A stretch of 64,000 bases of DNA, from contig JALHNJ010000001.1 in NCBI GenBank assembly GCA_022843585.1, positions 992,001 to 1,056,000 on the forward strand. Direction: 5' to 3'. This DNA comes from Chitinophagaceae bacterium. Lineage in GTDB: Bacteria > Bacteroidota > Bacteroidia > Chitinophagales > Chitinophagaceae. This document shows, one piece after another, positions 1 to 64,000 of this stretch. Position numbers and translations under genes: made by a program. The stretch's first letter is position 1, and the number at the start of each line of letters is the position of its first letter. Below the pieces are notes generated by a model. The model made no database searches. It saw only the letters and a list, made by a program, of their open reading frames with translations, and was not told the origin of the DNA.

Positions 1-737
1 ATGAGTTAAGATCAACTTATGAGCGGCGAATTAAAAAATCCTTATTAATCACTTTCTCTATTCTTGCAGTTTCTATTGGAGGGGCTGCCATTGCTGGCTC
101 GATGAAAAAAGTGGAGAGGCCTATTGTTGATAGGGGAGAAGTTGTAATTACTCAAGTGGAACTAATTGAAAAGATTGAACCAATTGTTGAACCAGAAAGG
201 CAGCAAGAAGAAGTTCCTGTAAAAACTGAAAAATTTACAGATTTAGTAATTGTGGAGGACAAAGATTTTGATGAGCCTCCACCTTCAATGGATGATTTGA
301 AAAATGCACAAATTGGTACCGTAAAAGTAGATGGAGTTGATTTTGTTGGAACTGTTACTCCCCCACAGGAAGGTGTTGAAATAGGGATTGTTGATGTAAA
401 GCCCGAAGAAAAGAATGACGACCCAATCTCTTTTGTTGAAATTGAAGCAAAGTTTAACGGTAACTGGAGAGCATTTTTAGAAAGAAATTTAAATGCAGAA
501 GTACCGATAAATAATAATGCACCAGCCGGACGTTATTCTGTAGTAATACAATTTGTGGTAGATAAAAATGGAAATGTAAGTGATGTCACAGCATTAACCA
601 GCCATGGATATGGAATGGAGGAAGAAGCAATACGAGTATTACGAAAAGCAACTAAATGGGAACCTGCTATCCAAAACGGTAACCAGGTAAAAGCGTATAG
701 AAGACAACCGATAACATTTGATGTGCAGAGTGAGTGA
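1..737 (+). CDS. tonB: TonB-family energy transducer, 5'-truncated by the window edge
   Basis: Couples the inner-membrane proton motive force to outer-membrane TonB-dependent receptors such as the SusC protein further along. The first ATG in frame is at 102, but the frame is open back to base 3. The extra residues are a charged stretch (ERRIKKS) followed by about 18 hydrophobic residues ending IGGAAIAG, which is the usual TonB N-terminal anchor. The gene therefore starts before the window. After the anchor comes a Pro/Glu/Val-rich periplasmic spacer. The last 80 or so residues form a TonB_C domain (YSVVIQFVVDKNGNVSDV, then an ITFDV ending). The stop at 735-737 runs straight into a heptamer array and then a hairpin shared with the convergent guaB. 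Function is clear from the family; which receptors it serves is unknown. Confidence 0.9.
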   Translation, partial: ELRSTYERRIKKSLLITFSILAVSIGGAAIAGSMKKVERPIVDRGEVVITQVELIEKIEPIVEPERQQEEVPVKTEKFTDLVIVEDKDFDEPPPSMDDLKNAQIGTVKVDGVDFVGTVTPPQEGVEIGIVDVKPEEKNDDPISFVEIEAKFNGNWRAFLERNLNAEVPINNNAPAGRYSVVIQFVVDKNGNVSDVTALTSHGYGMEEEAIRVLRKATKWEPAIQNGNQVKAYRRQPITFDVQSE

Positions 738-772
738 GAGTCAGGAGTCTTTAGTCGGGAGTCATGAGTCGT
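738..772 (+). repeat. Five-unit heptamer array (KAGTCNN) right after the tonB stop
   Basis: Five contiguous 7-nt units with invariant AGTC at positions 2-5 of each unit. The first unit starts at the base after the TGA stop. Perfect 7-nt phasing is directly visible. The same family recurs at the prs stop codon (25649-25683). Confidence 0.85.
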
Positions 773-780
773 AAGACAGG

Positions 781-807
781 AAGAGTCATTCAAAATGAAT
801 GACTCTT
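781..807. terminator. Bidirectional hairpin between tonB and guaB
   Basis: A perfect 11-bp stem (AAGAGTCATTC / GAATGACTCTT) with a 5-nt loop lies between two convergent genes. A T-rich tract follows on the + strand about 20 nt later. A role as terminator is likely from position; the missing immediate U-run makes the strength uncertain. Confidence 0.65.
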
Positions 808-836
808 CGTATTTGTAAAGTCTTTTTGCTAAGAAG

Positions 837-859
837 CAATTATTAATTAATAATTGGCT
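837..859. repeat. A/T palindrome and ATT-heptamer run at the guaB 3' end
   Basis: Bases 837-856 form a perfect 20-nt palindrome. Read on the + strand, 839-859 is also three 7-nt units each beginning ATT, the last ATTGGCT. This resembles the ATT-heptamers at 44275-44302. It lies just downstream of the guaB stop. Confidence 0.55.
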
Positions 860-866
860 GCTCCCA

Positions 867-2360
867 TTATCTCCTGCTATAATTCGGTGCCTCTTTCGTT
901 ATTTCAATATCATGCGCATGGCTTTCCCGCATACCCGCATTTGTAATTTTTACAAAGGTTGCTTTTTGCAGATCGGCAATAGTAGCGGCGCCACAATAAC
1001 CCATACCAGCCCGTAACCCACCCGTATATTGATAAACGATTTCTTTTAAAGTGCCTTTATATGCAACACGACCTTCAATACCTTCCGGTACAAATTTCTT
1101 TACATCATCCTCTACATCCTGGAAGTATCGATCGCTGCTGCCGGTTGCCATAGCACCTAATGAACCCATACCACGATACTCTTTGAATTTTCTTCCTTCG
1201 TATATGATTGTTTCACCCGGACTTTCTTCTGTACCTGCAAAGATGCTTCCCATCATTACACAGTTAGCACCAAAAGCTAAAGCTTTTACCATATCACCGG
1301 TATAGCGAATACCACCATCAGCAATTATAGGAACACCTTTTTGTTTTAATACAGAAGCGGCTTCTGTTACGGCCGTTAATTGTGGTACACCAGCACCGGC
1401 AACAATTCTTGTGGTACAAATTGAACCCGGTCCAATACCAACTTTCACTGCATCTGCACCAGCATCTGCCAAAGCTTTTGCCCCAGCAGCCGTACCAACA
1501 TTTCCTGCTATGACGTTGATGTTTTTAAAATTCTTCTTTACACTTTTCAAAGCATCAATAACTCCCTTGCTATGACCGTGTGCACTATCCAATGCAATTA
1601 CATCAGCGCCTACGGTTTGTAGCGCAGCAACTCTGTCTAACAGATCTTTGGTGATGCCTACACCTGCACCAACCAACAATCTTCCAAATGCATCTTTCAC
1701 AGCATTCGGGTGACTTTTTAATTTTAATATATCACTGTACGTAAATAGTCCGGTAAGTTTTCCTTGTTTATTTACAATTGGTAATTTTTCAACTTTTGTT
1801 TTTTTGAACAACTGCTCTGCTTTTTTCAGGTCGGTACCTTCAGGTGCCGTGTACAAATTTTCTTTCGTCATCACCTCACTCACTTTTCTTTTCGGATTAT
1901 CTTCAAAACGCAAATCCCGGTTGGTAAGAATGCCCACTAATTTTCCGTCTTTATCTAAAATAGGAATACCACCTATTTTATTTTCCCGCATCAGTTTCAA
2001 TGCATCACCAATGGTAGCATCGGCAAGCAATGTAACGGGGTCGATTATCAAACCGCTTTCACTTCGTTTTACTTTACGAACATGCTCAGCTTGTTTTTCA
2101 ATGGTCATGTTTTTATGCAAAATGCCGAGGCCTCCTTCTCTTGCCAGCGCAGTAGCTAAAGAAGCTTCTGTTACAGTGTCCATCGCTGCAGAAAGCAGGG
2201 GCACATTCAGCGTAATGTCTTTGGTGAGTTTACTTTGGATGTTTACATCCCGGGGCAGCACCTGGCTATAGCCGGGCATTAATAAAACATCATCGAAGGT
2301 GAGTCCTTCGCCGAAAAAATTGGTTGAGTCTTGTTTTTGGGGAGAATTTCTTGTTGCCAT
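867..2360 (-). CDS. guaB: Inosine-5'-monophosphate dehydrogenase
   Basis: Oxidises IMP to XMP with NAD+, the committed step of GMP synthesis. 497 residues, normal family length. The N-terminus has the family signature LTFDDVLL, two CBS domains lie at about residues 95-215 inside the TIM barrel, and the catalytic loop GPGSICTTR puts the nucleophile at about Cys315. I chose ATG at 2360. A longer reading from TTG at 2366 is unlikely because that codon lies inside the promoter -7 box (2364-2371). With that box only 3 nt before the ATG, the transcript should be leaderless or nearly so. It converges on tonB, with a palindrome and a hairpin between them. Confidence 0.97.
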
Positions 2361-2363
2361 GGG

Positions 2364-2395
2364 CAAAGATAAGTTCTGACGGTATTATGTGCAAA
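2364..2395 (-). promoter_or_regulatory. guaB promoter (Bacteroidetes type)
   Basis: On the minus strand, TTTG (-33) at 2395-2392, a 20-nt spacer, then TATCTTTG (-7) at 2371-2364. Both elements match the Bacteroidetes sigma-ABfr consensus exactly. The initiator ATG begins 4 nt after the last base of the box. Confidence 0.8.
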
Positions 2396-2404
2396 ATCAA
2401 ATTC

Positions 2405-4531
2405 TTACCGTATTAATGTTACTATTCCCTTCTGAAAAACAGGTTTTCCGGTATCCCGGTGCGTATAGCTCAGCATCCATACATATACTCCGGTGGTTTG
2501 TACTACGCCATTAACCATGCCATCCCATTTGGCTTGCCAGTTGCGGGTATGAAAAATTAATTGTCCCATTCGGTTAAATACTTTGAACTCATAATTATCC
2601 GCCTTTACAGCATTATGCGGCGAAAAATAATCGTTCCGGCCATCGTTGTTGGGAGTAAATCCGGTAGGAACACTTCCTGAACAATTGTCCAAAACAGTTA
2701 ATGTTTTTCTGGTGCTATCGCTGCACCCAATCGTATTATTATAGGCAACTAATTTTACGGTGTAATATGCTTCTCTGTTATGAGAAGGCATTAGAAATGG
2801 AGTTGGATCTTTTAGATTACTGGTACTGGAAATATCGAAATTCCATCTCCACACATCCACCACACCTTCGGTCTTATTAAGCACTTCTAATTTATCATCC
2901 GGGCAAATAACAGACGGCATGTCAAAAATCGCTTTTACTTCATTGTCCAGTTTAATAGTTATAGCTGCCGTATCCTTACAGCCACTATTACTAACGATCA
3001 ATTCTATTTCGTTATCACTTTTAGCCGGCCAGATGAGAGTATGATTTTGTGTGGCAACTAATTTGTCATTGAATTTCCACATCCATTTGTTTACATCATT
3101 TCCGCCGGGATGAGAAAAAGTCAATGTATCCCGCTGACAACCCAACAACATGTTGTAAGTAAAATTAGCATTCACTGTGTCGGCCACAGCGAAGTTGATA
3201 TTTTGTGGAGGAGGTTCTTCACCACATTCATCCAGGATGGCACTGCCATCATCCGCCGTTTTTAACGTCAATACATAATTTCCTTTGGTGCGGATGGGAG
3301 AATTGAATTTAATGATCACATACTCCGTTTTTCCATTGGTACATTTTCCAGCTGCACTTCTGATAGTAACAGGTGCCGGGCCGTTAATCAAAAAATTAGT
3401 TCCATTGGGGGCTATGCTGGAACAGTCAATGAGTTTTGGAAAATACAATTTAATAGAATCTGGTACACAGTCAGGATTGCCAATACTATCAGCCAATATT
3501 GGCCGGGGAGCTACAAAACTAAAAGCTGTTTGCTCATTTATTGGAATAGGAGTATTGCAAAAATCAATTATGGTATTGGCATCTGTTCCGTTTTTTATAA
3601 CCAGTTGGTAGTTACCATCAGTAAGCGGAGAAGAAAGAGTGAGTACTAATTCTGTAAAACCCAAATTGCCATTGCAATTAAGTGGTCTTGCACTTAGTAT
3701 GGCAGGGCCGGCTGGCAAAATAGTAAACTCACTTCCTGTTAATGTAAGGCTAGAACAACGAACTTCTTTATTAAGTTTTACAATTATTTCTGTTCCGATA
3801 CATTCTGGTATGGCTTTATCAAGATGCGGTTCTATTGGATCTTTTATGTCAGCAGTGCCACCTTCAATTGTCAATGTATAATCTTCGGTATTAAGACGGG
3901 AGTTGGCAATAAGTAGTAAATATTCATGTTCGGCAATAAGATCAGGCATGCCAGAGTATTGAGAAAGTGGACTATTCATTTGAGGTTTACAAATAACAAA
4001 TGGAAGGCCATATATTTCCGTTCCGGTTATTCCTTCAATTGGAGACCAGTTTCCGGCAATTACATTTTGCGAACTTCTTATCGCCAGGAGCGGCGTTGTG
4101 TTAGTAATATCATACAGTTGCCAGTCAAGATTTACATATGGCGAAGCAGGTCGGATCGTAAACCCAAAAGTGCCTGATTTATAGCATTTGAATTTATAAT
4201 AGACAGGTGAAAAAATATCGTAAGGTATATCCTCTGGCGGAGATAAGGGGTTTAAGCGGCAATGATTAGGAACTCTTACCTGCCCGCCAATACACCGGAA
4301 CGGGTGTGGGGTGTAGTAAACACCTTTATCGCAAATTGGAATTGCAGTATTGGGCAATGTGCCGGGGGTTTTGGCGGTGTCGCATAACGCAGGTGGAGGT
4401 GGCCGCTGTGCAACAATTGAATTGGCAGAACCTGTCAGCAATAGGATAATCAATAACAATCCTTTCCATTGCCTAAAGAAACAAGTAACGGAATTGTATA
4501 TATTATTAATATCCAGGGTAATTTTTTTCAA
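2405..4531 (-). CDS. Secreted multidomain protein with CHU_C (T9SS type B) C-terminal domain, paralogue 1
   Basis: 708 residues. A hydrophobic segment at about 23-42 ending SIVAQ is a signal peptide. The N-terminal third is a beta-rich domain (GTFGFTIRP, DWQLYDI). Two Ig-like repeats follow, each with a conserved 'ANTIIDFC'-type stretch, then PKD-like regions. The last 90 or so residues are the gliding-motility-associated domain (VPTGFTPNNDGRNDYF, then FNRMGQLIF and W-G-YVW), a known T9SS sorting signal. The predicted route is Sec export, then T9SS to the surface or medium. Start is TTG at 4531; the only other in-frame candidate before an upstream stop is CTG. It is a tandem duplicate of the next gene upstream. 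An adhesive or structural role is inference; no catalytic motif seen. Confidence 0.85.
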   Translation of the reverse strand: MKKITLDINNIYNSVTCFFRQWKGLLLIILLLTGSANSIVAQRPPPPALCDTAKTPGTLPNTAIPICDKGVYYTPHPFRCIGGQVRVPNHCRLNPLSPPEDIPYDIFSPVYYKFKCYKSGTFGFTIRPASPYVNLDWQLYDITNTTPLLAIRSSQNVIAGNWSPIEGITGTEIYGLPFVICKPQMNSPLSQYSGMPDLIAEHEYLLLIANSRLNTEDYTLTIEGGTADIKDPIEPHLDKAIPECIGTEIIVKLNKEVRCSSLTLTGSEFTILPAGPAILSARPLNCNGNLGFTELVLTLSSPLTDGNYQLVIKNGTDANTIIDFCNTPIPINEQTAFSFVAPRPILADSIGNPDCVPDSIKLYFPKLIDCSSIAPNGTNFLINGPAPVTIRSAAGKCTNGKTEYVIIKFNSPIRTKGNYVLTLKTADDGSAILDECGEEPPPQNINFAVADTVNANFTYNMLLGCQRDTLTFSHPGGNDVNKWMWKFNDKLVATQNHTLIWPAKSDNEIELIVSNSGCKDTAAITIKLDNEVKAIFDMPSVICPDDKLEVLNKTEGVVDVWRWNFDISSTSNLKDPTPFLMPSHNREAYYTVKLVAYNNTIGCSDSTRKTLTVLDNCSGSVPTGFTPNNDGRNDYFSPHNAVKADNYEFKVFNRMGQLIFHTRNWQAKWDGMVNGVVQTTGVYVWMLSYTHRDTGKPVFQKGIVTLIR

Positions 4532-4660
4532 CAGTTGCGTGAAAGATTACAAAAAGTAAAAAAAGGAAATTGATAAATTTTCTAAGATAGTTGGATAGGT
4601 ATAAAAGATAATTTCTGATAGTGATACATTCACTTATCTGTTCTTTAAAATTAAACTTTT

Positions 4661-6694
4661 TTATCGGATCAACGCCACTGTTCCTTTCTGAAAAAAAGCT
4701 TTACCGGTATCCCGGTGTGTATAGCTAAGCATCCAAACATATACACCTGTAGTTTGCAAAACACCGTTTATGCGGCCATCCCATTTATCCTGCCAGTTGC
4801 GGGTTTGAAAAACCAATTGCCCCCAGCGGTTAAATACTTTGAACTCATAATTATCTGCCTTAATAGCATTATTGGGACGGAAGAAATCATTGAGTCCATC
4901 ATTATTGGGAGTAAATCCTGTTGGTACAGCAATTAAACAATTATCTAATACAGTTAATGTTTTTCGGGTACTGTCGCTGCAACCAATAGCAGTATTAAAA
5001 GCAACAAGTTTTACGGTGTAATAAGCTTCCCGGTTTAAAGTTGGCATCAGGAAAGGAGGCGGGTCTTTTAAATTACTGGTAGCTACTACATCAAAATTCC
5101 ATCGCCATGCATCTATCAATCCTTCACTTTCATTTTTTACTTCCAGCAAATCTTCCGGGCAAATAATAGAAGGCATCGTGAAAATAGCTTTCACTTCATT
5201 GTCTAATTCAATACTGCTACTCGTAGTGTCTTTACAAGTTCCATTATCAACAATCAATTGAACAGTATTGGAACTTTTTGCCGGCCAGATGATAGTATGC
5301 GATTGAGTAGTAATAGGAGTACCGTTATTAAATATCCAATTCCATTTGTTTACACCGTTTGCTCCATTGTGCGAAAAAGCCAATGTGTCTCTTTGGCAAC
5401 CCATCGCATTGGTAAAAGTAAAACTTGCATTAACCGTATCAGCGGTTGAGAAAGACAATGTTTGCGGAAGAATTGGTTGCCCGCATAGATCAAATACAGG
5501 GCTGCCATCAATTCCCGGATCTATTGACAATGTATAATTGCCTTGGGTAAAAATGGGCGATGCAAATTTTACAACCACATAATCGGTGAGGTCATTCACA
5601 CAATTTCCTGTCGCACCAATTACAGTAACAGGGGTTGGGCCGGTAACTGTAAAGTCACCACCATTTGGCGAAACAGTAGAGCATCTTATCTTTTTTGGGT
5701 AATACACCAATATAGAATCAGTTGCACAGGCTAATTTGCCTACACTATCTGCAAGAATGGGTTGTGGTATAATATATTCAAACTGGATCCTGCTTCCCTG
5801 CGGAATTTCATTACCACAGATATCGAGTAAGGTATTTGCATCCGTGCCATTATTAATTACCAGTTCATAAATGTTGCTGGTAAGTGGGGCTGATAGTGTA
5901 AGGGTTACTTCGTCAAAGTCAAAACCAAAAGCACAGGAATCAGTTACGGCGGTAACAACCGTTGCAACTGCGGGGGATAAACTAAATTCTGTTCCGTTTG
6001 CGGTAATAGTATTGCAACGAATTTTTTTATTCAGCTTCAACGTAATTTTTGTGCCATCACAATCCGGTGTTACTTTTTGCATGATTGGTTGTAATGGGTC
6101 AGTGATAACGGCATTGCCTCCATTCGTAAAAGAAAGATCGTACCCATTAGGCGTGTCAGAGTAATGGCTTATCATCAATAAATACTCATGCCCTGCAATA
6201 AGGTTGGGCAGCGCTGCAAAAGTTGGTGCAGTTCCACCGGGCTCCGAAGCGCATTGAATAAAATTAACGCCGGTTGCGGATGTTCCTGTTGGTCCATAAC
6301 TTCCTGCCCAATTTCCTGTAACCACTATAGTTGGATCATTAAAGATTGCATTCGGGTTTTTGCCGGTAATGTCATACAATTGCCAGTCATAATCTTCATT
6401 AGGCTGCGCTGGTGCAATTACAAAACCTAAGGTACCAGATACATAGCAGGTAAACTTATAGTAATAAGGATTTTTGTCTTCAAATACTGCATTATTACAT
6501 CCAGGTACAATTATGTTTGAATTATTCACACAAAACGGTACGGTGGTTTGCTGAAATACTTTTGTTCCGCAAACAGGAAAAGCTGTTGCAGGGCTTTGTC
6601 CAAGCGTAGTGCAGGGTTGTGAAAATGCCGGAGTTGTAAATAACCCGAACAAACAAAGCAAAAGCAGGCCACAGGGTTTTAGTAATCTATTCAT
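4661..6694 (-). CDS. Secreted multidomain protein with CHU_C (T9SS type B) C-terminal domain, paralogue 2
   Basis: 677 residues, ATG start. Signal peptide of about 25 residues ending TTPAFSQ. Architecture matches the downstream paralogue domain for domain: N-terminal DWQLYDITG region, two Ig-like repeats (NGTDANTLLDICG), PKD-like segment, and C-terminal CHU_C domain (VPTGFTPNNDGLNDFF, FNRWGQLVF). The last 250 or so residues of the two proteins are nearly identical, while the N-terminal halves have diverged. That fits an old tandem duplication with conservation or conversion of the sorting region. The 129-nt gap to the next gene holds only a weak bulged stem at about 4617-4638. Ligand or substrate unknown. 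Confidence 0.85.
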   Translation of the reverse strand: MNRLLKPCGLLLLCLFGLFTTPAFSQPCTTLGQSPATAFPVCGTKVFQQTTVPFCVNNSNIIVPGCNNAVFEDKNPYYYKFTCYVSGTLGFVIAPAQPNEDYDWQLYDITGKNPNAIFNDPTIVVTGNWAGSYGPTGTSATGVNFIQCASEPGGTAPTFAALPNLIAGHEYLLMISHYSDTPNGYDLSFTNGGNAVITDPLQPIMQKVTPDCDGTKITLKLNKKIRCNTITANGTEFSLSPAVATVVTAVTDSCAFGFDFDEVTLTLSAPLTSNIYELVINNGTDANTLLDICGNEIPQGSRIQFEYIIPQPILADSVGKLACATDSILVYYPKKIRCSTVSPNGGDFTVTGPTPVTVIGATGNCVNDLTDYVVVKFASPIFTQGNYTLSIDPGIDGSPVFDLCGQPILPQTLSFSTADTVNASFTFTNAMGCQRDTLAFSHNGANGVNKWNWIFNNGTPITTQSHTIIWPAKSSNTVQLIVDNGTCKDTTSSSIELDNEVKAIFTMPSIICPEDLLEVKNESEGLIDAWRWNFDVVATSNLKDPPPFLMPTLNREAYYTVKLVAFNTAIGCSDSTRKTLTVLDNCLIAVPTGFTPNNDGLNDFFRPNNAIKADNYEFKVFNRWGQLVFQTRNWQDKWDGRINGVLQTTGVYVWMLSYTHRDTGKAFFQKGTVALIR

Positions 6695-6771
6695 CAGGTT
6701 TAAAACGGCTATAGTTCTGGTATTATTGAGCTAGAGACAACAAAAACAGGTAATCTGTTGCCTCAAAAAGA

Positions 6772-7872
6772 TCAGCTAAGCTGATAAAGTTTGCCTGGTA
6801 AAGATACAATCACATTTTGCAACTCAAGGCTTAATATACCAGCGGCAACGGCACTGCTGTTTAAACCACTTTTACTATTAATTTCATCAATATGAAGGGT
6901 TTCTTTTTCTTTCAATATTTCTATAATCGTTTTTTCATTGGGGGTTAGCTCAATAAACAACTCTTTCTGTTTTTTGGACTTTACTTTTTTTGTTTCCTGC
7001 CAGCCCATTGTTTCAATCAGTTCATTGGCGCTGGAAAGCAACATGGCCTTATTATTTTTAATAAGATAATTGCATCCTGCACTTTTTGTATCTGTTAATT
7101 TTCCGGGTATTGCAAATACATCTTTATTATATCCATTGGCTAATTCGGCTGTAATCATACTGCCACCTTTAATGTCTGTTTCAATAACTATTACGGCATC
7201 ACTCATACCGGCTACAATACGGTTGCGGGAAGGAAAATTATGTTTGTCGGGTTTTGTTTTACTCCAGAATTCAGTTAATAATCCACCATTATTTTTTACC
7301 ATGTCTTTTGCAAGGCCGGTATGCTCAGCAGGATAAATTTTGTCAAGACCATGTGCCAGCACACCTACTGTTGGCAAATCATTTTTAATAGAAGCTTTAT
7401 GTGCAATAGCATCTACACCAAATGCAAGACCGCTTATAACCAGTATATTTTGTGCCGATAATTCTTTTACTAATTTTTCCGTTACCTGTTTTGCATAATC
7501 AGTATGGCTGCGGGTACCAATAATAGAAACAATTTTCGTGGTATTTAAATCCGCATTTCCTTTATAGAACAACAGGGTGGGAGAGTCGTAGCAGTTTAAT
7601 AAACGTTTGGGATATTGTTCATCTGTAAGAAATAAAGTTTTTATTTTATATTTTTCAATAAACTTTATTTCTTCTTCTGCTCTTTCAAAACCGGTAAAGC
7701 TTTTTATTGACTCAGCTCTTATAGGTCCGATGCCTTCAATTTTTTCGAGGAAACTTTTTTTGGCATGAAAAATTTCTTCTGCTTCGCAATGCTGCAGTAA
7801 AATTTTTGCCTGCACGGGGCCAATATTGGGCACTAAGGTTAATGCAAGCTGATAAAGCAAATCAGGTTTCAT
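6772..7872 (-). CDS. dprA: DNA-processing protein DprA
   Basis: Loads RecA onto incoming single-stranded DNA during natural transformation. 366 residues, the normal length. An N-terminal helix-hairpin-helix-like segment (IGPVQAKILLQH) precedes the Rossmann-fold core with SIIGTRSHTDYA, ISGLAFGVDAIAHKA, NFPSRNRIVAG and ETDIKGGSMITAELA, all DprA hallmarks. A small winged-helix domain (DprA_WH-like) follows at about 310-366. ATG at 7872 lies 13 nt after a -7 box. A short stem (AACAG/CTGTT, 6765-6779) followed by Ts on the minus strand lies at the 3' end. It is transcribed alone; the CHU_C genes downstream are unrelated. Confidence 0.95.
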   Translation of the reverse strand: MKPDLLYQLALTLVPNIGPVQAKILLQHCEAEEIFHAKKSFLEKIEGIGPIRAESIKSFTGFERAEEEIKFIEKYKIKTLFLTDEQYPKRLLNCYDSPTLLFYKGNADLNTTKIVSIIGTRSHTDYAKQVTEKLVKELSAQNILVISGLAFGVDAIAHKASIKNDLPTVGVLAHGLDKIYPAEHTGLAKDMVKNNGGLLTEFWSKTKPDKHNFPSRNRIVAGMSDAVIVIETDIKGGSMITAELANGYNKDVFAIPGKLTDTKSAGCNYLIKNNKAMLLSSANELIETMGWQETKKVKSKKQKELFIELTPNEKTIIEILKEKETLHIDEINSKSGLNSSAVAAGILSLELQNVIVSLPGKLYQLS

Positions 7873-7885
7873 ACTTGGACAAAAT

Positions 7886-7893
7886 CAAATATA
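7886..7893 (-). promoter_or_regulatory. dprA -7 box
   Basis: TATATTTG on the minus strand, an exact match to TAnnTTTG, 13 nt before the ATG. No TTTG -33 element at standard spacing. Confidence 0.45.
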
Positions 7894-7984
7894 CTTGGAA
7901 GAATTGATTTGTGGGTAGTTGAAAAGAAACACTTCTTTTGTAGTAAAAGATGTACTACTTTTATGCTGTAAAATCAATTAACCT

Positions 7985-10096
7985 GTGAACAAACTATTAT
8001 CTGCCTTCTCCGGCCTGTTTTTATTATTGTTGTCTTCTAACAATCTTGCCGCTCAATGTATGTATTACCCGGTTTCTTTAGAGCAACGGGTAAACAATGC
8101 CGGCTATATTGTATTGGGCCAGGTAGTGGAAAAACATACTTATGTTGATAACGCCACCGGAAATATAAACACACTAAATAAATTAAAAATAAATGCCTGG
8201 CTAAAGAACCATAGCACTGTTGAAACAGTATATGTAATAACATTAGGTGGTGTATATGGAAATAAAGCTACCCTTGTAAACCCCTCACTCCAATTAGACC
8301 AGCAGCATGAATATGTGCTGATGCTGGAAGAGGACAACCGCCTGTATGATGATAAAAATTTTCGTCGTCAAAATCCACAGGCCTTGCAATTGCTTACATA
8401 TGCAGATGCACAGGGAGCATTTGCTAACAGTAACAATGAGTATTATGATATCTCCGACAGGAGCAAAAAACAGGAGCAAGACTTTTTTCAGATGATCAAT
8501 AATTTGACAGGGCAGGTTGCAAAAAAACCTTCCGGGGAAATATTTCAATCAAGAAATCCGGTAGCTATTCCACCAAATCAAATTGAATCGATAACTACTT
8601 TTTCACCCAACCCTACACGTGGAGGAACCATTGATCCGGCTGATTTTATAACAATTACAGGTTCAGGGTTTGGTGCATCAGCAGGTAATGTATTTTTTTC
8701 CAACGCCAATGATGGAGGAGCCACTTTTACAGCTTCGGGTATTGCAAGTGATATCGTTTCTTGGGCGGATGGGAGTATAACAGTGAAAGTTGCACAAAAT
8801 GCAGGAACAGGACCTATTAATGTAAATGGAGCATTTACTTCCGGGTCATCACTTACAGTTAATTACGGCCATACAGCTATAAATTCTGATTTTTTAAATT
8901 TCCCATCAACTACACGTCAACGATATTATTTTAGGAATATGAATTCGTTAGGTGGGTATACTTACCAATACAATACTACCTCTGGTTTTGCTGCAAATAA
9001 CCCTGCAAGAGCAGCATTTGAAAGGGCATTAGTTACCTGGCGTTGCAATACCGGGATGAACTGGAGAATTGGAGCTAATACCGCTACGGGTTTTGGAGAT
9101 GATGGAGTAAATGTTGTGTTGTTTGATCCCGGACTACCGGTTGGTGTATTAGCAAGGGCTACAAGCAGGTTTGCGGGTAGTGCAATCGGCGGGTTTTGTG
9201 ACCAACAAAACACAATATGGTGCGCAGAAGAAATTGATATGCAGTTCCAGGACCCTCCTTCTGCAGGCTTTACCTGGGAGTATGGTCCGGCTACACCGTC
9301 AATTTCAGAATATGATTTTGAAACAGTGGCACTGCATGAATTAGGTCATCATCACGGGTTGCAACATGTCATCAGCCCTGGAGCAGTAATGCATTTTGCA
9401 ATAGCAAACGGTACATTTAACAGAACTCTTTCTGCCAACGATATAGCAGGTGCAAATGCTCGCCTCGCTTATTCTACTACTCCTACTTGTTTTAATCCGG
9501 CCGCATGTGGTGCGGGGCCAATGACTACGATTGGATCCGGCTCATGTAGCACTTTACCGGTAACACTTGTTTCATTTACGGGGGAAAGAATTAGTACATC
9601 TGCCAACCAACTTCAATGGTCTACCTCACAGGAACAGAATACAAAAGGTTTTTATATTCAGCACAGCAGCAATGGCATTTCATTTACAGATATTGATTTT
9701 GTTGCAGCAGCTGGTAACAGCAGCCAATTAATAAACTACGCCTACACCGATAAAAAAGCGGGGCCTTATGGATGGTTTTATAGACTTAGAATAGCAGATC
9801 TGGATGGACAAGAAAAATTTTCTTCCATCATTTTTGTAGAAGGGGATAAGACTTCGCAATGGAAAGTTTGGGCCGGAGAAGCTGGCAATAAAATTCATTT
9901 TTATAATAATACGGGTGTAGCCGATGTGGCTTCATTTAAATTGTTTGCATCAAACGGGCAACTGGTATTAGCAAGAACCATTAATTCGGGAGCAACAGAA
10001 ATTTCAACTCCCGAACTTTCAAGAGGAATTTATCACTATCAATTACTCCAAAACGGAAAATCAATTACAGGAAAATTATGGTTAGGGTCAAAATAA
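7985..10096 (+). CDS. Secreted metzincin-like zinc metalloprotease with IPT/TIG domain and T9SS type A-like tail
   Basis: 703 residues. A GTG start gives a clean signal peptide (FLLLLSSNNLAAQ); the next Met lies beyond the cleavage site. Order: N-terminal domain, an IPT/TIG domain at about 205-290 (ITITGSGFGASAGNVFF), and the catalytic domain with HELGHHHGLQH at about residues 451-461. That is the HExxHxxGxxH zinc site, with three His ligands and Glu452 as base. A Met-turn candidate VMHF follows. The last 170 or so residues have the LPVTLVSFTG and PELSRGIYHYQL pattern of a T9SS type A C-terminal domain. Expected to be secreted and to cleave extracellular protein; substrate unknown. It ends 1 nt from the convergent PorE-like gene, with no terminator between them. 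Confidence 0.85.
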   Translation: MNKLLSAFSGLFLLLLSSNNLAAQCMYYPVSLEQRVNNAGYIVLGQVVEKHTYVDNATGNINTLNKLKINAWLKNHSTVETVYVITLGGVYGNKATLVNPSLQLDQQHEYVLMLEEDNRLYDDKNFRRQNPQALQLLTYADAQGAFANSNNEYYDISDRSKKQEQDFFQMINNLTGQVAKKPSGEIFQSRNPVAIPPNQIESITTFSPNPTRGGTIDPADFITITGSGFGASAGNVFFSNANDGGATFTASGIASDIVSWADGSITVKVAQNAGTGPINVNGAFTSGSSLTVNYGHTAINSDFLNFPSTTRQRYYFRNMNSLGGYTYQYNTTSGFAANNPARAAFERALVTWRCNTGMNWRIGANTATGFGDDGVNVVLFDPGLPVGVLARATSRFAGSAIGGFCDQQNTIWCAEEIDMQFQDPPSAGFTWEYGPATPSISEYDFETVALHELGHHHGLQHVISPGAVMHFAIANGTFNRTLSANDIAGANARLAYSTTPTCFNPAACGAGPMTTIGSGSCSTLPVTLVSFTGERISTSANQLQWSTSQEQNTKGFYIQHSSNGISFTDIDFVAAAGNSSQLINYAYTDKKAGPYGWFYRLRIADLDGQEKFSSIIFVEGDKTSQWKVWAGEAGNKIHFYNNTGVADVASFKLFASNGQLVLARTINSGATEISTPELSRGIYHYQLLQNGKSITGKLWLGSK

Positions 10097-10097
10097 A

Positions 10098-12011
10098 TTA
10101 CTGACTTATAATTTTCATTTCTGTTCTGCGGTTTAATGCACGGCCTTCTTCTGTTTTATTATCAGCAACAGGTTTGGTTTCACCATAACCTTTTGCAATT
10201 AATCTTGCGGCAGGTATGTTTTTAGTAGCGAGGTAATTGATCACCGCCTTGGCCCGGTTATTACTCAGTGCAAGATTATCCGCAGGCTTTCCAACATTAT
10301 CAGTATGTCCACCGATCTCAATTTTAATAGTCGGGTTTTCAGTAAGTAGTTGAACCAGTTTGTCAAGCTCTGCCTGTGATTCTGTTTTTAATTCAAACTT
10401 ATTTACATCAAAGAAAATATTTTTTAGCACTATGCTTGCATTCGCTTCTATCGGTTGCAGCGGTATGTCTTTTTGATATGTTGAATCAGGAGAAACGCCA
10501 CTCATTAAAAAATTATCAGAGAAAAATAAATAACCCTGTCGATTTACATTGAAGGCATAATCTTTTCCCACAGGCAGTGTAATAAAATAATTGCCGGTTT
10601 CATCCGTTTGCACTTTTGTAATTACCTGGTTGCTAGCAAGGTCAATCAATTCAACAGATGAGGGTAAACCTTTTGTTGTTTTTTTATCAAACACTTGTCC
10701 TTTTACCCATAGTGTTTTATAGGGGCGAACATTTACTGGTAGTTCAAAACTATAAATATCATGTCCGCCTTTTGAATCACTTCGGTCGCTGGCATAGTAA
10801 GCGGTTACACCATCAGCAGCAATAAATAAAGTGCCTTCATCATTAATAGTATTGATAGGGTACCCCATATTCATGGGTTTGCTCCAAACACCGCCGGGTC
10901 CTTTTCTTGCATAAAACAAATCATTGCCACCATAGCCCTGCAATCCATTGGATACAAAATATAATGTTTGATTATCGGCATGAATGAAAGGACATTGATC
11001 GTCGCCTGTTGTATTAATTTCTGGTCCAAGATTTTCTGCTTCACCCCAACGGCCATTGGCTTGCATACGGCAAACATAAATATCACTTCCGCCATAACCG
11101 CCCATACGGCGGCTGGCAAAATAGAGTTCTCTTTTATCAGGAGATAAACAAGGTTGCGAATCCCATTGATCGGAATTTACTCTTCCACCAAGATTGGTTG
11201 CTTCACTCCAGCCGGTTGGCGTTAAATAGGAAATATAAATATCAAAATTGCCAAACCCCTGCGGACGGCCATTGGCAGTAAACACCAGCCATTGCCCGTC
11301 TTGAGAAATGTTTTGTCCCGCTTCATTTTGAGGGGTGTTTACATCGCCCTTTAATGGTTGTGCTTTATCCCATCCATCTTTTGTTTGTGTACTCGAAAAA
11401 AAATCTTCGTTGTAGTTATTTAGCCTTCTTGTAAAAACAAATTCTTTTCCATCTATACTTACCGAAGGAAAATATTCTGGCTCGCTGGTGTTAATGTTGC
11501 CACCAACATTCTGCGGTGCAAACACATAATTTTTATTAGTGTTCTTTTTAGCAAAGTCAACAGCAAATTCGTAAGATTTTTTTCTAAACTCTGCAGCTTT
11601 ATAAGTAGATGAACCTTTTGGTGGATTTTTATTCAGCAGTTCATTGATAGCAAACAATGCTTTATCAAATTCACCCTGCCCTGCAAGATTGATGGAGTAA
11701 GGAAGTTTATATTCTATTGTATAATTAGAATCAATTAAAAATGCTTTCTCGTAATATTCAGTACTGCTTTTATAACTTTTTAATTGCCCATACACACCAG
11801 CCAATGAAAGATAAGCGTCTGCATATTTTTTATCGATCTCAATACATTTTAAAAGCATACCTGCGGCACTGGCTAAATTGCCATCCTGTGCTCTCTCCAA
11901 TGCCTGGTTGTATAAATCAACCGCTTTCTTGTTTACTTTTTCAGGATCGTATTGCGAAAATGCAGCGTTGAAGAAAAAAGAAAGGGCTGCAAAAAGAAGA
12001 AGTTTTTTCAT
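10098..12011 (-). CDS. PorE-like protein: TPR, PD40 propeller, carboxypeptidase-regulatory and OmpA domains
   Basis: 637 residues with signal peptide (FFNAAFSQ). TPR repeats at about 25-130, then five or so PD40/WD40-like blades (CLSPDKRELYFASRR and similar), a CarboxypepD_reg-like beta-sandwich at about 430-510, and an OmpA_C peptidoglycan-binding domain at about 530-637 (IGGHTDNVGKPADNLALSNNRA). This order is that of Porphyromonas PorE, a T9SS component that links the secretion complex to peptidoglycan. Assignment as PorE is by architecture only; many Bacteroidetes carry several such paralogues. It lies next to a T9SS-type protease and near two T9SS type B proteins. Confidence 0.85.
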   Translation of the reverse strand: MKKLLLFAALSFFFNAAFSQYDPEKVNKKAVDLYNQALERAQDGNLASAAGMLLKCIEIDKKYADAYLSLAGVYGQLKSYKSSTEYYEKAFLIDSNYTIEYKLPYSINLAGQGEFDKALFAINELLNKNPPKGSSTYKAAEFRKKSYEFAVDFAKKNTNKNYVFAPQNVGGNINTSEPEYFPSVSIDGKEFVFTRRLNNYNEDFFSSTQTKDGWDKAQPLKGDVNTPQNEAGQNISQDGQWLVFTANGRPQGFGNFDIYISYLTPTGWSEATNLGGRVNSDQWDSQPCLSPDKRELYFASRRMGGYGGSDIYVCRMQANGRWGEAENLGPEINTTGDDQCPFIHADNQTLYFVSNGLQGYGGNDLFYARKGPGGVWSKPMNMGYPINTINDEGTLFIAADGVTAYYASDRSDSKGGHDIYSFELPVNVRPYKTLWVKGQVFDKKTTKGLPSSVELIDLASNQVITKVQTDETGNYFITLPVGKDYAFNVNRQGYLFFSDNFLMSGVSPDSTYQKDIPLQPIEANASIVLKNIFFDVNKFELKTESQAELDKLVQLLTENPTIKIEIGGHTDNVGKPADNLALSNNRAKAVINYLATKNIPAARLIAKGYGETKPVADNKTEEGRALNRRTEMKIISQ

Positions 12012-12111
12012 TGATATAAGATTGGAGATTCTATAACGAAGCTACTCGAAATTTATTCCGCATCGAAGAAGAAAATGTTAAACAGAAGGTTGCTTACAAG
12101 TTGCCAGGGAT

Positions 12112-12735
12112 TTACGGCACATTAATATACTTGTGTATCTGTAAACTAAGCTCCCATTTTGGGTTGTTCTTAATATAATCAATAATAAGCGGAGTTATCT
12201 GAGCTGCTTTATCCCACTCAGGTTGCAGGTATAACTTGCAGGAAGAAGAAACTTGCGCTGCATATTTTTCGGCCCAGTCAAAATCAGATGTATTAAAAAC
12301 CACCACTTTTAATTCGTTAGCATGCGGCAAAACACCGGGTAATGGTGCTTTAAATTTTTTGGGCGATAAACAAATCCAATCCCAATTTCCACTTAGCGGA
12401 TGGGCACCCGATGTTTCTATATTGGTTTGCAATCCTGCTTCTTTTAATGCAGCAGTTAATGCATCTAAATTATGCATCAGCGGTTCACCACCGGTAATAA
12501 CAACTATTTCAGTCGGCGTCCTTTTTATTGCATCAATCAAACTTTGTATTTCATACTTGGGGTGTTTTTCAGCATCCCAACTTTCTTTTACATCGCACCA
12601 TACACAACCAACATCGCAACCGCTCAGGCGAATAAAATAAGCAGCTTTACCCTGGTGATAGCCTTCTCCTTGTAATGTATAAAAATGCTCCATCACTGGT
12701 AATGCAGTAGTTGTATGGCCTATAGTTTCTTTCAT
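12112..12735 (-). CDS. queE: 7-carboxy-7-deazaguanine synthase (radical SAM)
   Basis: Converts 6-carboxytetrahydropterin to 7-carboxy-7-deazaguanine, the ring-contraction step toward queuosine. 207 residues, typical of the short QueE form. The cluster motif CDVGCVWC puts the iron-sulfur ligands at Cys40, Cys44 and Cys47. The SAM-binding GGEP motif follows (ITGGEPLMH). The substrate-side N-terminus EHFYTLQGEG is conserved. It lies 34 nt downstream of folD on the same strand, separated only by a GC-rich hairpin element, so the two are probably co-transcribed. Confidence 0.93.
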   Translation of the reverse strand: MKETIGHTTTALPVMEHFYTLQGEGYHQGKAAYFIRLSGCDVGCVWCDVKESWDAEKHPKYEIQSLIDAIKRTPTEIVVITGGEPLMHNLDALTAALKEAGLQTNIETSGAHPLSGNWDWICLSPKKFKAPLPGVLPHANELKVVVFNTSDFDWAEKYAAQVSSSCKLYLQPEWDKAAQITPLIIDYIKNNPKWELSLQIHKYINVP

Positions 12736-12746
12736 GAAATTTTCTT

Positions 12747-12772
12747 ACTCCCCATTAGGGGCTTGGGGTCTA
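12747..12772 (-). repeat. Dispersed CCCCAAGCCCC element between folD and queE
   Basis: Minus strand reads ACCCCAAGCCCCTAATGGGG, giving a CCCC-TAAT-GGGG hairpin (stem 12750-12753 with 12758-12761). The folD stop TAG abuts it. It shares the CCCCAA-R-CCCCT core with the insert in the E1 dehydrogenase at 28415-28468. Confidence 0.6.
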
Positions 12773-13645
12773 ATTCTTCATTCTGCAAGAGTGATAAGTA
12801 TTTTTTAGCAACGCAGCAATTGTCATTGGACCTACACCACCCGGCACAGGTGTTATCCAGGAACATTTTGCTGACACTTCATCAAAGGCAACATCGCCTT
12901 TTAATTTGAAGCCACTTTTTTTAGCAGTGTCTTCTACTCTTGTAATACCTACATCAATAACCACAGCACCTTCTTTTACCATTTCGGCAGTTACAAATTC
13001 AGGTTTGCCCAATGCGGCCACAATTATATCTGCCTGCAAACAAATTTCTTTTAGATTGTGTGTATGCGAATGACAAATAGTAACCGTACAATTGCCAGGA
13101 TTTGTATTGGCACTTAATAAAATACTCATGGGTCTTCCTACTATATTACTGCGTCCAACAACTACAGCATGTTTTCCTTTGGTGTCAATTTTATAATGCT
13201 TTAGTAATAGCATAATGCCATGCGGTGTAGCAGGAATAAAAGTGGGCAGATTTTGTACCATTCGCCCCACACTTACAGGATGAAAGCCATCCACATCTTT
13301 ATCCGGGTCGATGGCGTTAATCACTTCTTCGTCGGAAATATGTTTGGGTAACGGAAGTTGCACTAATATTCCATCAATATCAGGGTCAGTATTTAATTCC
13401 TCTATTTTATCCAGTAGTTTGTTTGCAGAAATGTCGTTTTCAAAACGTATCAGTGTAGACTTGAAACCCGATTCATCACAAGCTTTTACTTTGGCGGCCA
13501 CATAGGTTTCACTTGCTCCGTTAGAGCCCACCAAAATAGCAGCGAGGTGCGGTACTTTTTTCCCTTCAGCCGCTAACTGTGCCACATCAATTTTCAATTC
13601 ATCTTTTATTGCCTGGGCAGCTTTTTTCCCATCTAAAATTTGCAT
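12770..13645 (-). CDS. folD: Bifunctional methylene-THF dehydrogenase / methenyl-THF cyclohydrolase
   Basis: Interconverts 5,10-methylene-THF and 10-formyl-THF with NADP+, supplying one-carbon units for purines and fMet. 291 residues. The catalytic lysine is in [13 protein letters not shown], the conserved [10 protein letters not shown] loop follows, and the NADP site is [16 protein letters not shown]. The C-terminal [15 protein letters not shown] is diagnostic. I use ATG at 13645. An in-frame upstream start at 13669 would include the -7 box TACCTTTG (13657-13650) as coding sequence and add eight unconserved residues. The ATG is 4 nt after the box, so expression is likely leaderless. Confidence 0.96.
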
Positions 13646-13649
13646 GGCG

Positions 13650-13657
13650 CAAAGGTA
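13650..13657 (-). promoter_or_regulatory. folD -7 box, leaderless arrangement
   Basis: TACCTTTG then CGCC then ATG on the minus strand. A TTTC 21 nt upstream is a near match to the -33 TTTG. Confidence 0.65.
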
Positions 13658-13723
13658 AGCGGTTAGCATCTTTTTTTTGAAACGAAAAGCTATACTTGTA
13701 ACTTACTTTTAAAATTAAAATGC

Positions 13724-14554
13724 TTGGGAAAAATCAGTAATTGCTTATGTGTGATTGCATTGCTGGCAGGTATTACAGCCTCCGGCCAAACACTACGCCG
13801 TCCTATTGCCGCCAGTTACACAGGTCTTGGTGCATACAGTGTTAATCATGCAGATGTTTTTTCTTTTACAGCTAATCAGGCATCGCTGGCCCAATTAAAA
13901 AATACTGCGGTTGGAGTGTATGGAGAAAGAAGGTTTTTATTAGCCGAGCTAAATAGTTATACCGCTGCTGCTGCTGTTACAACCAGCTCTGGCAATTTCG
14001 GTTTAAAAGCAATGTATTCCGGGTTTAGTGATTATAATGAAACACAAATAGGATTGGCCTATGGAAGAAAATTGGGAAAGAAAGTAGACATCGGGGCACA
14101 GTTTAATTATAATGGAATAAGCGTTGCTGGTTATGGCAATGCGACCGCTATTAGTTTTGAATTGGGAACCATATTACATATTACAGACAGGCTACATGCA
14201 GGTGTACATGTAAACAACCCGGTTGGAGGAAAATTTGGGAAAACACAGGAAGAGAAATTGTCATCGGTTTACACTGCCGGGTTTGGATATGAAGCATCGG
14301 AGAAATTTTTCGTCAGTATTGAATTGCAAAAAGAAGAAGATCAGCCAATCAACGTAAATGCAGGGATGCAGTATAAATTTATTCCGCAACTATTGGCAAG
14401 AGTGGGAGTATCATCCGCCACTTCTTCGGGTTGGATCGGAATAGGTTTAATGCTTCAATCCTTTCGGTTGGATATAACCACCAGTTACCATCAGCAATTA
14501 GGTGTTACTCCCGGCCTATTACTGATTTATAATTTTAATGGCAATAAAAATTGA
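13724..14554 (+). CDS. Outer-membrane beta-barrel protein (PorV/UPF0164-like)
   Basis: 276 residues from a TTG start. An ATG at 13720 is out of frame and stops after six codons. Signal peptide of about 20 residues ends ITASGQ. The rest is alternating-residue amphipathic strands rich in Gly, Tyr and Phe (TAAAAVTTSSGNFGLKAMYS, GIGLMLQSFRLDITT), ending YNFNGNK, which reads as a 12-14-strand barrel. No catalytic motif. The stop overlaps the start of the next gene (TTGA), implying translational coupling and a joint role. Similarity to PorV/PorQ-type barrels is impressionistic; function unknown. Confidence 0.75.
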   Translation: MGKISNCLCVIALLAGITASGQTLRRPIAASYTGLGAYSVNHADVFSFTANQASLAQLKNTAVGVYGERRFLLAELNSYTAAAAVTTSSGNFGLKAMYSGFSDYNETQIGLAYGRKLGKKVDIGAQFNYNGISVAGYGNATAISFELGTILHITDRLHAGVHVNNPVGGKFGKTQEEKLSSVYTAGFGYEASEKFFVSIELQKEEDQPINVNAGMQYKFIPQLLARVGVSSATSSGWIGIGLMLQSFRLDITTSYHQQLGVTPGLLLIYNFNGNKN

Positions 14555-16599
14555 AAAAAGTATTGACGATACTGCTGATGGCAGTGGCGATTCACTACTC
14601 ATCTTTCATTGTGGCACAGGAAATTCCTTTCAGTGCTGAGCAACAATTAGAAAACTTGACGGATGCTACGGAGGAAGAAACAGAAGATGATACTTACTTG
14701 CAGGATCTCGAACAATTTCGTAAAAACCCGATCAATTTAAATACAGCGGATGCAGATGAATTAAAACAATTGCGGGTATTAACAGATCTGCAAATAGTAA
14801 ACCTGGTGATATATAGAAATTTGCTGGGTCGTTTTATTCATATTTATGAATTGCAGGCAGTGCCTGTATGGGATGTATTTACCATCCGAAAAATTATTCC
14901 ATTTGTAATAGTGGCCACACCGGTTGCTCTTTCTACAGATATTAAAAAAAGATTTTCCGAAGGAGACCATAGTTTATTGTTACGGCTAACACAAGTATTG
15001 GAAAAAGCAAGAGGATTTGATAAATCAACCTCCGGTACAAAATACTTGGGTAGTCCGCAGCGACTATTTATGCGCTATCGCTACAACTATAAAAATTTAT
15101 TGCAGTTTGGTGTAGTGGGTGATAAAGATGCCGGGGAACAATTTTTCAAGGGCAAACAAAACAAAGGGTTTGATTTTTATTCCTTTCATCTCTTTGCAAG
15201 AAAGATCGGAGCGATTCAGGCACTGGCTATTGGTGATTTTACAGTTAATATGGGGCAGGGGCTTATTCAATGGCAAGGACTTGCATTTAAAAAAAGTGTA
15301 GATGTAATGGGAGTAAAGCGGCAATCCGCAATTTTGCGGCCCTACAATTCCGCCGGTGAATTTTATTTTCACCGGGGTGCCGGCATCACTATCCAAAAAA
15401 ATAAAATTCAGGCAACGATGTTTGCTTCTATTAGGAAGCTAAGTGCTAACTTTGTGGCTGATACAGTAAATAACGAGGATTTTATTTCTTCTTTTCTTAC
15501 CTCAGGCTATAATCGTACGGCCAGTGAAGTAGCAGATAAAAATAATCTTACACAAACAGCTGCAGGTGGAAATATTACCTACAAAAGCAACCGCTGGCAT
15601 ATTGGTGTAAACGGTATCTACTATAATTTTTCATTGCCGGTACAAAAAAGAGATGAGCCATATAATTTATATGCCATCAGTGGTAGCAACTGGTATAATG
15701 TTAGTATTGATTATAGCTACACGTACAAAAACCTTCATTTCTTTGGCGAAGCAGCCGCAGATAAAAATTTAAACAAAGCGTTTATTAATGGGGCATTAAT
15801 AAGTGTGGATCCAAGAGTAGATATATCTTTTGTGCAAAGAACAATTAATAAAGCCTACCAGGCGGTTAATGGTAATGCATTTACCGAAAATACTTTTCCT
15901 ACAAATGAAACTGGTTTTTATGCAGGTATTATAATTCGACCTGCTGCTGCATGGCGGTTTGATGCCTATGCTGATCTGTACCAATTTCCCTGGTTAAAGT
16001 TCCTGGTGGATGCACCGAGCAGCGGTAAGGATTTCCTGGCACAACTTACCTATACACCTTACCGGGGTGTAGAAATTTACACGAGATTCAGAACAGAAAC
16101 AAAACAAACAAATCAGCCCGACAATACTACAACCACCAATTTCCTGGTAAAAATTCCAAGGCAAAGCTGGAGAACACAGGTAAGCTATAAACTTCACCCA
16201 TCCATTACGCTTCGAAACAGAACAGAGCTGCTTTGGTATGATAACAGGGGTGCAAATAAAGAAACCGGCTTCCTTTCCTATGTAGATTTTCTTTACAAAC
16301 CCATGCTGGCGCCATATTCCGGGGTGTTGCGGCTTCAATATTTTGAAACGGAGGGTTATAACTCACGGATATATGCATATGAGAATGATGTCTTATATGG
16401 CTATTCGATACCAGCTTTTTTTGACAAAGGCTTCCGCTATTACCTCACTCTCAACTACGATCTCACTAAAAAACTGTCTTTCTGGCTTCGGCTGGCACAA
16501 ACCATTTATCAAAACAGGACTTCCGTAGGGTCCGGATTGGATGAGATTAAAGGTAACCGACGAACGGAAATAAAACTCCAAAGCAGGTGGATTTTTTAG
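14551..16599 (+). CDS. Helix-hairpin-helix (ComEA-like) domain protein with a large C-terminal outer-membrane barrel
   Basis: 682 residues, TTG start overlapping the upstream stop by 4 nt. Signal peptide ends SFIVAQ. At about 50-115 there is a ComEA-type helix-hairpin-helix region (NPINLNTADADELKQL, then LGRFIHIYELQAV), a DNA-binding fold in competence proteins. From about 130 to the end the sequence is beta-barrel-like, with repeated aromatic strands (WFRxDAYADLYQFPWLKF-type) and a C-terminal Trp-Ile-Phe ending typical of BAM substrates. A barrel carrying a periplasmic HhH domain suggests nucleic-acid handling at the outer membrane, but this is inference. dprA, another transformation gene, lies 6 kb away. 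Confidence 0.75.
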   Translation: MKKVLTILLMAVAIHYSSFIVAQEIPFSAEQQLENLTDATEEETEDDTYLQDLEQFRKNPINLNTADADELKQLRVLTDLQIVNLVIYRNLLGRFIHIYELQAVPVWDVFTIRKIIPFVIVATPVALSTDIKKRFSEGDHSLLLRLTQVLEKARGFDKSTSGTKYLGSPQRLFMRYRYNYKNLLQFGVVGDKDAGEQFFKGKQNKGFDFYSFHLFARKIGAIQALAIGDFTVNMGQGLIQWQGLAFKKSVDVMGVKRQSAILRPYNSAGEFYFHRGAGITIQKNKIQATMFASIRKLSANFVADTVNNEDFISSFLTSGYNRTASEVADKNNLTQTAAGGNITYKSNRWHIGVNGIYYNFSLPVQKRDEPYNLYAISGSNWYNVSIDYSYTYKNLHFFGEAAADKNLNKAFINGALISVDPRVDISFVQRTINKAYQAVNGNAFTENTFPTNETGFYAGIIIRPAAAWRFDAYADLYQFPWLKFLVDAPSSGKDFLAQLTYTPYRGVEIYTRFRTETKQTNQPDNTTTTNFLVKIPRQSWRTQVSYKLHPSITLRNRTELLWYDNRGANKETGFLSYVDFLYKPMLAPYSGVLRLQYFETEGYNSRIYAYENDVLYGYSIPAFFDKGFRYYLTLNYDLTKKLSFWLRLAQTIYQNRTSVGSGLDEIKGNRRTEIKLQSRWIF

Positions 16600-16774
16600 G
16601 TATAAAGTGAAGAAACACAACATTTTTTTTTGTTTTTAAACTAATTGTTAAAAATTTTTTTACATTGCGGCAGCATTTTCAAAGCCATCCGTGTCTTTAT
16701 TTGCGACCCTTACCCTGAAAATTGACGGTTTTACCTGATAATCAACGTATTTAAATTTAAAAATTAACGTTAAC

Positions 16775-19700
16775 ATGAGAAAAATTGCATCACTGCTTGC
16801 AGTGTTGATGCTGTTTACAGCATTGGCATTTGGTCAAGACCGGACGATTACCGGTACTGTGACTGATGAAACTGGCGCCCCAGTCCCTGGCGCATCCATC
16901 AAGATTAAAGGAACCCGAACAGGTGTGGCTGCTGATAATAATGGTCAGTTCCGCATTCTTGCTAAAAGCGGGGATGTTCTTTTGGTTACTGGTGCTGGTC
17001 TTGAGCCTACCGATGTAACTGTAGGAGCAGCCAGTACAATCAACATTTCTGTTAAAAAGGCAATTGTTACAGGTCAGGAAGTTGTTGTAACAGCTTTGGG
17101 TATCAGACGTACTGAAAAGGCGTTGGGTTATGCGGTATCTAAAGTTGATCCTAACACAGTATTGCAGAAATCGGAGCCAGATCTTTTAAAAGGATTGGCA
17201 GGAAAAGTACCTGGTGTTGATATCAGGTCTTCTCAAGGTGTTCCGGGTGCAGCTACACGTATTCAAATCAGGGGGGTATCTTCTTTTGGTTTGGAAACGC
17301 AGCCTTTAATTGTGGTGGACGGTGTTCCTTATAGTAATACAACCGTTAATACCAGTAGCCAGGTTTCTGGTGGTGGTGCTTATGGTAGTGGTTTAGCAAA
17401 TCTTGATCCTAACGATATTGAAAGCTTCAACATCTTAAAAGGTGCTGCTGCTGCTTCATTGTATGGTTCAAGAGCTTCAAGAGGTGTAATCGTTATTACT
17501 ACAAAATCTGGTAGCGGTAAAAAAGGTGCAAAACCTTTGAACGTATCTTATAAAAGTGGTGTAAGCTTAGAAACAATTGCTGATTTACCAGATTTTCAAA
17601 ACAAATATGGTGCAGGAGCTAACTTCCGTGTACAATCATCTAACGGTTCATGGGGTGGTAAATTTGGACAAGGTAATATATATGATGGTTCTGGTAACGT
17701 GATAGGTACAGCAGCATCTGGTATAGATTCAATTCCAGCCGCAACATTTGCAACAATGTTTGCTAACTACCCTGAGCTATTCAGCGGTACAGGCAGAACT
17801 GCATATAAAGCTGTACCAAACAACGTAAAGGATATGTTCAATACAGGTAGATTATTTGAAAACTCTATCGGTATTAATGGAGGAGATGGTAATACTACAT
17901 TCGGTGCTACTCTTTCTAACGTTAATCACCTGGGTTATGTAGAGAATTCAAGTTATATAAGAAATAACATCAGCGTTGGTGGACAAACTAAAGTTGGTAA
18001 AATAACGCTTGGTGGTAATGTAGCTTATACAAGGTCTAAGCAAAAAGGTGGTTTCTTCGGTCAGGGTCAGTCATTCCTTACACAGTGGGGTCGTACCTTC
18101 CTGATGGCAAGAAACTGGGATATTGCAGGCTATCCTTCTCAAACAAGAGCTGGTCAGCAGATCGGGTTTAACGATAACCAATATACTAACCCAATATGGG
18201 GTGCTTATCATAACGTAATCACTTCGATAGAGGAAAGAATTGTGGGAACCTTCAGGGCTTCTTACAAACTAAGTAATGCCGTTTCCTTGAACTACACCTT
18301 TGGTGTAAACCAGGCTAACCTGTTCAGGGATGAGATAGTGGATGAGACTTCATACGGAACTATCGGTGGTATTCCTGCAGCAGTAGGTCATATTACAGAA
18401 GATGCGTTCCGCCAGCAGGAATTACAGTCAACAATCGTAGCTGTATTTACTCCTAAAGTTGGTAAAGACTGGAGCCTTGATTTTAAAGTAGGTAATGAAT
18501 TTAACCAGCGTATTGGAAGAAGACAGGCTAACAGAGGTTCTGACTTCATCGTTCCAAACGTTTACAACTTAATTAATACAAACACTAAAACCTTCCTGGC
18601 AGATAGCAGATCAAGAAGAAGATTGATCGGTGTGTTTGCTGATGCAACATTGGGTTACAAAAACTTTGCATTTATCAACGTAACTGGTCGCCAGGATCGT
18701 ACTTCAACACTTCCTTATGCTAATGCCAGCTATTTCTACCCTGGTGTTTCCGGATCATTGGTTTGGACAGATGCCTTTAAACTAAAATCTAACTGGTTAG
18801 ATTATGGTAAAATAAGAGTAGGTTATGCAAAAGTGGGTAACGATGCTAACCCTCAAAATGGTGAAGACGTATTCGGAATCCTCGGAACAAGTTTCTTAGG
18901 CCAGCCCCGTGCTGTTCGTGGTACTACCACTTACGATCCGTTGCTTACTCCTGAGTTTACTACAGAGCTTGAAATTGGTACAGACTTCCAATTGTTTAAG
19001 CGTCGTGTAAGTGGTGAATTTACCTGGTATGACAAACGTTCTACTGATTTGATCTATCCGATTTCAGTTCCTGTAACTACTGGTTACCAGTCATTCTATA
19101 CAAACCTTGGTGAAGTTAGTAACATAGGTATTGAAGCTGGTCTTACTGTTAGACCAATTGTTACCAAAGACCTGACCTGGGAAATAAGAGGTGTGTTCAC
19201 TAAGAACAAAAACTATGTAGAGAGACTGGTTGATGGTCTTACAAGAGATATCATTGGTGGTCTTAACTATATTGAAGCAGGTTTCCCTTATGGTTATTTA
19301 AGAGGAACAACAGCTGCCCGTGCTGATGACGGTCAATTATTGATTGACGCAACTACTGGTTGGGTTATAGAAAACGTAAACAGACTTGGCCAGATCGGTG
19401 ATCCTAATCCAGATTGGAAAATGGGTATCAACAATGCTGTTACTTATAAAGGATTCTCTTTGAGTGTTCTTTGGGATATGACAAAAGGTGGCGATTTCTT
19501 CTCTGAAACAGTTAGCTCATTGCTTGGTCGTGGTGTAACAAGAGATACAGAAGACAGGGAAACTAACAGGGTGATCAAAGGTATTTATGGTAACCCAACA
19601 CCAATAACAGGTGCTGATGGACAGCCTTATTTTGTACCATTGTTAATTGCTGGTAAAACAGTGCCTAACCAAACACAAATAACTACCAACGACTTGTATT

Positions 19701-20023
19701 TCTCAGGTGGTAGCGGTATCTCTCAGTCATTTGCTATTAACGGTATTGATGAGTTCAACGTTTTTGATGGTACAGTTTACAGATTAAGAGAAGTAACTTT
19801 GGGTTATGATTTGCCTGCTAAATTTGTAAAAAGCTTGAAATTATCTGGCATATCTGTATCACTTAGTGGTCGTAACTTATGGTATAATGCACCAAACCTG
19901 CCTAAATACACTAACTACGATCCGGAGATCAACTCATTGGGTTCTAGTGCTGTACAAGGCGTTGAGCTTTCTGGTGCACCAAGTACAAGAAGATTTGGTT
20001 TCAACATCAATGTTGCATTTTAA
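16775..20023 (+). CDS. SusC/RagA-family TonB-dependent outer-membrane receptor
   Basis: Imports oligomeric nutrients across the outer membrane using TonB energy. 1082 residues. Signal peptide ends ALAFGQ. A CarboxypepD_reg-like domain at about 22-100 (ITGTVTDETGAPVPGASI) precedes the plug domain at about 115-240 (IQIRGVSSFGLETQPLIVVDGVPY, and the SusC signature near GAAAASLYGSRASRGVIVI). The barrel runs to the C-terminal Phe (RRFGFNINVAF). No STN domain, so no sign of sigma/anti-sigma signalling through this receptor. It heads a three-gene operon with susD 21 nt downstream. No glycosidase or peptidase lies nearby, so the substrate cannot be inferred. The 175-nt region upstream is A/T-rich with only a weak -7-like TTTATTTG at 16696-16703. 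Confidence 0.95.
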   Translation: MRKIASLLAVLMLFTALAFGQDRTITGTVTDETGAPVPGASIKIKGTRTGVAADNNGQFRILAKSGDVLLVTGAGLEPTDVTVGAASTINISVKKAIVTGQEVVVTALGIRRTEKALGYAVSKVDPNTVLQKSEPDLLKGLAGKVPGVDIRSSQGVPGAATRIQIRGVSSFGLETQPLIVVDGVPYSNTTVNTSSQVSGGGAYGSGLANLDPNDIESFNILKGAAAASLYGSRASRGVIVITTKSGSGKKGAKPLNVSYKSGVSLETIADLPDFQNKYGAGANFRVQSSNGSWGGKFGQGNIYDGSGNVIGTAASGIDSIPAATFATMFANYPELFSGTGRTAYKAVPNNVKDMFNTGRLFENSIGINGGDGNTTFGATLSNVNHLGYVENSSYIRNNISVGGQTKVGKITLGGNVAYTRSKQKGGFFGQGQSFLTQWGRTFLMARNWDIAGYPSQTRAGQQIGFNDNQYTNPIWGAYHNVITSIEERIVGTFRASYKLSNAVSLNYTFGVNQANLFRDEIVDETSYGTIGGIPAAVGHITEDAFRQQELQSTIVAVFTPKVGKDWSLDFKVGNEFNQRIGRRQANRGSDFIVPNVYNLINTNTKTFLADSRSRRRLIGVFADATLGYKNFAFINVTGRQDRTSTLPYANASYFYPGVSGSLVWTDAFKLKSNWLDYGKIRVGYAKVGNDANPQNGEDVFGILGTSFLGQPRAVRGTTTYDPLLTPEFTTELEIGTDFQLFKRRVSGEFTWYDKRSTDLIYPISVPVTTGYQSFYTNLGEVSNIGIEAGLTVRPIVTKDLTWEIRGVFTKNKNYVERLVDGLTRDIIGGLNYIEAGFPYGYLRGTTAARADDGQLLIDATTGWVIENVNRLGQIGDPNPDWKMGINNAVTYKGFSLSVLWDMTKGGDFFSETVSSLLGRGVTRDTEDRETNRVIKGIYGNPTPITGADGQPYFVPLLIAGKTVPNQTQITTNDLYFSGGSGISQSFAINGIDEFNVFDGTVYRLREVTLGYDLPAKFVKSLKLSGISVSLSGRNLWYNAPNLPKYTNYDPEINSLGSSAVQGVELSGAPSTRRFGFNINVAF

Positions 20024-20044
20024 TAACACTTAATTTTTTGAATC

Positions 20045-21745
20045 ATGATACGACTAAAATATTTTCTATACTTTTTCGCAGCAGGAACAGTGTTATTAAG
20101 CACTACAGGCTGTAAGAAGTACTTAGATGTAAACAAAAACCTCAACGACCCGACAGTAGTGCCGGTGTCAACCTTGCTGACAGCATCTGAACGTACTATC
20201 GGTGGTAATTTTGCACTGGGTACTGGTTTAGGTAATGGCTTGGGTGCTTATACCCACCAAATTACCGGCCGTGCAAGTTTTGACCGTTATAGTATGACGG
20301 GGCCAAACATGGACGGTGCCTGGTTCAGCTTATACCAAGCTTTATCTAACGTTGACGTTATTATTCAACAAGGAACTGCAGAAGGCCGTCTTGCCTATGC
20401 AGGTGTTGCAAAAATATTGAAGGCTTATACTTTCAGTATGATGGTAGACATTTGGGGCGATATTCCTTATTCAGAATTTAACCAGTTTAAATCTGGGGTA
20501 GAACAACCTGTGTTTGATAATGATGCTACTATTTATCCAAAATTGATTGCCTTACTGGATGAGGGTATTGCAGATATTAATAATCCCGCTGTAAACCCTT
20601 CAAAACCGGGTGCGGATGATGTTATTTATGGCGGTAATCTGGCCAGATGGATAAAAGCGGCAAACACTATTAAGTTGAAGATGTACACTCAAATGCGTTT
20701 AGTACAAAATGTAAGTGCACAGGTAACTGCATTATTGGCTAATCCAGCCCAGTTGATCAATGCACAAAACGAAAGCTTCCTGTTGCCTTTTGGTCCTTTT
20801 GGAGCTACGGATGACAGGTATCCTGGCTATGGCGATTATACAGGAACACAAAGAGGCGGACAGTTGGTGAGCCCCTGGTTATATGAAATGATGAAAGGAT
20901 TGAACCCGGCTATTTATGCTGGTGTGCCAGATCCTCGTATTCCTTATTATATGTATAATCAAAAAACGGCTACGGGTACACCGGAGAATAGAACGGAGTA
21001 TCGTGATGGTGGCTATATTTCAATTGTATTTGGTTCTGCTGGTCCTTATAGAGATGGTTCTAATAGTAACACTTATACTTTATTGGGTATTTATCCAGTA
21101 GGTGGTCGTTATGATGATGGTGCTGGTACAAGTATCAGCGGTACAGGCCCTTCAGGCCCTGCAACAGCAGGCACAGGTGCTGCGCCACAACGTTTGCTTA
21201 CCTATGCTGACAGGTTATTCCTTGAAGCTGAGCTGATCCATGTAGGTCTTGCTCCGGGTAATGCTAGAACTGTGTTTAGTGCTGCTGTTGATGCCTCATT
21301 TGCACAGGTTGATTATATAATTTCTACTTATATTAAAACAATTAACCAAACTATACCAGTATTGGCAACTTCAGCAGCTTCTGCTACATATAAAACAGAT
21401 GTTATGAATGCCTATGATGCAGGAAGCAATGCAAGAAAACTGGAGTATATCATGACACAGAAATGGTTATCCCGCTTCGGAAACTCAGTAGATAATTATA
21501 CTGATTACCGCAGAACTGGTTATCCTGTTATGTTCGATCCTAACAATCCTGCACAGGCGCCGGGTGGTTTTGTACAGCCTCCGATAAATGGCAATTTCCA
21601 GGTTATTCCACAGGAAAAAATTCCGGTAGCAAACCCAATTGCTTATCCAGAATCATTACCATGGAGCCAGTCAGAAATTGAATTTAACAGCAATGCCCCG
21701 GCTCAAAAAGCTCCGGCTACTTATAAAGTGTTCTGGAAACCATAA
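20045..21745 (+). CDS. SusD/RagB-family nutrient-binding outer-membrane lipoprotein
   Basis: The lid and binding subunit of the SusCD pair. 566 residues. Lipoprotein signal with lipobox STTGC, acylated Cys23, then KKYLDVNKN, a frequent SusD beginning. The body has the TPR-like helical pattern with WGDIPYSEF (conserved in the SusD_like family), RLFLEAELIHVG and a C-terminal segment ending in E-IPVANPIAYPESLPWS. Follows susC by 21 nt and precedes another lipoprotein by 34 nt; operon is clear. Ligand unknown. Confidence 0.94.
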   Translation: MIRLKYFLYFFAAGTVLLSTTGCKKYLDVNKNLNDPTVVPVSTLLTASERTIGGNFALGTGLGNGLGAYTHQITGRASFDRYSMTGPNMDGAWFSLYQALSNVDVIIQQGTAEGRLAYAGVAKILKAYTFSMMVDIWGDIPYSEFNQFKSGVEQPVFDNDATIYPKLIALLDEGIADINNPAVNPSKPGADDVIYGGNLARWIKAANTIKLKMYTQMRLVQNVSAQVTALLANPAQLINAQNESFLLPFGPFGATDDRYPGYGDYTGTQRGGQLVSPWLYEMMKGLNPAIYAGVPDPRIPYYMYNQKTATGTPENRTEYRDGGYISIVFGSAGPYRDGSNSNTYTLLGIYPVGGRYDDGAGTSISGTGPSGPATAGTGAAPQRLLTYADRLFLEAELIHVGLAPGNARTVFSAAVDASFAQVDYIISTYIKTINQTIPVLATSAASATYKTDVMNAYDAGSNARKLEYIMTQKWLSRFGNSVDNYTDYRRTGYPVMFDPNNPAQAPGGFVQPPINGNFQVIPQEKIPVANPIAYPESLPWSQSEIEFNSNAPAQKAPATYKVFWKP

Positions 21746-21779
21746 TTAAGTATTTAACGTAATTAATAAAAACACGAAT

Positions 21780-22691
21780 ATGAAAAATAATAGAATAGTC
21801 ATTTTCCTCTTAATGGGCATCCTGGCGTTTACAGGTTGTAAAAAGAGTGACACCCCCATCAGGGAAGATGTCTGGGCTCAAATTGAGCCAGTACCTGCTG
21901 TGATCGTTAAGATCGATCTTAGCGGTAATCAGGCTATTGACCTTACTAACTTACCCGGCTTCCTGGGCAAGTTCAATGTATCTATGTATTTTGCCGGGGC
22001 AAAAACGCCACCTAAAGTTGATATCGTAGTTAGAAAGAACGGTTCTAACAGCAATGTAAAAATTTTCCAGGCCAATGTTACCACATTCCCAACTGCCCTT
22101 ACTGTTACAGCAGCCCAGATCGCTACTCTTTTTGGTGCGCCTATCGTATTAGGTGATACTTATGATTTTGGAGCTGATGTTTATACTGATGCTGGCAACA
22201 AATATGAAACATTCCCGCTTGGTAGTAATGGAGCCGCTTCCGGCCCTATTAACCAACCAGGCTATTCACAGTTTGTAAGGTATGGTGCTATCTGTGCTTA
22301 TAATCCATCTGTTTTCCAGGGTGTTTTCACTGTTATTCAGGATGATTGGCAAGAATTTTTGCCTGGCGATCAGGTTACACTTACACAGGTAAGTCCAAAT
22401 CAATTCTCTATGAGGTGGAATGGTCCAAATTCAACTGTAATCAATCCAATACCGGTTGTATTTACTGTGAATACGGGCAACCTTGCTATTAAAGTAGATC
22501 CAAGGGCACAAATGGGCGATGCTTATAGCTGGGCTCCTGCAAACTATGGCAGACCTTATATAGCTGTAACTGAAAATGTTACTCAAAGTTTCGTAGAGCC
22601 TTGTGCACAAAGAGTCACTTTTGTGGGTACCATGTCTGTTGATTTAGGTACTTTCTCAGGTGCATGGAAGACCGTTTTACAGAAACTGTAA
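21780..22691 (+). CDS. Surface or periplasmic lipoprotein of the SusCD operon, family unknown
   Basis: 303 residues. Lipobox LAFTGC with Cys20, then KKSD. The remainder is beta-rich with no motif I recognise. It has a repeated 'VVR-NGSNSNVKIFQANV' style region in the first half and a C-terminal half (YNPSVFQGVFTVIQDDW, ending SVDLGTFSGAWKTVL) resembling small beta-sandwich lipoproteins that accompany SusCD pairs. By position it may be an auxiliary substrate-binding (SusE/SusF-like) protein. That is inference from context, not from similarity I can show. The transcript ends in a strong hairpin at 22711-22747. Confidence 0.7.
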   Translation: MKNNRIVIFLLMGILAFTGCKKSDTPIREDVWAQIEPVPAVIVKIDLSGNQAIDLTNLPGFLGKFNVSMYFAGAKTPPKVDIVVRKNGSNSNVKIFQANVTTFPTALTVTAAQIATLFGAPIVLGDTYDFGADVYTDAGNKYETFPLGSNGAASGPINQPGYSQFVRYGAICAYNPSVFQGVFTVIQDDWQEFLPGDQVTLTQVSPNQFSMRWNGPNSTVINPIPVVFTVNTGNLAIKVDPRAQMGDAYSWAPANYGRPYIAVTENVTQSFVEPCAQRVTFVGTMSVDLGTFSGAWKTVLQKL

Positions 22692-22710
22692 TCTTTTCAA
22701 ATTTATATAT

Positions 22711-22747
22711 GCAAAAAGCTGTTCCGAATCTGGGACAGCTTTTTTGC
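22711..22747 (+). terminator. Intrinsic terminator of the susC-susD operon
   Basis: Stem AAAAGCTGTTCC / GGGACAGCTTTT (12 bp, one G-U pair), 6-nt loop, run of six Ts. The flanking GC/GC extends the pairing. Confidence 0.88.
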
Positions 22748-22795
22748 TTTTAATACCATTTTTCTATTTAGTAGTTTCGCAGCATAAACTTATTT

Positions 22796-23104
22796 ATGAC
22801 AGAGCAACAACCTAACCAGTTAAATATCGAAATTTCAGAAGAAGTAGCAGAAGGTGCTTATGCTAACCTTGCCATTATTACCCACTCCCATGCAGAGTTT
22901 GTAATTGACTTTGTAAATGTGATGCCCGGCACACCCAAGAGTAAAGTAAAATCAAGAATAATTTTAACTCCACAACATGCCAAACGTTTTATGAAAGCTA
23001 TGACGGAGAACATACACAAGTATGAAGCTATTAACGGTACTATTAAAGACCTGGAAGAAATAGAATTGCCTATGAATTTTGGAGGACCAACGGCGCAAGC
23101 TTAA
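22796..23104 (+). CDS. DUF3467 family protein
   Basis: 102 residues, ATG start. A compact beta-rich protein with the family core EGAYANLAIITHSHAEFVIDFVNVMPG and the later RIILTPQHAKRFMKAMTENI. No signal peptide, so cytoplasmic. DUF3467 proteins are widespread in Bacteroidota and some archaea, with no established function. A possible -7 box TAGTTTCG (22772-22779) lies 16 nt before the ATG. The stop TAA is followed one base later by a heptamer array. The next gene, on the other strand, is the four-helix-bundle gene. Confidence 0.88.
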   Translation: MTEQQPNQLNIEISEEVAEGAYANLAIITHSHAEFVIDFVNVMPGTPKSKVKSRIILTPQHAKRFMKAMTENIHKYEAINGTIKDLEEIELPMNFGGPTAQA

Positions 23105-23105
23105 A

Positions 23106-23140
23106 CAGTTCTAAGTTCGGAGTTCTTAGTTCGAAGTTTG
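23106..23140 (+). repeat. Five-unit heptamer array (NAGTTYK) after the DUF3467 stop
   Basis: Five contiguous 7-nt units, each with AGTT at positions 2-5. Bases 23119-23142 pair in inverted orientation with 23581-23604 (20 of 24 positions identical), so the array forms one flank of the four-helix gene. Confidence 0.85.
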
Positions 23141-23158
23141 ATGGACTCCGTATTTATT

Positions 23159-23560
23159 TCATTTTTCTCTTGCTTTAAATTTTTGTCCTTTTAAATCGCT
23201 TTTTCCGAGGTACACTATTAGTCCGAATATCATTTTGCTTATTTCTTCAATTAGTTGCGAAACTTCGTCAAACTTTTCCTTGACAATATAATTTCTATCC
23301 AACGCTCTATATAATTGTGATTTTACTTCCATTGCAGAGCCATTTGCGATTGTGAGGAAATTTATAAATTCGTTGTTGCCCTGTCTTCCAAAACCTTCAG
23401 CAATATTATCCATCACTGAACCTGATGAACCGTTTATCTGGTCTTTTAATTTATAGTCCTTCGAAAATTTTTCCAATTCAATAAGTTGAAACACCCGCTG
23501 ACATAAAACTCTTGCTTTTTGCCAAACTTTTAAATCTTCAAAATTTTTAATGGTTGCCAT
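23159..23560 (-). CDS. Four-helix-bundle protein (S23/23S rRNA intervening-sequence family)
   Basis: 133 residues, ATG start. Begins FEDLKVWQKARVLCQRVFQL, the family signature, with the conserved IAEGFGRQGNNEFINFLTIANGSAMEVKSQL in the middle. Predicted all-helical. Members include proteins encoded inside 23S rRNA intervening sequences and the Avd accessory protein of diversity-generating retroelements. Stand-alone copies are common in Bacteroidota and their role is unclear. No reverse transcriptase or variable repeat is present here, so there is no retroelement. The gene lies between two inverted heptamer arrays that begin at the stop codons of DUF3467 and radC, which suggests that it arrived as a unit or that the arrays bracket a convergent junction. 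Confidence 0.9.
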   Translation of the reverse strand: MATIKNFEDLKVWQKARVLCQRVFQLIELEKFSKDYKLKDQINGSSGSVMDNIAEGFGRQGNNEFINFLTIANGSAMEVKSQLYRALDRNYIVKEKFDEVSQLIEEISKMIFGLIVYLGKSDLKGQKFKAREK

Positions 23561-23582
23561 CTTTAATGATTTTGGTGATTAT

Positions 23583-23610
23583 CGAACTATGAACTTAGAA
23601 CTCCAAACTC
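23583..23610 (-). repeat. Four-unit heptamer array (NAGTTYN) overlapping the radC stop
   Basis: On the minus strand, four contiguous heptamers start with GAGTTTG, whose GA is part of the radC stop TGA (23611-23609). Inverted relative to the array at 23106-23140. Confidence 0.85.
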
Positions 23611-24301
23611 AAAGAATCCCTTCATCCGCAAAACTGTAATAGCCATCTTCGCTTACTATCAAATGGTCGAGTACGGTTATATCAAGAAAGAGGGCGGCCT
23701 GTTTTATTTTTTGAGTGAGTTGTTCATCGGCCTTGCTGGGTTTTAAACTGCCGGATGGGTGATTGTGGCAAAGAATAATATTAACAGCATCTTCTTCTAA
23801 TGCCTTTCGGAGAATTATTCTGGGATCAGCTACCGTGCCTGTAATACCACCTTCACTGATGACTTCAAAGTGATTGATCTTATTAGCCCTGTTTAAAAAG
23901 AGTACAGCAAACACTTCGTGCCGATAGTCTTTTAGTTTGGCCTGTAAAAAATCAGCGATATCGTTGCTTGAACTAACCATCGGCTTATGCATGATCTCAC
24001 CGGCCTGCCTTCTTCTGCCTAATTCCAACGCCGCAACAATGGTAATGGCTTTTGCTTCGCCAATGCCCTTTATTTTCATCAGTTCTTTTATAGAAAGTTT
24101 GCCTAATTCTGCAAGGCTGTCTTTTCCGAGTTTCATTACTTCTTTGGCTACATCTACGGCAGATTTTTGCCGGGTTCCGTTGTGTATAAGGATGGCCAGT
24201 AACTCCGAATTGCTGAGGTTTTCTGCACCGGTAGCGAGTAGTTTTTCTCTTGGCCTGTCGTCTTTTGACCATTCTTTAATTGAGTACTTGTGCTCTTGCA
24301 T
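23609..24301 (-). CDS. radC: RadC-family JAB/MPN-domain protein
   Basis: 230 residues from ATG at 24301, giving the usual start QEHKYSIKEWSKDDRPREKL. A longer reading from TTG at 24373 adds 24 unconserved residues and would cover a hairpin (TACCAC/GTGGTA, 24337-24351). An N-terminal helix-hairpin-helix UPF0758 domain (IKGIGEAKAITIVAALELGRR) precedes the JAB domain. The metal site is HNHPSG, with a later Asp in SKADEQLT. Once called a DNA-repair protein, but its biochemical role is not settled. Its stop codon overlaps a heptamer array. Confidence 0.93.
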   Translation of the reverse strand: MQEHKYSIKEWSKDDRPREKLLATGAENLSNSELLAILIHNGTRQKSAVDVAKEVMKLGKDSLAELGKLSIKELMKIKGIGEAKAITIVAALELGRRRQAGEIMHKPMVSSSNDIADFLQAKLKDYRHEVFAVLFLNRANKINHFEVISEGGITGTVADPRIILRKALEEDAVNIILCHNHPSGSLKPSKADEQLTQKIKQAALFLDITVLDHLIVSEDGYYSFADEGIL

Positions 24302-24410
24302 TTGGCCAATGTAACCAATAAATTTGTTCCAGTCAATACCACTTTGTGGTACAGATACAGACCATCCAAACAAATATCCGCCCTATTGAAAAACACTAAA
24401 ATCTGATAAG

Positions 24411-24620
24411 ATGAAAACCAAAACCTTTACCCCGGTTGGGTCTTTGCACCCGATTCTTTTCTTTGCCTGTGTGTATGTAGTGGCCTTATTGTTTTCTGTA
24501 TTTATCTGTTCTTCTTTATTCTACAGTTGCAACGCAAGCCCGGCAAAATCAATTAATGAACAAAAGGCTACCCCTGAGATGCCTATGCAGGCTGCTGCCA
24601 CTACAGTGGCCATGCGATAA
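24411..24620 (+). CDS. Small membrane or lipoprotein-like hypothetical protein
   Basis: 69 residues from ATG at 24411. One hydrophobic segment at about 14-38 (ILFFACVYVVALLFSVFIC) followed by SCNASP, which could be a poor lipobox or a membrane anchor, then a polar tail rich in Ala and Met. No homology recognised. It sits between divergent radC and prs with ordinary base composition. A hydrophobic N-terminus favours a real gene, but length and lack of a clear promoter leave doubt. Confidence 0.4.
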   Translation: MKTKTFTPVGSLHPILFFACVYVVALLFSVFICSSLFYSCNASPAKSINEQKATPEMPMQAAATTVAMR

Positions 24621-24703
24621 ACAAATGTTCCCGGTCAATATTTTTAAAAGTTGCCTATGGTGATTGGGTTGATAGTAATATCTTCGCCGCACATTTTTCA
24701 CCT

Positions 24704-25651
24704 ATGCAATCCGCAAAAATTTTCTCGGGAACTGGTTCTCAGCAATTAGCCGAACAAATTTGTAAACGATACGGTACCAGGTTAGGTAAAGTAAACATCC
24801 AACGATTCAGTGATGGTGAGATTTCTCCCATCTTCCTTGAAAGCGTAAGGGGTGATTATGTTTTTCTGGTGCAAAGCACCTTTTCGCCTGCTGAAAACCT
24901 GATGGAGTTACTCCTGATGATCGACGCTGCCAGGAGAGCCTCCGCTTACAAAGTAATCGCTGTTTTACCCTATTATGGATATGCCCGCCAGGACAGAAAG
25001 GACAGGCCACGGGTGGCTATAGGAAGTAAACTGGTAGCCAATATGTTAGTAGCTGCCGGGGCAGACCGGGTAATTACCATGGATCTGCATGCCCCGCAGA
25101 TTCAGGGCTATTTCGACATCCCGGTTGACCATTTGGATAGTCATGCTGTTTTTATCCCTTACATAGAGAATTTAAAGCTCGAAAACCTTACCTTTGCCGC
25201 CCCCGATGTGGGAGCAACAAACCGCATCAGGGAAATTGCCAGTTATTTTAATGCAGAAATGGTGATCTGTGATAAGCACCGTAAAAGGGCTAACGAGATT
25301 GCCAGCATGGTGGTAATAGGAGATGTGACGGATAGAGATGTGGTGATTATTGATGACATCTGCGACACTGGGGGAACACTGGCAAAAAGTGCAGGTCTTT
25401 TAAAAGAAAAAGGAGCAAGAAGTGTAAGGGCGTTGATTACACACCCGGTATTGAGCGGTAAAGCATACGAAAATATTGAAAACAGTGTGTTAGAAGAATT
25501 GATCGTTTGTGATACAATACCAGTGAAGAGAGAAACGGAGAAGATAAAAGTGCTGAGTGTAGCCGAACTTTTTGCAGTAGCTATTAGAAATGCGTATGAG
25601 AATAAGAGTATAACTAGTCTCTTTATTCATTCGCAAAGAAGAGATAAATAG
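24704..25651 (+). CDS. prs: Ribose-phosphate pyrophosphokinase (PRPP synthetase)
   Basis: Makes PRPP from ribose-5-phosphate and ATP for nucleotide, His and Trp synthesis. 315 residues. Motifs: FSDGEISPIFLESVRG near the N-terminus, the ATP-binding YYGYARQDRKDRPR, DLHAPQIQGYFDIPVDHL, and the PRPP loop VVIIDDICDTGGTL. The ATG lies about 20 nt after a near-consensus -7 box (TATCTTCG). The stop TAG is itself the first three bases of a heptamer array. Upstream of rplY and pth on the same strand, a common order in Bacteroidota. Confidence 0.97.
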   Translation: MQSAKIFSGTGSQQLAEQICKRYGTRLGKVNIQRFSDGEISPIFLESVRGDYVFLVQSTFSPAENLMELLLMIDAARRASAYKVIAVLPYYGYARQDRKDRPRVAIGSKLVANMLVAAGADRVITMDLHAPQIQGYFDIPVDHLDSHAVFIPYIENLKLENLTFAAPDVGATNRIREIASYFNAEMVICDKHRKRANEIASMVVIGDVTDRDVVIIDDICDTGGTLAKSAGLLKEKGARSVRALITHPVLSGKAYENIENSVLEELIVCDTIPVKRETEKIKVLSVAELFAVAIRNAYENKSITSLFIHSQRRDK

Positions 25652-25683
25652 TCCGTAGTCGTTAGTTAGGAGTTGTGAGTCGG
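25649..25683 (+). repeat. Five-unit heptamer array (KAGTYNN) that includes the prs stop codon
   Basis: Five contiguous 7-nt units. TAG of the first unit is the prs stop; TAG at 25656 and 25663 put stops in the other two frames. Same family as the array after tonB. Confidence 0.88.
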
Positions 25684-25764
25684 TCGCTGGAATTTGCTTT
25701 TTGGAATTTTAATTAACCAGCAGTAATTAAAGAGTATCTATTAACACAAAATAAAAATTAAGAA

Positions 25765-26415
25765 ATGAAATCAATTACAATCGAAGGACAACTGAGGACC
25801 GGATTCGGCAAAGGCGCCACCCGACAACTCCGCTCTCAGGAACTGGTGCCCGGTGTAATTTATGGCGGCTCTGCAGAGATCAGCTTTCATGCTCCTGCAA
25901 AAGCTTTCAAAAATTTAGTGTACACCCCGAGTTTCCAGATCGCTGAAGTAAAATTAGATGGCAAAACTTACAGAACTATTCTGAAGGATTTGCAGTTTGA
26001 CAAAGTGGATGACAAATTGATCCACGTAGACCTGCTGGAACTGGTAGACGATAAAAAAGTGATTGCTGATATCCCATTGAAGTTTGTAGGAACTTCTAAG
26101 GGAGTAAAAGACGGTGGTAAGTTAATTACCAAAATGAAATCACTGAAAGTAAAAACATTACCTAAGTACCTGAAAGAGCAAATTGAAGTTAGCATTGACA
26201 ATTTGGAGTTGAATGGTAACATCAGAGTTGAAGATGTAAAATTGGACAACTACGAAATTCTTAATTCACCTCGTATTCCAATTGCATCTGTAGTATTAAC
26301 AAGACAGTTGAAACAAGAGGAAGCTGCTGCAACACCTGCTGCTGCTAAGCCTGCTGCCGGAGCTGCTGCTCCAGCCGCTGCTGCTGCGCCTGCAAAAGCT
26401 GCTGCCAAGAAGTAA
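25765..26415 (+). CDS. rplY: 50S ribosomal protein L25, long CTC form
   Basis: Binds 5S rRNA in the large subunit. 216 residues against about 94 for the E. coli form. An N-terminal L25 domain (FGKGATRQLRSQELVPGVIYGG) is joined to the C-terminal TL5/CTC beta-domain (IPLKFVGTSKGVKDGGKL), then an Ala/Pro/Lys-rich low-complexity tail of about 30 residues (codons GCT/GCC/GCA). Ends 23 nt before a very strong terminator. Confidence 0.95.
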   Translation: MKSITIEGQLRTGFGKGATRQLRSQELVPGVIYGGSAEISFHAPAKAFKNLVYTPSFQIAEVKLDGKTYRTILKDLQFDKVDDKLIHVDLLELVDDKKVIADIPLKFVGTSKGVKDGGKLITKMKSLKVKTLPKYLKEQIEVSIDNLELNGNIRVEDVKLDNYEILNSPRIPIASVVLTRQLKQEEAAATPAAAKPAAGAAAPAAAAAPAKAAAKK

Positions 26416-26437
26416 GCACTTTTTCAAAGAATATTCA

Positions 26438-26470
26438 AACCCGTCTCGTTTTATGCGAGACGGGTTTTTT
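26438..26470 (+). terminator. Intrinsic terminator of rplY
   Basis: Perfect 11-bp GC-rich stem AACCCGTCTCG / CGAGACGGGTT with a 7-nt loop, continuing into six Ts. Confidence 0.93.
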
Positions 26471-26507
26471 AATCGGTAAACCCGATATTTGATTTAGATA
26501 ATAACAC

Positions 26508-27083
26508 ATGAAATTCTTAATCGTCGGCTTGGGAAATATTGGTGATGAATATGCTCACACAAGACATAACATTGGCTTTGATGTTGTGAATGCGTTTGTA
26601 CAAAAGCATCAGGCTACTTTTAAAGTTGACAGGCTGGCTTATATGGCTGCCGTAAAATGGAAAGGGAAACAATTCATTTGCATTTGTCCTACCACCTATA
26701 TGAACCTGAGCGGTAAGGCTGTAAAATATTGGATGGATAAAGAAAAAATTCAATTGGAAAATATACTGGTAATAGTGGATGAAGTAGCTATCCCATTCAA
26801 CAAACTAAGAATAAAGCCAGGAGGAAGTGATGGTGGACATAATGGATTGAAGAGTATCCATGAATTGCTGGGAACCACTAATTATCCAAGACTGCGATTC
26901 GGCATTGGGAACGACTATCCTAAGGGGTTGCAGGCCGATTTTGTGCTCGGTAAATGGACGAAAGAAGAGGAGCCATTAGTAAAGCTTAAAATTGAAAAGT
27001 CGGTAGAGGCTATTGAATGCTTTGCCACACAAGGCCTTGCAACGGCCATGAATACCATAAATAATCAGGAGTATTCACTATGA
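26508..27083 (+). CDS. pth: Peptidyl-tRNA hydrolase
   Basis: Recycles peptidyl-tRNAs released from stalled ribosomes. 191 residues. The catalytic His is in TRHNIGFDVV, the conserved TYMNLSGKAV loop and VVDEVAIPF (catalytic Asp) follow, and GGSDGGHNGLKSI is diagnostic. ATG 38 nt after the rplY terminator, so it has its own promoter, which I cannot place confidently. Confidence 0.96.
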   Translation: MKFLIVGLGNIGDEYAHTRHNIGFDVVNAFVQKHQATFKVDRLAYMAAVKWKGKQFICICPTTYMNLSGKAVKYWMDKEKIQLENILVIVDEVAIPFNKLRIKPGGSDGGHNGLKSIHELLGTTNYPRLRFGIGNDYPKGLQADFVLGKWTKEEEPLVKLKIEKSVEAIECFATQGLATAMNTINNQEYSL

Positions 27084-27233
27084 TAAATCAGATTGATTAC
27101 TTAATTTAGCCGCCCGACCTGCGACAATCGCAACGAATCCAATAGACATACTGATAGCCACCTGAATATATGGGATAAACAGCCGTATGAGCAATGTATC
27201 CGATGTATTTACTAAAACCACCACCTTTCGTTT

Positions 27234-27845
27234 ATGAAAATATTTTGTGTTGGACGAAACTATGTAGCACATGCTGAAGAATTAGGCAATGAGGTTCCGG
27301 ATGAACCTGTAATATTTATGAAGCCTAAAAGCGCCATGTTGCAACCGCATACACCATTTTATTATCCTGAGTTTACCAATGAGCTTCACTATGAATGTGA
27401 ACTGGTGTTGCGTATCAGCAAAAATGGTAAATACATCCAGGAAAAATTTGCCAGTAAATATTATGATGCTATTACTGCAGGTATTGATTTTACGGCGAGA
27501 GATATACAAAACCAGTTAAAAGAAAAGGGACTTCCCTGGGAAAAAGCAAAAGCCTGGGATAATTCTGCTGTAATTGGGAAGTGGACACCGCTAACCAATA
27601 TTAAAAACAAAAAGGACATCAATTTCTGTTTATACAAAAACAAAGAACTCGTTCAGCAAAGCAATTCATCCATGATGATTCATAGCTTTGATGAGATAGT
27701 AGCCTATATTTCAAATTACTTCTCTGTGAATATTGGGGATGTAATTTTTACCGGTACACCCGCCGGCGTAGGCGAAGTGGTAGTAGGAGATGAGTTAGAG
27801 GGATTTATTGAGGATGACAGCATGTTTACACTGGAAGTTAAATAA
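27234..27845 (+). CDS. Fumarylacetoacetate hydrolase (FAH) family protein
   Basis: 203 residues, the short single-domain FAH form that includes acylpyruvases and oxaloacetate tautomerases. The metal-binding Glu-Glu-Asp set is visible in HYECELVLRI and AGIDFTARDIQ. The start KIFCVGRNYVAHAEELGNEVPDEPVIFMKPKSAM and the late FTGTPAGVG are typical. The substrate cannot be told; tautomerase or acylpyruvate hydrolase are the likeliest. ATG at 27234 overlaps the stop of a possible 16-codon ORF (27187-27237). CACCTTTC just upstream is one or two bases off a -7 box, so leaderless initiation is also possible. Confidence 0.9.
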   Translation: MKIFCVGRNYVAHAEELGNEVPDEPVIFMKPKSAMLQPHTPFYYPEFTNELHYECELVLRISKNGKYIQEKFASKYYDAITAGIDFTARDIQNQLKEKGLPWEKAKAWDNSAVIGKWTPLTNIKNKKDINFCLYKNKELVQQSNSSMMIHSFDEIVAYISNYFSVNIGDVIFTGTPAGVGEVVVGDELEGFIEDDSMFTLEVK

Positions 27846-27898
27846 AAGCGGCTTGGCGGATCATCTCCGGCCAGGCTAACGAAACCAACTGCAACAAG

Positions 27899-27934
27899 AA
27901 GGTCATTCTGGTAAAACAGGATGGCCTTTCTTTT
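27899..27934 (+). terminator. Terminator of the FAH-family gene
   Basis: 12-bp stem AAGGTCATTCTG / CAGGATGGCCTT (two G-U pairs), 6-nt loop, then TCTTTTAT. Confidence 0.75.
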
Positions 27935-27981
27935 ATGCGTATAGAAGTTTTTGAAATAAAAATGCTGTAAAGTGTTTCCCT

Positions 27982-27989
27982 TAAATTTG
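27982..27989 (+). promoter_or_regulatory. -7 box of the E1 dehydrogenase gene
   Basis: TAAATTTG, exact match to TAnnTTTG, 23 nt before ATG 28013. No good -33 element. Confidence 0.45.
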
Positions 27990-28012
27990 TTGGCTATTAT
28001 TGCTTGCTGCAA

Positions 28013-30082
28013 ATGATCGACAACACTATCTTATTGAAAGCTTATCGGCTTATGAGCCAGGCAAAAGCGATGGCTCAAACATATGAAGCCAATCGTTCTA
28101 TTTGTAAATACGTTCATTCCACAGCAAGAGGACATGAAGCCATACAATTAGCCACCGCTTTTCAATTACAACCACATGATTTTGTAAGCCCTTATTACCG
28201 TGATGAAAGTATGATAATGGGGTTGGGCTTTTCACCCTACGAACAAATGCTGCAATTGCTGGCCAAAGGCAACGATATTTTTACCGGCGGCCGTGAATAT
28301 TATTCGCATCCCAATTACAGGGGTGATGATAAGCCTACGATAATACACCAAAGCAGTGCTACTGGTATGCAGGCTATTCCAACAACAGGAATAGCACAGG
28401 GAATAAAATACAAGGCCTCCTTGCCCTTAGATGGAGAAGCCTCCCCAAACCCCTCCGAAGAAGGGCCTGTTGTTATCTGTTCTCTCGGCGATGCAAGCAT
28501 TACAGAAGGAGAAGTAAGCGAAGCATTTCAATTTGCTGTATTAAAGCAATTGCCAATTATATATTTAATACAAGATAATAATTGGGGCATAAGTGTTACT
28601 GCAGAAGAAGCAAGAGCTATGAATGCTTTTGAATTTGCTGCTGGTTTTAAAGGGATGAACAGGGTGCAGGTAGATGGCAGCGATTTTGAAGCCTCTTATT
28701 TGGTAATGAAAGATGTGGTAGATTTTGTACGCAGAGAAAGAAAGCCCTATCTCGTACATGCACAAGTGCCGTTGCTCGGCCATCATACAAGTGGCGTTAG
28801 AAAAGAATTTTATCGAACAGATAATGATTGGGAAAAGCATTTACAAGATGATCCCAATCCAAAACTTAGAAAAAAATTATTGGAAAGAGGCGTAAGTGAA
28901 AATGATTTGTTGAAAATAGAAAAAGAAGCAGCGGAATTAGTAGCCAATGATTTTGCAAAAGCTGTAGCTGCACCTGAACCAGATCCTGCAACAATAATGG
29001 ATCATGTTTTTGCACCGGCAACAATTACAGAAGAGAAAGGAGAAAGAAATCCTGCAGGTGCTGCAAAAATTGTGATGGTGGATGCGGCTCTTTTTGCTAT
29101 TCGTGAAATAATGGAACAACATCCTGAAGCAGTTTTATATGGGCAAGATGTTGGAAAAAGATTAGGTGGTGTTTTTCGTGAAGCCGCAACATTGGGAGAA
29201 CAGTTTGGAGACAACAGGGTCTTTAATACGGCTATACAAGAAGCATATGTTGTTGGCTCTACTGTTGGCATGAGTGCTGTCGGGCTAAAACCAATTGTGG
29301 AAGTACAGTTTGCTGATTATATCTACCCGGGTTTTAATCAATTGGTGACAGAAGTTTCTAAAAGTTGCTATCTCACCTGTGGAAAATTCCCTGTCTCTAT
29401 GATATTGAGAGTGCCAGTTGGTGCGTACGGTGGCGGCGGTCCTTATCATAGTGGAAGTGTAGAAACAACTGTTCTTTCGATCAAAGGAATTAAAGTGGCT
29501 TATCCTTCCAATGCTGCAGATATGAAAGGATTGATGAAGGCAGCTTACTATGATCCAAACCCGGTGGTAATGTTAGAACATAAAGGACTTTACTGGAGCA
29601 AAGTACCGGGAACGGAAGATGCAAAAACAGCAGAGCCATCGAAAGATTATATTTTACCATTTGGTAAAGCAAATATTATTCTCAACGCATCAGCATCTTC
29701 CATTGCGAATGGTGAAAGTTGCGTAGTGATCACCTATGGAATGGGAGTATATTGGGCGAAAGCCGCTGCAAAGAATTTTAACCAGCAAATTGAAATAGTT
29801 GATCTGCGAACATTATTCCCATTGGATGAAGAATTGATCTTTGAAAGAGTAAAAGCACATGGAAAATGTTTAGTGCTTACCGAAGAGCAACAAAATAATT
29901 CTTTTGCTGAAGCATTAGCTGGACGAATATCCAAACATTGTTTCAAAAATTTAGATGCTCCCGTTGAAGTATTAGGTGCTTTAAACTTACCTGCTGTGCC
30001 AATGAATATTGATTTGGAAAAAGCGATGTTGCCGAATGAGGGGAAGGTGGAGAATGTTTTGAAGCAGTTGTTGAATTCCTAA
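28013..30082 (+). CDS. Fused alpha/beta E1 component of a 2-oxoacid dehydrogenase (2-oxoisovalerate type)
   Basis: ThDP-dependent decarboxylase feeding a lipoyl-E2. 689 residues from ATG 28013; TTG at 28004 would add three residues. The alpha half (1-330) has the ThDP motif GDASITEGEVSEAF to DNNWGIS. The beta half (about 350-689) has GQDVGKRLGGVFREA, VEVQFADYIYPGFNQLVTE and a transketolase C-terminal domain (DLRTLFPLDEE). Alpha-beta fusions of the branched-chain type are common in Bacteroidota, so pyruvate or branched-chain 2-oxoacids are the likely substrates. An odd Pro/Ser/Asn/Glu insert at residues 135-152, just before the ThDP motif, looks like an in-frame dispersed repeat. It ends with no gap against the convergent lipoprotein gene. 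Confidence 0.92.
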   Translation: MIDNTILLKAYRLMSQAKAMAQTYEANRSICKYVHSTARGHEAIQLATAFQLQPHDFVSPYYRDESMIMGLGFSPYEQMLQLLAKGNDIFTGGREYYSHPNYRGDDKPTIIHQSSATGMQAIPTTGIAQGIKYKASLPLDGEASPNPSEEGPVVICSLGDASITEGEVSEAFQFAVLKQLPIIYLIQDNNWGISVTAEEARAMNAFEFAAGFKGMNRVQVDGSDFEASYLVMKDVVDFVRRERKPYLVHAQVPLLGHHTSGVRKEFYRTDNDWEKHLQDDPNPKLRKKLLERGVSENDLLKIEKEAAELVANDFAKAVAAPEPDPATIMDHVFAPATITEEKGERNPAGAAKIVMVDAALFAIREIMEQHPEAVLYGQDVGKRLGGVFREAATLGEQFGDNRVFNTAIQEAYVVGSTVGMSAVGLKPIVEVQFADYIYPGFNQLVTEVSKSCYLTCGKFPVSMILRVPVGAYGGGGPYHSGSVETTVLSIKGIKVAYPSNAADMKGLMKAAYYDPNPVVMLEHKGLYWSKVPGTEDAKTAEPSKDYILPFGKANIILNASASSIANGESCVVITYGMGVYWAKAAAKNFNQQIEIVDLRTLFPLDEELIFERVKAHGKCLVLTEEQQNNSFAEALAGRISKHCFKNLDAPVEVLGALNLPAVPMNIDLEKAMLPNEGKVENVLKQLLNS
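28415..28468 (+). repeat. In-frame GC-rich repeat insert within the E1 gene
   Basis: Encodes a low-complexity loop containing EASPNPSEEG. The DNA core CCCCAAACCCCTCCG differs in base composition from its A/T-rich surroundings and matches the CCCCAA-R-CCCCT core between folD and queE. Boundaries are estimates. Confidence 0.55.
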
Positions 30083-30724
30083 TTATTTTACAACCGCTTT
30101 TATTAGCCCATAAATTTTGATTGTATCTGTATAATTAACCTCGAATGCTGTATGATGTGCCTTTAAAAGAAGTGATATTTTAGCTTTGATGCTATCTCCT
30201 TTTTGATATTTTTCTTTCTCTAACAAGATATTTTGGGTGATAATTGTAAAAATTGGCTGCTTCCAATTTGTATCTAGAAGGGCATGAGTATATATTAACT
30301 TAGAAGTAAAATTATCTGTTTGTTTGAAAAGTTTTAGCGCATATGGAATACTATCAATATGTGGACCACTGAGATCATTGGGCAAAGCCTTAAAATTAAA
30401 TTGAAGCGTATCATTTTGTTTTTTAACCTCACATTCCCTTAGAAAATATTTTGTTTTATCTGCTAAGATGAATGTCTCAGCTGTATGAAAGTACTTTGTA
30501 GAATCTTCTTCAATTGTTACAAAATAGCTATAGTTGTTAAAGCGAAAAAATTTCTCGCTGAAAGAATCGCTTTTATAACTTTCCGGAGATTCAAGCGAAG
30601 GGTATTCTACTAATTTTTCAATAGTCTCATTTTTTAAGACGCTGATGATTTCGTTCTGTTTTTTTGGCTGACTGCAAGAAAATCCAAAAGATATTACCAA
30701 TAGATATATAAAGAAGTGTTTCAA
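30083..30724 (-). CDS. Hypothetical lipoprotein
   Basis: 213 residues from a TTG start three bases after the aspS stop. Lipobox FGFSC with Cys17, then SQPKKQ. The rest is charged and beta-leaning, with no family I recognise (segments FAEKFFRFNNYSYF-like and a final EVNYTDTIKIYGLIKA). Tight spacing puts it in the aspS transcript. It abuts the E1 gene tail to tail with no intergenic base. Function unknown. Confidence 0.7.
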   Translation of the reverse strand: MKHFFIYLLVISFGFSCSQPKKQNEIISVLKNETIEKLVEYPSLESPESYKSDSFSEKFFRFNNYSYFVTIEEDSTKYFHTAETFILADKTKYFLRECEVKKQNDTLQFNFKALPNDLSGPHIDSIPYALKLFKQTDNFTSKLIYTHALLDTNWKQPIFTIITQNILLEKEKYQKGDSIKAKISLLLKAHHTAFEVNYTDTIKIYGLIKAVVK

Positions 30725-30727
30725 GAA

Positions 30728-32557
30728 TTATTTCAAATTTAGCTTTATCTGCAATTCATCAAACTGCTTTTCATCAATCGTAGCAGGCGCATCTAACATT
30801 ACATCTCTTCCGGAATTATTTTTTGGAAATGCAATAAAGTCACGAATGCTTTCGCTACCACCGAGGATAGCACAAAGTCTGTCAAAACCAAAAGCAATAC
30901 CACCATGCGGAGGTGCACCATACTCAAAGGCACCGAGTAGGAACCCAAATTTGTGTAGTTGTTCTTCTTCATTCATTCCCAATGCAGCAAACATTTTTTC
31001 CTGCAATTCTCTCTGGAAAATACGGATAGAACCACCACCGATCTCATTTCCATTCAATACCATGTCATACGCATTGGCTTTGATATTTGCATATGGATGT
31101 TTCAAATATTCGGCAGCATTGTCAATAACAGGATTGTTATTGATCATCGTCTCTATTTGCGCAGGCTTTGGAGAAGTAAACGGATGGTGACGAGCCACCC
31201 AACGGTTTCCTTCTTCATCATATTCAAATAAAGGAAAGTCTAATACCCATAAGAGTTTGAACTCGGTATCTTTCCGTAATCCTAAACGGGTAGCCATTTC
31301 CATTCTCAGATCGCTGATGGCTTTTCTTGTTCTTTCTTCTGCACCGGCCAGTATTAAAACTAAATCACCGGCTTTTGCATTAGCTGCATCAGCAATGGCT
31401 TTTAATTTTTGTTCGCTATAGAATTTGTCTACGCTGCTTTTATAGGTTCCGTCGGCATTTACTTTTATAAACACAAGCCCTTTCATTCCTATTTGCGGAC
31501 GTTTCACCCATTCTGTTAATTCATCGGTTTGCTTGCGACTGTATTCACTGCAACCTGGTACTGCAATTGCAACAACGGTTTCTGCTTCATCAAATACTTT
31601 GAAGTCAGCTCCGTTTATTAATGCAGCTTTATCTTGTTTATCTGTATAAACAGTAGAAGGTTTTTTCAGGTTCAGCACTTTCATGTCGAAGCGGATATCT
31701 GGTTTGTCGTTACCATAATTCCACATCGCATCTTCCCAGGTCATCCGTTGCACTGTTTCGGTATAGTCTATCCCTTTTACATCTTTGAAGATGGATTTGA
31801 TCATGCCTTCAAACATGTTCAGGATATCTTCCTGTTCTACAAATGCCATTTCACAGTCAATCTGTGTAAACTCCGGCTGGCGGTCGGCTCTCAGATCTTC
31901 ATCCCGAAAACATTTTACAATTTGATAGTAACGGTCGTAACCACTTACCATTAATAATTGTTTGAATGTTTGTGGAGATTGGGGTAAGGCATAAAACTGT
32001 CCGGGATTCATTCTGCTGGGTACCACAAAATCTCTAGCACCTTCCGGAGTAGATTTAATTAGAAACGGAGTTTCTATATCCATGAAATTATTCTGGTGCA
32101 AATAATTTCGGGCAGCACGGTTTACTGCATAACGGAGTTCCAGATTTTTCTTCACTGCATTTCGGCGCAGATCAAGAAAACGATATTTCATTCGAAGGTC
32201 ATCGCCGCCATCGGTATCATCCTGTATAGTGAATGGAGGAACGGCTGATTTGTTCAATATTTTAAATGATGTAACAGTGATCTCAATTTCACCAGTGGGG
32301 ATGTTGGAGTTTTTATTGCTGCGTTCGTTTACAACACCTGTTGCTTGTAATACAAACTCACGACCTAACGGGTTTTCATCCAGTTGCTTGGAAAGATCCT
32401 CACCCATCAATAACTGGGTGATGCCGTATCGGTCACGCAGATCAACAAAGGTGATTGCGGTACCTAATTTTCTTACGGTTTGCACCCAGCCTGCCAAAGT
32501 AACTTCAGTGCCTTTTTGTGTTAATCTTAATTCGCCACAAGTGTGAGTTCTGTACAT
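30728..32557 (-). CDS. aspS: Aspartyl-tRNA synthetase
   Basis: Charges tRNA-Asp. 609 residues from ATG 32557 ([15 protein letters not shown]), the normal start; an in-frame TTG at 32572 is unlikely. The OB-fold anticodon domain ([24 protein letters not shown]), class II motif 2 ([21 protein letters not shown]), the bacterial GAD insertion domain at about 290-430, and motif 3 ([15 protein letters not shown]) are present. Long leader of about 118 nt containing a closing inverted repeat and a dispersed repeat. A TTG-start lipoprotein gene follows directly. Confidence 0.97.
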
Positions 32558-32594
32558 AGTTGTAAACTTCAAAAATTGGTCAATTGAATTAATG

Positions 32595-32675
32595 CAGTTG
32601 AAGTGTGCGACGCAAGGGACGGTGATAGTAGCACAATTGCTGGCTAAATTCTTATATTGCTCTTTACTTCAACTG
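32595..32675 (-). repeat. aspS leader: perfect 10-bp inverted repeat enclosing a dispersed GTGCGACGCAA element
   Basis: CAGTTGAAGT at 32595-32604 and its reverse complement at 32666-32675 can close a 61-nt loop. The predicted 5' end of the transcript lies at about 32676, so the stem would include the transcript's first bases. The loop carries GTGCGACGCAA (32605-32615), which recurs at 51668-51678 in reverse. Confidence 0.6.
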
Positions 32676-32679
32676 GCGG

Positions 32680-32687
32680 CAAAGATA
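32680..32687 (-). promoter_or_regulatory. aspS -7 box
   Basis: TATCTTTG followed by CCGCC on the minus strand, the typical Bacteroidetes context. About 118 nt of leader to the ATG. Confidence 0.55.
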
Positions 32688-32743
32688 ACAATGCAATAGC
32701 TAATTTTTGTTGGTTTTTAGTACCGCCTGGGAGGCTTTTGTAT

Positions 32744-33154
32744 TTATGTAGCAATTGTTTTACCGGCTTTTAGCTCTTTAGGGAAATGTATAGCGTAATA
32801 GAATAAAAGTATAAAAAGGCCTATGAAAAATGGGATTAAAGCGAGATGTTTTCCGGTTACCCAAGCCCAGACAATATATTCATCAAATCCAAAAAATTCA
32901 CTGACCATCCAGTAGCCATTGGCACTTATCCAAAAGGCTATGGCAAGATTATGTGCCAGTTCTGCTTTTATACTACGGGTACGCCATGCGATGATGATGG
33001 CAATAGTTAATGTTGGAATAAACATGGCAAGCCCAAGTTCCCGCCAGATTAAACACCAACTAATATCTTTTACTAGCCAGAAAACGATATGCATATTTTC
33101 CATACGCCTGTATCTTGCAGGAATGATGTATTGTCTTTCGTTAGCTTGATTCAT
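32744..33154 (-). CDS. Small integral membrane protein, family unknown
   Basis: 136 residues, ATG start. Three to four hydrophobic segments at about 35-57 (LGLAMFIPTLTIAIIIAW), 69-88 and 103-123 (LALIPFFIGLFILLFYYAI), with basic residues on one side of each, so a multi-spanning inner-membrane protein. No signal peptide or catalytic motif, and no family recognised. It lies 24 nt downstream of where the FAD oxidoreductase gene ends... on the same strand, and may share its transcript. Confidence 0.7.
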   Translation of the reverse strand: MNQANERQYIIPARYRRMENMHIVFWLVKDISWCLIWRELGLAMFIPTLTIAIIIAWRTRSIKAELAHNLAIAFWISANGYWMVSEFFGFDEYIVWAWVTGKHLALIPFFIGLFILLFYYAIHFPKELKAGKTIAT

Positions 33155-33178
33155 TGGTAATTTGTTAGCTGGAGAAAG

Positions 33179-34243
33179 TTAAGAAATATTGCGGGAAAGT
33201 ATTTTGCTAAAGCGATTTACATCCGCTTCTGAATTGATTGGTTCGTTATGTACCAAATGATTGGCCAATTGCTTTGCAAAAAATGGGGCCAGTGAGCAGC
33301 CTTTTGTTCCCATGCCATTTAAGATTCCAACAGCTGGATGTAAGGGATGGAAACCAACAAAAGGTCTTCGTTCCAATGTAGCGGGGCGAATGCCACAGAG
33401 ATGATGGGTGATCTTGAAAGGAACTTTTAACCAATGCTTTAATAGTTGTTCTGTTTTGGTATAAAATTCTTCTGTTGGATTTTCATTGTCAAATTCCCAG
33501 GCATAATTAGAACCTACCCACCATTGCCCCGGAGTTGAGAGAGGCACCAACATCATTCCTTTTTTGTAAATATGTGTAGGAGATAAATCTGGTGCATCTA
33601 TCAATAGCATTTCCCCTTTGTTAGGGGCAAACGGTAATAGACTAAAATATGAATTAGTGGCACTGCTCTTTCCATCGCAGAAAATAATTTTGTCGGCAGT
33701 AATGTTTTTGTATTGAATTTTATCAGCAACTTTTAATTGAGTGATATCAAATTTTTCTTCCAGTAATTGATCGTTTACAATTAGTTGTTTTCGCCAGGCA
33801 GGTAATAATGAATCAAGGTGAACAGTATAAACAGGTTTTATTTCGCCGCAGCCAAAATCATAGTTGAACTGATTTAGAAAATGATTTTGCTCCGGGTAGC
33901 TGCTAACATAATCTGCTTTTTCATCAACCCGCTGCATAAAGCTTTGGCGCATTTGCGGACTGGGGAAAAAGTCGATGATATTTTTTTGGGAAAGAACAGT
34001 AATGGCTAATTCATTTCCCATTTGCAAATAAGCACCCATTGCAAAAGGAAGAATTTCTTTGGCCATCCACACTTCTACATGGCGACGACCTGTAACCGGA
34101 TTGATAATACCGGCAGCAATTCTGGAAGGAGCAAGGCTATAATGATTATCAATTACAAGAAAGGATTTCTTTTCTTTTTGTAGGAAATAGCTGAGCCAGG
34201 TGCCGCTGATACCTTGACCAATGATGAGATAATCTATCTGCAT
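33179..34243 (-). CDS. FAD-dependent amine/D-amino-acid oxidase-family protein
   Basis: 354 residues from ATG 34243 (QIDYLIIGQGISGTWLSYFLQ), which puts the GxGxxG dinucleotide fold at residue 8 as expected. The earlier in-frame start at 34264 would fall in a periodic repeat. The DAO pattern continues with GIINPVTGRR, the substrate-domain region, and the C-terminal FAD loop GMGTKGCSLAPFFAKQL. It is likely a glycine/D-amino-acid or tRNA-mnm5-type oxidase relative; the exact substrate is not clear. It is downstream of the macroglobulin gene, separated by an octamer hairpin. Confidence 0.85.
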   Translation of the reverse strand: MQIDYLIIGQGISGTWLSYFLQKEKKSFLVIDNHYSLAPSRIAAGIINPVTGRRHVEVWMAKEILPFAMGAYLQMGNELAITVLSQKNIIDFFPSPQMRQSFMQRVDEKADYVSSYPEQNHFLNQFNYDFGCGEIKPVYTVHLDSLLPAWRKQLIVNDQLLEEKFDITQLKVADKIQYKNITADKIIFCDGKSSATNSYFSLLPFAPNKGEMLLIDAPDLSPTHIYKKGMMLVPLSTPGQWWVGSNYAWEFDNENPTEEFYTKTEQLLKHWLKVPFKITHHLCGIRPATLERRPFVGFHPLHPAVGILNGMGTKGCSLAPFFAKQLANHLVHNEPINSEADVNRFSKILSRNIS

Positions 34244-34260
34244 AAGCAAATGTAAGGATG

Positions 34261-34320
34261 CCACAGAAACACTGAAACACAGAATTGAAATTGCTTTTCT
34301 GTGCTTCTGTGTCTCAGTGG
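34261..34320. repeat. Inverted pair of three-unit octamer arrays (ACACAGAA) downstream of the macroglobulin gene
   Basis: On the + strand 34261-34284 is three 8-nt units near ACACAGAA. On the minus strand 34320-34297 is three 8-nt units of the same kind. The arms pair at 20 of 24 positions around a 12-nt loop. It lies between two minus-strand genes and may act as a terminator. Confidence 0.75.
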
Positions 34321-34329
34321 CAAAATACT

Positions 34330-37300
34330 TTATTCAACATTAATTCTTACCCCCTCACTATGCGAAGTAAACTCCGGCGCATACATACACTGAATCGTCG
34401 TTACTCCATTGCTAAAGTTTCCTGTATGTGTAGCAAAAAGAGTGTATTCAAAAACATAGGTTCCTTTTCTTAAATAGCTAAAGAAGAAATTGGCACTGGC
34501 ATCTTTAGTGCTTTCATAGTAGCCCAATCCTCCTTGCCATTTGTACTGGCTCAATACATTTACTGGCTCTAAAGCTGATGCCCGCATATCTTTCATGTGA
34601 ACATATTCCATGTCACGGTCCACCCTTAGTTCAACTCTTACTTTTACTTTATCGCCTACTTTAATTATACCGCCTTCGTTGATCGGAGTAATTACCGGTC
34701 CACGGTCGGTGTTCTTTTCTACAAACAATTTTTTCGTCAGCTTCAGTGGCGTAGAAGCGGTAGTGATTTTATCCAGATCTTCAAAATACTGCCAGTAAAC
34801 GCCACCCCATGATGCGGACACATTGTTGTTGGTTGAACTTACATTAACACTGATATTTCCCATTGCTGGAGTTACCTGTTTGCCATCAATTGTTTTTTTG
34901 AAGTAGCCTGTACCTGCTTCTTGTTTATTATCGGTTGAACTAACTGTGGTGCTGCCTAGTTTTATTTGCACTGTTGGTTCATTGCTCAACCAATCTGTTC
35001 CTTGTAGTAATAAAGCATAACAAGCTTCAGCTGTGGCTTTCGTTGTTTTCCAGTTATTGGTTTGTTTATTTTTCAATAGCCAGGTTCTAAGATCATCCAC
35101 CGTTTTTGTGTCTTTACCAACTTCCTGGAAAGTTTCAATTAGCAATGCATGAGTTTCAATTGGTGCTTCGTACCAGAACCAACCATTCCGCTGGTCTTTC
35201 CAATACATACCCAATTCTTCATTGGTGATGGATGTTTCTTTCAACGATTTTAAAATGGCAACTGGTGTTTTTGTATCACCAGTTCTATTGAGTGCCAATG
35301 CAGTCATGCCTTGCATATACTTGCTTTGTTTTACCCAATATTCCTGTGCCTGTTTGTAATAATAGTTATAAGCTGTTTGTGAAGCGGCATCAATTTTATA
35401 TTCGGGAAAAAAGCTGCGCATATATAAGTACTGTACCTGTAAATAACTAATATTCTGTTGCTTCAGATTTACTTTGTATTTAATCAGATTATCATAATCC
35501 TCTTTTATCTTTTTATCTAAATACGGGATGGCTGTTGTAAGTATTGCTTTTAATTTATCATCCTGTCCTGCGGCAATACCTTTTAATTTTTTCAAATGAC
35601 CAATACCTGTAACAATGTATTGAGTAATGTAACGATCATCTGGGCCACCGCTAAACCATACAAAACCGCCGTTCGGGCTTTGCATTTGTTTTAATTTGTT
35701 ATAGGTGTTGTCGAGCTGTTCACTCATTTTCACCATATCAAATAGCAGTGCTATGTTTCTTTTTTGTTCTGTTTCATTTTTTGCCTGCAATACCCAGGGT
35801 GTTTCTTCCAGCAATATGGCTTTTAGCTCCTGGTTTTTTTGCAGGTTACTCATTAATGCAGCCGTATCTTTTATTTTCCATTGATCAAACACCTGCTTGA
35901 TGCGGGGTGATGAATTGGAAATATAAGAGGCTAATGAATTTGCATAATATCGATTCCAGTTTTGCTCAGCACATTCATATGGAAATTCCATTAAGTAAGG
36001 CAAAGCTTGAACCGCATACCAGGCTGGGTTAGAAGTATATTCCAGCGTTAACGCATAATGTTGTAAACTTTCACTCTTGCCACTATTCAATAATTTATCA
36101 AAGGAGAAATTCTTTGTGCCGGTTCCTCTCATTGGTAAAGTAATTGTCTCTGTTACCAGCATGCGGTTGGTGAGTACAGGCAATATATTTTCTTCTCCAT
36201 CACTAAAGTTGCCAGCTTTGGCAACAATTCTCCAGGTTAATGCTTTATTAAACTGGTAAGGAATTTCAATAGGAAATTTCACAGCTTCACTTTGACCCGC
36301 AGCAACGGTAAAGTATTGGTTGGGTATAACACTTTTAAAACGACCGTCTACTCTTTCATTTGTTTCGGCATCGAACAATTGAAATTCTGCAGTTCCTGTT
36401 AATTCTTTATCCGATAGGTTTACAATCTTAGTACTAAATTCCATTTTATCGCCTTCCCGCATAAATCGTGGCGCATTCGGCTGCACCATTAATTCTTTCT
36501 GTGTGACGATCTCTTTGGTGCTCATACCAAAGGCTGCTTCTTTAGTATGCACCATTGCCATGAATTTCCATTTGGTCAATGCTTCCGGCATAGTAAATGA
36601 AAACTCAATTGCACCAGTGCTGTCCGTTTTTAGATCGGGCAAGAAGAACGCAGTTTCATTGAAGTTCTTGCGAATCTTAACATCTCCAGATTGCTCAGTA
36701 GAGCCCGGCTCCTTATCCGTTTGATCGGTTACTCCATCAGCATCGGCTTCTGGTACTGGAGGTTTAGGTAAACGCATTAACCTCGCATTTTCTTCAGATT
36801 TTTCTTCAGTTATATACCCATCCGTTGTAGATATACCCGGCGCATTGCCAGTTAAAGCCCTCCTAACGCCACCCCCATAGTATGTCATTTCTTCATTGTA
36901 CAAAAGATAATCATATCGCTTGTCAACATATTTATTTTCATCATCTGCAATATATCGTTGGTACGAGTCATGCCTGGTAAAGTTTTGTGTTCCCGACCAA
37001 CTGCGACCGCCATAATACGAAGGCCAGATACTTGGTTTATACCAGTTATGTGCATAGAATTGATCCAGTGAAGCATCGTACATGCTAGCCAGCATTTCAG
37101 CAGCCACTTTTTCTTTTTTATAGCCGCTGATCTTTACTTTCCATTTTTCTTCACTACCCGGTAATGTTTTATCCCGGTAGGTTGCATATTCAACCGTCAA
37201 ATCTTTATTGGTCCAGGGAATATAAATTGACTGGCTTAATTGATAATAGCGGTTGTGTTTTACAAACATCCAGCTTACACCGTATCCGCCACGATCTGCT

Positions 37301-40300
37301 TCCGTAACCGGGAAAGTGAAGTTTATTTTTTGATTATTGAGTTGAATAAAATCGTATGATTGATCTCCTGCATTTTTATCTATTTGACGTACTACAAATA
37401 AATTATCAGCAGCAGTACCCACTCCAATTTTTGCGGACTCACCCGGCTCTGCAGTTGTTTTATTATTTCCAGTCCACAAATAGGCGGGACTATTCAGTTG
37501 ATCGCTTTTTTCATCAAACAACTCTATATACCTAACATCTTTTACAACTTCGCCATTCTTATCTTTTGTTTCTATTTCAATAATATAAAAGCCGGGGCTG
37601 TATTTCCCTCCTGAGTTTGCCGAAGGATCTATTTTCCATTCTCCATTTTCTGAAGTTGGATTAGTTTTACTAAAAATCTCTTGTCCCTTATCCCAGCTTC
37701 TCGAATCAGTTTCATTATCATACTCATCGTACGGGAAGTTTTTAATGTAGTCTGCTTTTGTCATTACGAATTGGTCAGGTCTTTCCCAATAGCGGTCACG
37801 GATCAATCTTTTTTCTTCTTTCAATTTAGAGATGGTTACTTTAACCGTTGAAGGTTCGTACTCGCCATTCATATTTTCTGTGCGAATGCTTAGTTTCTTC
37901 AAACTATCAGCAGGCATGGTAGCAGGAATGTTGGCTACCAGTATTAATGATTTATAACTTACAGAAACCGATTTCTCTCCGCTTCTTGTTTCACCATTAA
38001 TATCTGTTACGTCTGCATACACGGTGTAGTCAAATACCGGTTCAAATTTTTTCTCGATCTTCAGATCAGGTATAGCCGTAAACTCTACTACAAATTTTCC
38101 GTCCTTATCTGTTTTTACTTCTCCATGTGCTATTTCCATTTCCTCTGCAGGTGGCTGCCACCAACGCCAGAATAACCATGGATATAAGAATCGGGGTTGA
38201 CGAACAACCCTATATTTTACAACAGCACCATCAATATTATTACCGGCATACGCTTTTGCAATACCCGTTACCGCTATTTTATCATTTACTTTATAAGTTC
38301 CTTTGATGGGCTCATAATCCACATAAAATTTTGGACGTTTATATTCTTCTACATGAAATACTGAATTACCGCCATCGTCTTTTGTAAAAATGGTAAACTG
38401 TCCATTAATACCGGTTTGTGGTAATTGAAATTTGCCGTTGAATGAACCATACTCATTTGTTTTTATTTTAATGGTATCTATATTTTTGTAGTTCGCATCT
38501 CTGAGTATTACAGTGGTTGTATAATCACTTCTAACACGACCTGTTTTGTCTTTTGCGTTTTTGCTTAAAACAATTCCTTTAAAGTAAACCGTTTGTCCGG
38601 GTCTGTAAATACTTCTGTCTGTAAAAAGATGTATGGAGGTAGTTGCTTTAGATTCATTATTATTTTCTGCATTGTAATAATAATAGTAATCATAGACGAG
38701 GTCATTCATAAACAGCTTGTCGCTATTATGTACTACTTCCAGCAGGTAGGTATAATTGCTGTAGTTGTTGTTGTTTATTCCCTTGATTCTTTCCATTTTG
38801 AAGAATCCGTTAGCATCCGTTGTATAAGCTTTGCCTTTTTCTTTTATATATTTTGATTCTCTGTAATCGTATTTCTGCTCCCATACTTGTACGTCTGCTT
38901 TTGCAAGAGGTTGCCCATTGTTTCGGTTTAGCACAAAAAAATCATTATTATTATTTACATAGCTGATGTTCGACACAAAAAAAAGTCTTGCTCCCAAAAC
39001 GATTTTTTTACCCGTAAAGTCATTGTCATTAGATGCCAGCAATACATATTCTCCGGTAGGTAAGGCATCAGATTTAATTTCTACTGCATGTTGTTGAAGG
39101 TCGTTGGTGGCGGGCAAAGATTGTTGCCAGCTTTTTACCGGCGTACTTTCAATAAGTGCCGACCAATATTTTTCATCAGATTGATTAGCTAACAGGTTTT
39201 TTATTTTCTCATCGGCTTTAATTATCCGTAAATAAAGTGTGTTGAAATTTTTATAATTCACAAAAACCCGGAATGGTTGTTCTGGGACATTTACTTTTTC
39301 TACACTAAACTGTAAGGATTTACTGTTTATTTGATTTAGTAAGTTTTGTGCATTTATTTTTCCTTCTGATGAATCTTTCTGTTGAGCTATTCTTTCAGCA
39401 ATTTCTTTTGCTTTAACTCTTGCAAAACGATTGGTAGTATCTCCGTAAGGTTTATAAGTGTTTGCCTTTTCATTGTAATAAGCAGCTACCATGTACCAGG
39501 CCTGTGCAGCAGCTGGGGTAGCAGCATATTGATTGGCTATATGATTGATGGCGTTGAAATAAAGCTGGTCTTTTTCAGGATGTGTTGATTTGCTTTTTAC
39601 AAACTCAATTCTTTTAATATCTGCATCGATTAACGCATCAGGCTTTGCATCTTTCAGGTGAAAGGCAATAAGCTTCTGATAAATTAAAAGAGCTTTATGC
39701 TGTAGTGACAGTGAATCACTGGTAGCGAATTTCCGGGTTATAAAATCTGCAGCGGGATCAAATGCACTGGCCTGGTTGATTTCAAAAGCATAGGCAGGTT
39801 TTGAAATATCCCGTTCATCATTCTCAAAATAAGCAATGGCACGTTGAGCCAGCAGGTCGTAAAGGGTAGGGCGGAGATGCCTCATATTACCTTTAACTAT
39901 TACAGCATCAAATTGATTCAGCTTTGTTTGCTGTAAAAGTTTTTCTTCTTTAACCGAAGCCAGGTAAAGAGAGCTGATTGTTTTATGGAAATCTTCCGCA
40001 TCCCAGGTAGCAATATCCGTCTTGTTGAAGTTTACAGTTTTAGTACGGTCATATATTTTCCAACGGTTGCGTTGGAAGTAGCTCCAGTAGCGATCTGCGA
40101 GATAACTTTTTAAAATAGATACAACAGGTTCTTTACTTATTGATATTTCTTTTTCTATTTCAGCAATGGAAAGGGCAGCATTGTCTTCCCTGTTGTCAAC
40201 TTGAAGAGAAGTGATATACATCAATGACTTAATAATTTGTGCATCCTGCTTTTCTTTTTTTGCAAGGGCATAAATTTTCTTTACTTCATCTAAGGCGGAT

Positions 40301-40440
40301 TTAGGCAGACCCTGGTTGGTAAAGTCTTCCACTTTTTTCCAGGCAGCTTCGTAGTTTTTTATAGGGTTTTGGCTATTTGCATTCATTGTAAAAAAACCAG
40401 CTAAAAGGGTTATAAAAAATATTGATCTTAATTGTTGCAT
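34330..40440 (-). CDS. Alpha-2-macroglobulin family protein
   Basis: 2036 residues, the largest gene here. Signal peptide ends TMNANSQ. An N-terminal helical repeat region (1-400) is followed by MG/MG2 domains from about 600 (HLFTDRSIYRPGQTVYFKG, the family signature), a bait-like acidic stretch near 1240-1260, the A2M core (FNETAFFLPDLKTDSTGAIEFSFTMPEALTKW) and a thioester domain. The site CAEQ is at Cys1490-Gln1493, matching the C-x-E-Q thioester consensus, with the alpha/alpha toroid after it. Bacterial macroglobulins trap proteases in the periplasm, often next to penicillin-binding protein 1C; that partner is absent here. Promoter region shared with DUF4476 is 354 nt. Confidence 0.93.
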   Translation of the reverse strand: MQQLRSIFFITLLAGFFTMNANSQNPIKNYEAAWKKVEDFTNQGLPKSALDEVKKIYALAKKEKQDAQIIKSLMYITSLQVDNREDNAALSIAEIEKEISISKEPVVSILKSYLADRYWSYFQRNRWKIYDRTKTVNFNKTDIATWDAEDFHKTISSLYLASVKEEKLLQQTKLNQFDAVIVKGNMRHLRPTLYDLLAQRAIAYFENDERDISKPAYAFEINQASAFDPAADFITRKFATSDSLSLQHKALLIYQKLIAFHLKDAKPDALIDADIKRIEFVKSKSTHPEKDQLYFNAINHIANQYAATPAAAQAWYMVAAYYNEKANTYKPYGDTTNRFARVKAKEIAERIAQQKDSSEGKINAQNLLNQINSKSLQFSVEKVNVPEQPFRVFVNYKNFNTLYLRIIKADEKIKNLLANQSDEKYWSALIESTPVKSWQQSLPATNDLQQHAVEIKSDALPTGEYVLLASNDNDFTGKKIVLGARLFFVSNISYVNNNNDFFVLNRNNGQPLAKADVQVWEQKYDYRESKYIKEKGKAYTTDANGFFKMERIKGINNNNYSNYTYLLEVVHNSDKLFMNDLVYDYYYYYNAENNNESKATTSIHLFTDRSIYRPGQTVYFKGIVLSKNAKDKTGRVRSDYTTTVILRDANYKNIDTIKIKTNEYGSFNGKFQLPQTGINGQFTIFTKDDGGNSVFHVEEYKRPKFYVDYEPIKGTYKVNDKIAVTGIAKAYAGNNIDGAVVKYRVVRQPRFLYPWLFWRWWQPPAEEMEIAHGEVKTDKDGKFVVEFTAIPDLKIEKKFEPVFDYTVYADVTDINGETRSGEKSVSVSYKSLILVANIPATMPADSLKKLSIRTENMNGEYEPSTVKVTISKLKEEKRLIRDRYWERPDQFVMTKADYIKNFPYDEYDNETDSRSWDKGQEIFSKTNPTSENGEWKIDPSANSGGKYSPGFYIIEIETKDKNGEVVKDVRYIELFDEKSDQLNSPAYLWTGNNKTTAEPGESAKIGVGTAADNLFVVRQIDKNAGDQSYDFIQLNNQKINFTFPVTEADRGGYGVSWMFVKHNRYYQLSQSIYIPWTNKDLTVEYATYRDKTLPGSEEKWKVKISGYKKEKVAAEMLASMYDASLDQFYAHNWYKPSIWPSYYGGRSWSGTQNFTRHDSYQRYIADDENKYVDKRYDYLLYNEEMTYYGGGVRRALTGNAPGISTTDGYITEEKSEENARLMRLPKPPVPEADADGVTDQTDKEPGSTEQSGDVKIRKNFNETAFFLPDLKTDSTGAIEFSFTMPEALTKWKFMAMVHTKEAAFGMSTKEIVTQKELMVQPNAPRFMREGDKMEFSTKIVNLSDKELTGTAEFQLFDAETNERVDGRFKSVIPNQYFTVAAGQSEAVKFPIEIPYQFNKALTWRIVAKAGNFSDGEENILPVLTNRMLVTETITLPMRGTGTKNFSFDKLLNSGKSESLQHYALTLEYTSNPAWYAVQALPYLMEFPYECAEQNWNRYYANSLASYISNSSPRIKQVFDQWKIKDTAALMSNLQKNQELKAILLEETPWVLQAKNETEQKRNIALLFDMVKMSEQLDNTYNKLKQMQSPNGGFVWFSGGPDDRYITQYIVTGIGHLKKLKGIAAGQDDKLKAILTTAIPYLDKKIKEDYDNLIKYKVNLKQQNISYLQVQYLYMRSFFPEYKIDAASQTAYNYYYKQAQEYWVKQSKYMQGMTALALNRTGDTKTPVAILKSLKETSITNEELGMYWKDQRNGWFWYEAPIETHALLIETFQEVGKDTKTVDDLRTWLLKNKQTNNWKTTKATAEACYALLLQGTDWLSNEPTVQIKLGSTTVSSTDNKQEAGTGYFKKTIDGKQVTPAMGNISVNVSSTNNNVSASWGGVYWQYFEDLDKITTASTPLKLTKKLFVEKNTDRGPVITPINEGGIIKVGDKVKVRVELRVDRDMEYVHMKDMRASALEPVNVLSQYKWQGGLGYYESTKDASANFFFSYLRKGTYVFEYTLFATHTGNFSNGVTTIQCMYAPEFTSHSEGVRINVE

Positions 40441-40794
40441 TCTTATGCTTTTTAAATTTAATACAAGGTAATTAATCTTATGCGCCCATAAGATGCAGGA
40501 AGGAAATGAATTTCATAAATAGCCTGCTTGTACTGCTTACATAGACGAGTTAAAAGCAATTTGGCTGCCAATAAAAGGAAATTGAAAAATATTTTTTGTA
40601 AGGATGTCTGTTTATTACTTAAATGCAGATGACATAAAATCCTTTACCATCAAGCACTCCCGCATAAACCCGCAATCTTTGTTTTAAAGCCACGTATTCC
40701 TTTAACTTTTTGTTGCAATGATTTTTGTATAGGTGGCATATGCTTTGAAAATGTTCATTCAATAAACAATTTTACAAACCTAAAAACATGAACC
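40441..40794. other. 354-nt divergent intergenic region
   Basis: Lies between the divergent macroglobulin and DUF4476 genes and must hold both promoters. It contains a small hairpin (CTTATG / CATAAG, about 40478-40493). On the + strand, an imperfect -7-like ATGCTTTG lies near 40741 and several TTTTTG tracts near 40705-40730. No exact TAnnTTTG with proper -33 was found on either strand, and no ORF. Confidence 0.5.
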
Positions 40795-41514
40795 ATGAAA
40801 AAATTTTTTACCCTTTTATTAAGCTCACTGTTCTCACTTTCTCTTCTTGCCTTCGATGGAAATCGATTAAGCGTTGCCACCGTTGCTAACGGAATGAACC
40901 TATCAATTGAAATTGATGGCAGAAAGTTTAAGATGCAAGACAACAGTATTACCCTCAGTAATCTTTCTGAAGGCAGCCATAACATCCGTATTTACCGGGA
41001 TAAAAAGAAGAATGGTAACGGCTTCGGTTTTGGCCAGGCAAAAAAACAAGAGATCATTTATGCCAGCAATGTTTACCTGAAAAGAGGTTTTCATACTGAT
41101 ATAACTGTAAACCGCTTTGGCAAAGTATTGGTAGATGAAAGAAGAATTACCAACAACGAAAGCGATGAATGGTTTGAAGATGAAGACATCTATGATGATG
41201 GAAGTTGGGACAATGGTTATAGCAATGTAATGACTGCCCGTGATTTTGAATCTGTAAAAGAACAAATTCGCAAAGAGTGGTTTGAAAGCAGTCGTTTGGT
41301 TTCCGTTAAAACAATCATCAGTAAAAACAACTTTACTACTCAGCAGGTAAAAGAAATGATGTTGCTTTTCACTTTTGAGAACAACAGATTAGAAGTGGCA
41401 AAAGCTGCTTACCGCAGAACAGTTGATAAGCAACGCTACTTCGAATTGAATGATGCGTTTACTTTTAGCAGTAGCAGAGATGAGTTGGCCCGTTTTATCC
41501 GTGAATCGAGATAG
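40795..41514 (+). CDS. Secreted DUF4476-domain protein
   Basis: 239 residues. Signal peptide of about 19 residues (LLSSLFSLSLLAF). An N-terminal beta-domain (MNLSIEIDGRKFKMQDNSI, NIRIYRDKK) is followed by an acidic linker (EDEDIYDDGSWDN) and the C-terminal DUF4476 helical domain at about 145-239 (FESVKEQIRKEWFESSRL, VKEMMLLFTFENNRLEVAK). The family is found almost only in Bacteroidota and its function is unknown. The stop TAG is the first three bases of a heptamer array; a good terminator follows. Confidence 0.88.
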   Translation: MKKFFTLLLSSLFSLSLLAFDGNRLSVATVANGMNLSIEIDGRKFKMQDNSITLSNLSEGSHNIRIYRDKKKNGNGFGFGQAKKQEIIYASNVYLKRGFHTDITVNRFGKVLVDERRITNNESDEWFEDEDIYDDGSWDNGYSNVMTARDFESVKEQIRKEWFESSRLVSVKTIISKNNFTTQQVKEMMLLFTFENNRLEVAKAAYRRTVDKQRYFELNDAFTFSSSRDELARFIRESR

Positions 41515-41539
41515 TCAATAGTGAAAAGTGAATGGTGAA
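41512..41539 (+). repeat. Four-unit heptamer array (NRGTSAA) including the DUF4476 stop codon
   Basis: Starts TAGTCAA, TAGTGAA; TAG of the first unit is the stop. TGA or TAG trinucleotides at 41519, 41529 and 41536 cover all three frames. Confidence 0.88.
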
Positions 41540-41568
41540 CTATCGCCGCGTAGAACCCCTTGAAATAA

Positions 41569-41596
41569 AAAGCCCTCCGGAATTTCGGAGGGCTTT
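41569..41596. terminator. Bidirectional terminator between DUF4476 and sucD
   Basis: Perfect 11-bp stem AAAGCCCTCCG / CGGAGGGCTTT with a 6-nt loop, flanked by T-rich sequence on the + strand and by A-rich sequence (Ts on the minus strand) on the other side. A second short palindrome, ATACATTC / GAATGTAT, lies at 41613-41631. Confidence 0.88.
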
Positions 41597-41634
41597 GTTT
41601 ATGTTGTGACTTATACATTCAGCGAATGTATTTA

Positions 41635-41662
41635 TTGACTATTCACTACTGACAATTCACTT
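41635..41662 (-). repeat. Four-unit heptamer array overlapping the sucD stop
   Basis: Minus strand units AAGTGAA, then TTGTCAG and TAG-type units, contiguous. AAG is the last codon of sucD and TGA its stop. Inverted relative to the array at 41512-41539; together they bracket the terminator. Confidence 0.85.
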
Positions 41663-42532
41663 TCCTATCACTTCTGCCATCTTCTTTCCAATATCAGCAG
41701 GACTACTTACTACATGAATGCCACATTCCGCCATAATCTTCATTTTAGCAGCAGCAGTATCATCAGCACCTCCTACAATTGCTCCGGCATGTCCCATACG
41801 GCGACCGGGAGGTGCAGTTTGACCGGCTATAAATCCTACCACCGGTTTTTTATTTCCCGTTGCTTTTATCCAGTTGGCTGCTTCCGCTTCCATACCACCA
41901 CCAATTTCGCCAATCATGACTATGGCATCCGTTTCGGGATCATTCATAAATAACTCAACTGCTTCTTTGGTTGGTGTGCCAATAATTGGGTCACCACCAA
42001 TACCAATGGCTGTAGAAATACCTAAACCAGCTTTTGCTACCTGGTCGGCTGCTTCGTAGGTTAATGTTCCCGACTTTGAAACGATACCAATACGACCGGG
42101 TTTAAAAATAAAGCCGGGCATAATGCCAACTTTACATTCATCAGAAGTGATGATGCCCGGACAATTTGGTCCTATTAGTCTTGTATCCTTTCCCTGTAAA
42201 TAATTTTTCACCTTCACCATATCCTGTACCGGAATACCTTCAGTAATACAGACTACTAAAGCAACACCTGCATCAGCAGCTTCCATAATCGCATCTGCGG
42301 CAAATGCAGGCGGAACGAAAATGATGCTTACATCTGCCCCGGTAGCTTTTACACAATCCACCACTGTATTAAATATAGGTCTCTCCAAATGGGTGCCGCC
42401 ACCTTTTCCCGGGGTAACACCACCCACTACGTTTGTTCCATACTCGATCATTTGAGTAGCATGGAATGTACCTTCTGTACCTGTAAAACCTTGTACTAAA
42501 ATCTTCGAATTTTTATTAACGAGAATACTCAT
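41657..42532 (-). CDS. sucD: Succinyl-CoA synthetase alpha subunit
   Basis: Substrate-level phosphorylation step of the TCA cycle. 291 residues. CoA-binding N-terminal fold ([23 protein letters not shown]), conserved GPNCPGII, and the phosphorylated His in [13 protein letters not shown]. The beta subunit sucC is not in this window, so the two are unlinked, as in many Bacteroidota. A TATTTTTG box (42555-42562) lies 22 nt before the ATG. The stop lies in a heptamer array shared with the convergent DUF4476 gene. Confidence 0.96.
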
Positions 42533-42554
42533 ATTTATGCTTTAAAAGTTGCCG

Positions 42555-42562
42555 CAAAAATA
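42555..42562 (-). promoter_or_regulatory. sucD -7 box
   Basis: TATTTTTG then CGGC on the minus strand; -33 not recognisable. Confidence 0.45.
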
Positions 42563-42646
42563 AGGGATTTGGTGGGTTTTAAAGAGAGCTATTCGTGGCC
42601 ACAGGTGCGAATTCCCCAGTAACTCTGCCATTGGGCTATACAGAAA

Positions 42647-43498
42647 TTAATTTTCTTCATCCGGAGGTGGTACAAGGGTAGGAGCATCTTTATCCATCAA
42701 TTCTTCCATGTTTCGGTTATTGGAAATTTTACCAGTCTCTTCCAGCATCCGCATATCTTTTGCATCCTGTAAAAATTCCGAAGCAAAAATAAAATCATTC
42801 AGCCGTTGGTTCTTACTGAAAATGATCTCTTTGTTAGTGCCTTCCCATTCTTTATTGCCCAAGTACATATATAAAATGTAATTGCCAATTTCCATTACAC
42901 TATTCATGTCATGGGTGTTTATAACTGTGGTAATATTATATTCAACTGTTATTTCCTTAATAAGTTTATCAATTACAAGAGATGTTAATGGGTCAAGCCC
43001 GGAATTAGGCTCATCACAAAAGAGATATTTAGGATTCAGCACAACGGCTCTTGCGAGGGCAACCCTTTTTTTCATACCACCGCTTAGTTCGGCAGGAAAT
43101 TTTTTATTGGCATCCACCAGGTTTACCCTTGCTAAAACTTCATTTACCCGTTCCAGCTTTTTTTTATAAGAATCTTTGGTAAACATGTTTAATGGAAACA
43201 TCACATTTTCCTGCACATTTAAACTATCAAATAATGCAGAGCCTTGAAATAACATTCCAATTTCTTTACGAATCTCTGTCTTTTCCTGCCCTTTCATTTC
43301 GGTGAAGTTTTGCCCATCGTATAATACTGCCCCTTCATCTGGTTCAAACAAGCCCACCATGCATTTTTGCAATACCGTTTTCCCGCTACCACTGGAGCCG
43401 ATAATAAGATTACACTGTCCCGCTTTCATTACGGCACTCACATCCTCAATGACAACTTTTTCACCAAAACTTTTCTTTATATTTTTTACTTCAATCAT
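42647..43498 (-). CDS. mlaF: ABC transporter ATP-binding protein, MlaF type
   Basis: ATPase of a phospholipid-transport (Mla) ABC system that keeps outer-membrane lipid asymmetry. 283 residues from ATG 43498 (IEVKNIKKSFGEKVVIEDV); an upstream in-frame start would overlap mlaE. Walker A GSSGSGKT, signature LSGGMKKRVALARA, Walker B YLFCDEPNSGLDP, and the switch His in NTHDM. A C-terminal extension ends APTLVPPPDEEN. It starts 7 nt after mlaE. The MlaD-type binding protein is not adjacent. Confidence 0.92.
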   Translation of the reverse strand: MIEVKNIKKSFGEKVVIEDVSAVMKAGQCNLIIGSSGSGKTVLQKCMVGLFEPDEGAVLYDGQNFTEMKGQEKTEIRKEIGMLFQGSALFDSLNVQENVMFPLNMFTKDSYKKKLERVNEVLARVNLVDANKKFPAELSGGMKKRVALARAVVLNPKYLFCDEPNSGLDPLTSLVIDKLIKEITVEYNITTVINTHDMNSVMEIGNYILYMYLGNKEWEGTNKEIIFSKNQRLNDFIFASEFLQDAKDMRMLEETGKISNNRNMEELMDKDAPTLVPPPDEEN

Positions 43499-43505
43499 TC
43501 GATAA

Positions 43506-44243
43506 CTATAACAATAGGGCTGATAAAATGTAATCTGCAAATAATATCAGTATGCAGCTAACTACCACTGCTTTTGTACTGGCTCTTCCAATTTCTAATG
43601 CCCCTCCTTTTACATAATAACCATAAAATGCAGGTATGCTTGCAATAATAAAAGAAAACACATAGGCTTTTATCAACGCAAAAATTACATTGTATGGTAC
43701 AAAAAATTCAAGTAATCCTTTATCAAAAATGCTACCCGAAATAATGCCAGAAGCAGTACCGGCTAATCTTCCCCCCAAAATGCCTAGGCACATGGCTATA
43801 ACCACGAGTAATGGAATCATTAATAATGCGGCAACTATTTTAGGAAGTATCAGATAGGTTTTTGTATTAATCCCCATTATCTCTAATGCATCAATTTGTT
43901 CACTTACCCGCATATTACCTAACTCACTGGCAATACGGCTACCGGCTACACCTGCTAATACAATACTTACAAGCGTAGGGGCAAATTCAAGAATAACAGT
44001 ATCTCTTACAATTTGTGCAATAGTAGATGGTGGAATTAACGGGCTTACTAACTGATAGGCTGTTTGTATGGTGGAAACCGCACCAATAAAAACAGAAATG
44101 ATTGCAACGATGCCCAAGGAACCAAAACCGATTTCAGTACATTGGTGAATAAACTCTTTCCAATACATCTTTCCGTTCTCCGGTTTGGAGAACATTCCTT
44201 TAAGCATCAAGAGGTATCGGCCTATGTCGTTGAAAATCGTCAT
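43506..44243 (-). CDS. mlaE: ABC transporter permease, MlaE family
   Basis: Membrane subunit of the same lipid transporter. 245 residues from ATG 44243 (TIFNDIGRYLLMLKGMF); the earlier in-frame start at 44282 lies in the maeB hairpin. Five or so membrane segments. The family core EFAPTLVSIVLAGVAGSRIASELGNMRVSEQIDALEIMG is exact. The gene precedes mlaF with a 7-nt gap. A one-mismatch -7 box, TATCTTAG, lies at 44252-44259. Confidence 0.92.
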   Translation of the reverse strand: MTIFNDIGRYLLMLKGMFSKPENGKMYWKEFIHQCTEIGFGSLGIVAIISVFIGAVSTIQTAYQLVSPLIPPSTIAQIVRDTVILEFAPTLVSIVLAGVAGSRIASELGNMRVSEQIDALEIMGINTKTYLILPKIVAALLMIPLLVVIAMCLGILGGRLAGTASGIISGSIFDKGLLEFFVPYNVIFALIKAYVFSFIIASIPAFYGYYVKGGALEIGRASTKAVVVSCILILFADYILSALLL

Positions 44244-44251
44244 ATAATGTG

Positions 44252-44259
44252 CTAAGATA
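44252..44259 (-). promoter_or_regulatory. mlaE candidate -7 box
   Basis: TATCTTAG on the minus strand, one mismatch to TAnnTTTG, 8 nt before the ATG. Confidence 0.35.
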
Positions 44260-44269
44260 CAGTATGAAA

Positions 44270-44308
44270 AGAGAAAAGCCATTAGCGATTAACTATTGGC
44301 CTTTCTCT
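44270..44308 (-). terminator. maeB terminator built from an ATT-heptamer array
   Basis: 16-nt arms pair at 14 positions (AGAGAAAAGCCATTAG with CTATTGGCCTTTCTCT) around a 7-nt loop. T-rich sequence follows on the minus strand. Bases 44275-44302 also read as 7-nt units (ATTAGCG, ATTAACT, ATTGGCC within them). Confidence 0.75.
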
Positions 44309-44336
44309 ATTATAAACCGTTTATTAACCAGCTCAA

Positions 44337-46679
44337 CTATAAATCTTTACTCACTTTGCGGAATCGTTTCCACCAACGGGATTTTTTTACGATCTCTTCA
44401 GTTGAGTTTTTACTCTTTAACTGTGCATCTACTACGGCAACCAGTGCCATATTTAAAATATTGCGAACAGAACTTCCTAGTTGCAAAATATGAACCGGTT
44501 TTTTTAACCCTAATAATATCGGCCCAACTGCATCCGCAGTTTCCAGCTCTTTTAGCAGGTTATAGGCAATGTTACCGGAAGCAAGATTCGGGAATATCAA
44601 TGTATTTACATCTTTATCCGCTAATTCACTGAACGGGTAATTTTCCTTCATCAATTCTTTATTAAATGCTACGCTGGCCTGCATCTCTCCATCTACTAAT
44701 AGCGAGGGCATTTTTTCTTTTACAATTTTCCTGGCTTTGGCCACTAATTGGGCTTCCGGTGAATTGCTGCTGCCAAAATTGGAATAGCTAAGCATAGCAA
44801 TACGTGGAATAATATTAAAGTTGCGAACCTCTTTTGCCACCATTAAAGTTATCTCAGCCAGTTCTTCGGCCGTTGGATTAAAGTTTACCGTTGTATCTGC
44901 TAAGAACAACGGGCCTTTTTTCGTTAGCATCAGGTACATACCGGCAATTTTCTTTACGCCTTCTTCTGTGCCTATCGTATGCAATGCCGGACGGATGGTA
45001 TCAGGATAATTTTTTGCCAAGCCAGAGATCATTGCATCTGCATCGCCACATTCCACCATCATGCAACCGTAATAGTTGCGGTCTTTCATTACTTTTTTTG
45101 CCTCATATGCATTGAAACCTTTTCTTCCTCTTTTGGCAAAGAAGAGTTCGGAATATTTATTTCTTCTTTCTTCCATGGCATCGCTGCGGGGATCAAAAAT
45201 TGGCAAGCCCTCTATATCTATTCCATTCGCATTGGCAATGTTTTTAATTTTAATCTCATCACCCAATAAGATCGGGTAGCCAATTCCCTCATCAAAAATA
45301 ATTTGTGCAGCTTTTAGAATTTTTACATTGTCCGCCTCTGCAAATACAATTCGTTTAGGATCTTTACGAGCTTTATTACCCAGCACTCTCATCACCTGGT
45401 TATCGAGTCCTAGTCGCTTATTAAGATCATTAACATAGCTGTCCCAATTAGTAATGGGATGTTGTGCTACACCACTTTCCATGGCTGCTTTGGCAACCGC
45501 AGGAGCAACGGTAGCTAACAATCTTGGATCAAGTGGTTTTGGAATAATATAGTTCTCTCCGAAAGTGATATTCTTTTCATTGTAGGCCATGTTCACAATA
45601 TCAGGCACCGGAGTTTTTGCTAATTCCGCCAGTGCTTTTACAGCAGCCATCTTCATTTCTTCATTAATGTGCTTAGCTCTTACATCTAATGCGCCACGAA
45701 ATATATAAGGGAAGCCGAGTACATTATTTACCTGGTTAGGATAATCACTACGGCCGGTAGCCATGATCACATCCTTTCTTGCTCCGGTAGCATCTTCCCA
45801 GCTAATTTCGGGGTCTGGGTTAGCCATAGCAAATACAATCGGATTTTTCGCCATACTCTTCACCATATCCGGTGTTACACAATTGCCGGCACTTAGCCCG
45901 ATAAACACATCAGCATCTTTCATCGCTTGCACCAACGTTATTTCATGTTTGGCATTCGCAAATTTTTGTTTGAACTCTTCGAGGTCGGTTCTTCCTTTGT
46001 GTAACACCCCTTTTCTATCAAAGAGTAAGAAGTTTTCATGCTTCGCACCGAGTGCTTCATATAACATAATACAGGCCATAGCTGCAGCACCGGCACCATT
46101 TACTACAAACTTTACTTTATCAATTTTCTTTTTCTGAATTTCCAATGCATTCAATAAAGCAGCCGCAGAAATAATAGCGGTTCCGTGCTGGTCATCATGC
46201 ATCACCGGAATATTCATCTGCTTCTTTAATTCTTTTTCTATATAAAAGCATTCCGGTGCTTTTATATCTTCGAGGTTGATGCCGCCGAATGTTGGTTCCA
46301 GTGCTTTTACGATCTGCACAAACTTTTCAGGATCTTTTTCATTTATCTCGATGTCGAACACATCTATGTCGGCAAAAATTTTGAAGAGAACTCCTTTTCC
46401 TTCCATCACTGGTTTGCTGGCTTCGGGGCCAATATCACCAAGCCCAAGAACAGCAGTACCGTTACTGATAACAGCCACTAAATTTCCTTTAGCGGTATAT
46501 TTGTAAACGTTCTCAATATTTTCTGCAATTTCTAAGCAAGGTGCAGCAACGCCGGGGGAGTAGGCCAGTGAAAGGTCTCTTTGTGTTTTGGCTTCTTTGG
46601 TTGGTATTACTTCTATTTTTCCAGGCCTTCCTTTAGCATGATATTCCAGGGCCTGTTGTTTGCGTAGGTCGTTTGACAT
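44337..46679 (-). CDS. maeB: NADP-dependent malic enzyme with C-terminal phosphotransacetylase-like domain
   Basis: Decarboxylates malate to pyruvate, yielding NADPH. 780 residues, the standard MaeB fusion. Malic-enzyme part at about 1-430: [45 protein letters not shown], and the NADP fold [13 protein letters not shown]. The PTA-like part at about 440-780 ([32 protein letters not shown]) is regulatory in studied homologues. The ATG is 4 nt downstream of a -7 box, implying leaderless initiation. Confidence 0.96.
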
Positions 46680-46683
46680 AGTT

Positions 46684-46712
46684 CAAATTTAAGGTACTCC
46701 TTTCTGCACAAA
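46684..46712 (-). promoter_or_regulatory. maeB promoter, leaderless arrangement
   Basis: TTTG at 46712-46709, 17-nt spacer (short of the usual 19-20), TAAATTTG at 46691-46684, AACT, then ATG. Confidence 0.55.
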
Positions 46713-46804
46713 TAATCAAAACGGGCTGCAATGTACGGAATAAAAATTTCGGATAAAATGCAGAGTCCATTTACCGATACCCACAAAACCAACTATGGCT
46801 ACTA

Positions 46805-47173
46805 CTATTTTTTTCTTTTTAATACATGAATCTGCATCCTCCAGCCTTCCCCGTCTTCTGTGTAGCTAGTTGTTAGTTCCCACCCCTTTGAGCCCAGGTA
46901 GTTTAATCCGTCCATTAAACTATTTAAGTTGTCGGTATTCGTTTTATCTTCTTTATATGAAGCTTCTCCGTTGTAGTTAAACTGTACCCAGCTTTTATCG
47001 GAATAATTGGCTCCTGTATAAGTATTCCATTTAACTTCTTGAAAAAGCCGACAATATTCAAATTTCTGTGTTGAAGAGGTTCCAGGTTGTTTTATCGAAG
47101 GATTTTGCGCTGTAAGGATAAATACAATAAAAATTGTTGACAGAGCAATACTGCCTTTTAAATAATTATTCAT
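46805..47173 (-). CDS. Small secreted DUF4177-like hypothetical protein
   Basis: 122 residues. N-terminal hydrophobic segment (IALSTIFIVFILTAQ) consistent with a signal peptide. The C-terminal half, with a short helix (LNSLMDGLNYLGSKGWELTTSY) followed by a strand ending QIHVLKRKK, resembles the DUF4177 pattern 'lN-lG-eGWElv'. The resemblance is by eye only. No operon partner: the flanking gaps are 125 and 65 nt. Confidence 0.65.
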   Translation of the reverse strand: MNNYLKGSIALSTIFIVFILTAQNPSIKQPGTSSTQKFEYCRLFQEVKWNTYTGANYSDKSWVQFNYNGEASYKEDKTNTDNLNSLMDGLNYLGSKGWELTTSYTEDGEGWRMQIHVLKRKK

Positions 47174-47238
47174 GATTGTAAATTTTAATAATCTGAATTT
47201 ACTAAAAAACCTTTATGAATATTTTCTTTTGGGCGAAA

Positions 47239-48417
47239 TTATACTTTTACACTGCTCCCCAACCATGCCATCATTCCCATCCCAATTTCAATAGCATTTT
47301 CATCTATATTAAAAACAGGAGTGTGTACGCCGGCGGTAATTCCTTTTGCTTTATTCATAGTGCCGAGGCGATAAAAACAGGCTGGTATTTGCTGGGCATA
47401 GTAGCCAAAATCTTCTGCACCCATCCGCAGTTCTGTTTCGCTAACATTTTCTTCTCCCATATACAGCGCAGCATTTTTCGTTGCATTCATAGTTACTGTT
47501 TCATTGTTCATCACACAAGGATAACCGACATCAATATGCAGGTCAACTTCGCCACCCATGGAGTGAACAAGATCGGTAGTTAGATTACGCATCAGCTCAT
47601 GTGCTTTAAAACGCCATGTTTCATCCATTGCTCTGAAAGTGCCCATCAGTTTTACTTCATTCGGAACAACATTCGTTGTATTGCCGCCATTGAAAGAAGT
47701 AATAGATAGAACAGAAGGATTGAACGGATTATTATTTCTGCTGATCAATTGTTGCAATGCAATAATTAAATGAGATGCAATAAGGATAGGATCAATGAAT
47801 AAATGCGGCGAAGCGGCATGACCGCCTTTTCCTTTCACCGTAAAATATAATTCATCTGCACTGGCCATTACTTTGCCACTCCGAAAACTTAATTGTCCAA
47901 CTTCTAAAATGGTGTTTACATGCAATGCAAGTATTGCTTGTGGTGCAGGATTTTCCAGCACCCCATCTTTTATCATTAAAGAAGCACCGCCCGGATTTTT
48001 CTCTTCACCGGGTTGAAAAATAAGTTTTACGGTTCCTTCCCACTCGTCTTTTAATTCGGTCAGGATTTTTGCTGCACCTAATAAGCAAGTAGTATGCACA
48101 TCATGTCCGCAGGCATGCATCACACCCTCATTCTTTGATTTATAGGGAATGTCATTTTCTTCTTTGATCGGCAGTGCATCCATATCGGCCCGCAATGCAA
48201 TAATGCGGCTACCAGGATTTTTTCCTTTTATCAAACCAACAACACCGGTAGTTGCTTTTACTTCAAAAGGAATTCCGAGTTCGGTCAATTTTCCCTGTAC
48301 AAATTTTGAGGTTTCGAATTCCTGGTAGCTCAGTTCTGGGTTTGCATGTAAATGATGACGTACCGCTACATATTCAGCAAAATACTTTTTAGCGAGGGCT
48401 TTAATTTTTTCTTGCAT
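47239..48417 (-). CDS. M20 family amidohydrolase/metallopeptidase
   Basis: 392 residues, cytoplasmic, similar to N-acyl-amino-acid or hippurate hydrolases. N-terminus RHHLHANPELSYQEFETSKFV, metal site ACGHDVHTTCLLGAA, catalytic Glu region FQPGEEKNPGGA, lid-domain HAASPHLFIDP, and a late His/Asp set in RMGAEDFGYYAQ. Broad specificity in this family prevents a substrate call. The ATG lies 4 nt after a -7 box that overlaps the T-run of the upstream terminator. Confidence 0.92.
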   Translation of the reverse strand: MQEKIKALAKKYFAEYVAVRHHLHANPELSYQEFETSKFVQGKLTELGIPFEVKATTGVVGLIKGKNPGSRIIALRADMDALPIKEENDIPYKSKNEGVMHACGHDVHTTCLLGAAKILTELKDEWEGTVKLIFQPGEEKNPGGASLMIKDGVLENPAPQAILALHVNTILEVGQLSFRSGKVMASADELYFTVKGKGGHAASPHLFIDPILIASHLIIALQQLISRNNNPFNPSVLSITSFNGGNTTNVVPNEVKLMGTFRAMDETWRFKAHELMRNLTTDLVHSMGGEVDLHIDVGYPCVMNNETVTMNATKNAALYMGEENVSETELRMGAEDFGYYAQQIPACFYRLGTMNKAKGITAGVHTPVFNIDENAIEIGMGMMAWLGSSVKV

Positions 48418-48421
48418 GGGA

Positions 48422-48429
48422 CAAAAATA
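48422..48429 (-). promoter_or_regulatory. -7 box of the M20 gene, leaderless arrangement
   Basis: TATTTTTG, TCCC, ATG on the minus strand. The box is within the T-rich tail of the terminator at 48433-48456. Confidence 0.5.
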
Positions 48430-48432
48430 GAA

Positions 48433-48456
48433 AATCCCCGTTGGCTAACAGGGATT
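48433..48456 (-). terminator. Terminator of the SPOR-domain gene
   Basis: AATCCC / GGGATT stem extended by GTT/AAC across one mismatch, followed on the minus strand by TTTTCTATTTTTG. Confidence 0.7.
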
Positions 48457-48483
48457 ATTTGATAAGCGATTGGGTAGAATCTT

Positions 48484-48942
48484 TTATGGATTGATCTCAT
48501 CATCAATTCCTTTGCCCGACTTCACTTCAATCACATCTTTCATAATAAAAACTCCCTTTGGAAAATAGGTATTCAATCGTCTTTGGAAAGCTTCTGCATC
48601 TTTGCGGTCTTTAAAATTGCCGGCTTTTACTTTAAAATAAGGCGACTGGTACCACATGTATGCTTTCAGGTCGGGGAAATAAGTATAGATTTTAGTTTTT
48701 GCAGCCAATGCTTCATCCCGGTTATTAGTGCTGATAATCATTAAGCGATAACCTTTATCCGTTCTTCTTCCGTCCCGGCTGGTTTCTTCGTTGATCTGTG
48801 CTTGTTTTTTTACCAATAATTCAAGCCGGGGATCTTTATGCACAATAACTGTGTTGCTGTCTATAGGAGTCGAAGCGGTATCCTTTTGTGCAAAACAATT
48901 CGTTGTAATGCCGAAAATTGCGAGTGTAATAATGAATTTCAT
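48484..48942 (-). CDS. Secreted SPOR-domain protein
   Basis: 152 residues from ATG 48942 (KFIITLAIFGITTNCFAQ, a good signal peptide); an in-frame upstream start would place ten polar residues ahead of it and overlap the leader. The C-terminal SPOR fold at about 75-145 (YRLMIISTNNRDEALAAKTKI, SPYFKVKAGNFKDRKDAEAFQRRL) binds denuded peptidoglycan glycans in known members. Probably a septum-associated periplasmic protein. A TATTTTTG box lies 27 nt before the ATG. Confidence 0.87.
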   Translation of the reverse strand: MKFIITLAIFGITTNCFAQKDTASTPIDSNTVIVHKDPRLELLVKKQAQINEETSRDGRRTDKGYRLMIISTNNRDEALAAKTKIYTYFPDLKAYMWYQSPYFKVKAGNFKDRKDAEAFQRRLNTYFPKGVFIMKDVIEVKSGKGIDDEINP

Positions 48943-48969
48943 ATGTCGTATAAGGTTCAAAAATCCTAC

Positions 48970-48977
48970 CAAAAATA
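48970..48977 (-). promoter_or_regulatory. -7 box of the SPOR-domain gene
   Basis: TATTTTTG on the minus strand, exact TAnnTTTG. Confidence 0.45.
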
Positions 48978-48980
48978 AGT

Positions 48981-49031
48981 TAGTTTATAGTTCATTGTTT
49001 GCAGTTTTTTGTTATTTAAAACAAAGAACTG
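48981..49031. repeat. Heptamer array folding back into a hairpin
   Basis: 48981-49015 is five + strand units of the type NWGTTNN. On the minus strand 49031-49018 gives two more (CAGTTCT, TTGTTTT). The two arms pair over 12 bp with one G-U (49002-49013 with 49020-49031). It lies after the truncated ALDH gene and may terminate the deoC operon, though no U-run follows. Confidence 0.65.
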
Positions 49032-49076
49032 TTCAAGTCTATTCAAACACACTAAGCTTGAAAGAATTACAAACTT

Positions 49077-50027
49077 CTAATATCCAGCCCCGGCACTAGC
49101 TATATTTTCTACCGGGTGCCAGGTTGTTTTAATTTCCTGTGTATCCATGATAAAGTAAGGCGACTGACCTTCATCGGAATACCAGTTTATCTTATCATAG
49201 AAAGTGATACGTTTCAAATTGGTTGCTGATTTCTCCCGTATCATTTGCTGTACCTCAGAATTATTTTCACAGTAAATGGTTGCATTTACATCCATATGAT
49301 CTACAAACCAGCTAGCTAGCTCGGCTGGTTTGCCTGTTAAAATATTTACAACGCCGCCAGGGAGGTCAGACGAATTCAATACTTCGGCGAAGGTAACTGC
49401 ACAAAGCGGTTTTGTTTCCGATGCTAAAACGATACAGGCATTTCCTCCCGCAATTACGGGAGCTATAACAGAAACTAATCCCAAAAGAGAATCATTTTGC
49501 GGGGCTATAATAGAAACAACACCTGTTGCTTCCGGTACCGAAAAATTAAAATGAGAAGAGGCTACAGGATTTACCGCACTAAAGATCTGCTGAAATTTAT
49601 CGCACCAGCCGGAATAATATATCAAACGGTCGATAGCCAGATTCACTTCTTTCTCAGCCTTTGCTTTTGTTGAATCCTGTTGTATCAACTCATCGATGAA
49701 TTGAGCTTTTCTTCCTTCCAGCATTTCTGCCATACGATATAATATCTGGCTGCGGTTAAAAGCGGCACGACCACTCCAACCACTTACGGCACCTCTTGCA
49801 CTTACTACTGCATCCCGAAAATCTTTTCTTGAACTTAGGCAAACATTCGCCAGTTTTTTTCCAGCTGCATTTTCAGGTTGATAAAATCTTCCCGATTCGG
49901 TTCTTGGAAATTGTCCGCCGATATAAATTTTATAGGTTTTCAATACTTCAAGGCGTTTGTTAGAAACAGTTTTCTCTAAACCGTTCTCACTTACGTTGAG
50001 TGAAGATTTTTTAATTGCTTTTTCCAT
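49077..50027 (-). CDS. Truncated aldehyde dehydrogenase-family protein lacking the catalytic domain
   Basis: 316 residues against about 480 for the family. It retains the N-terminal and coenzyme-binding part (IYIGGQFPRTESGRFYQPENA, IIAPQNDSLLGLVSVIAPVIAGGNACIVLAS, LPGGVVNILTG), then diverges and ends. The ELGGK glutamate, the catalytic Cys loop and the oligomerisation tail are missing. The frame is intact with its own stop, and no missing half is seen downstream, so it is a deliberate short paralogue rather than a frameshift. It follows the full ALDH by 89 nt on the same strand. Possibly a regulatory or structural partner of it; this is inference. Confidence 0.85.
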   Translation of the reverse strand: MEKAIKKSSLNVSENGLEKTVSNKRLEVLKTYKIYIGGQFPRTESGRFYQPENAAGKKLANVCLSSRKDFRDAVVSARGAVSGWSGRAAFNRSQILYRMAEMLEGRKAQFIDELIQQDSTKAKAEKEVNLAIDRLIYYSGWCDKFQQIFSAVNPVASSHFNFSVPEATGVVSIIAPQNDSLLGLVSVIAPVIAGGNACIVLASETKPLCAVTFAEVLNSSDLPGGVVNILTGKPAELASWFVDHMDVNATIYCENNSEVQQMIREKSATNLKRITFYDKINWYSDEGQSPYFIMDTQEIKTTWHPVENIASAGAGY

Positions 50028-50040
50028 ATAATTGAACGCA

Positions 50041-50103
50041 GATTTTTATGATGGTTATGATTTTCGCTGACACATATAATTGATCTTAATAATCATGATG
50101 ATC
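50041..50103. repeat. Inverted nonamer arrays between the two ALDH genes
   Basis: 50041-50067 is three 9-nt units beginning GAT (GATTTTTAT, GATGGTTAT and one more). On the minus strand 50103-50077 is three 9-nt units beginning GAT (GATCATCAT, GATTATTAA and one more). The spacer between them is also 9 nt. Confidence 0.72.
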
Positions 50104-50116
50104 AATGTTCATGCAT

Positions 50117-51619
50117 TTAAACAATATTAACATACGCCGACAATCCATGCAATCCACCCTCTCTTCCAAAGCCACTTTCTTTATAACCACCGAAAGGAGA
50201 AGTAGGGTCAAACTTATTAAACGTATTAGCCCACACCACACCGGCTCTCATTCTCTTCGTCATGTTGAAAATCTTAGAACCCTTATCCGTCCACACACCA
50301 GCACTTAAACCATACGGTGAGTTATTTGCTTTTTCAATTACTTCATCATCTGTACGGAAAGTAAGAATAGATAACACCGGTCCAAAAATTTCTTCCTGTG
50401 CTATGCGATTGCTCTGTGCTACATTGCTAAAGATTGTTGGCCTGCACCAAAATCCTTTCGATGGTAAAGCACAACTGCTTTCATACATTTCAGCCCCTTC
50501 TTTTTTACCAATCGCAATATATTTTTGAATGATATTTAATTGTTCCCTGGAGTTGATAGCACCGATATCTGTGTTCTTATCCATCGGGTCGCCAACAATT
50601 AATGATTGCATTCTATCCCGCAATTTTCTTATTACTTCTTTCGCCACCGATTCCTGCACATACAATCTTGATCCGGCACAGCATACATGTCCCTGGTTAA
50701 AAAAGATAGCATTCACTACACCTTCAACAGCCTGGTCAATGGGTGCATCTTCAAAAATTATATTGGCTGCTTTACCACCGAGTTCTAATGTTGCTTTTTT
50801 ATTGGTACCCGCAATAGCCCGTTGAATTATTTTACCAACATTGGTAGAACCTGTAAATGCAATTTTATTTACATCCGCATGATTAACGATAGCAGCACCA
50901 GTATCACCGGCACCTGTAATTATATTCACCACACCCGGAGGCAAATCTGCTTCCTGGATTATCTCTGCCAGTTTTAATGTAGTTAACGGAGTAGATTCTG
51001 CTGGTTTTAATACAACTGTGTTGCCTGTAGCCAGTGCTGGTGCAATTTTCCAGGCGGCCATTAGTAACGGAAAATTCCACGGCGTAATTTGCCCGGCCAC
51101 TCCCAATGGTTCTGTTTGTCTATTGGGGAATGCATATTCTAATTTATCTGCCCAACCTGCATAATAAAATAAATGATTAGCCGCTGTTGGTACATCAAAG
51201 TCACGGCTTTCTTTTATTGGTTTGCCGCCATCCAAAGTTTCAACAATGGCTAACTCCCTTGCTTTCTCCTGCATAATACGGGCAATACGAAAAATATATT
51301 TTGCTCTTTCTTTCGCAGGCATTTTCTTCCACACTTTATCGTACGCATTACGGGCAGCCTTCACCGCTTTGTCAACATCGGCCGCATTGGCATCGGCGAC
51401 TTCACTCAGCTTTTCTTCCGTCGCCGGATTGATGGTATCAAAGTATTTCTTACTAGTTGGCTTTTGCCATTCGCCATTAATAAACAAATCATATTGCTTA
51501 TTAATCGTTGCCGCACTTTTACTTTCTGGTGCAAGAGCATACTGCCAACTGGTATCAAATTTTAGTTTGATGGTGTTGCTTTTCTTAGCGGCTTTCTTTT
51601 TTGAAATTGCTTTCGCCAT
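50117..51619 (-). CDS. Aldehyde dehydrogenase (NAD(P)+)
   Basis: 500 residues. Complete family set: FINGEWQKPTSKKYFDTINPATEE, ITPWNFPLLMAAWKIAPALATGNTVVLKPAE, TGSTNVGK, general base in LELGGK, nucleophile in NQGHVCCAGSR, EEIFGPVL and the C-terminal NTFNKFDPTSPFGGYKESG. A Lys-rich N-terminal extension (AKAISKKKAAKKS) is unusual. In the deoC operon, oxidation of the acetaldehyde released by DeoC is the simplest role; this is inference from context. Confidence 0.93.
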   Translation of the reverse strand: MAKAISKKKAAKKSNTIKLKFDTSWQYALAPESKSAATINKQYDLFINGEWQKPTSKKYFDTINPATEEKLSEVADANAADVDKAVKAARNAYDKVWKKMPAKERAKYIFRIARIMQEKARELAIVETLDGGKPIKESRDFDVPTAANHLFYYAGWADKLEYAFPNRQTEPLGVAGQITPWNFPLLMAAWKIAPALATGNTVVLKPAESTPLTTLKLAEIIQEADLPPGVVNIITGAGDTGAAIVNHADVNKIAFTGSTNVGKIIQRAIAGTNKKATLELGGKAANIIFEDAPIDQAVEGVVNAIFFNQGHVCCAGSRLYVQESVAKEVIRKLRDRMQSLIVGDPMDKNTDIGAINSREQLNIIQKYIAIGKKEGAEMYESSCALPSKGFWCRPTIFSNVAQSNRIAQEEIFGPVLSILTFRTDDEVIEKANNSPYGLSAGVWTDKGSKIFNMTKRMRAGVVWANTFNKFDPTSPFGGYKESGFGREGGLHGLSAYVNIV

Positions 51620-51649
51620 GTATTTTTTTTATTTATGTTACCAGCTTCA

Positions 51650-51690
51650 GTTCCCTGATCATCTTCGTTGCGTCGCACTCTTCGGGGTTC
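51650..51690 (-). repeat. Dispersed GTGCGACGCAA element, second copy
   Basis: Minus strand reads AAGAGTGCGACGCAACGAAG around 51668-51678. It shares GTGCGACGCAA and a following RTGAT with the aspS leader. It lies in the 98-nt gap between the RraB-like gene and the ALDH gene. Confidence 0.55.
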
Positions 51691-51717
51691 TGTTCGCTAT
51701 TGAGCAGGCACACCTTT

Positions 51718-52056
51718 TTAATCTATTATTTTTTCTACATCCCAACCATCATAGAATTCAACTTCACAATATTCAGCTAATTCATTAAAAGCAATATTTC
51801 TTCTATGGAGTTTTTCAGAATTTAATATATCAATCTTGCTAACATGTAAAGTCCATTTATCATCATTAATATCTTCTAACGAATAAATTTTCTCTAAAAT
51901 ATATCCACTCTCTTTTAATTCATTATAAATGTTATTTAGTTTTTGTTTGTCTTTATCTACAAAATAAAACCCATATTTTAAACGTCCATTGACATTCCAA
52001 CCATTGGATTCCATTTTACTAAATAGGTCTATTATGTTTTCAAGATTTGCGTTCAT
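51718..52056 (-). CDS. RraB-like (ribonuclease E inhibitor B family) protein
   Basis: 112 residues, cytoplasmic, acidic. The pattern FSKMESNGWNVNGRLKYGFYFVDKDKQKLNNIYNEL, then an LHVSKIDIL strand and a final YCEVEFYDGWDVEKI, follows the RraB/DUF695-associated ferredoxin-like fold (the 'YDGWD' ending is characteristic). E. coli RraB binds RNase E; whether a Bacteroidota member does so is unknown. ATG 2 nt after the deoC stop, so it belongs to the deoC operon. Confidence 0.75.
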   Translation of the reverse strand: MNANLENIIDLFSKMESNGWNVNGRLKYGFYFVDKDKQKLNNIYNELKESGYILEKIYSLEDINDDKWTLHVSKIDILNSEKLHRRNIAFNELAEYCEVEFYDGWDVEKIID

Positions 52057-52058
52057 TA

Positions 52059-52979
52059 TTAATCCACACTAAAATAATTTGCACTCTGATACTGACCCGT
52101 TTTCAATTTTACCAATTGCATCAGCACATCATTAGCCAAACTACTGGCACCAAAACGGAACCATTCATTATTCAGCCAATCTTCTCCCAACACTTCTTTT
52201 ACCATTACTAAATAATGTAAGGCCAGTTTTGATTTGGAAATTCCACCGGCGGGTTTCATTCCAATCATCTTGCCTGTTTTGTAATAAAAATCTCTTATCG
52301 CTTCCAGCATTACCAATGTTACAGGCATCGTAGCCGCAGGTTGTATTTTCCCGGTTGATGTTTTAATAAAATCTGCACCGGCATGCATCGCAATATCACT
52401 GGCTCGTCGCACTTTATCATATGTACCCAGTTCACCCGTTTCTAAAATCACTTTTAATCTTGCAGCACCACAGGCTTCTTTAATAGCTGCTATCTCATCA
52501 AAAACAAAATTGTATTCACCAGAATGAAATTTACCACGACTGATAACCATGTCTACTTCATCCGCTCCTTCATTCACAGCGTATTTGGTGTCTCTTATTT
52601 TAATATCTCTTGGAGCTTGTCCGCTGGGGAATGCTGTAGCAACAGAAGCTACTTTTATTCCTGAATCGCCTAATGCCTTTTTTGCCACTTTTACCATACT
52701 TGGATAAACGCATATTGCAGCAACTGTTGGAATATCAGCCAACGCATCATGCGGATGCATCGCTTTATAGCAAAGCTGTTTTACTTTGCCATCGGTGTCT
52801 TTTCCTTCCAGGGTGGTTAGGTCAATCATATTCAGCACCAACTTCAATCCATTTTCTTTCGATTCATTTTTAATGCTACGTTTAGTAAATCGGGAAGCTC
52901 TTTCTTCTACACCTACCTGGTCTATCCGTGGCGACAGGGAAAAGTCATGCATCATTTGTGAGGATTTGGCAATTGCCAT
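52059..52979 (-). CDS. deoC: Deoxyribose-phosphate aldolase
   Basis: Cleaves 2-deoxyribose-5-phosphate to acetaldehyde and glyceraldehyde-3-phosphate. 306 residues, longer than the 259-residue E. coli enzyme by an N-terminal extension of about 50 residues (MHDFSLSPRIDQVGVEERASRF). The Schiff-base lysine is in AGADFIKTSTGK, with VILETGEL and GMKPAGGISK (second active-site Lys) present. First gene of the deoC-RraB-like-ALDH-short ALDH operon; -7 box TACCTTTG 20 nt upstream. Confidence 0.95.
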   Translation of the reverse strand: MAIAKSSQMMHDFSLSPRIDQVGVEERASRFTKRSIKNESKENGLKLVLNMIDLTTLEGKDTDGKVKQLCYKAMHPHDALADIPTVAAICVYPSMVKVAKKALGDSGIKVASVATAFPSGQAPRDIKIRDTKYAVNEGADEVDMVISRGKFHSGEYNFVFDEIAAIKEACGAARLKVILETGELGTYDKVRRASDIAMHAGADFIKTSTGKIQPAATMPVTLVMLEAIRDFYYKTGKMIGMKPAGGISKSKLALHYLVMVKEVLGEDWLNNEWFRFGASSLANDVLMQLVKLKTGQYQSANYFSVD

Positions 52980-52999
52980 ATATCAAAATATTTGGATTT

Positions 53000-53007
53000 C
53001 AAAGGTA
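53000..53007 (-). promoter_or_regulatory. deoC operon -7 box
   Basis: TACCTTTG on the minus strand, exact TAnnTTTG; no standard -33. Confidence 0.5.
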
Positions 53008-53192
53008 ATCAAAACTTTGTGCGAAATGGTCGATAGCTCCCCGTATGGAAAACCCTTGTACCACAAACTTTTATAATACGATTACCTCTTATAAAGTGCC
53101 CGTTTTAATTTGCTGTAATTGATTTACATTCGGAGTTCTGATTTAGCGCAAGGTTCTGTGATAAAAATCATCTAATAAAAAAACTTACAGCA

Positions 53193-56100
53193 ATGAGAAA
53201 AACCCGGTTACTAGAAAAACTGGCGTTACTAACTGTTCTGTTGATGGCAACAGCACAAGTAATGGCACAGGCTACATTTCCCGAGAATGGGATCGCCGAT
53301 CCACGGAATGGACATTATGCTTTCACGAATGCTACTATTGTAAAAGATGCAAACACAACAATAGTCAATGCAACATTGGTTATTAAAGATGGAAAGATTG
53401 TTGCTGTTGGTACCGGACTTTCGGTTCCTTCAGGTGCAGTAGAAGTAGATTGCAAAGGCAAGTACATCTATCCATCATTTATTGACATTTATACGGATTA
53501 TGGAACACCGGCTCGTCCGCAACAACAAGGCGGTGGCGGGTTCAATTTTTTTGCTCAGCCTCAATTAGAGACCAATGTAAAAGGTCCCTATGGATGGAAC
53601 CAGGCCATTAAATCCGATGTGGACGTTTTTAAAGTCTTTGGTGTTAACGACGCTGCGGCAAAACCAATGCGGGAAGCTGGTTTTGGTACAGTGCTTACCC
53701 ATGTTAAAGATGGTGTAGCAAGAGGAACCGGTGCGGTTGTAACATTAGCCAACGAAAAAGAGAATCTTACGATCATAAAAGAAAAAGCTTCAGCTCATTA
53801 TTCGTTTAGTAAGGGAACTTCCACACAATCATACCCAACTTCTAAAATGGGCTATATCTCGTTGATACGCCAGACATTTTTAGATGCGGCCTGGTATAAA
53901 AATAAACCATACGAAGAAGGCTTTAATCTTAGCCTGCAATCATGGAACGATAACTCAGGCCTGCCGCAAATTTTTGAGGCCAATGATAAATGGGATAATT
54001 TAAGAGCAGATAGAATAGGCGATGAGTTCGGTGTTCAATACATTATCAAAGCAGGGCAAAACGAATATCAGCGTATTAGTGATATGAAGGCAACTAATGC
54101 CACATTTATTCTTCCCTTAAACTTTCCGCAAGGACAAGATGTGGAAGATCCTAATGATGCCAAGTTTGTGGCTTTACAAGATATGAAACATTGGGAGCTA
54201 GCACCCACTAACCCGGCAGCTTTTGAAAAAGCAGGTATCCCTTTCTGTCTTACTACTGCTGATTTGAGAAGTGTAAATACTTTTTGGGCAAGTCTTCGCA
54301 AGGCCATGGAATATGGATTAAGCGAAGCAAAAGCTATGGAGGCTCTTACAAAAACCCCTGCAACAATCTTGGGTGTGTATGATAAAGTAGGAAGTCTTGA
54401 AGCAGGTAAACTGGCTAATTTCTTAATTACTAACGGACCTGTTTTCAACGAAAAAACAAATATCCTTTACAACTATGTGCAGGGTATTAAATACAATGTA
54501 AAAGACGATTCAAATATTGCGGGCACTTATAATCTTAGTATTAATACTCCAACAGGTGTTGAAAAATATACGCTGGATGTAAAGAGCAGCAGTTCTGTCG
54601 GCATGTTTGGGAAAGATACCATGAATACTAAATTTAGTTTTGATGGTAAACAAGTAAAACTGAGCTATGCGCCAATGGCAAGGAGACAAAGACCTCCGGG
54701 CGGACCGGGTGGCGATCCAACACAGGCAAGGCCAGGTGGATTTGGTGGAGGACAACCGCCAGCATTACCGGCTACTGCTACAAGATTAGGTGGTATCAGC
54801 AATGGTACAGAATGGAATGGCACTGGTGTTGATTCAGCAGGTAACTCACTTACCTGGACAGCTGTGTTTGTAAAAGCTGCTGATATAAAAATGGATAGTA
54901 CTAAGAAAAAAGATATACCTGTTGTTGGAAAAGTAAGTTATCCTTTCCTGCCATTTGGCAATAGCCAGGATGAAATACCAAAGCAGGAAACGATGTTGAT
55001 CAAAAATGCAACGGTATGGACCAGTGAGGGTGAAGGTGTGTTGCAGAATACAGATGTATTGTTAAAGAACGGAAAAATTGCAGCTATCGGTAAGAATTTG
55101 AGTGACCCGGGTGCTAAAGTAATTGATGGTACCGGCAAGCATGTTTCTCCGGGCATAATTGATGAACACTCACATATCGCCGCCGCTTCTATTAATGAAG
55201 GTGCACAATCTGTAACCTCAGAAGTAAGAATTGCTGATAACCTGAACCCGGATGATATTAATATTTATCGTCAGTTAAGTGGTGGTGTTACTTCTTCTCA
55301 TATTCTTCACGGCTCAGCAAATGTAATCGGTGGCCAAACACAGTTAATAAAACTTCGCTGGGGTGCTAATGCAGAAGACCTGAAATTTAAAAATTGGGCA
55401 GGACAAATAAAATTTGCATTGGGAGAAAACGTAAAACGGTCATCTTCTACACAAGGCAACAACCGCTATCCTGATACAAGAATGGGGGTGGAGCAGGTTT
55501 TAACCGATGCCTTTACCCGTGCAAAAGACTACAAGAAAAAATGGGATAGCTACAATGCTGAAAAAGATAAATTAGTAAAAGCAAAAAAACCACTGACGGG
55601 TTTGAATGCTCCCCGTCTTGACTTAGAGCTAGAAGCGTTGGTGGAAATTTTAGATAAGAAAAGATTTATCACTTGTCATTCCTATGTACAAAGTGAGATC
55701 AACATGGCTATGAAAGTAGCAGAAGAAATGGGTTATACGGTAAATACTTTCACTCACATATTGGAAGGATATAAAGTAGCTGATAAAATGAAAGCACACG
55801 GTTCCTTTGTATCTACTTTCTCTGATTGGTGGGCTTATAAAGTAGAGGTAGAAGATGCTATACCTTATAATGCAGCCATCATGCACAAAACAGGATTAGT
55901 GGTAGCAATTAATTCTGATGATGCAGAAATGGCCAGACGTTTAAACCAGGAAGCGGCTAAAACAATGAAGTATGGTGGTGTATCTGCAGAAGAAGCATTA
56001 AAAATGGTAACATTAAATCCTGCAAAAATGTTGCATGTGGATGATAGAATCGGAAGTTTGAAAGTTGGTAAAGATGCAGATGTGGTGGTTTGGTCAGATA

Positions 56101-56360
56101 ATCCACTTAGCATTTACGCAAAACCTTTATACACTATTGTTGATGGAACAATTTATTTTGACAGAGTAAAGGATGAGCAAAAGCAAAAAGAAGTGGATGC
56201 AGAAAGAGCAAGGCTGGTAAAGAAACTGAATGGTGAAAAAAGAAGTGGTATGCCAATGGCTCCTGCAACACCTTCTTACCAGATAATGCATTCTTGTATG
56301 GATCATGGTCATAGCCATGGCCTGCTGGTAATAGATGCTGATGAATTTGAAAACCAATAA
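53193..56360 (+). CDS. Periplasmic amidohydrolase-family protein with one degenerate and one intact metal-dependent module
   Basis: 1055 residues. Signal peptide ends ATAQVMAQ. The first amidohydrolase-like module (about 30-430) has the beta-sandwich start and a C-terminal TPATILGVYDKVGSLEAGKLANFL, but the HxH strand reads FIDIYTDY, so both metal His are replaced. A middle beta-domain with a Gly/Pro-rich linker (RPPGGPGGDPTQARPGG) follows. The second module (about 600-1010) is intact: GIIDEHSH with His659/His661, His near 829 and 855, and Asp near 909 (INSDD). C-terminus is His-rich (MDHGHSHG), a possible metal-binding tail. Substrate unknown; imidazolonepropionase-like enzymes are the closest family. 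Followed after 11 nt by a related gene. Confidence 0.87.
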   Translation: MRKTRLLEKLALLTVLLMATAQVMAQATFPENGIADPRNGHYAFTNATIVKDANTTIVNATLVIKDGKIVAVGTGLSVPSGAVEVDCKGKYIYPSFIDIYTDYGTPARPQQQGGGGFNFFAQPQLETNVKGPYGWNQAIKSDVDVFKVFGVNDAAAKPMREAGFGTVLTHVKDGVARGTGAVVTLANEKENLTIIKEKASAHYSFSKGTSTQSYPTSKMGYISLIRQTFLDAAWYKNKPYEEGFNLSLQSWNDNSGLPQIFEANDKWDNLRADRIGDEFGVQYIIKAGQNEYQRISDMKATNATFILPLNFPQGQDVEDPNDAKFVALQDMKHWELAPTNPAAFEKAGIPFCLTTADLRSVNTFWASLRKAMEYGLSEAKAMEALTKTPATILGVYDKVGSLEAGKLANFLITNGPVFNEKTNILYNYVQGIKYNVKDDSNIAGTYNLSINTPTGVEKYTLDVKSSSSVGMFGKDTMNTKFSFDGKQVKLSYAPMARRQRPPGGPGGDPTQARPGGFGGGQPPALPATATRLGGISNGTEWNGTGVDSAGNSLTWTAVFVKAADIKMDSTKKKDIPVVGKVSYPFLPFGNSQDEIPKQETMLIKNATVWTSEGEGVLQNTDVLLKNGKIAAIGKNLSDPGAKVIDGTGKHVSPGIIDEHSHIAAASINEGAQSVTSEVRIADNLNPDDINIYRQLSGGVTSSHILHGSANVIGGQTQLIKLRWGANAEDLKFKNWAGQIKFALGENVKRSSSTQGNNRYPDTRMGVEQVLTDAFTRAKDYKKKWDSYNAEKDKLVKAKKPLTGLNAPRLDLELEALVEILDKKRFITCHSYVQSEINMAMKVAEEMGYTVNTFTHILEGYKVADKMKAHGSFVSTFSDWWAYKVEVEDAIPYNAAIMHKTGLVVAINSDDAEMARRLNQEAAKTMKYGGVSAEEALKMVTLNPAKMLHVDDRIGSLKVGKDADVVVWSDNPLSIYAKPLYTIVDGTIYFDRVKDEQKQKEVDAERARLVKKLNGEKRSGMPMAPATPSYQIMHSCMDHGHSHGLLVIDADEFENQ

Positions 56361-56371
56361 AAAAATTAGAT

Positions 56372-57706
56372 ATGCAAAAGATATTTTTTCTAACGATCAT
56401 TATGGCAGTAGCTGTTTCGGTTCATTCCCAATCGAATGTATTGCCAGCGCCGCCACAAAAGGGATTGCTTTTTATTAAAAATGCAACCATCCACGTAGGT
56501 AACGGAACAGTTATTGAAAATGGAACTATTCAGATAAGAGATGGGAAGATTGAAAAAGTTGGTAAAGACATCGCCATACCACAAGATGATGTGCAGGTGG
56601 TTGATGCAAAAGGCAAGCATGTTTACCCTGGCCTGATTCTGCCAACCAGCACACTAGGTTTGATAGAAACCAGTTCTATCCGTGCCTCAAATGATGTTCG
56701 TGAAATTGGCGACTTGAACCCTAATATCCGCTCTATTGTAGCGTATAATTCTGATTCAAAAGTTATCAATACACTTCGATCTAATGGTATTCTTGCAGCT
56801 AATGTAGTTCCGCAAGGAAGCTTTTTGGCCGGCACATCATCCGTAGTACAATTAGATGCATGGAATTGGGAAGATGCAGCTGTTAAAGCAGATGGTGGAA
56901 TGCATTTGTATATGCCATTGCTCATGGCTCGTCCGGGCGGAGGAAGAGGTGGATTTGGTGGCGGCGGTCCAAATGCTGGTGGTGCACAAACAGACCCTGT
57001 AAAAGATGGGTTTGAAAAAATTGAGAACCTGAAAGCTTTTTTCCGGGAAGCAAAAGCTTATAACACAGCTACTACCCGTGAAGAAACAAATTTGAAATAT
57101 GAAGCAATAAAAGATTTGTTAGCGAAGAAACAAAAACTATATGTACATGCCAGCACTGCCAAGCAAATGTTGGCTGCATTAGATTTTGTAAAAGAATTTG
57201 GTGTTGATATGGTAATTGTTGGTGGTAGCGAAAGCTGGCAGATAGCCAATTTATTGAAACAACATAATGTGGCCGTAATTCTTCAGCAAATGCATAGCCT
57301 GCCAACCACAACTGACGATGATGTGGATCAGCCGTATAAAACAGCAGCGATATTGCAAAAAGCAGGAGTGTTGTTTGCTATTTCGGATGATGATTCACAA
57401 ACCCGTGGCCGTAACCTTCCTTTTAATGCAGGAACTGCAGTTGCTTTTGGATTAACAAAAGAGGAGGCATTGGCAGCAATCTCGTTGAACGCTGCAAAGA
57501 TCATGGGAGTGGCAGACAAAACAGGAAGTATTGAGGTTGGTAAAGAGGCCAATATTATTATCAGTTCTGGCGATATACTGGATATGAGTACTAGTAATGT
57601 AACTGATGCTTTTATCCAAGGACGTAAGATCAATCTTGATGATAAGCAGAAGCAATTGAATGATAGATATGAAATCAAATACGATTTGAAGAAAAAAGGA
57701 TTTTAA
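56372..57706 (+). CDS. Amidohydrolase-fold protein lacking the HxH metal motif
   Basis: 444 residues. Signal peptide ends AVSVHSQ. Shares the family frame (FIKNATIHVGNGTVIENGTIQIRDGKIEKVGKDI, LNAAKIMGVADKTGSIEVGKEANI), but where active members have GLIDxHxH it reads GLILPTSTLG. A Gly-rich loop (GGGRGGFGGGG) interrupts the barrel. Likely non-catalytic, or using a different metal site. It is in one operon with the larger amidohydrolase, suggesting a heteromeric periplasmic complex (inference). A strong terminator follows. Confidence 0.85.
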   Translation: MQKIFFLTIIMAVAVSVHSQSNVLPAPPQKGLLFIKNATIHVGNGTVIENGTIQIRDGKIEKVGKDIAIPQDDVQVVDAKGKHVYPGLILPTSTLGLIETSSIRASNDVREIGDLNPNIRSIVAYNSDSKVINTLRSNGILAANVVPQGSFLAGTSSVVQLDAWNWEDAAVKADGGMHLYMPLLMARPGGGRGGFGGGGPNAGGAQTDPVKDGFEKIENLKAFFREAKAYNTATTREETNLKYEAIKDLLAKKQKLYVHASTAKQMLAALDFVKEFGVDMVIVGGSESWQIANLLKQHNVAVILQQMHSLPTTTDDDVDQPYKTAAILQKAGVLFAISDDDSQTRGRNLPFNAGTAVAFGLTKEEALAAISLNAAKIMGVADKTGSIEVGKEANIIISSGDILDMSTSNVTDAFIQGRKINLDDKQKQLNDRYEIKYDLKKKGF

Positions 57707-57720
57707 AAAAGTACAGCAAA

Positions 57721-57756
57721 AAAAACCGTCTTGCGGTAAGCAAGACGGTTTTTTTT
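57721..57756 (+). terminator. Terminator of the amidohydrolase operon
   Basis: 14-bp stem (AAAAACCGTCTTGC with its complement), 5-nt loop, long T-run. Also usable on the minus strand by the convergent lipoprotein gene. Confidence 0.93.
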
Positions 57757-57770
57757 ATAAATACAATTTA

Positions 57771-58172
57771 TTATTGCGGCATTAATTCTTTACTAACCGC
57801 CATAATCCAGTCAGCCCATTTTTTTGCTTCATCTGGTTTTGTAGCCAATTTCATTCCTACTTCTGTAGATTTTGTAGACCATTCCTGCATCTTTTTAGTA
57901 AGGTCAGCTAATTTAGCCGGGTCTTTCATTCCAGCTTTGTACTCAGTTATAAAGACGGCATAGTCATTTGCAAATTTCTGTACTTCAGGATCAGAGAAAG
58001 TTGGTACACCCGTAGATGCAGAAGTAGCGGTTGTCGTAGTTGTTGGCTCAGTCGTAGTTGTTGGCTCCGTTGTTGTGGTGGTAGTTGTTTCTTCAGGCTT
58101 TGCTTCGTCTTTTTTGTCTTTGCAAGATGTCATGATGCCGGCAATGGCAACTACGAAAAGTAATTTTTTCAT
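57771..58172 (-). CDS. Thr-rich lipoprotein, family unknown
   Basis: 133 residues from ATG 58172, which puts the lipobox IMTSC at Cys17; an in-frame upstream start at 58208 would bury it. Residues 28-60 are a low-complexity EPTTTT-type linker encoded partly by a perfect 18-nt tandem repeat (58033-58068). The C-terminal 75 residues form a helical domain (FANDYAVFITEYKAGMKDPAKLADLTKKMQEW). Such linker-plus-helical lipoproteins occur in many Bacteroidota; function unknown. TACGTTTG box 33 nt upstream. Confidence 0.78.
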   Translation of the reverse strand: MKKLLFVVAIAGIMTSCKDKKDEAKPEETTTTTTTEPTTTTEPTTTTTATSASTGVPTFSDPEVQKFANDYAVFITEYKAGMKDPAKLADLTKKMQEWSTKSTEVGMKLATKPDEAKKWADWIMAVSKELMPQ

Positions 58173-58205
58173 TTTTTTTGATTTTGGTTTAATGAATAAT
58201 GACAA

Positions 58206-58213
58206 CAAACGTA
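58206..58213 (-). promoter_or_regulatory. -7 box of the Thr-rich lipoprotein gene
   Basis: TACGTTTG on the minus strand, exact TAnnTTTG. Confidence 0.45.
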
Positions 58214-58273
58214 TTGTTTTTTTTGATATTGTGAAATAGTTCAGAAAATTGATTATTCACATCACCTAAAACA

Positions 58274-58301
58274 AAAAGGCTGCAAAAACTCGCAGCCTTT
58301 T
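58274..58301 (-). terminator. secA terminator
   Basis: Stem AAAAGGCTGC / GCAGCCTTTT, 8-nt loop, T-rich continuation (TGTTTT) on the minus strand. Confidence 0.85.
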
Positions 58302-58322
58302 AAAATTTATAAGGTGTTAATA

Positions 58323-61300
58323 CTAAGCATCTTTACCATGACACTGTTTGTATTTCTTTCCACTACCACATGGGCAGGCGTCATTACGGCCAATTTTGGG
58401 TGCAACTTTTATCGGTTCATGTTTTATTGCAACTTCAGGTCCGCCTGGTTCAAACTTATCTTTTTCATTAGCAGCATAATCTTGTCCTGCATTATCTACT
58501 TCATCTTTATTAGCCCGCATTTTACTCATATCCGTTTTTTGCTGGCGGCCTTCTTTTAAGGGAGCATTTTCCTGTTGAATAGGAATAGAGGAATGACAAA
58601 GGAAAGAAACAATGTTCTTATTTACCTCTGTATTCATATTGCTGAACTGGTTGTACGCTTCCATTTTATAAATGATAAGCGGATCTTTTTGTTCAAGGTA
58701 TGCAGTTTGTACACTTTGCTTCAAATCATCCATTGCACGAAGATGTTCTTTCCAAGCATCATCAATCACAGCCAGTGTAATTGTTTTCTCTAATGAATTC
58801 GCTAGCTCTGCACCATTTGAGCTAAGCGTTTTATCAAGATTAGCTAATACATTCAATCCCTTACGACCATCACTAAATGGAACCACTACATTTTCAATGT
58901 GGCTCCCTTGTGTAAGACGGATGTTTTTAAATACGGGAATAGCTTGTTTTTGTAGTTCTCCTTTATGAAGGTTGTATTTTTCTGTCGCTTCGTTATATAA
59001 TCTGTCGATTAAGCTGTTTACATCAGTCTTTTTAAATGTTTCTTCTTCAATCTTTGTATCTAAACCGAAATTTACAATACAAGCCATTTTAAATCCTTCA
59101 AAATCTTCCTGTTCCCGGAAAGAGTCAATTAAACTTCCGGCAACGGCAGAAAAAGAAGTATCAATGTCTAATGCAAGGCGTTCGCCGAACAATGCATGAT
59201 TTCTTTTTTCATACACAGCATTCCGTTGCTTATTCATTACATCATCATACTCCAGCAAACGTTTACGAATACCAAAGTTGTTTTCTTCTACTTTCTTTTG
59301 TGCCCGTTGAATACTGTTGCTGATCATGCTGTGTTGTATCACATCGCCTTCTTTGTAACCTAATTTATCCATTAAGGATGCAATACGTTCGCTTCCGAAC
59401 ATACGCATCAGATCATCCTCTAATGAAACATAAAATTGAGAAGAACCCGGATCTCCCTGGCGACCTGCACGGCCACGCAACTGTCTGTCTACACGGCGGC
59501 TTTCATGTCGTTCTGTACCAATAATTGCTAATCCACCAGCTTCTTTTACGCCTGGCCCAAGCTTAATATCCGTTCCACGACCAGCCATGTTAGTTGCGAT
59601 AGTAACTGCGCCGGGTAAACCAGCTTCAGCAACTACCTGAGCTTCTCTGGCATGTTGTTTTGCATTCAATACATTGTGCGGAATTTTTTTCTGCTGCAAC
59701 ATTCTTCCCAACAATTCGCTTACCTCTACGGAAGTAGTACCTACCAGGCAAGGGCGACCAGCATTTCTTAATATTTCAATCTCATCAATAACAGCCTTAT
59801 ATTTTTCTCTCTTTGTTTTATAAACCAGATCCTGTTTGTCATTTCTTACCATTTTCAAATTGGTAGGAACGTTTACCACATCTAGTTTATAAATACTCCA
59901 CAATTCTGCTGCTTCTGTTTCGGCCGTACCCGTCATACCACAAAGCTTGTGGTACATCCGGAAATAGTTTTGCAAAGTGATAGTGGCATAGGTTTGTGTA
60001 GCGGCTTCGATCTTTACATTTTCTTTTGCTTCTAATGCCTGGTGTAAGCCATCGCTGTAACGACGGCCTTCCATGATACGACCTGTTTGCTCATCTACAA
60101 TTTTTATTGCACCGTCTATTATTACATATTCCACATCTTTTGCAAACATGGTATATGCTTTCAATAATTGCTGAACCGTATGTATGCGGTCGGCTTTCTG
60201 AGAATATTCATTTAATATCGTTTCTTTCTGCTGTAATTTTTCATCTGCACTCAATTCACTTTTTTCTACATCGGCTAGCTTTACTCCGATATCCGGAAGT
60301 ACAAAGAATTCTGAATCTTCACCGGTTTTGGTAATCATATTCAGACCTTTTTCAGTCAGATCCACAGAGTTATTCTTTTCATCAATATGAAAAAGTAATT
60401 CTTCATCTACGATGTGCATATTCCGCATCTGGTCTTGCAGGTAATAGTTCTCTGCTTTTTGCATTTTTACACGGATGCCAGGCTCACTTAAAAATTTAAT
60501 TACCGGGCCATATTTTGGTAAACCACGATGTGCCCTGAATAAATACAGGCCACCTCCTTTTGCATCATCATCACCCTCTGCAAACCGTTTTTTTGCTTCG
60601 TTTAGGCAGTTACGAACAATGCGTTCCTGTTCTTGTACTAATTGTAAAATTCTGGGTTTATGAATATGGTATTGTTGGTCGTCGCCCTTAGCAACAGGCC
60701 CGGAAATAATCAATGGTGTTCTTGCATCATCGATCAACACAGAGTCAACCTCATCCACCATTGCAAAATGATGTTTGCGTTGTACCATTTCATCCGGTGT
60801 GTGTACCATGTTGTCACGCAGGTAATCGAAACCAAATTCATTATTAGTTCCATAAGTAATATCTGCGAGGTATGCTTTTCTTCTTTCTTCTGTATTGGGT
60901 TGATGTTTGTCAATACAATCAACAGTAATACCGAGCCACTCAAAAATGGTTCCGTTCCATTCCTGGTCACGACGGGCCAGGTAATCATTTACTGTTACAA
61001 TATGAACACCTTCACCCGGTAATGCATTCAGGTATGCCGGTAATGTAGATACAAGGGTTTTACCTTCCCCTGTAGCCATCTCAGCAATTTTACCAGAATG
61101 CAATACGGCACCACCAATCAACTGTACATCATAATGTACCATGTTCCAGGTTACTTGCCCGCCGGCAGCTGTCCAGGTATTTTTGAAAGTGGAAGTGGAA
61201 CCATCAATAGTGATGTAATTTTTTTTGATGCTTAATTCTCTATCCAATTCGGTAGCGGTAGAAACTATATCTGTATTCTCTTTAAAACGGCGGGATGTTT

Positions 61301-61652
61301 CTTTGACTACTGCAAATGCTTCAGGTAGTAATTTTTCAAGAATTACTTCAATTTCTTTGTTGCGGTCTTTTTTCAGTTTATCAACTTCCTGGTAGATGGC
61401 GTCTTTTCCCATCAGATCGTTGAAAGGAAGTGCTTCCGCAGCAGCATTTTTATCAGCAATTTTAGCATCGATTTCAGACAGGTGTTCTTTTATACGATGA
61501 CGAAACTCCTGAGTTTTGTTACGTAACTGGTCGTTGCTGAGGGATTGATAGGAGGCAAAAAAGTCATTGATTTTACCAACATAAGGTTCAATCTTTTTTA
61601 CATCTTTCTCTGACTTGCTGCCACCAAAAATTTTTGAAATAAAACCAAGCAT
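58323..61652 (-). CDS. secA: Protein translocase ATPase SecA
   Basis: Drives Sec-dependent export. 1109 residues; longer than E. coli (901) through insertions typical of Bacteroidota, for instance around residues 360-420. Walker A ATGEGKTLVSTLPAY, Walker B MVDEVDSVLIDDARTPLIISG, helicase motif IATNMAGRGTDIKL, QLRGRAGRQGDPG, and a C-terminal zinc-binding SEC-C tail (CPCGSGKKYKQCHG). Its 5' leader of about 120 nt starts with two mutually exclusive hairpins. It supplies export for the many secreted proteins in this window. Confidence 0.97.
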   Translation of the reverse strand: MLGFISKIFGGSKSEKDVKKIEPYVGKINDFFASYQSLSNDQLRNKTQEFRHRIKEHLSEIDAKIADKNAAAEALPFNDLMGKDAIYQEVDKLKKDRNKEIEVILEKLLPEAFAVVKETSRRFKENTDIVSTATELDRELSIKKNYITIDGSTSTFKNTWTAAGGQVTWNMVHYDVQLIGGAVLHSGKIAEMATGEGKTLVSTLPAYLNALPGEGVHIVTVNDYLARRDQEWNGTIFEWLGITVDCIDKHQPNTEERRKAYLADITYGTNNEFGFDYLRDNMVHTPDEMVQRKHHFAMVDEVDSVLIDDARTPLIISGPVAKGDDQQYHIHKPRILQLVQEQERIVRNCLNEAKKRFAEGDDDAKGGGLYLFRAHRGLPKYGPVIKFLSEPGIRVKMQKAENYYLQDQMRNMHIVDEELLFHIDEKNNSVDLTEKGLNMITKTGEDSEFFVLPDIGVKLADVEKSELSADEKLQQKETILNEYSQKADRIHTVQQLLKAYTMFAKDVEYVIIDGAIKIVDEQTGRIMEGRRYSDGLHQALEAKENVKIEAATQTYATITLQNYFRMYHKLCGMTGTAETEAAELWSIYKLDVVNVPTNLKMVRNDKQDLVYKTKREKYKAVIDEIEILRNAGRPCLVGTTSVEVSELLGRMLQQKKIPHNVLNAKQHAREAQVVAEAGLPGAVTIATNMAGRGTDIKLGPGVKEAGGLAIIGTERHESRRVDRQLRGRAGRQGDPGSSQFYVSLEDDLMRMFGSERIASLMDKLGYKEGDVIQHSMISNSIQRAQKKVEENNFGIRKRLLEYDDVMNKQRNAVYEKRNHALFGERLALDIDTSFSAVAGSLIDSFREQEDFEGFKMACIVNFGLDTKIEEETFKKTDVNSLIDRLYNEATEKYNLHKGELQKQAIPVFKNIRLTQGSHIENVVVPFSDGRKGLNVLANLDKTLSSNGAELANSLEKTITLAVIDDAWKEHLRAMDDLKQSVQTAYLEQKDPLIIYKMEAYNQFSNMNTEVNKNIVSFLCHSSIPIQQENAPLKEGRQQKTDMSKMRANKDEVDNAGQDYAANEKDKFEPGGPEVAIKHEPIKVAPKIGRNDACPCGSGKKYKQCHGKDA

Positions 61653-61752
61653 AAAAATGAGTGTTAGTGGGTATTCTTCTCTTGAAAAATTTTATAGAAT
61701 TTAATGTTGTCAAAAAAAGTGCTACAAGTATTATTGAGCCAATTTGACAGCA

Positions 61753-61775
61753 TTGGGTACCCCAATTATTGGGGA
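61753..61775 (-). promoter_or_regulatory. Alternative hairpins at the 5' end of the secA leader
   Basis: On the minus strand CCCCAAT...ATTGGGG can form one stem; the same ATTGGGG can instead pair with a downstream CCCAAT. The element begins within a few bases of the predicted transcript start. Confidence 0.4.
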
Positions 61776-61778
61776 GGG

Positions 61779-61786
61779 CAAAGATA
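61779..61786 (-). promoter_or_regulatory. secA -7 box
   Basis: TATCTTTG followed by CCC on the minus strand; exact TAnnTTTG in typical context; -33 not clear. Confidence 0.55.
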
Positions 61787-61842
61787 ATGTAATTGAACTT
61801 GCGGGGATACCTAATGAATACTAACCTTTTAAAAGAATTTTT

Positions 61843-62499
61843 ATGAAAATGCGCATGTTTTTTTTGGTAATTGGAACCTTGGTATTTGTAAGTAATTCCG
61901 AAGCTCAAGATTATATTGTAACCTGGAAAAATGATACAATTGTGTGCCAATTGCCCGGCGATGCAAAAAAAGCTGGATTTAAACCCGTTTGGAAGTATGA
62001 GGATGGATATGAAAGAATAGTAGCTTTTTTTAGCAATGATTCTGTACGTGTAATAAGTGCAGGCGAAATAAAAGGATATTCAAGGCAGAAACATGGAAAA
62101 AGGCTTTTGTGCGATGGATTTTTTGAGGCAAAGCAAATTATATTCTTAGGAACTAAAAAGCGAACACTTGTTGATGAAACTAAGAATACCGAAAAAAGTA
62201 AGCCTTGGGTGTTTATGAACAGGTTAATAGATGGGAAATATGCAAATTTGTACATAGTCTATCAGCTTACGGGAGACGGTTATGAAGCTTCTTATTACCT
62301 GAGCAGGCACGGTGTTGAGGCTTCAAATACTGTAATGCCATTTTTCAATAAAAAGAAAATGATAGAATTGATGAGCGATAGTGATATCGCCAGCGAAATG
62401 AAAGCTTTTAGATATAAAAAATCCAATAAAGGATTTGCAGAAATAGTGAATGAATATAACCGACTGAAAGAAGCTGCTGCAAAAAAAGTGTATCCATAA
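61843..62499 (+). CDS. Secreted hypothetical protein
   Basis: 218 residues. Signal peptide ends VSNSEAQ. A first part with DYIVTWKNDTIVCQLPGD and FSNDSVRVISAGEIKGYSR resembles the 'D-I-T-x-N-D-T-I-x-V-x-V' opening common in small Bacteroidota secreted proteins. The C-terminal part (KMIELMSDSDIASEMKAFRYKK) is helical with an FAEIVNEYN repeat end. No catalytic motif and no recognised family. Divergent from secA. Confidence 0.75.
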   Translation: MKMRMFFLVIGTLVFVSNSEAQDYIVTWKNDTIVCQLPGDAKKAGFKPVWKYEDGYERIVAFFSNDSVRVISAGEIKGYSRQKHGKRLLCDGFFEAKQIIFLGTKKRTLVDETKNTEKSKPWVFMNRLIDGKYANLYIVYQLTGDGYEASYYLSRHGVEASNTVMPFFNKKKMIELMSDSDIASEMKAFRYKKSNKGFAEIVNEYNRLKEAAAKKVYP

Positions 62500-62592
62500 G
62501 ATTTTAACTTTTTTACGTTCTAGCAAAGCAAATTATTTCCGGTTTAATACATTCTCCCAAGTTTTAAGTATAGTTTGGTATAATTTGCAGTT

Positions 62593-63303
62593 ATGTTCAT
62601 GAAGGAATCACAAAAGAGGTATTCAGTATTTTTTATGGCAGCAGTCGTGTTGCTGGCTATGGGTTGTAGCGGTAAGGATAAGCCAGCCAGTAGTTTTAAT
62701 GCCGATGATATTTTCTTTGATTATAAAATAAGTGGCCGGGAGACAGATGATAAGCTTACTGTTTTGCTACAATTTAGAGAAGGTGGGGAAAAAGGTGATG
62801 CAATATCGATTGCCGGTTGGGGCAAAGTGACATTGGACGGAGAAGTGTTGCCCGGCGACAGTACAAAAAGAACAGGCTTTTTTTATGAAGCGCATAGGCC
62901 AATAGCCGATTTTTCCGGCAAGCATAGTATCATTTTGTCTGGTGGTGATGAGGAGGAATACAAAGAGGATTTCGATTTTCAACGGGTGGAGTTGTTAAAT
63001 GAAATACCGGATACATTAGCCAGAGAGGAATTGGTCCTGGAATTTGGCGGGTTGGAGTCTGAAGATTACTTGCGGGTGTTAGTTGTTGATACTTCGGTAA
63101 TAAATGAAGGTATTAACCGGGTGGATACGCTTCAAAATGGTAGATTAGTTATATCTGCAGATGACTTTCAAAAGCTGGACAGTGGCCCGATTCAGTTGTT
63201 GTTTTTCCGGGAGTTTGAAAAGCCTGCACAAAATGGCACCAACCGGGGTGGCAGGATATTGATTACTTATAGTCTTGGCAGGGAATTTTACCTGAAAGAT
63301 TAA
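62593..63303 (+). CDS. Hypothetical lipoprotein
   Basis: 236 residues. Lipobox LAMGC with Cys25 from ATG 62593 (ATG 62599 also possible and gives a shorter signal). The mature part is acidic and beta-rich (ISGRETDDKLTVLLQFREGG, LVISADDFQKLDSGPIQLLFFREFE), likely one or two beta-sandwich domains. No family recognised. Ends 121 nt before atpG with no strong terminator between them. Confidence 0.75.
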   Translation: MFMKESQKRYSVFFMAAVVLLAMGCSGKDKPASSFNADDIFFDYKISGRETDDKLTVLLQFREGGEKGDAISIAGWGKVTLDGEVLPGDSTKRTGFFYEAHRPIADFSGKHSIILSGGDEEEYKEDFDFQRVELLNEIPDTLAREELVLEFGGLESEDYLRVLVVDTSVINEGINRVDTLQNGRLVISADDFQKLDSGPIQLLFFREFEKPAQNGTNRGGRILITYSLGREFYLKD

Positions 63304-63396
63304 GCTGAGAAAGAGAGATTTACACAACTAAATAACAACCTTCTCAAGTGAGGATTATTATTTTCATATCTCAATGGAATTTTAGCTTCTACGCCG

Positions 63397-63404
63397 TACT
63401 TTTG
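63397..63404 (+). promoter_or_regulatory. atpG -7 box
   Basis: TACTTTTG followed by CCGCC, exact TAnnTTTG in typical context, 20 nt before the ATG. Confidence 0.55.
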
Positions 63405-63424
63405 CCGCCAATTAAGTAAGCATT

Positions 63425-64000
63425 ATGGCAGGCCAATTAAAAGAGGTAAGAAATCGCATTAAATCGGTACAAAGTACACAGCAGATCACTAAAGCCATGA
63501 AAATGGTGAGTGCAGCAAAACTCCGCCGTGCACAGGATGCAATCATACAGATGCGTCCGTATGCACAGAAATTGCAGGAAATGCTGAGCAATATTGTGAG
63601 CAATAGCGAAGGGGAAGCTGGAATGAGCCTTGCTGCTGAACGTCCCATCGAAAAAGTATTGTTTATTGTTATTACCAGCGACCGTGGATTGGCGGGTGCT
63701 TTTAATGCAAATACCATCAAGCTAACCAAAGCTACCATTGCAGAAAAATATTCGGAGCAATACAAAAAAGGCAATGTGACAATCTGGAACATTGGTAAAA
63801 AGGGCTACGAACATTTTGCTAAGAACAATTACAAAGCAGATGCTACCTATAAAGATATTTTCCTGAACCTGACATTTGAAAACGTACAGGCCGCATCTAA
63901 AGTAGTTATGACGGCATTTGAAGAAAAACAATTTGATGTAGTTGAAGTGGTGTACAGCCAGTTCAAAAATGCTGCTACGCAGAAATTTGAAGTAGAACGT
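63425..64000 (+). CDS. atpG: ATP synthase F1 gamma subunit, 3'-truncated by the window edge
   Basis: The central rotor shaft of F1. 192 codons are visible, open to the last base; the full protein is about 290. N-terminus AGQLKEVRNRIKSVQSTQQITKAMKMVSAAKLRRAQ is the conserved coiled-coil helix, followed by VLFIVITSDRGLAGAFNANT, the family signature of the Rossmann-like domain. The gene has its own -7 box and is preceded by an unrelated lipoprotein gene, so it is not directly behind atpA in this genome. Confidence 0.96.
   Translation, partial: MAGQLKEVRNRIKSVQSTQQITKAMKMVSAAKLRRAQDAIIQMRPYAQKLQEMLSNIVSNSEGEAGMSLAAERPIEKVLFIVITSDRGLAGAFNANTIKLTKATIAEKYSEQYKKGNVTIWNIGKKGYEHFAKNNYKADATYKDIFLNLTFENVQAASKVVMTAFEEKQFDVVEVVYSQFKNAATQKFEVER

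Follow-up and report, generated by a model that had tools for sequence, protein, structure and literature searches.

Why should a tandem array of seven-base units begin exactly on the stop codon of prs? In the window, by which we mean the whole 64-kb stretch of DNA analysed here (C1:992001-1056000), prs (24704-25651, plus strand; a 315-residue ORF with ribose-phosphate pyrophosphokinase domains) ends with a TAG (25649-25651) that is also the first three bases of an array on the same strand (25649-25683). The array consists of five KAGTYNN units, TAGTCCG, TAGTCGT, TAGTTAG, GAGTTGT and GAGTCGG, and TAG recurs at +7 and +14, so that stops occur in all three frames. The array is real, with its all-frame TAG, as the preliminary description of this locus had reported. 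Its units are too dissimilar for it to enter the Tandem Repeats Finder list at score 30, and its lag-7 score is only 7.4, the (arbitrary) cut-off for the sets of period-7 arrays of contig C1 used below being 9. A gap of 113 nt, in which by eye no inverted partner of the array was seen, separates prs from the gene for a ribosomal protein L25 of the TL5 type (25765-26415, plus strand; an ORF with a domain match). The best relatives of prs (80 loci kept) come mostly from Chitinophagaceae records.

Is prs a singular case? The same design had been noticed at six or more gene ends, with different unit families, and period-7 arrays indeed occupy six stop ends of the window, as part of a genome-wide element. 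Besides prs, an AGTY array (738-775, plus strand) directly follows the TGA of a TonB_C gene (102-737), and an AGTT array (23107-23141, plus strand) starts 2 nt beyond the TAA that ends a DUF3467 gene (22796-23104); both were detected by Tandem Repeats Finder and by the four-unit KAGTY pattern. Another AGTT array (23584-23613, minus strand), detected by its lag-7 score and the four-unit pattern, occupies the stop end of a minus-strand RadC-like gene (23609-24373). The remaining two face each other as a convergent pair: the left arm (41511-41539, plus strand) is of the RGTGAAT type and spans the TAG of a DUF4476 gene (40795-41514), and its partner (41633-41672, minus strand), a weak period-7 array with a Tandem Repeats Finder score of 31, spans the stop of a minus-strand succinyl-CoA ligase-like gene (41657-42532). 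Tandem Repeats Finder (score 30) listed period 7 at 738, 23107, 41511 and 41633, and also at 14170 and 60877, both inside ORFs. The four-unit pattern, with up to 3 mismatches, matched 12 times in the window vs an average of 0.18 and a maximum of 2 over 100 shuffles, and Rfam returned zero matches in the 64-kb window at gathering scores. Arrays are also present away from stops: an AGTT array (48981-49013, plus strand) with no tie to a stop runs outward from the start edge of a minus-strand SPOR-domain gene (48484-48972), and a period-7 array found by its lag-7 score on C1 sits mid-gap (44266-44297).

We then extended the analysis to C1, which holds 1,589,592 of the 4,485,540 bases (35%) of the genome of the window, G000, and on which a simple coding-score ORF script of our own called 1323 genes. 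Autocorrelation at 7 nt in the 45 nt after stops, a test set beforehand, revealed a clear excess: after 771 C1 stops, lag 7 reached z 6.9 and lag 14 z 6.1, followed by lag 4 with z 4.6, whereas the excess was absent from the middle of 419 long C1 gaps (lag 7 z -1.5, lag 14 z -0.2). Before 991 C1 starts, lag 7 (z 5.7) and lag 14 (z 4.2) were accompanied by equally high values at lags 4 and 6 (6.5 and 6.4), so that the start signal is less specific. Neither of the two outcomes that would have spoken against the element, no excess of period 7 after stops or arrays just as common away from gene ends, was thus observed. Among C1 intergenic segments, 21 scored at least 12 at lag 7 and 13 at its harmonic, lag 14, and each other lag from 4 to 15 gave 1 to 4. 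As in heptanucleotide simple sequence repeats, a seven-base unit on C1 is thus above chance and stands out over other periods. The unit tails are diverse, with 57 different ones among 215 units, the commonest being CGGG (26/215). As for location, 31 of 43 AGTY arrays in C1 gaps lie within 15 nt of a gene edge, vs 22.3 expected at random. Across 39 genomes of the genus, four-unit matches number 0 to 230 per genome. A phylum-wide four-unit scan, matching 213 of 395 genomes, is nonspecific, the reversed control being equally common in many of them; G001, which is within the genus, gave 20 matches vs 21 for the reversed control. As a separate observation, 13 of the 16 genus genomes of 1.5 to 2.1 Mb were without a four-unit match, and larger genomes had up to 230, some none. 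We propose that degenerate heptanucleotide repeats, with an AGTY core at a spacing of 7, may form a large, fast-turning population in the non-coding gaps of this Chitinophagaceae lineage, and that arrays would be tolerated, or made, at the very edges of genes.

Do these arrays have an orientation? On C1, outward AGTY arrays of at least three units were counted at stop edges in 26 of 863 cases and at start edges in 10 of 1057, and the inward orientation only in 5 and 2; reversed-motif controls, also with at least three units, gave 1 and 0, 0 and 2 at C1 edges. Two-unit arrays display a weaker polarity (38 vs 17 at stops, 23 vs 10 at starts), and arrays prefer stop edges over start edges 3.2-fold (p 0.001). 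Whether the nearest gene edge is a stop or a start, the AGTY strand nearly always leads away from it in the 5'-3' direction, and since it does so at both edges, paired arrays converge. Counted per C1 gap, AGTY arrays are 19 on the left and 2 on the right, and RACT arrays 18 on the right and 3 on the left. Nine C1 gaps carry an RGTB-type arm on the left and a VACY-type arm on the right, the opposite order occurring in none. When period-7 arrays of any unit are taken, the outward strand on C1 has more G than C in 45 of 59, including 23 of 24 of the AGTY types, and the polarity of the non-AGTY families of C1 is not significant (22 to 13 of 35, p 0.18). At p<=0.01, 15 of 56 C1 period-7 arrays (a count that takes both arms of some gaps) share their gap with an inverted partner, and 0 of 56 with a direct one.

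The convergent layout was recovered without gene calls. In the genus, 14 of 42 genomes have convergent pairs of triple units (124 matches, summed over strands and overlapping registers) and 0 of 42 have divergent ones; in the class, the figures are 24 of 149 genomes (208 matches) vs 2 of 149 (7 matches), the first unit of the pair patterns being fixed as AGTC in the genus scan and AGTT in the class scan. Reversed controls of the class scan also match (27 matches in ten genomes for the convergent pattern, 26 in four genomes for the divergent one), and other heptamer motifs therefore form pairs as well. In our proposal, the AGTY strand would run 5'-3' away from whichever gene edge an array touches, and occupancy of both edges would yield an imperfect inverted repeat. 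Two conceivable sources of the polarity were discarded: an annotation artefact, in which opposite arrays would be hidden in ORF C-termini, fits 0 of the 13 arrays in called genes (3 of the 13 are at gene ends, all sense), and Shine-Dalgarno avoidance is countered by start-less convergent gaps, which keep the polarity (4 and 4 outward, 0 inverse). Separately, two AGTY arrays, sense at +247 and antisense at +310, apparently share one called C1 gene of 1146 nt; either the reading frame harbours a heptamer palindrome or the gene was miscalled. Near-perfect palindromes are numerous in the class relatives G484 and G517, where their spacers differ but their arms follow a single dialect (AGTTATA/AGTTATG).

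If arrays occupy both kinds of edges, is the stop codon of prs their anchor or their by-product? The preliminary description regarded the array as anchored on the stop, raised the question of a unit phase locked to it, and proposed an all-frame translational backstop, a signal for 3'-end processing or termination, or the trace of slippage or insertion. Stop usage is shifted at array ends: the 26 stops comprise TAG 10, TGA 9 and TAA 7, vs TAG 143, TGA 125 and TAA 595 among all 863 (p 1.6e-5). Moreover, two of the seven registers put a TAG or TGA at the stop position, and 15 of the 26 stop-end arrays use them, vs an expected 2/7 (p 0.002; the two registers were picked after seeing the data), whereas 11 do not. 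A partial register excess thus stands, and strict locking does not, with 11 of 26 outside these registers and three phases at prs itself. Indeed, three orthologous prs arrays begin in phases 0, 1 and 5 behind TAG, TAA and TAA, which speaks against anchoring on the stop codon: G050, 94% identical over the prs region, has a TAA stop and an array that is 6 nt shorter in the alignment, and G048, 91% identical, has a TAA stop and an array in the third phase. In 10 correctly read genomes, the prs array was found in G000 and G050 and in none of the other eight; this comparison began with 22 genomes, 12 of which were dropped for wrong orientation or lack of the downstream gene, and the G048 array comes from a separate comparison, outside the set of 10. 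The prs loci of G008 and several further genomes are array-less.

An all-frame backstop anchored on the stop codon agrees with the TAG in three frames at prs and with the enrichment of TAG and TGA at array ends, but 8 of 26 array ends, vs 184 of 770 others, have a stop in each of the two other frames within 33 nt (p 0.48), neither phase nor stop codon is kept at the prs orthologues, and start edges carry such arrays too (10 of 1057, outward). We consider it very unlikely. As far as tested, the arrays do not look like a special stop-codon device. It is more likely that the array accounts for the stop than that the stop accounts for the array: the stop codon would be a by-product, an array that reaches the last codons supplying the gene's stop because its outward strand often carries TAG or TGA. 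The data establish the period of 7, the location at edges, the polarity, the inverted pairs, the presence or absence of arrays between species, the shifted stop usage and the loose phase; such capture is our inference. At the six comparable stop edges with at least three units, out of 221 edges examined between G048 and G000, protein length differs by 0 or 1 residue. Our best explanation, to which we give an even chance, is that the prs array is one of a population of outward-pointing heptanucleotide repeats that captures stop codons.

How stable are these arrays? Of 300 C1 gaps tried against G048, 69 were unmappable, and the other 231 carry arrays in both species in 5 cases, in G000 only in 19, in G048 only in 4 (one of them doubtful, owing to a mapping oddity) and in neither in 203. 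This turnover depends on the threshold, laxer limits giving some period-7 signal in both species at 12 gaps. Gap length, G000 minus G048, differs by a median of +22 nt where the array is in G000 only, +11 nt where it is in G048 only, and 0 in the rest. G048 keeps the array of the TonB_C gene of the window (738-775) with a single-nucleotide difference; by eye, a heptamer hairpin fills the gap at C1:1042028 in G048 alone. Presence and absence between species, counts of four-unit matches that vary from 0 to 230 among genus genomes, and the convergent ends could all be expected of a mobile element, MITE- or REP-like, with arrays as its inverted ends. The spacers between arms, however, are unrelated by eye and variable in length, G000 and G048 hold different heptamer families in the divergent gap C1:873753 (by eye), and many arrays are without a detected partner, which makes such an element an improbable source.

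Replication slippage might be the engine of a fast-turning repeat population, as the heptamer literature suggests, but our own test of it was negative. Inside the arrays shared with G048 (12 places), 1 of 22 alignment gaps measures 7 nt, between relatives that are ~85% identical and in which unit-length steps may be overwritten; the shared arrays of G000 and G048 thus do not show the whole-unit length changes of simple sequence repeats. Identical neighbouring units on C1 number 4 of 63 vs 2.3 expected (p 0.18), and 18 of 147 vs 5.0 expected in a pool that mixes genomes with different unit dialects. Furthermore, slippage accounts for neither the AGTY core nor the polarity.

Could the arrays act in RNA instead? 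Convergent arms might form transcript hairpins that terminate or protect mRNA at its 3' end, in keeping with the preference for stop edges (26/863 vs 10/1057) and with inverted partners at 15 of 56 arrays vs direct partners at 0 of 56. For eleven hand-picked paired loci, predicted folding is also more stable than in shuffled sequences, with z from -2.1 to -7.7 on the sense strand and from -0.1 to -5.4 on the antisense strand, and at C1:1201958 a terminator-like hairpin with a T run stands in G048 at the place of the G000 heptamer palindrome (by eye). Against this, start edges and divergent gaps have arrays too, the array of prs seems to stand alone, and the arm mismatches of nine co-directional loci are devoid of G-U bias (13 G-U, 12 A-C, 36 transversions). 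The variable positions of paired arms agree at 0.444 vs 0.376 for other loci (p 0.03), in 30 hand-picked palindromes from which entries longer than 80 letters were omitted and which were shuffled across genomes, so that this p is generous. With no G-U bias and arms barely more alike than chance, we rejected a pairing constraint at the RNA level; arm pairing is loose and probably follows from the polarity. An RNA 3'-end element, proposed from sequence, would thus be an unlikely explanation. We favour outward-pointing repeats that would capture stops.

Heptamer repeats are known in other bacteria, among them the STRR heptamers of cyanobacteria. An excess of heptanucleotide repeats, with the idea of polymerase slippage, goes back to Mrazek et al. 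2007 (as related in PMC4679880 and PMC4692102), and heptamer-derived satellites occur in bacteria (PMC6749651). With these and with STRR repeats, for which slippage was proposed, our arrays share an over-represented period 7, but polarity and coincidence with stops, both seen here, do not appear in the accounts compared. The preliminary description knew of no precedent, and this has to be revised: in the sections compared, Rehm et al. 2015 (PMC4692102), who also mention Calothrix, reported GGGAATC or GGGANTN heptamers in Xanthomonas and GGGGA(C/T)T in Nostoc, and gave a layout at stop and start edges, often with convergent pairs. The Xanthomonas heptamers are within 50 bp of a stop on the coding strand, overlapping stops included, or, on the non-coding strand, no more than 50 bp upstream of a start, lie nearer the 5' neighbouring ORF whatever its orientation, and form convergent inverted pairs, 70 and 75 in two Xanthomonas (PMC4692102). 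Compared with these GGGNATC-type repeats, the arrays described here likewise have a seven-base unit with fixed and free positions, are intergenic, follow the sense strand near stops and the antisense strand near starts (26/863 and 10/1057 vs 5 and 2), and are paired convergently on C1, in the genus and in the class. They differ in their AGTY core, the unit GGGANTN being found only in a minority (CGGG tail, 26/215), in the phylum, and in conservation, 5 of 24 G000 arrays being also in G048 at the threshold of this analysis vs 83% in Xanthomonas, according to the text compared.

Rehm et al. (2015, PMC4692102) proposed that the Xanthomonas GGGAATC heptamers form G-quadruplexes. For our arrays, a G-quadruplex-forming regulatory repeat would accord with the shared layout and with the commonest tail, CGGG, which yields GGGAGTC and fits the published GGGANTN, at least in the sections compared. 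Yet none of the 21 C1 arrays with at least four consecutive units has four G3 tracts, another departure from the Rehm repeats as far as their description was compared, and 9 are without any GGG. The G-quadruplex reading is thus ruled out for C1, and as a general explanation we find it highly improbable. Since it fails on C1 while the layout holds, the layout needs another cause.

The second precedent is the TAACTGA repeat, found in Beggiatoaceae, cyanobacteria and five Bacteroidetes (MacGregor 2015, PMC4679880). In a Beggiatoaceae genome these repeats lie mostly just before starts, the Flexibacter set is located just after stops in reverse orientation, a Microcystis sample is mixed (6 forward to a start, 8 reverse, 8 between stops), and indels of the repeat between two Cyanothece occur mostly in 7-nt increments (PMC4679880). 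Like our arrays, TAACTGA repeats are heptamers, and their reverse complement, (AGTTATC)n, fits AGTYNNN. By deduction from the published positions compared, the forward copies before starts and the reverse Flexibacter set would obey the outward rule. By contrast, one invariant unit, mostly before starts, is described there, and degenerate units, more of them after stops, are found here: the core fits TAACTGA, but the tails diverge from it (57 tails among 215 units). Among the matches listed from the open-licence PMC literature, there was no account of AGTY arrays in Chitinophagaceae. We conclude that the AGTY arrays are a form of a repeat type known from other bacteria.

What process could impose such a polarity? 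Telomere-like addition of repeats to 3' ends at broken DNA would predict exactly this, the AGTY strand entering the gap 5'-3' from both sides, and bacterial enzymes that make tandem-repeat DNA exist (DRT10, PMC12632851). However, the reverse transcriptase domain PF00078 was not found in G000, nor in the array-rich genomes G033, G010, G012 and G004 (G012 and G004 being incomplete), and Ku is encoded in 2 of 42 genus genomes, G000 not among them. PF00078 occurs in 6 of 42 genus genomes, including G039, the richest in arrays. The distribution of RT and Ku does not match that of the arrays, so that telomere-like or end-joining origins were rejected, and repeat addition of this kind seems to us only remotely probable.

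Some gaps that host arrays may also contain other repeats. An interspersed repeat of ~70-100 nt with core GAAGAGTGCGACGCAAC, unrelated to heptamers, is found at 35 places on C1, 34 of them intergenic, for example at C1:857767-857956 and C1:832586-832756. In these two gaps, both the GAAGAGTGCGACGCAAC-core repeat and the heptamer array are absent from G048. The G048 orthologs of C1:857767 and C1:882384 (within L198-L217) have a similar TAATGCCCC...CCCCTAAAGGG stretch from the stop onward, where the G000 counterparts of these gene ends carry heptamer arrays; the stretch is perhaps another repeat favouring the same gene ends.

Beyond this lineage, a single polarity law may span phyla, a generalization that we put forward tentatively and hold to be doubtful: it would cover AGTYNNN in Bacteroidia, GGGAATC in Xanthomonas and AGTTATC, that is TAACTGA, in Beggiatoaceae. 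An equally tentative wording is that the AGT- or G-rich strand runs 5'-3' away from the nearest edge, be it a stop or a start, for any unit and without G-quadruplex capacity. This orientation rule links the GGGAATC and TAACTGA literatures, which strand polarity does not connect in the texts compared. Taken together, our results remove a tempting false lead, the stop-codon device, and leave in its place an orientation rule that can be tested. If true, the polarity law could have its source in neither the direction of transcription nor that of translation, and would indicate a process at the DNA level that builds seven-base repeats from the borders between coding and non-coding DNA inwards.
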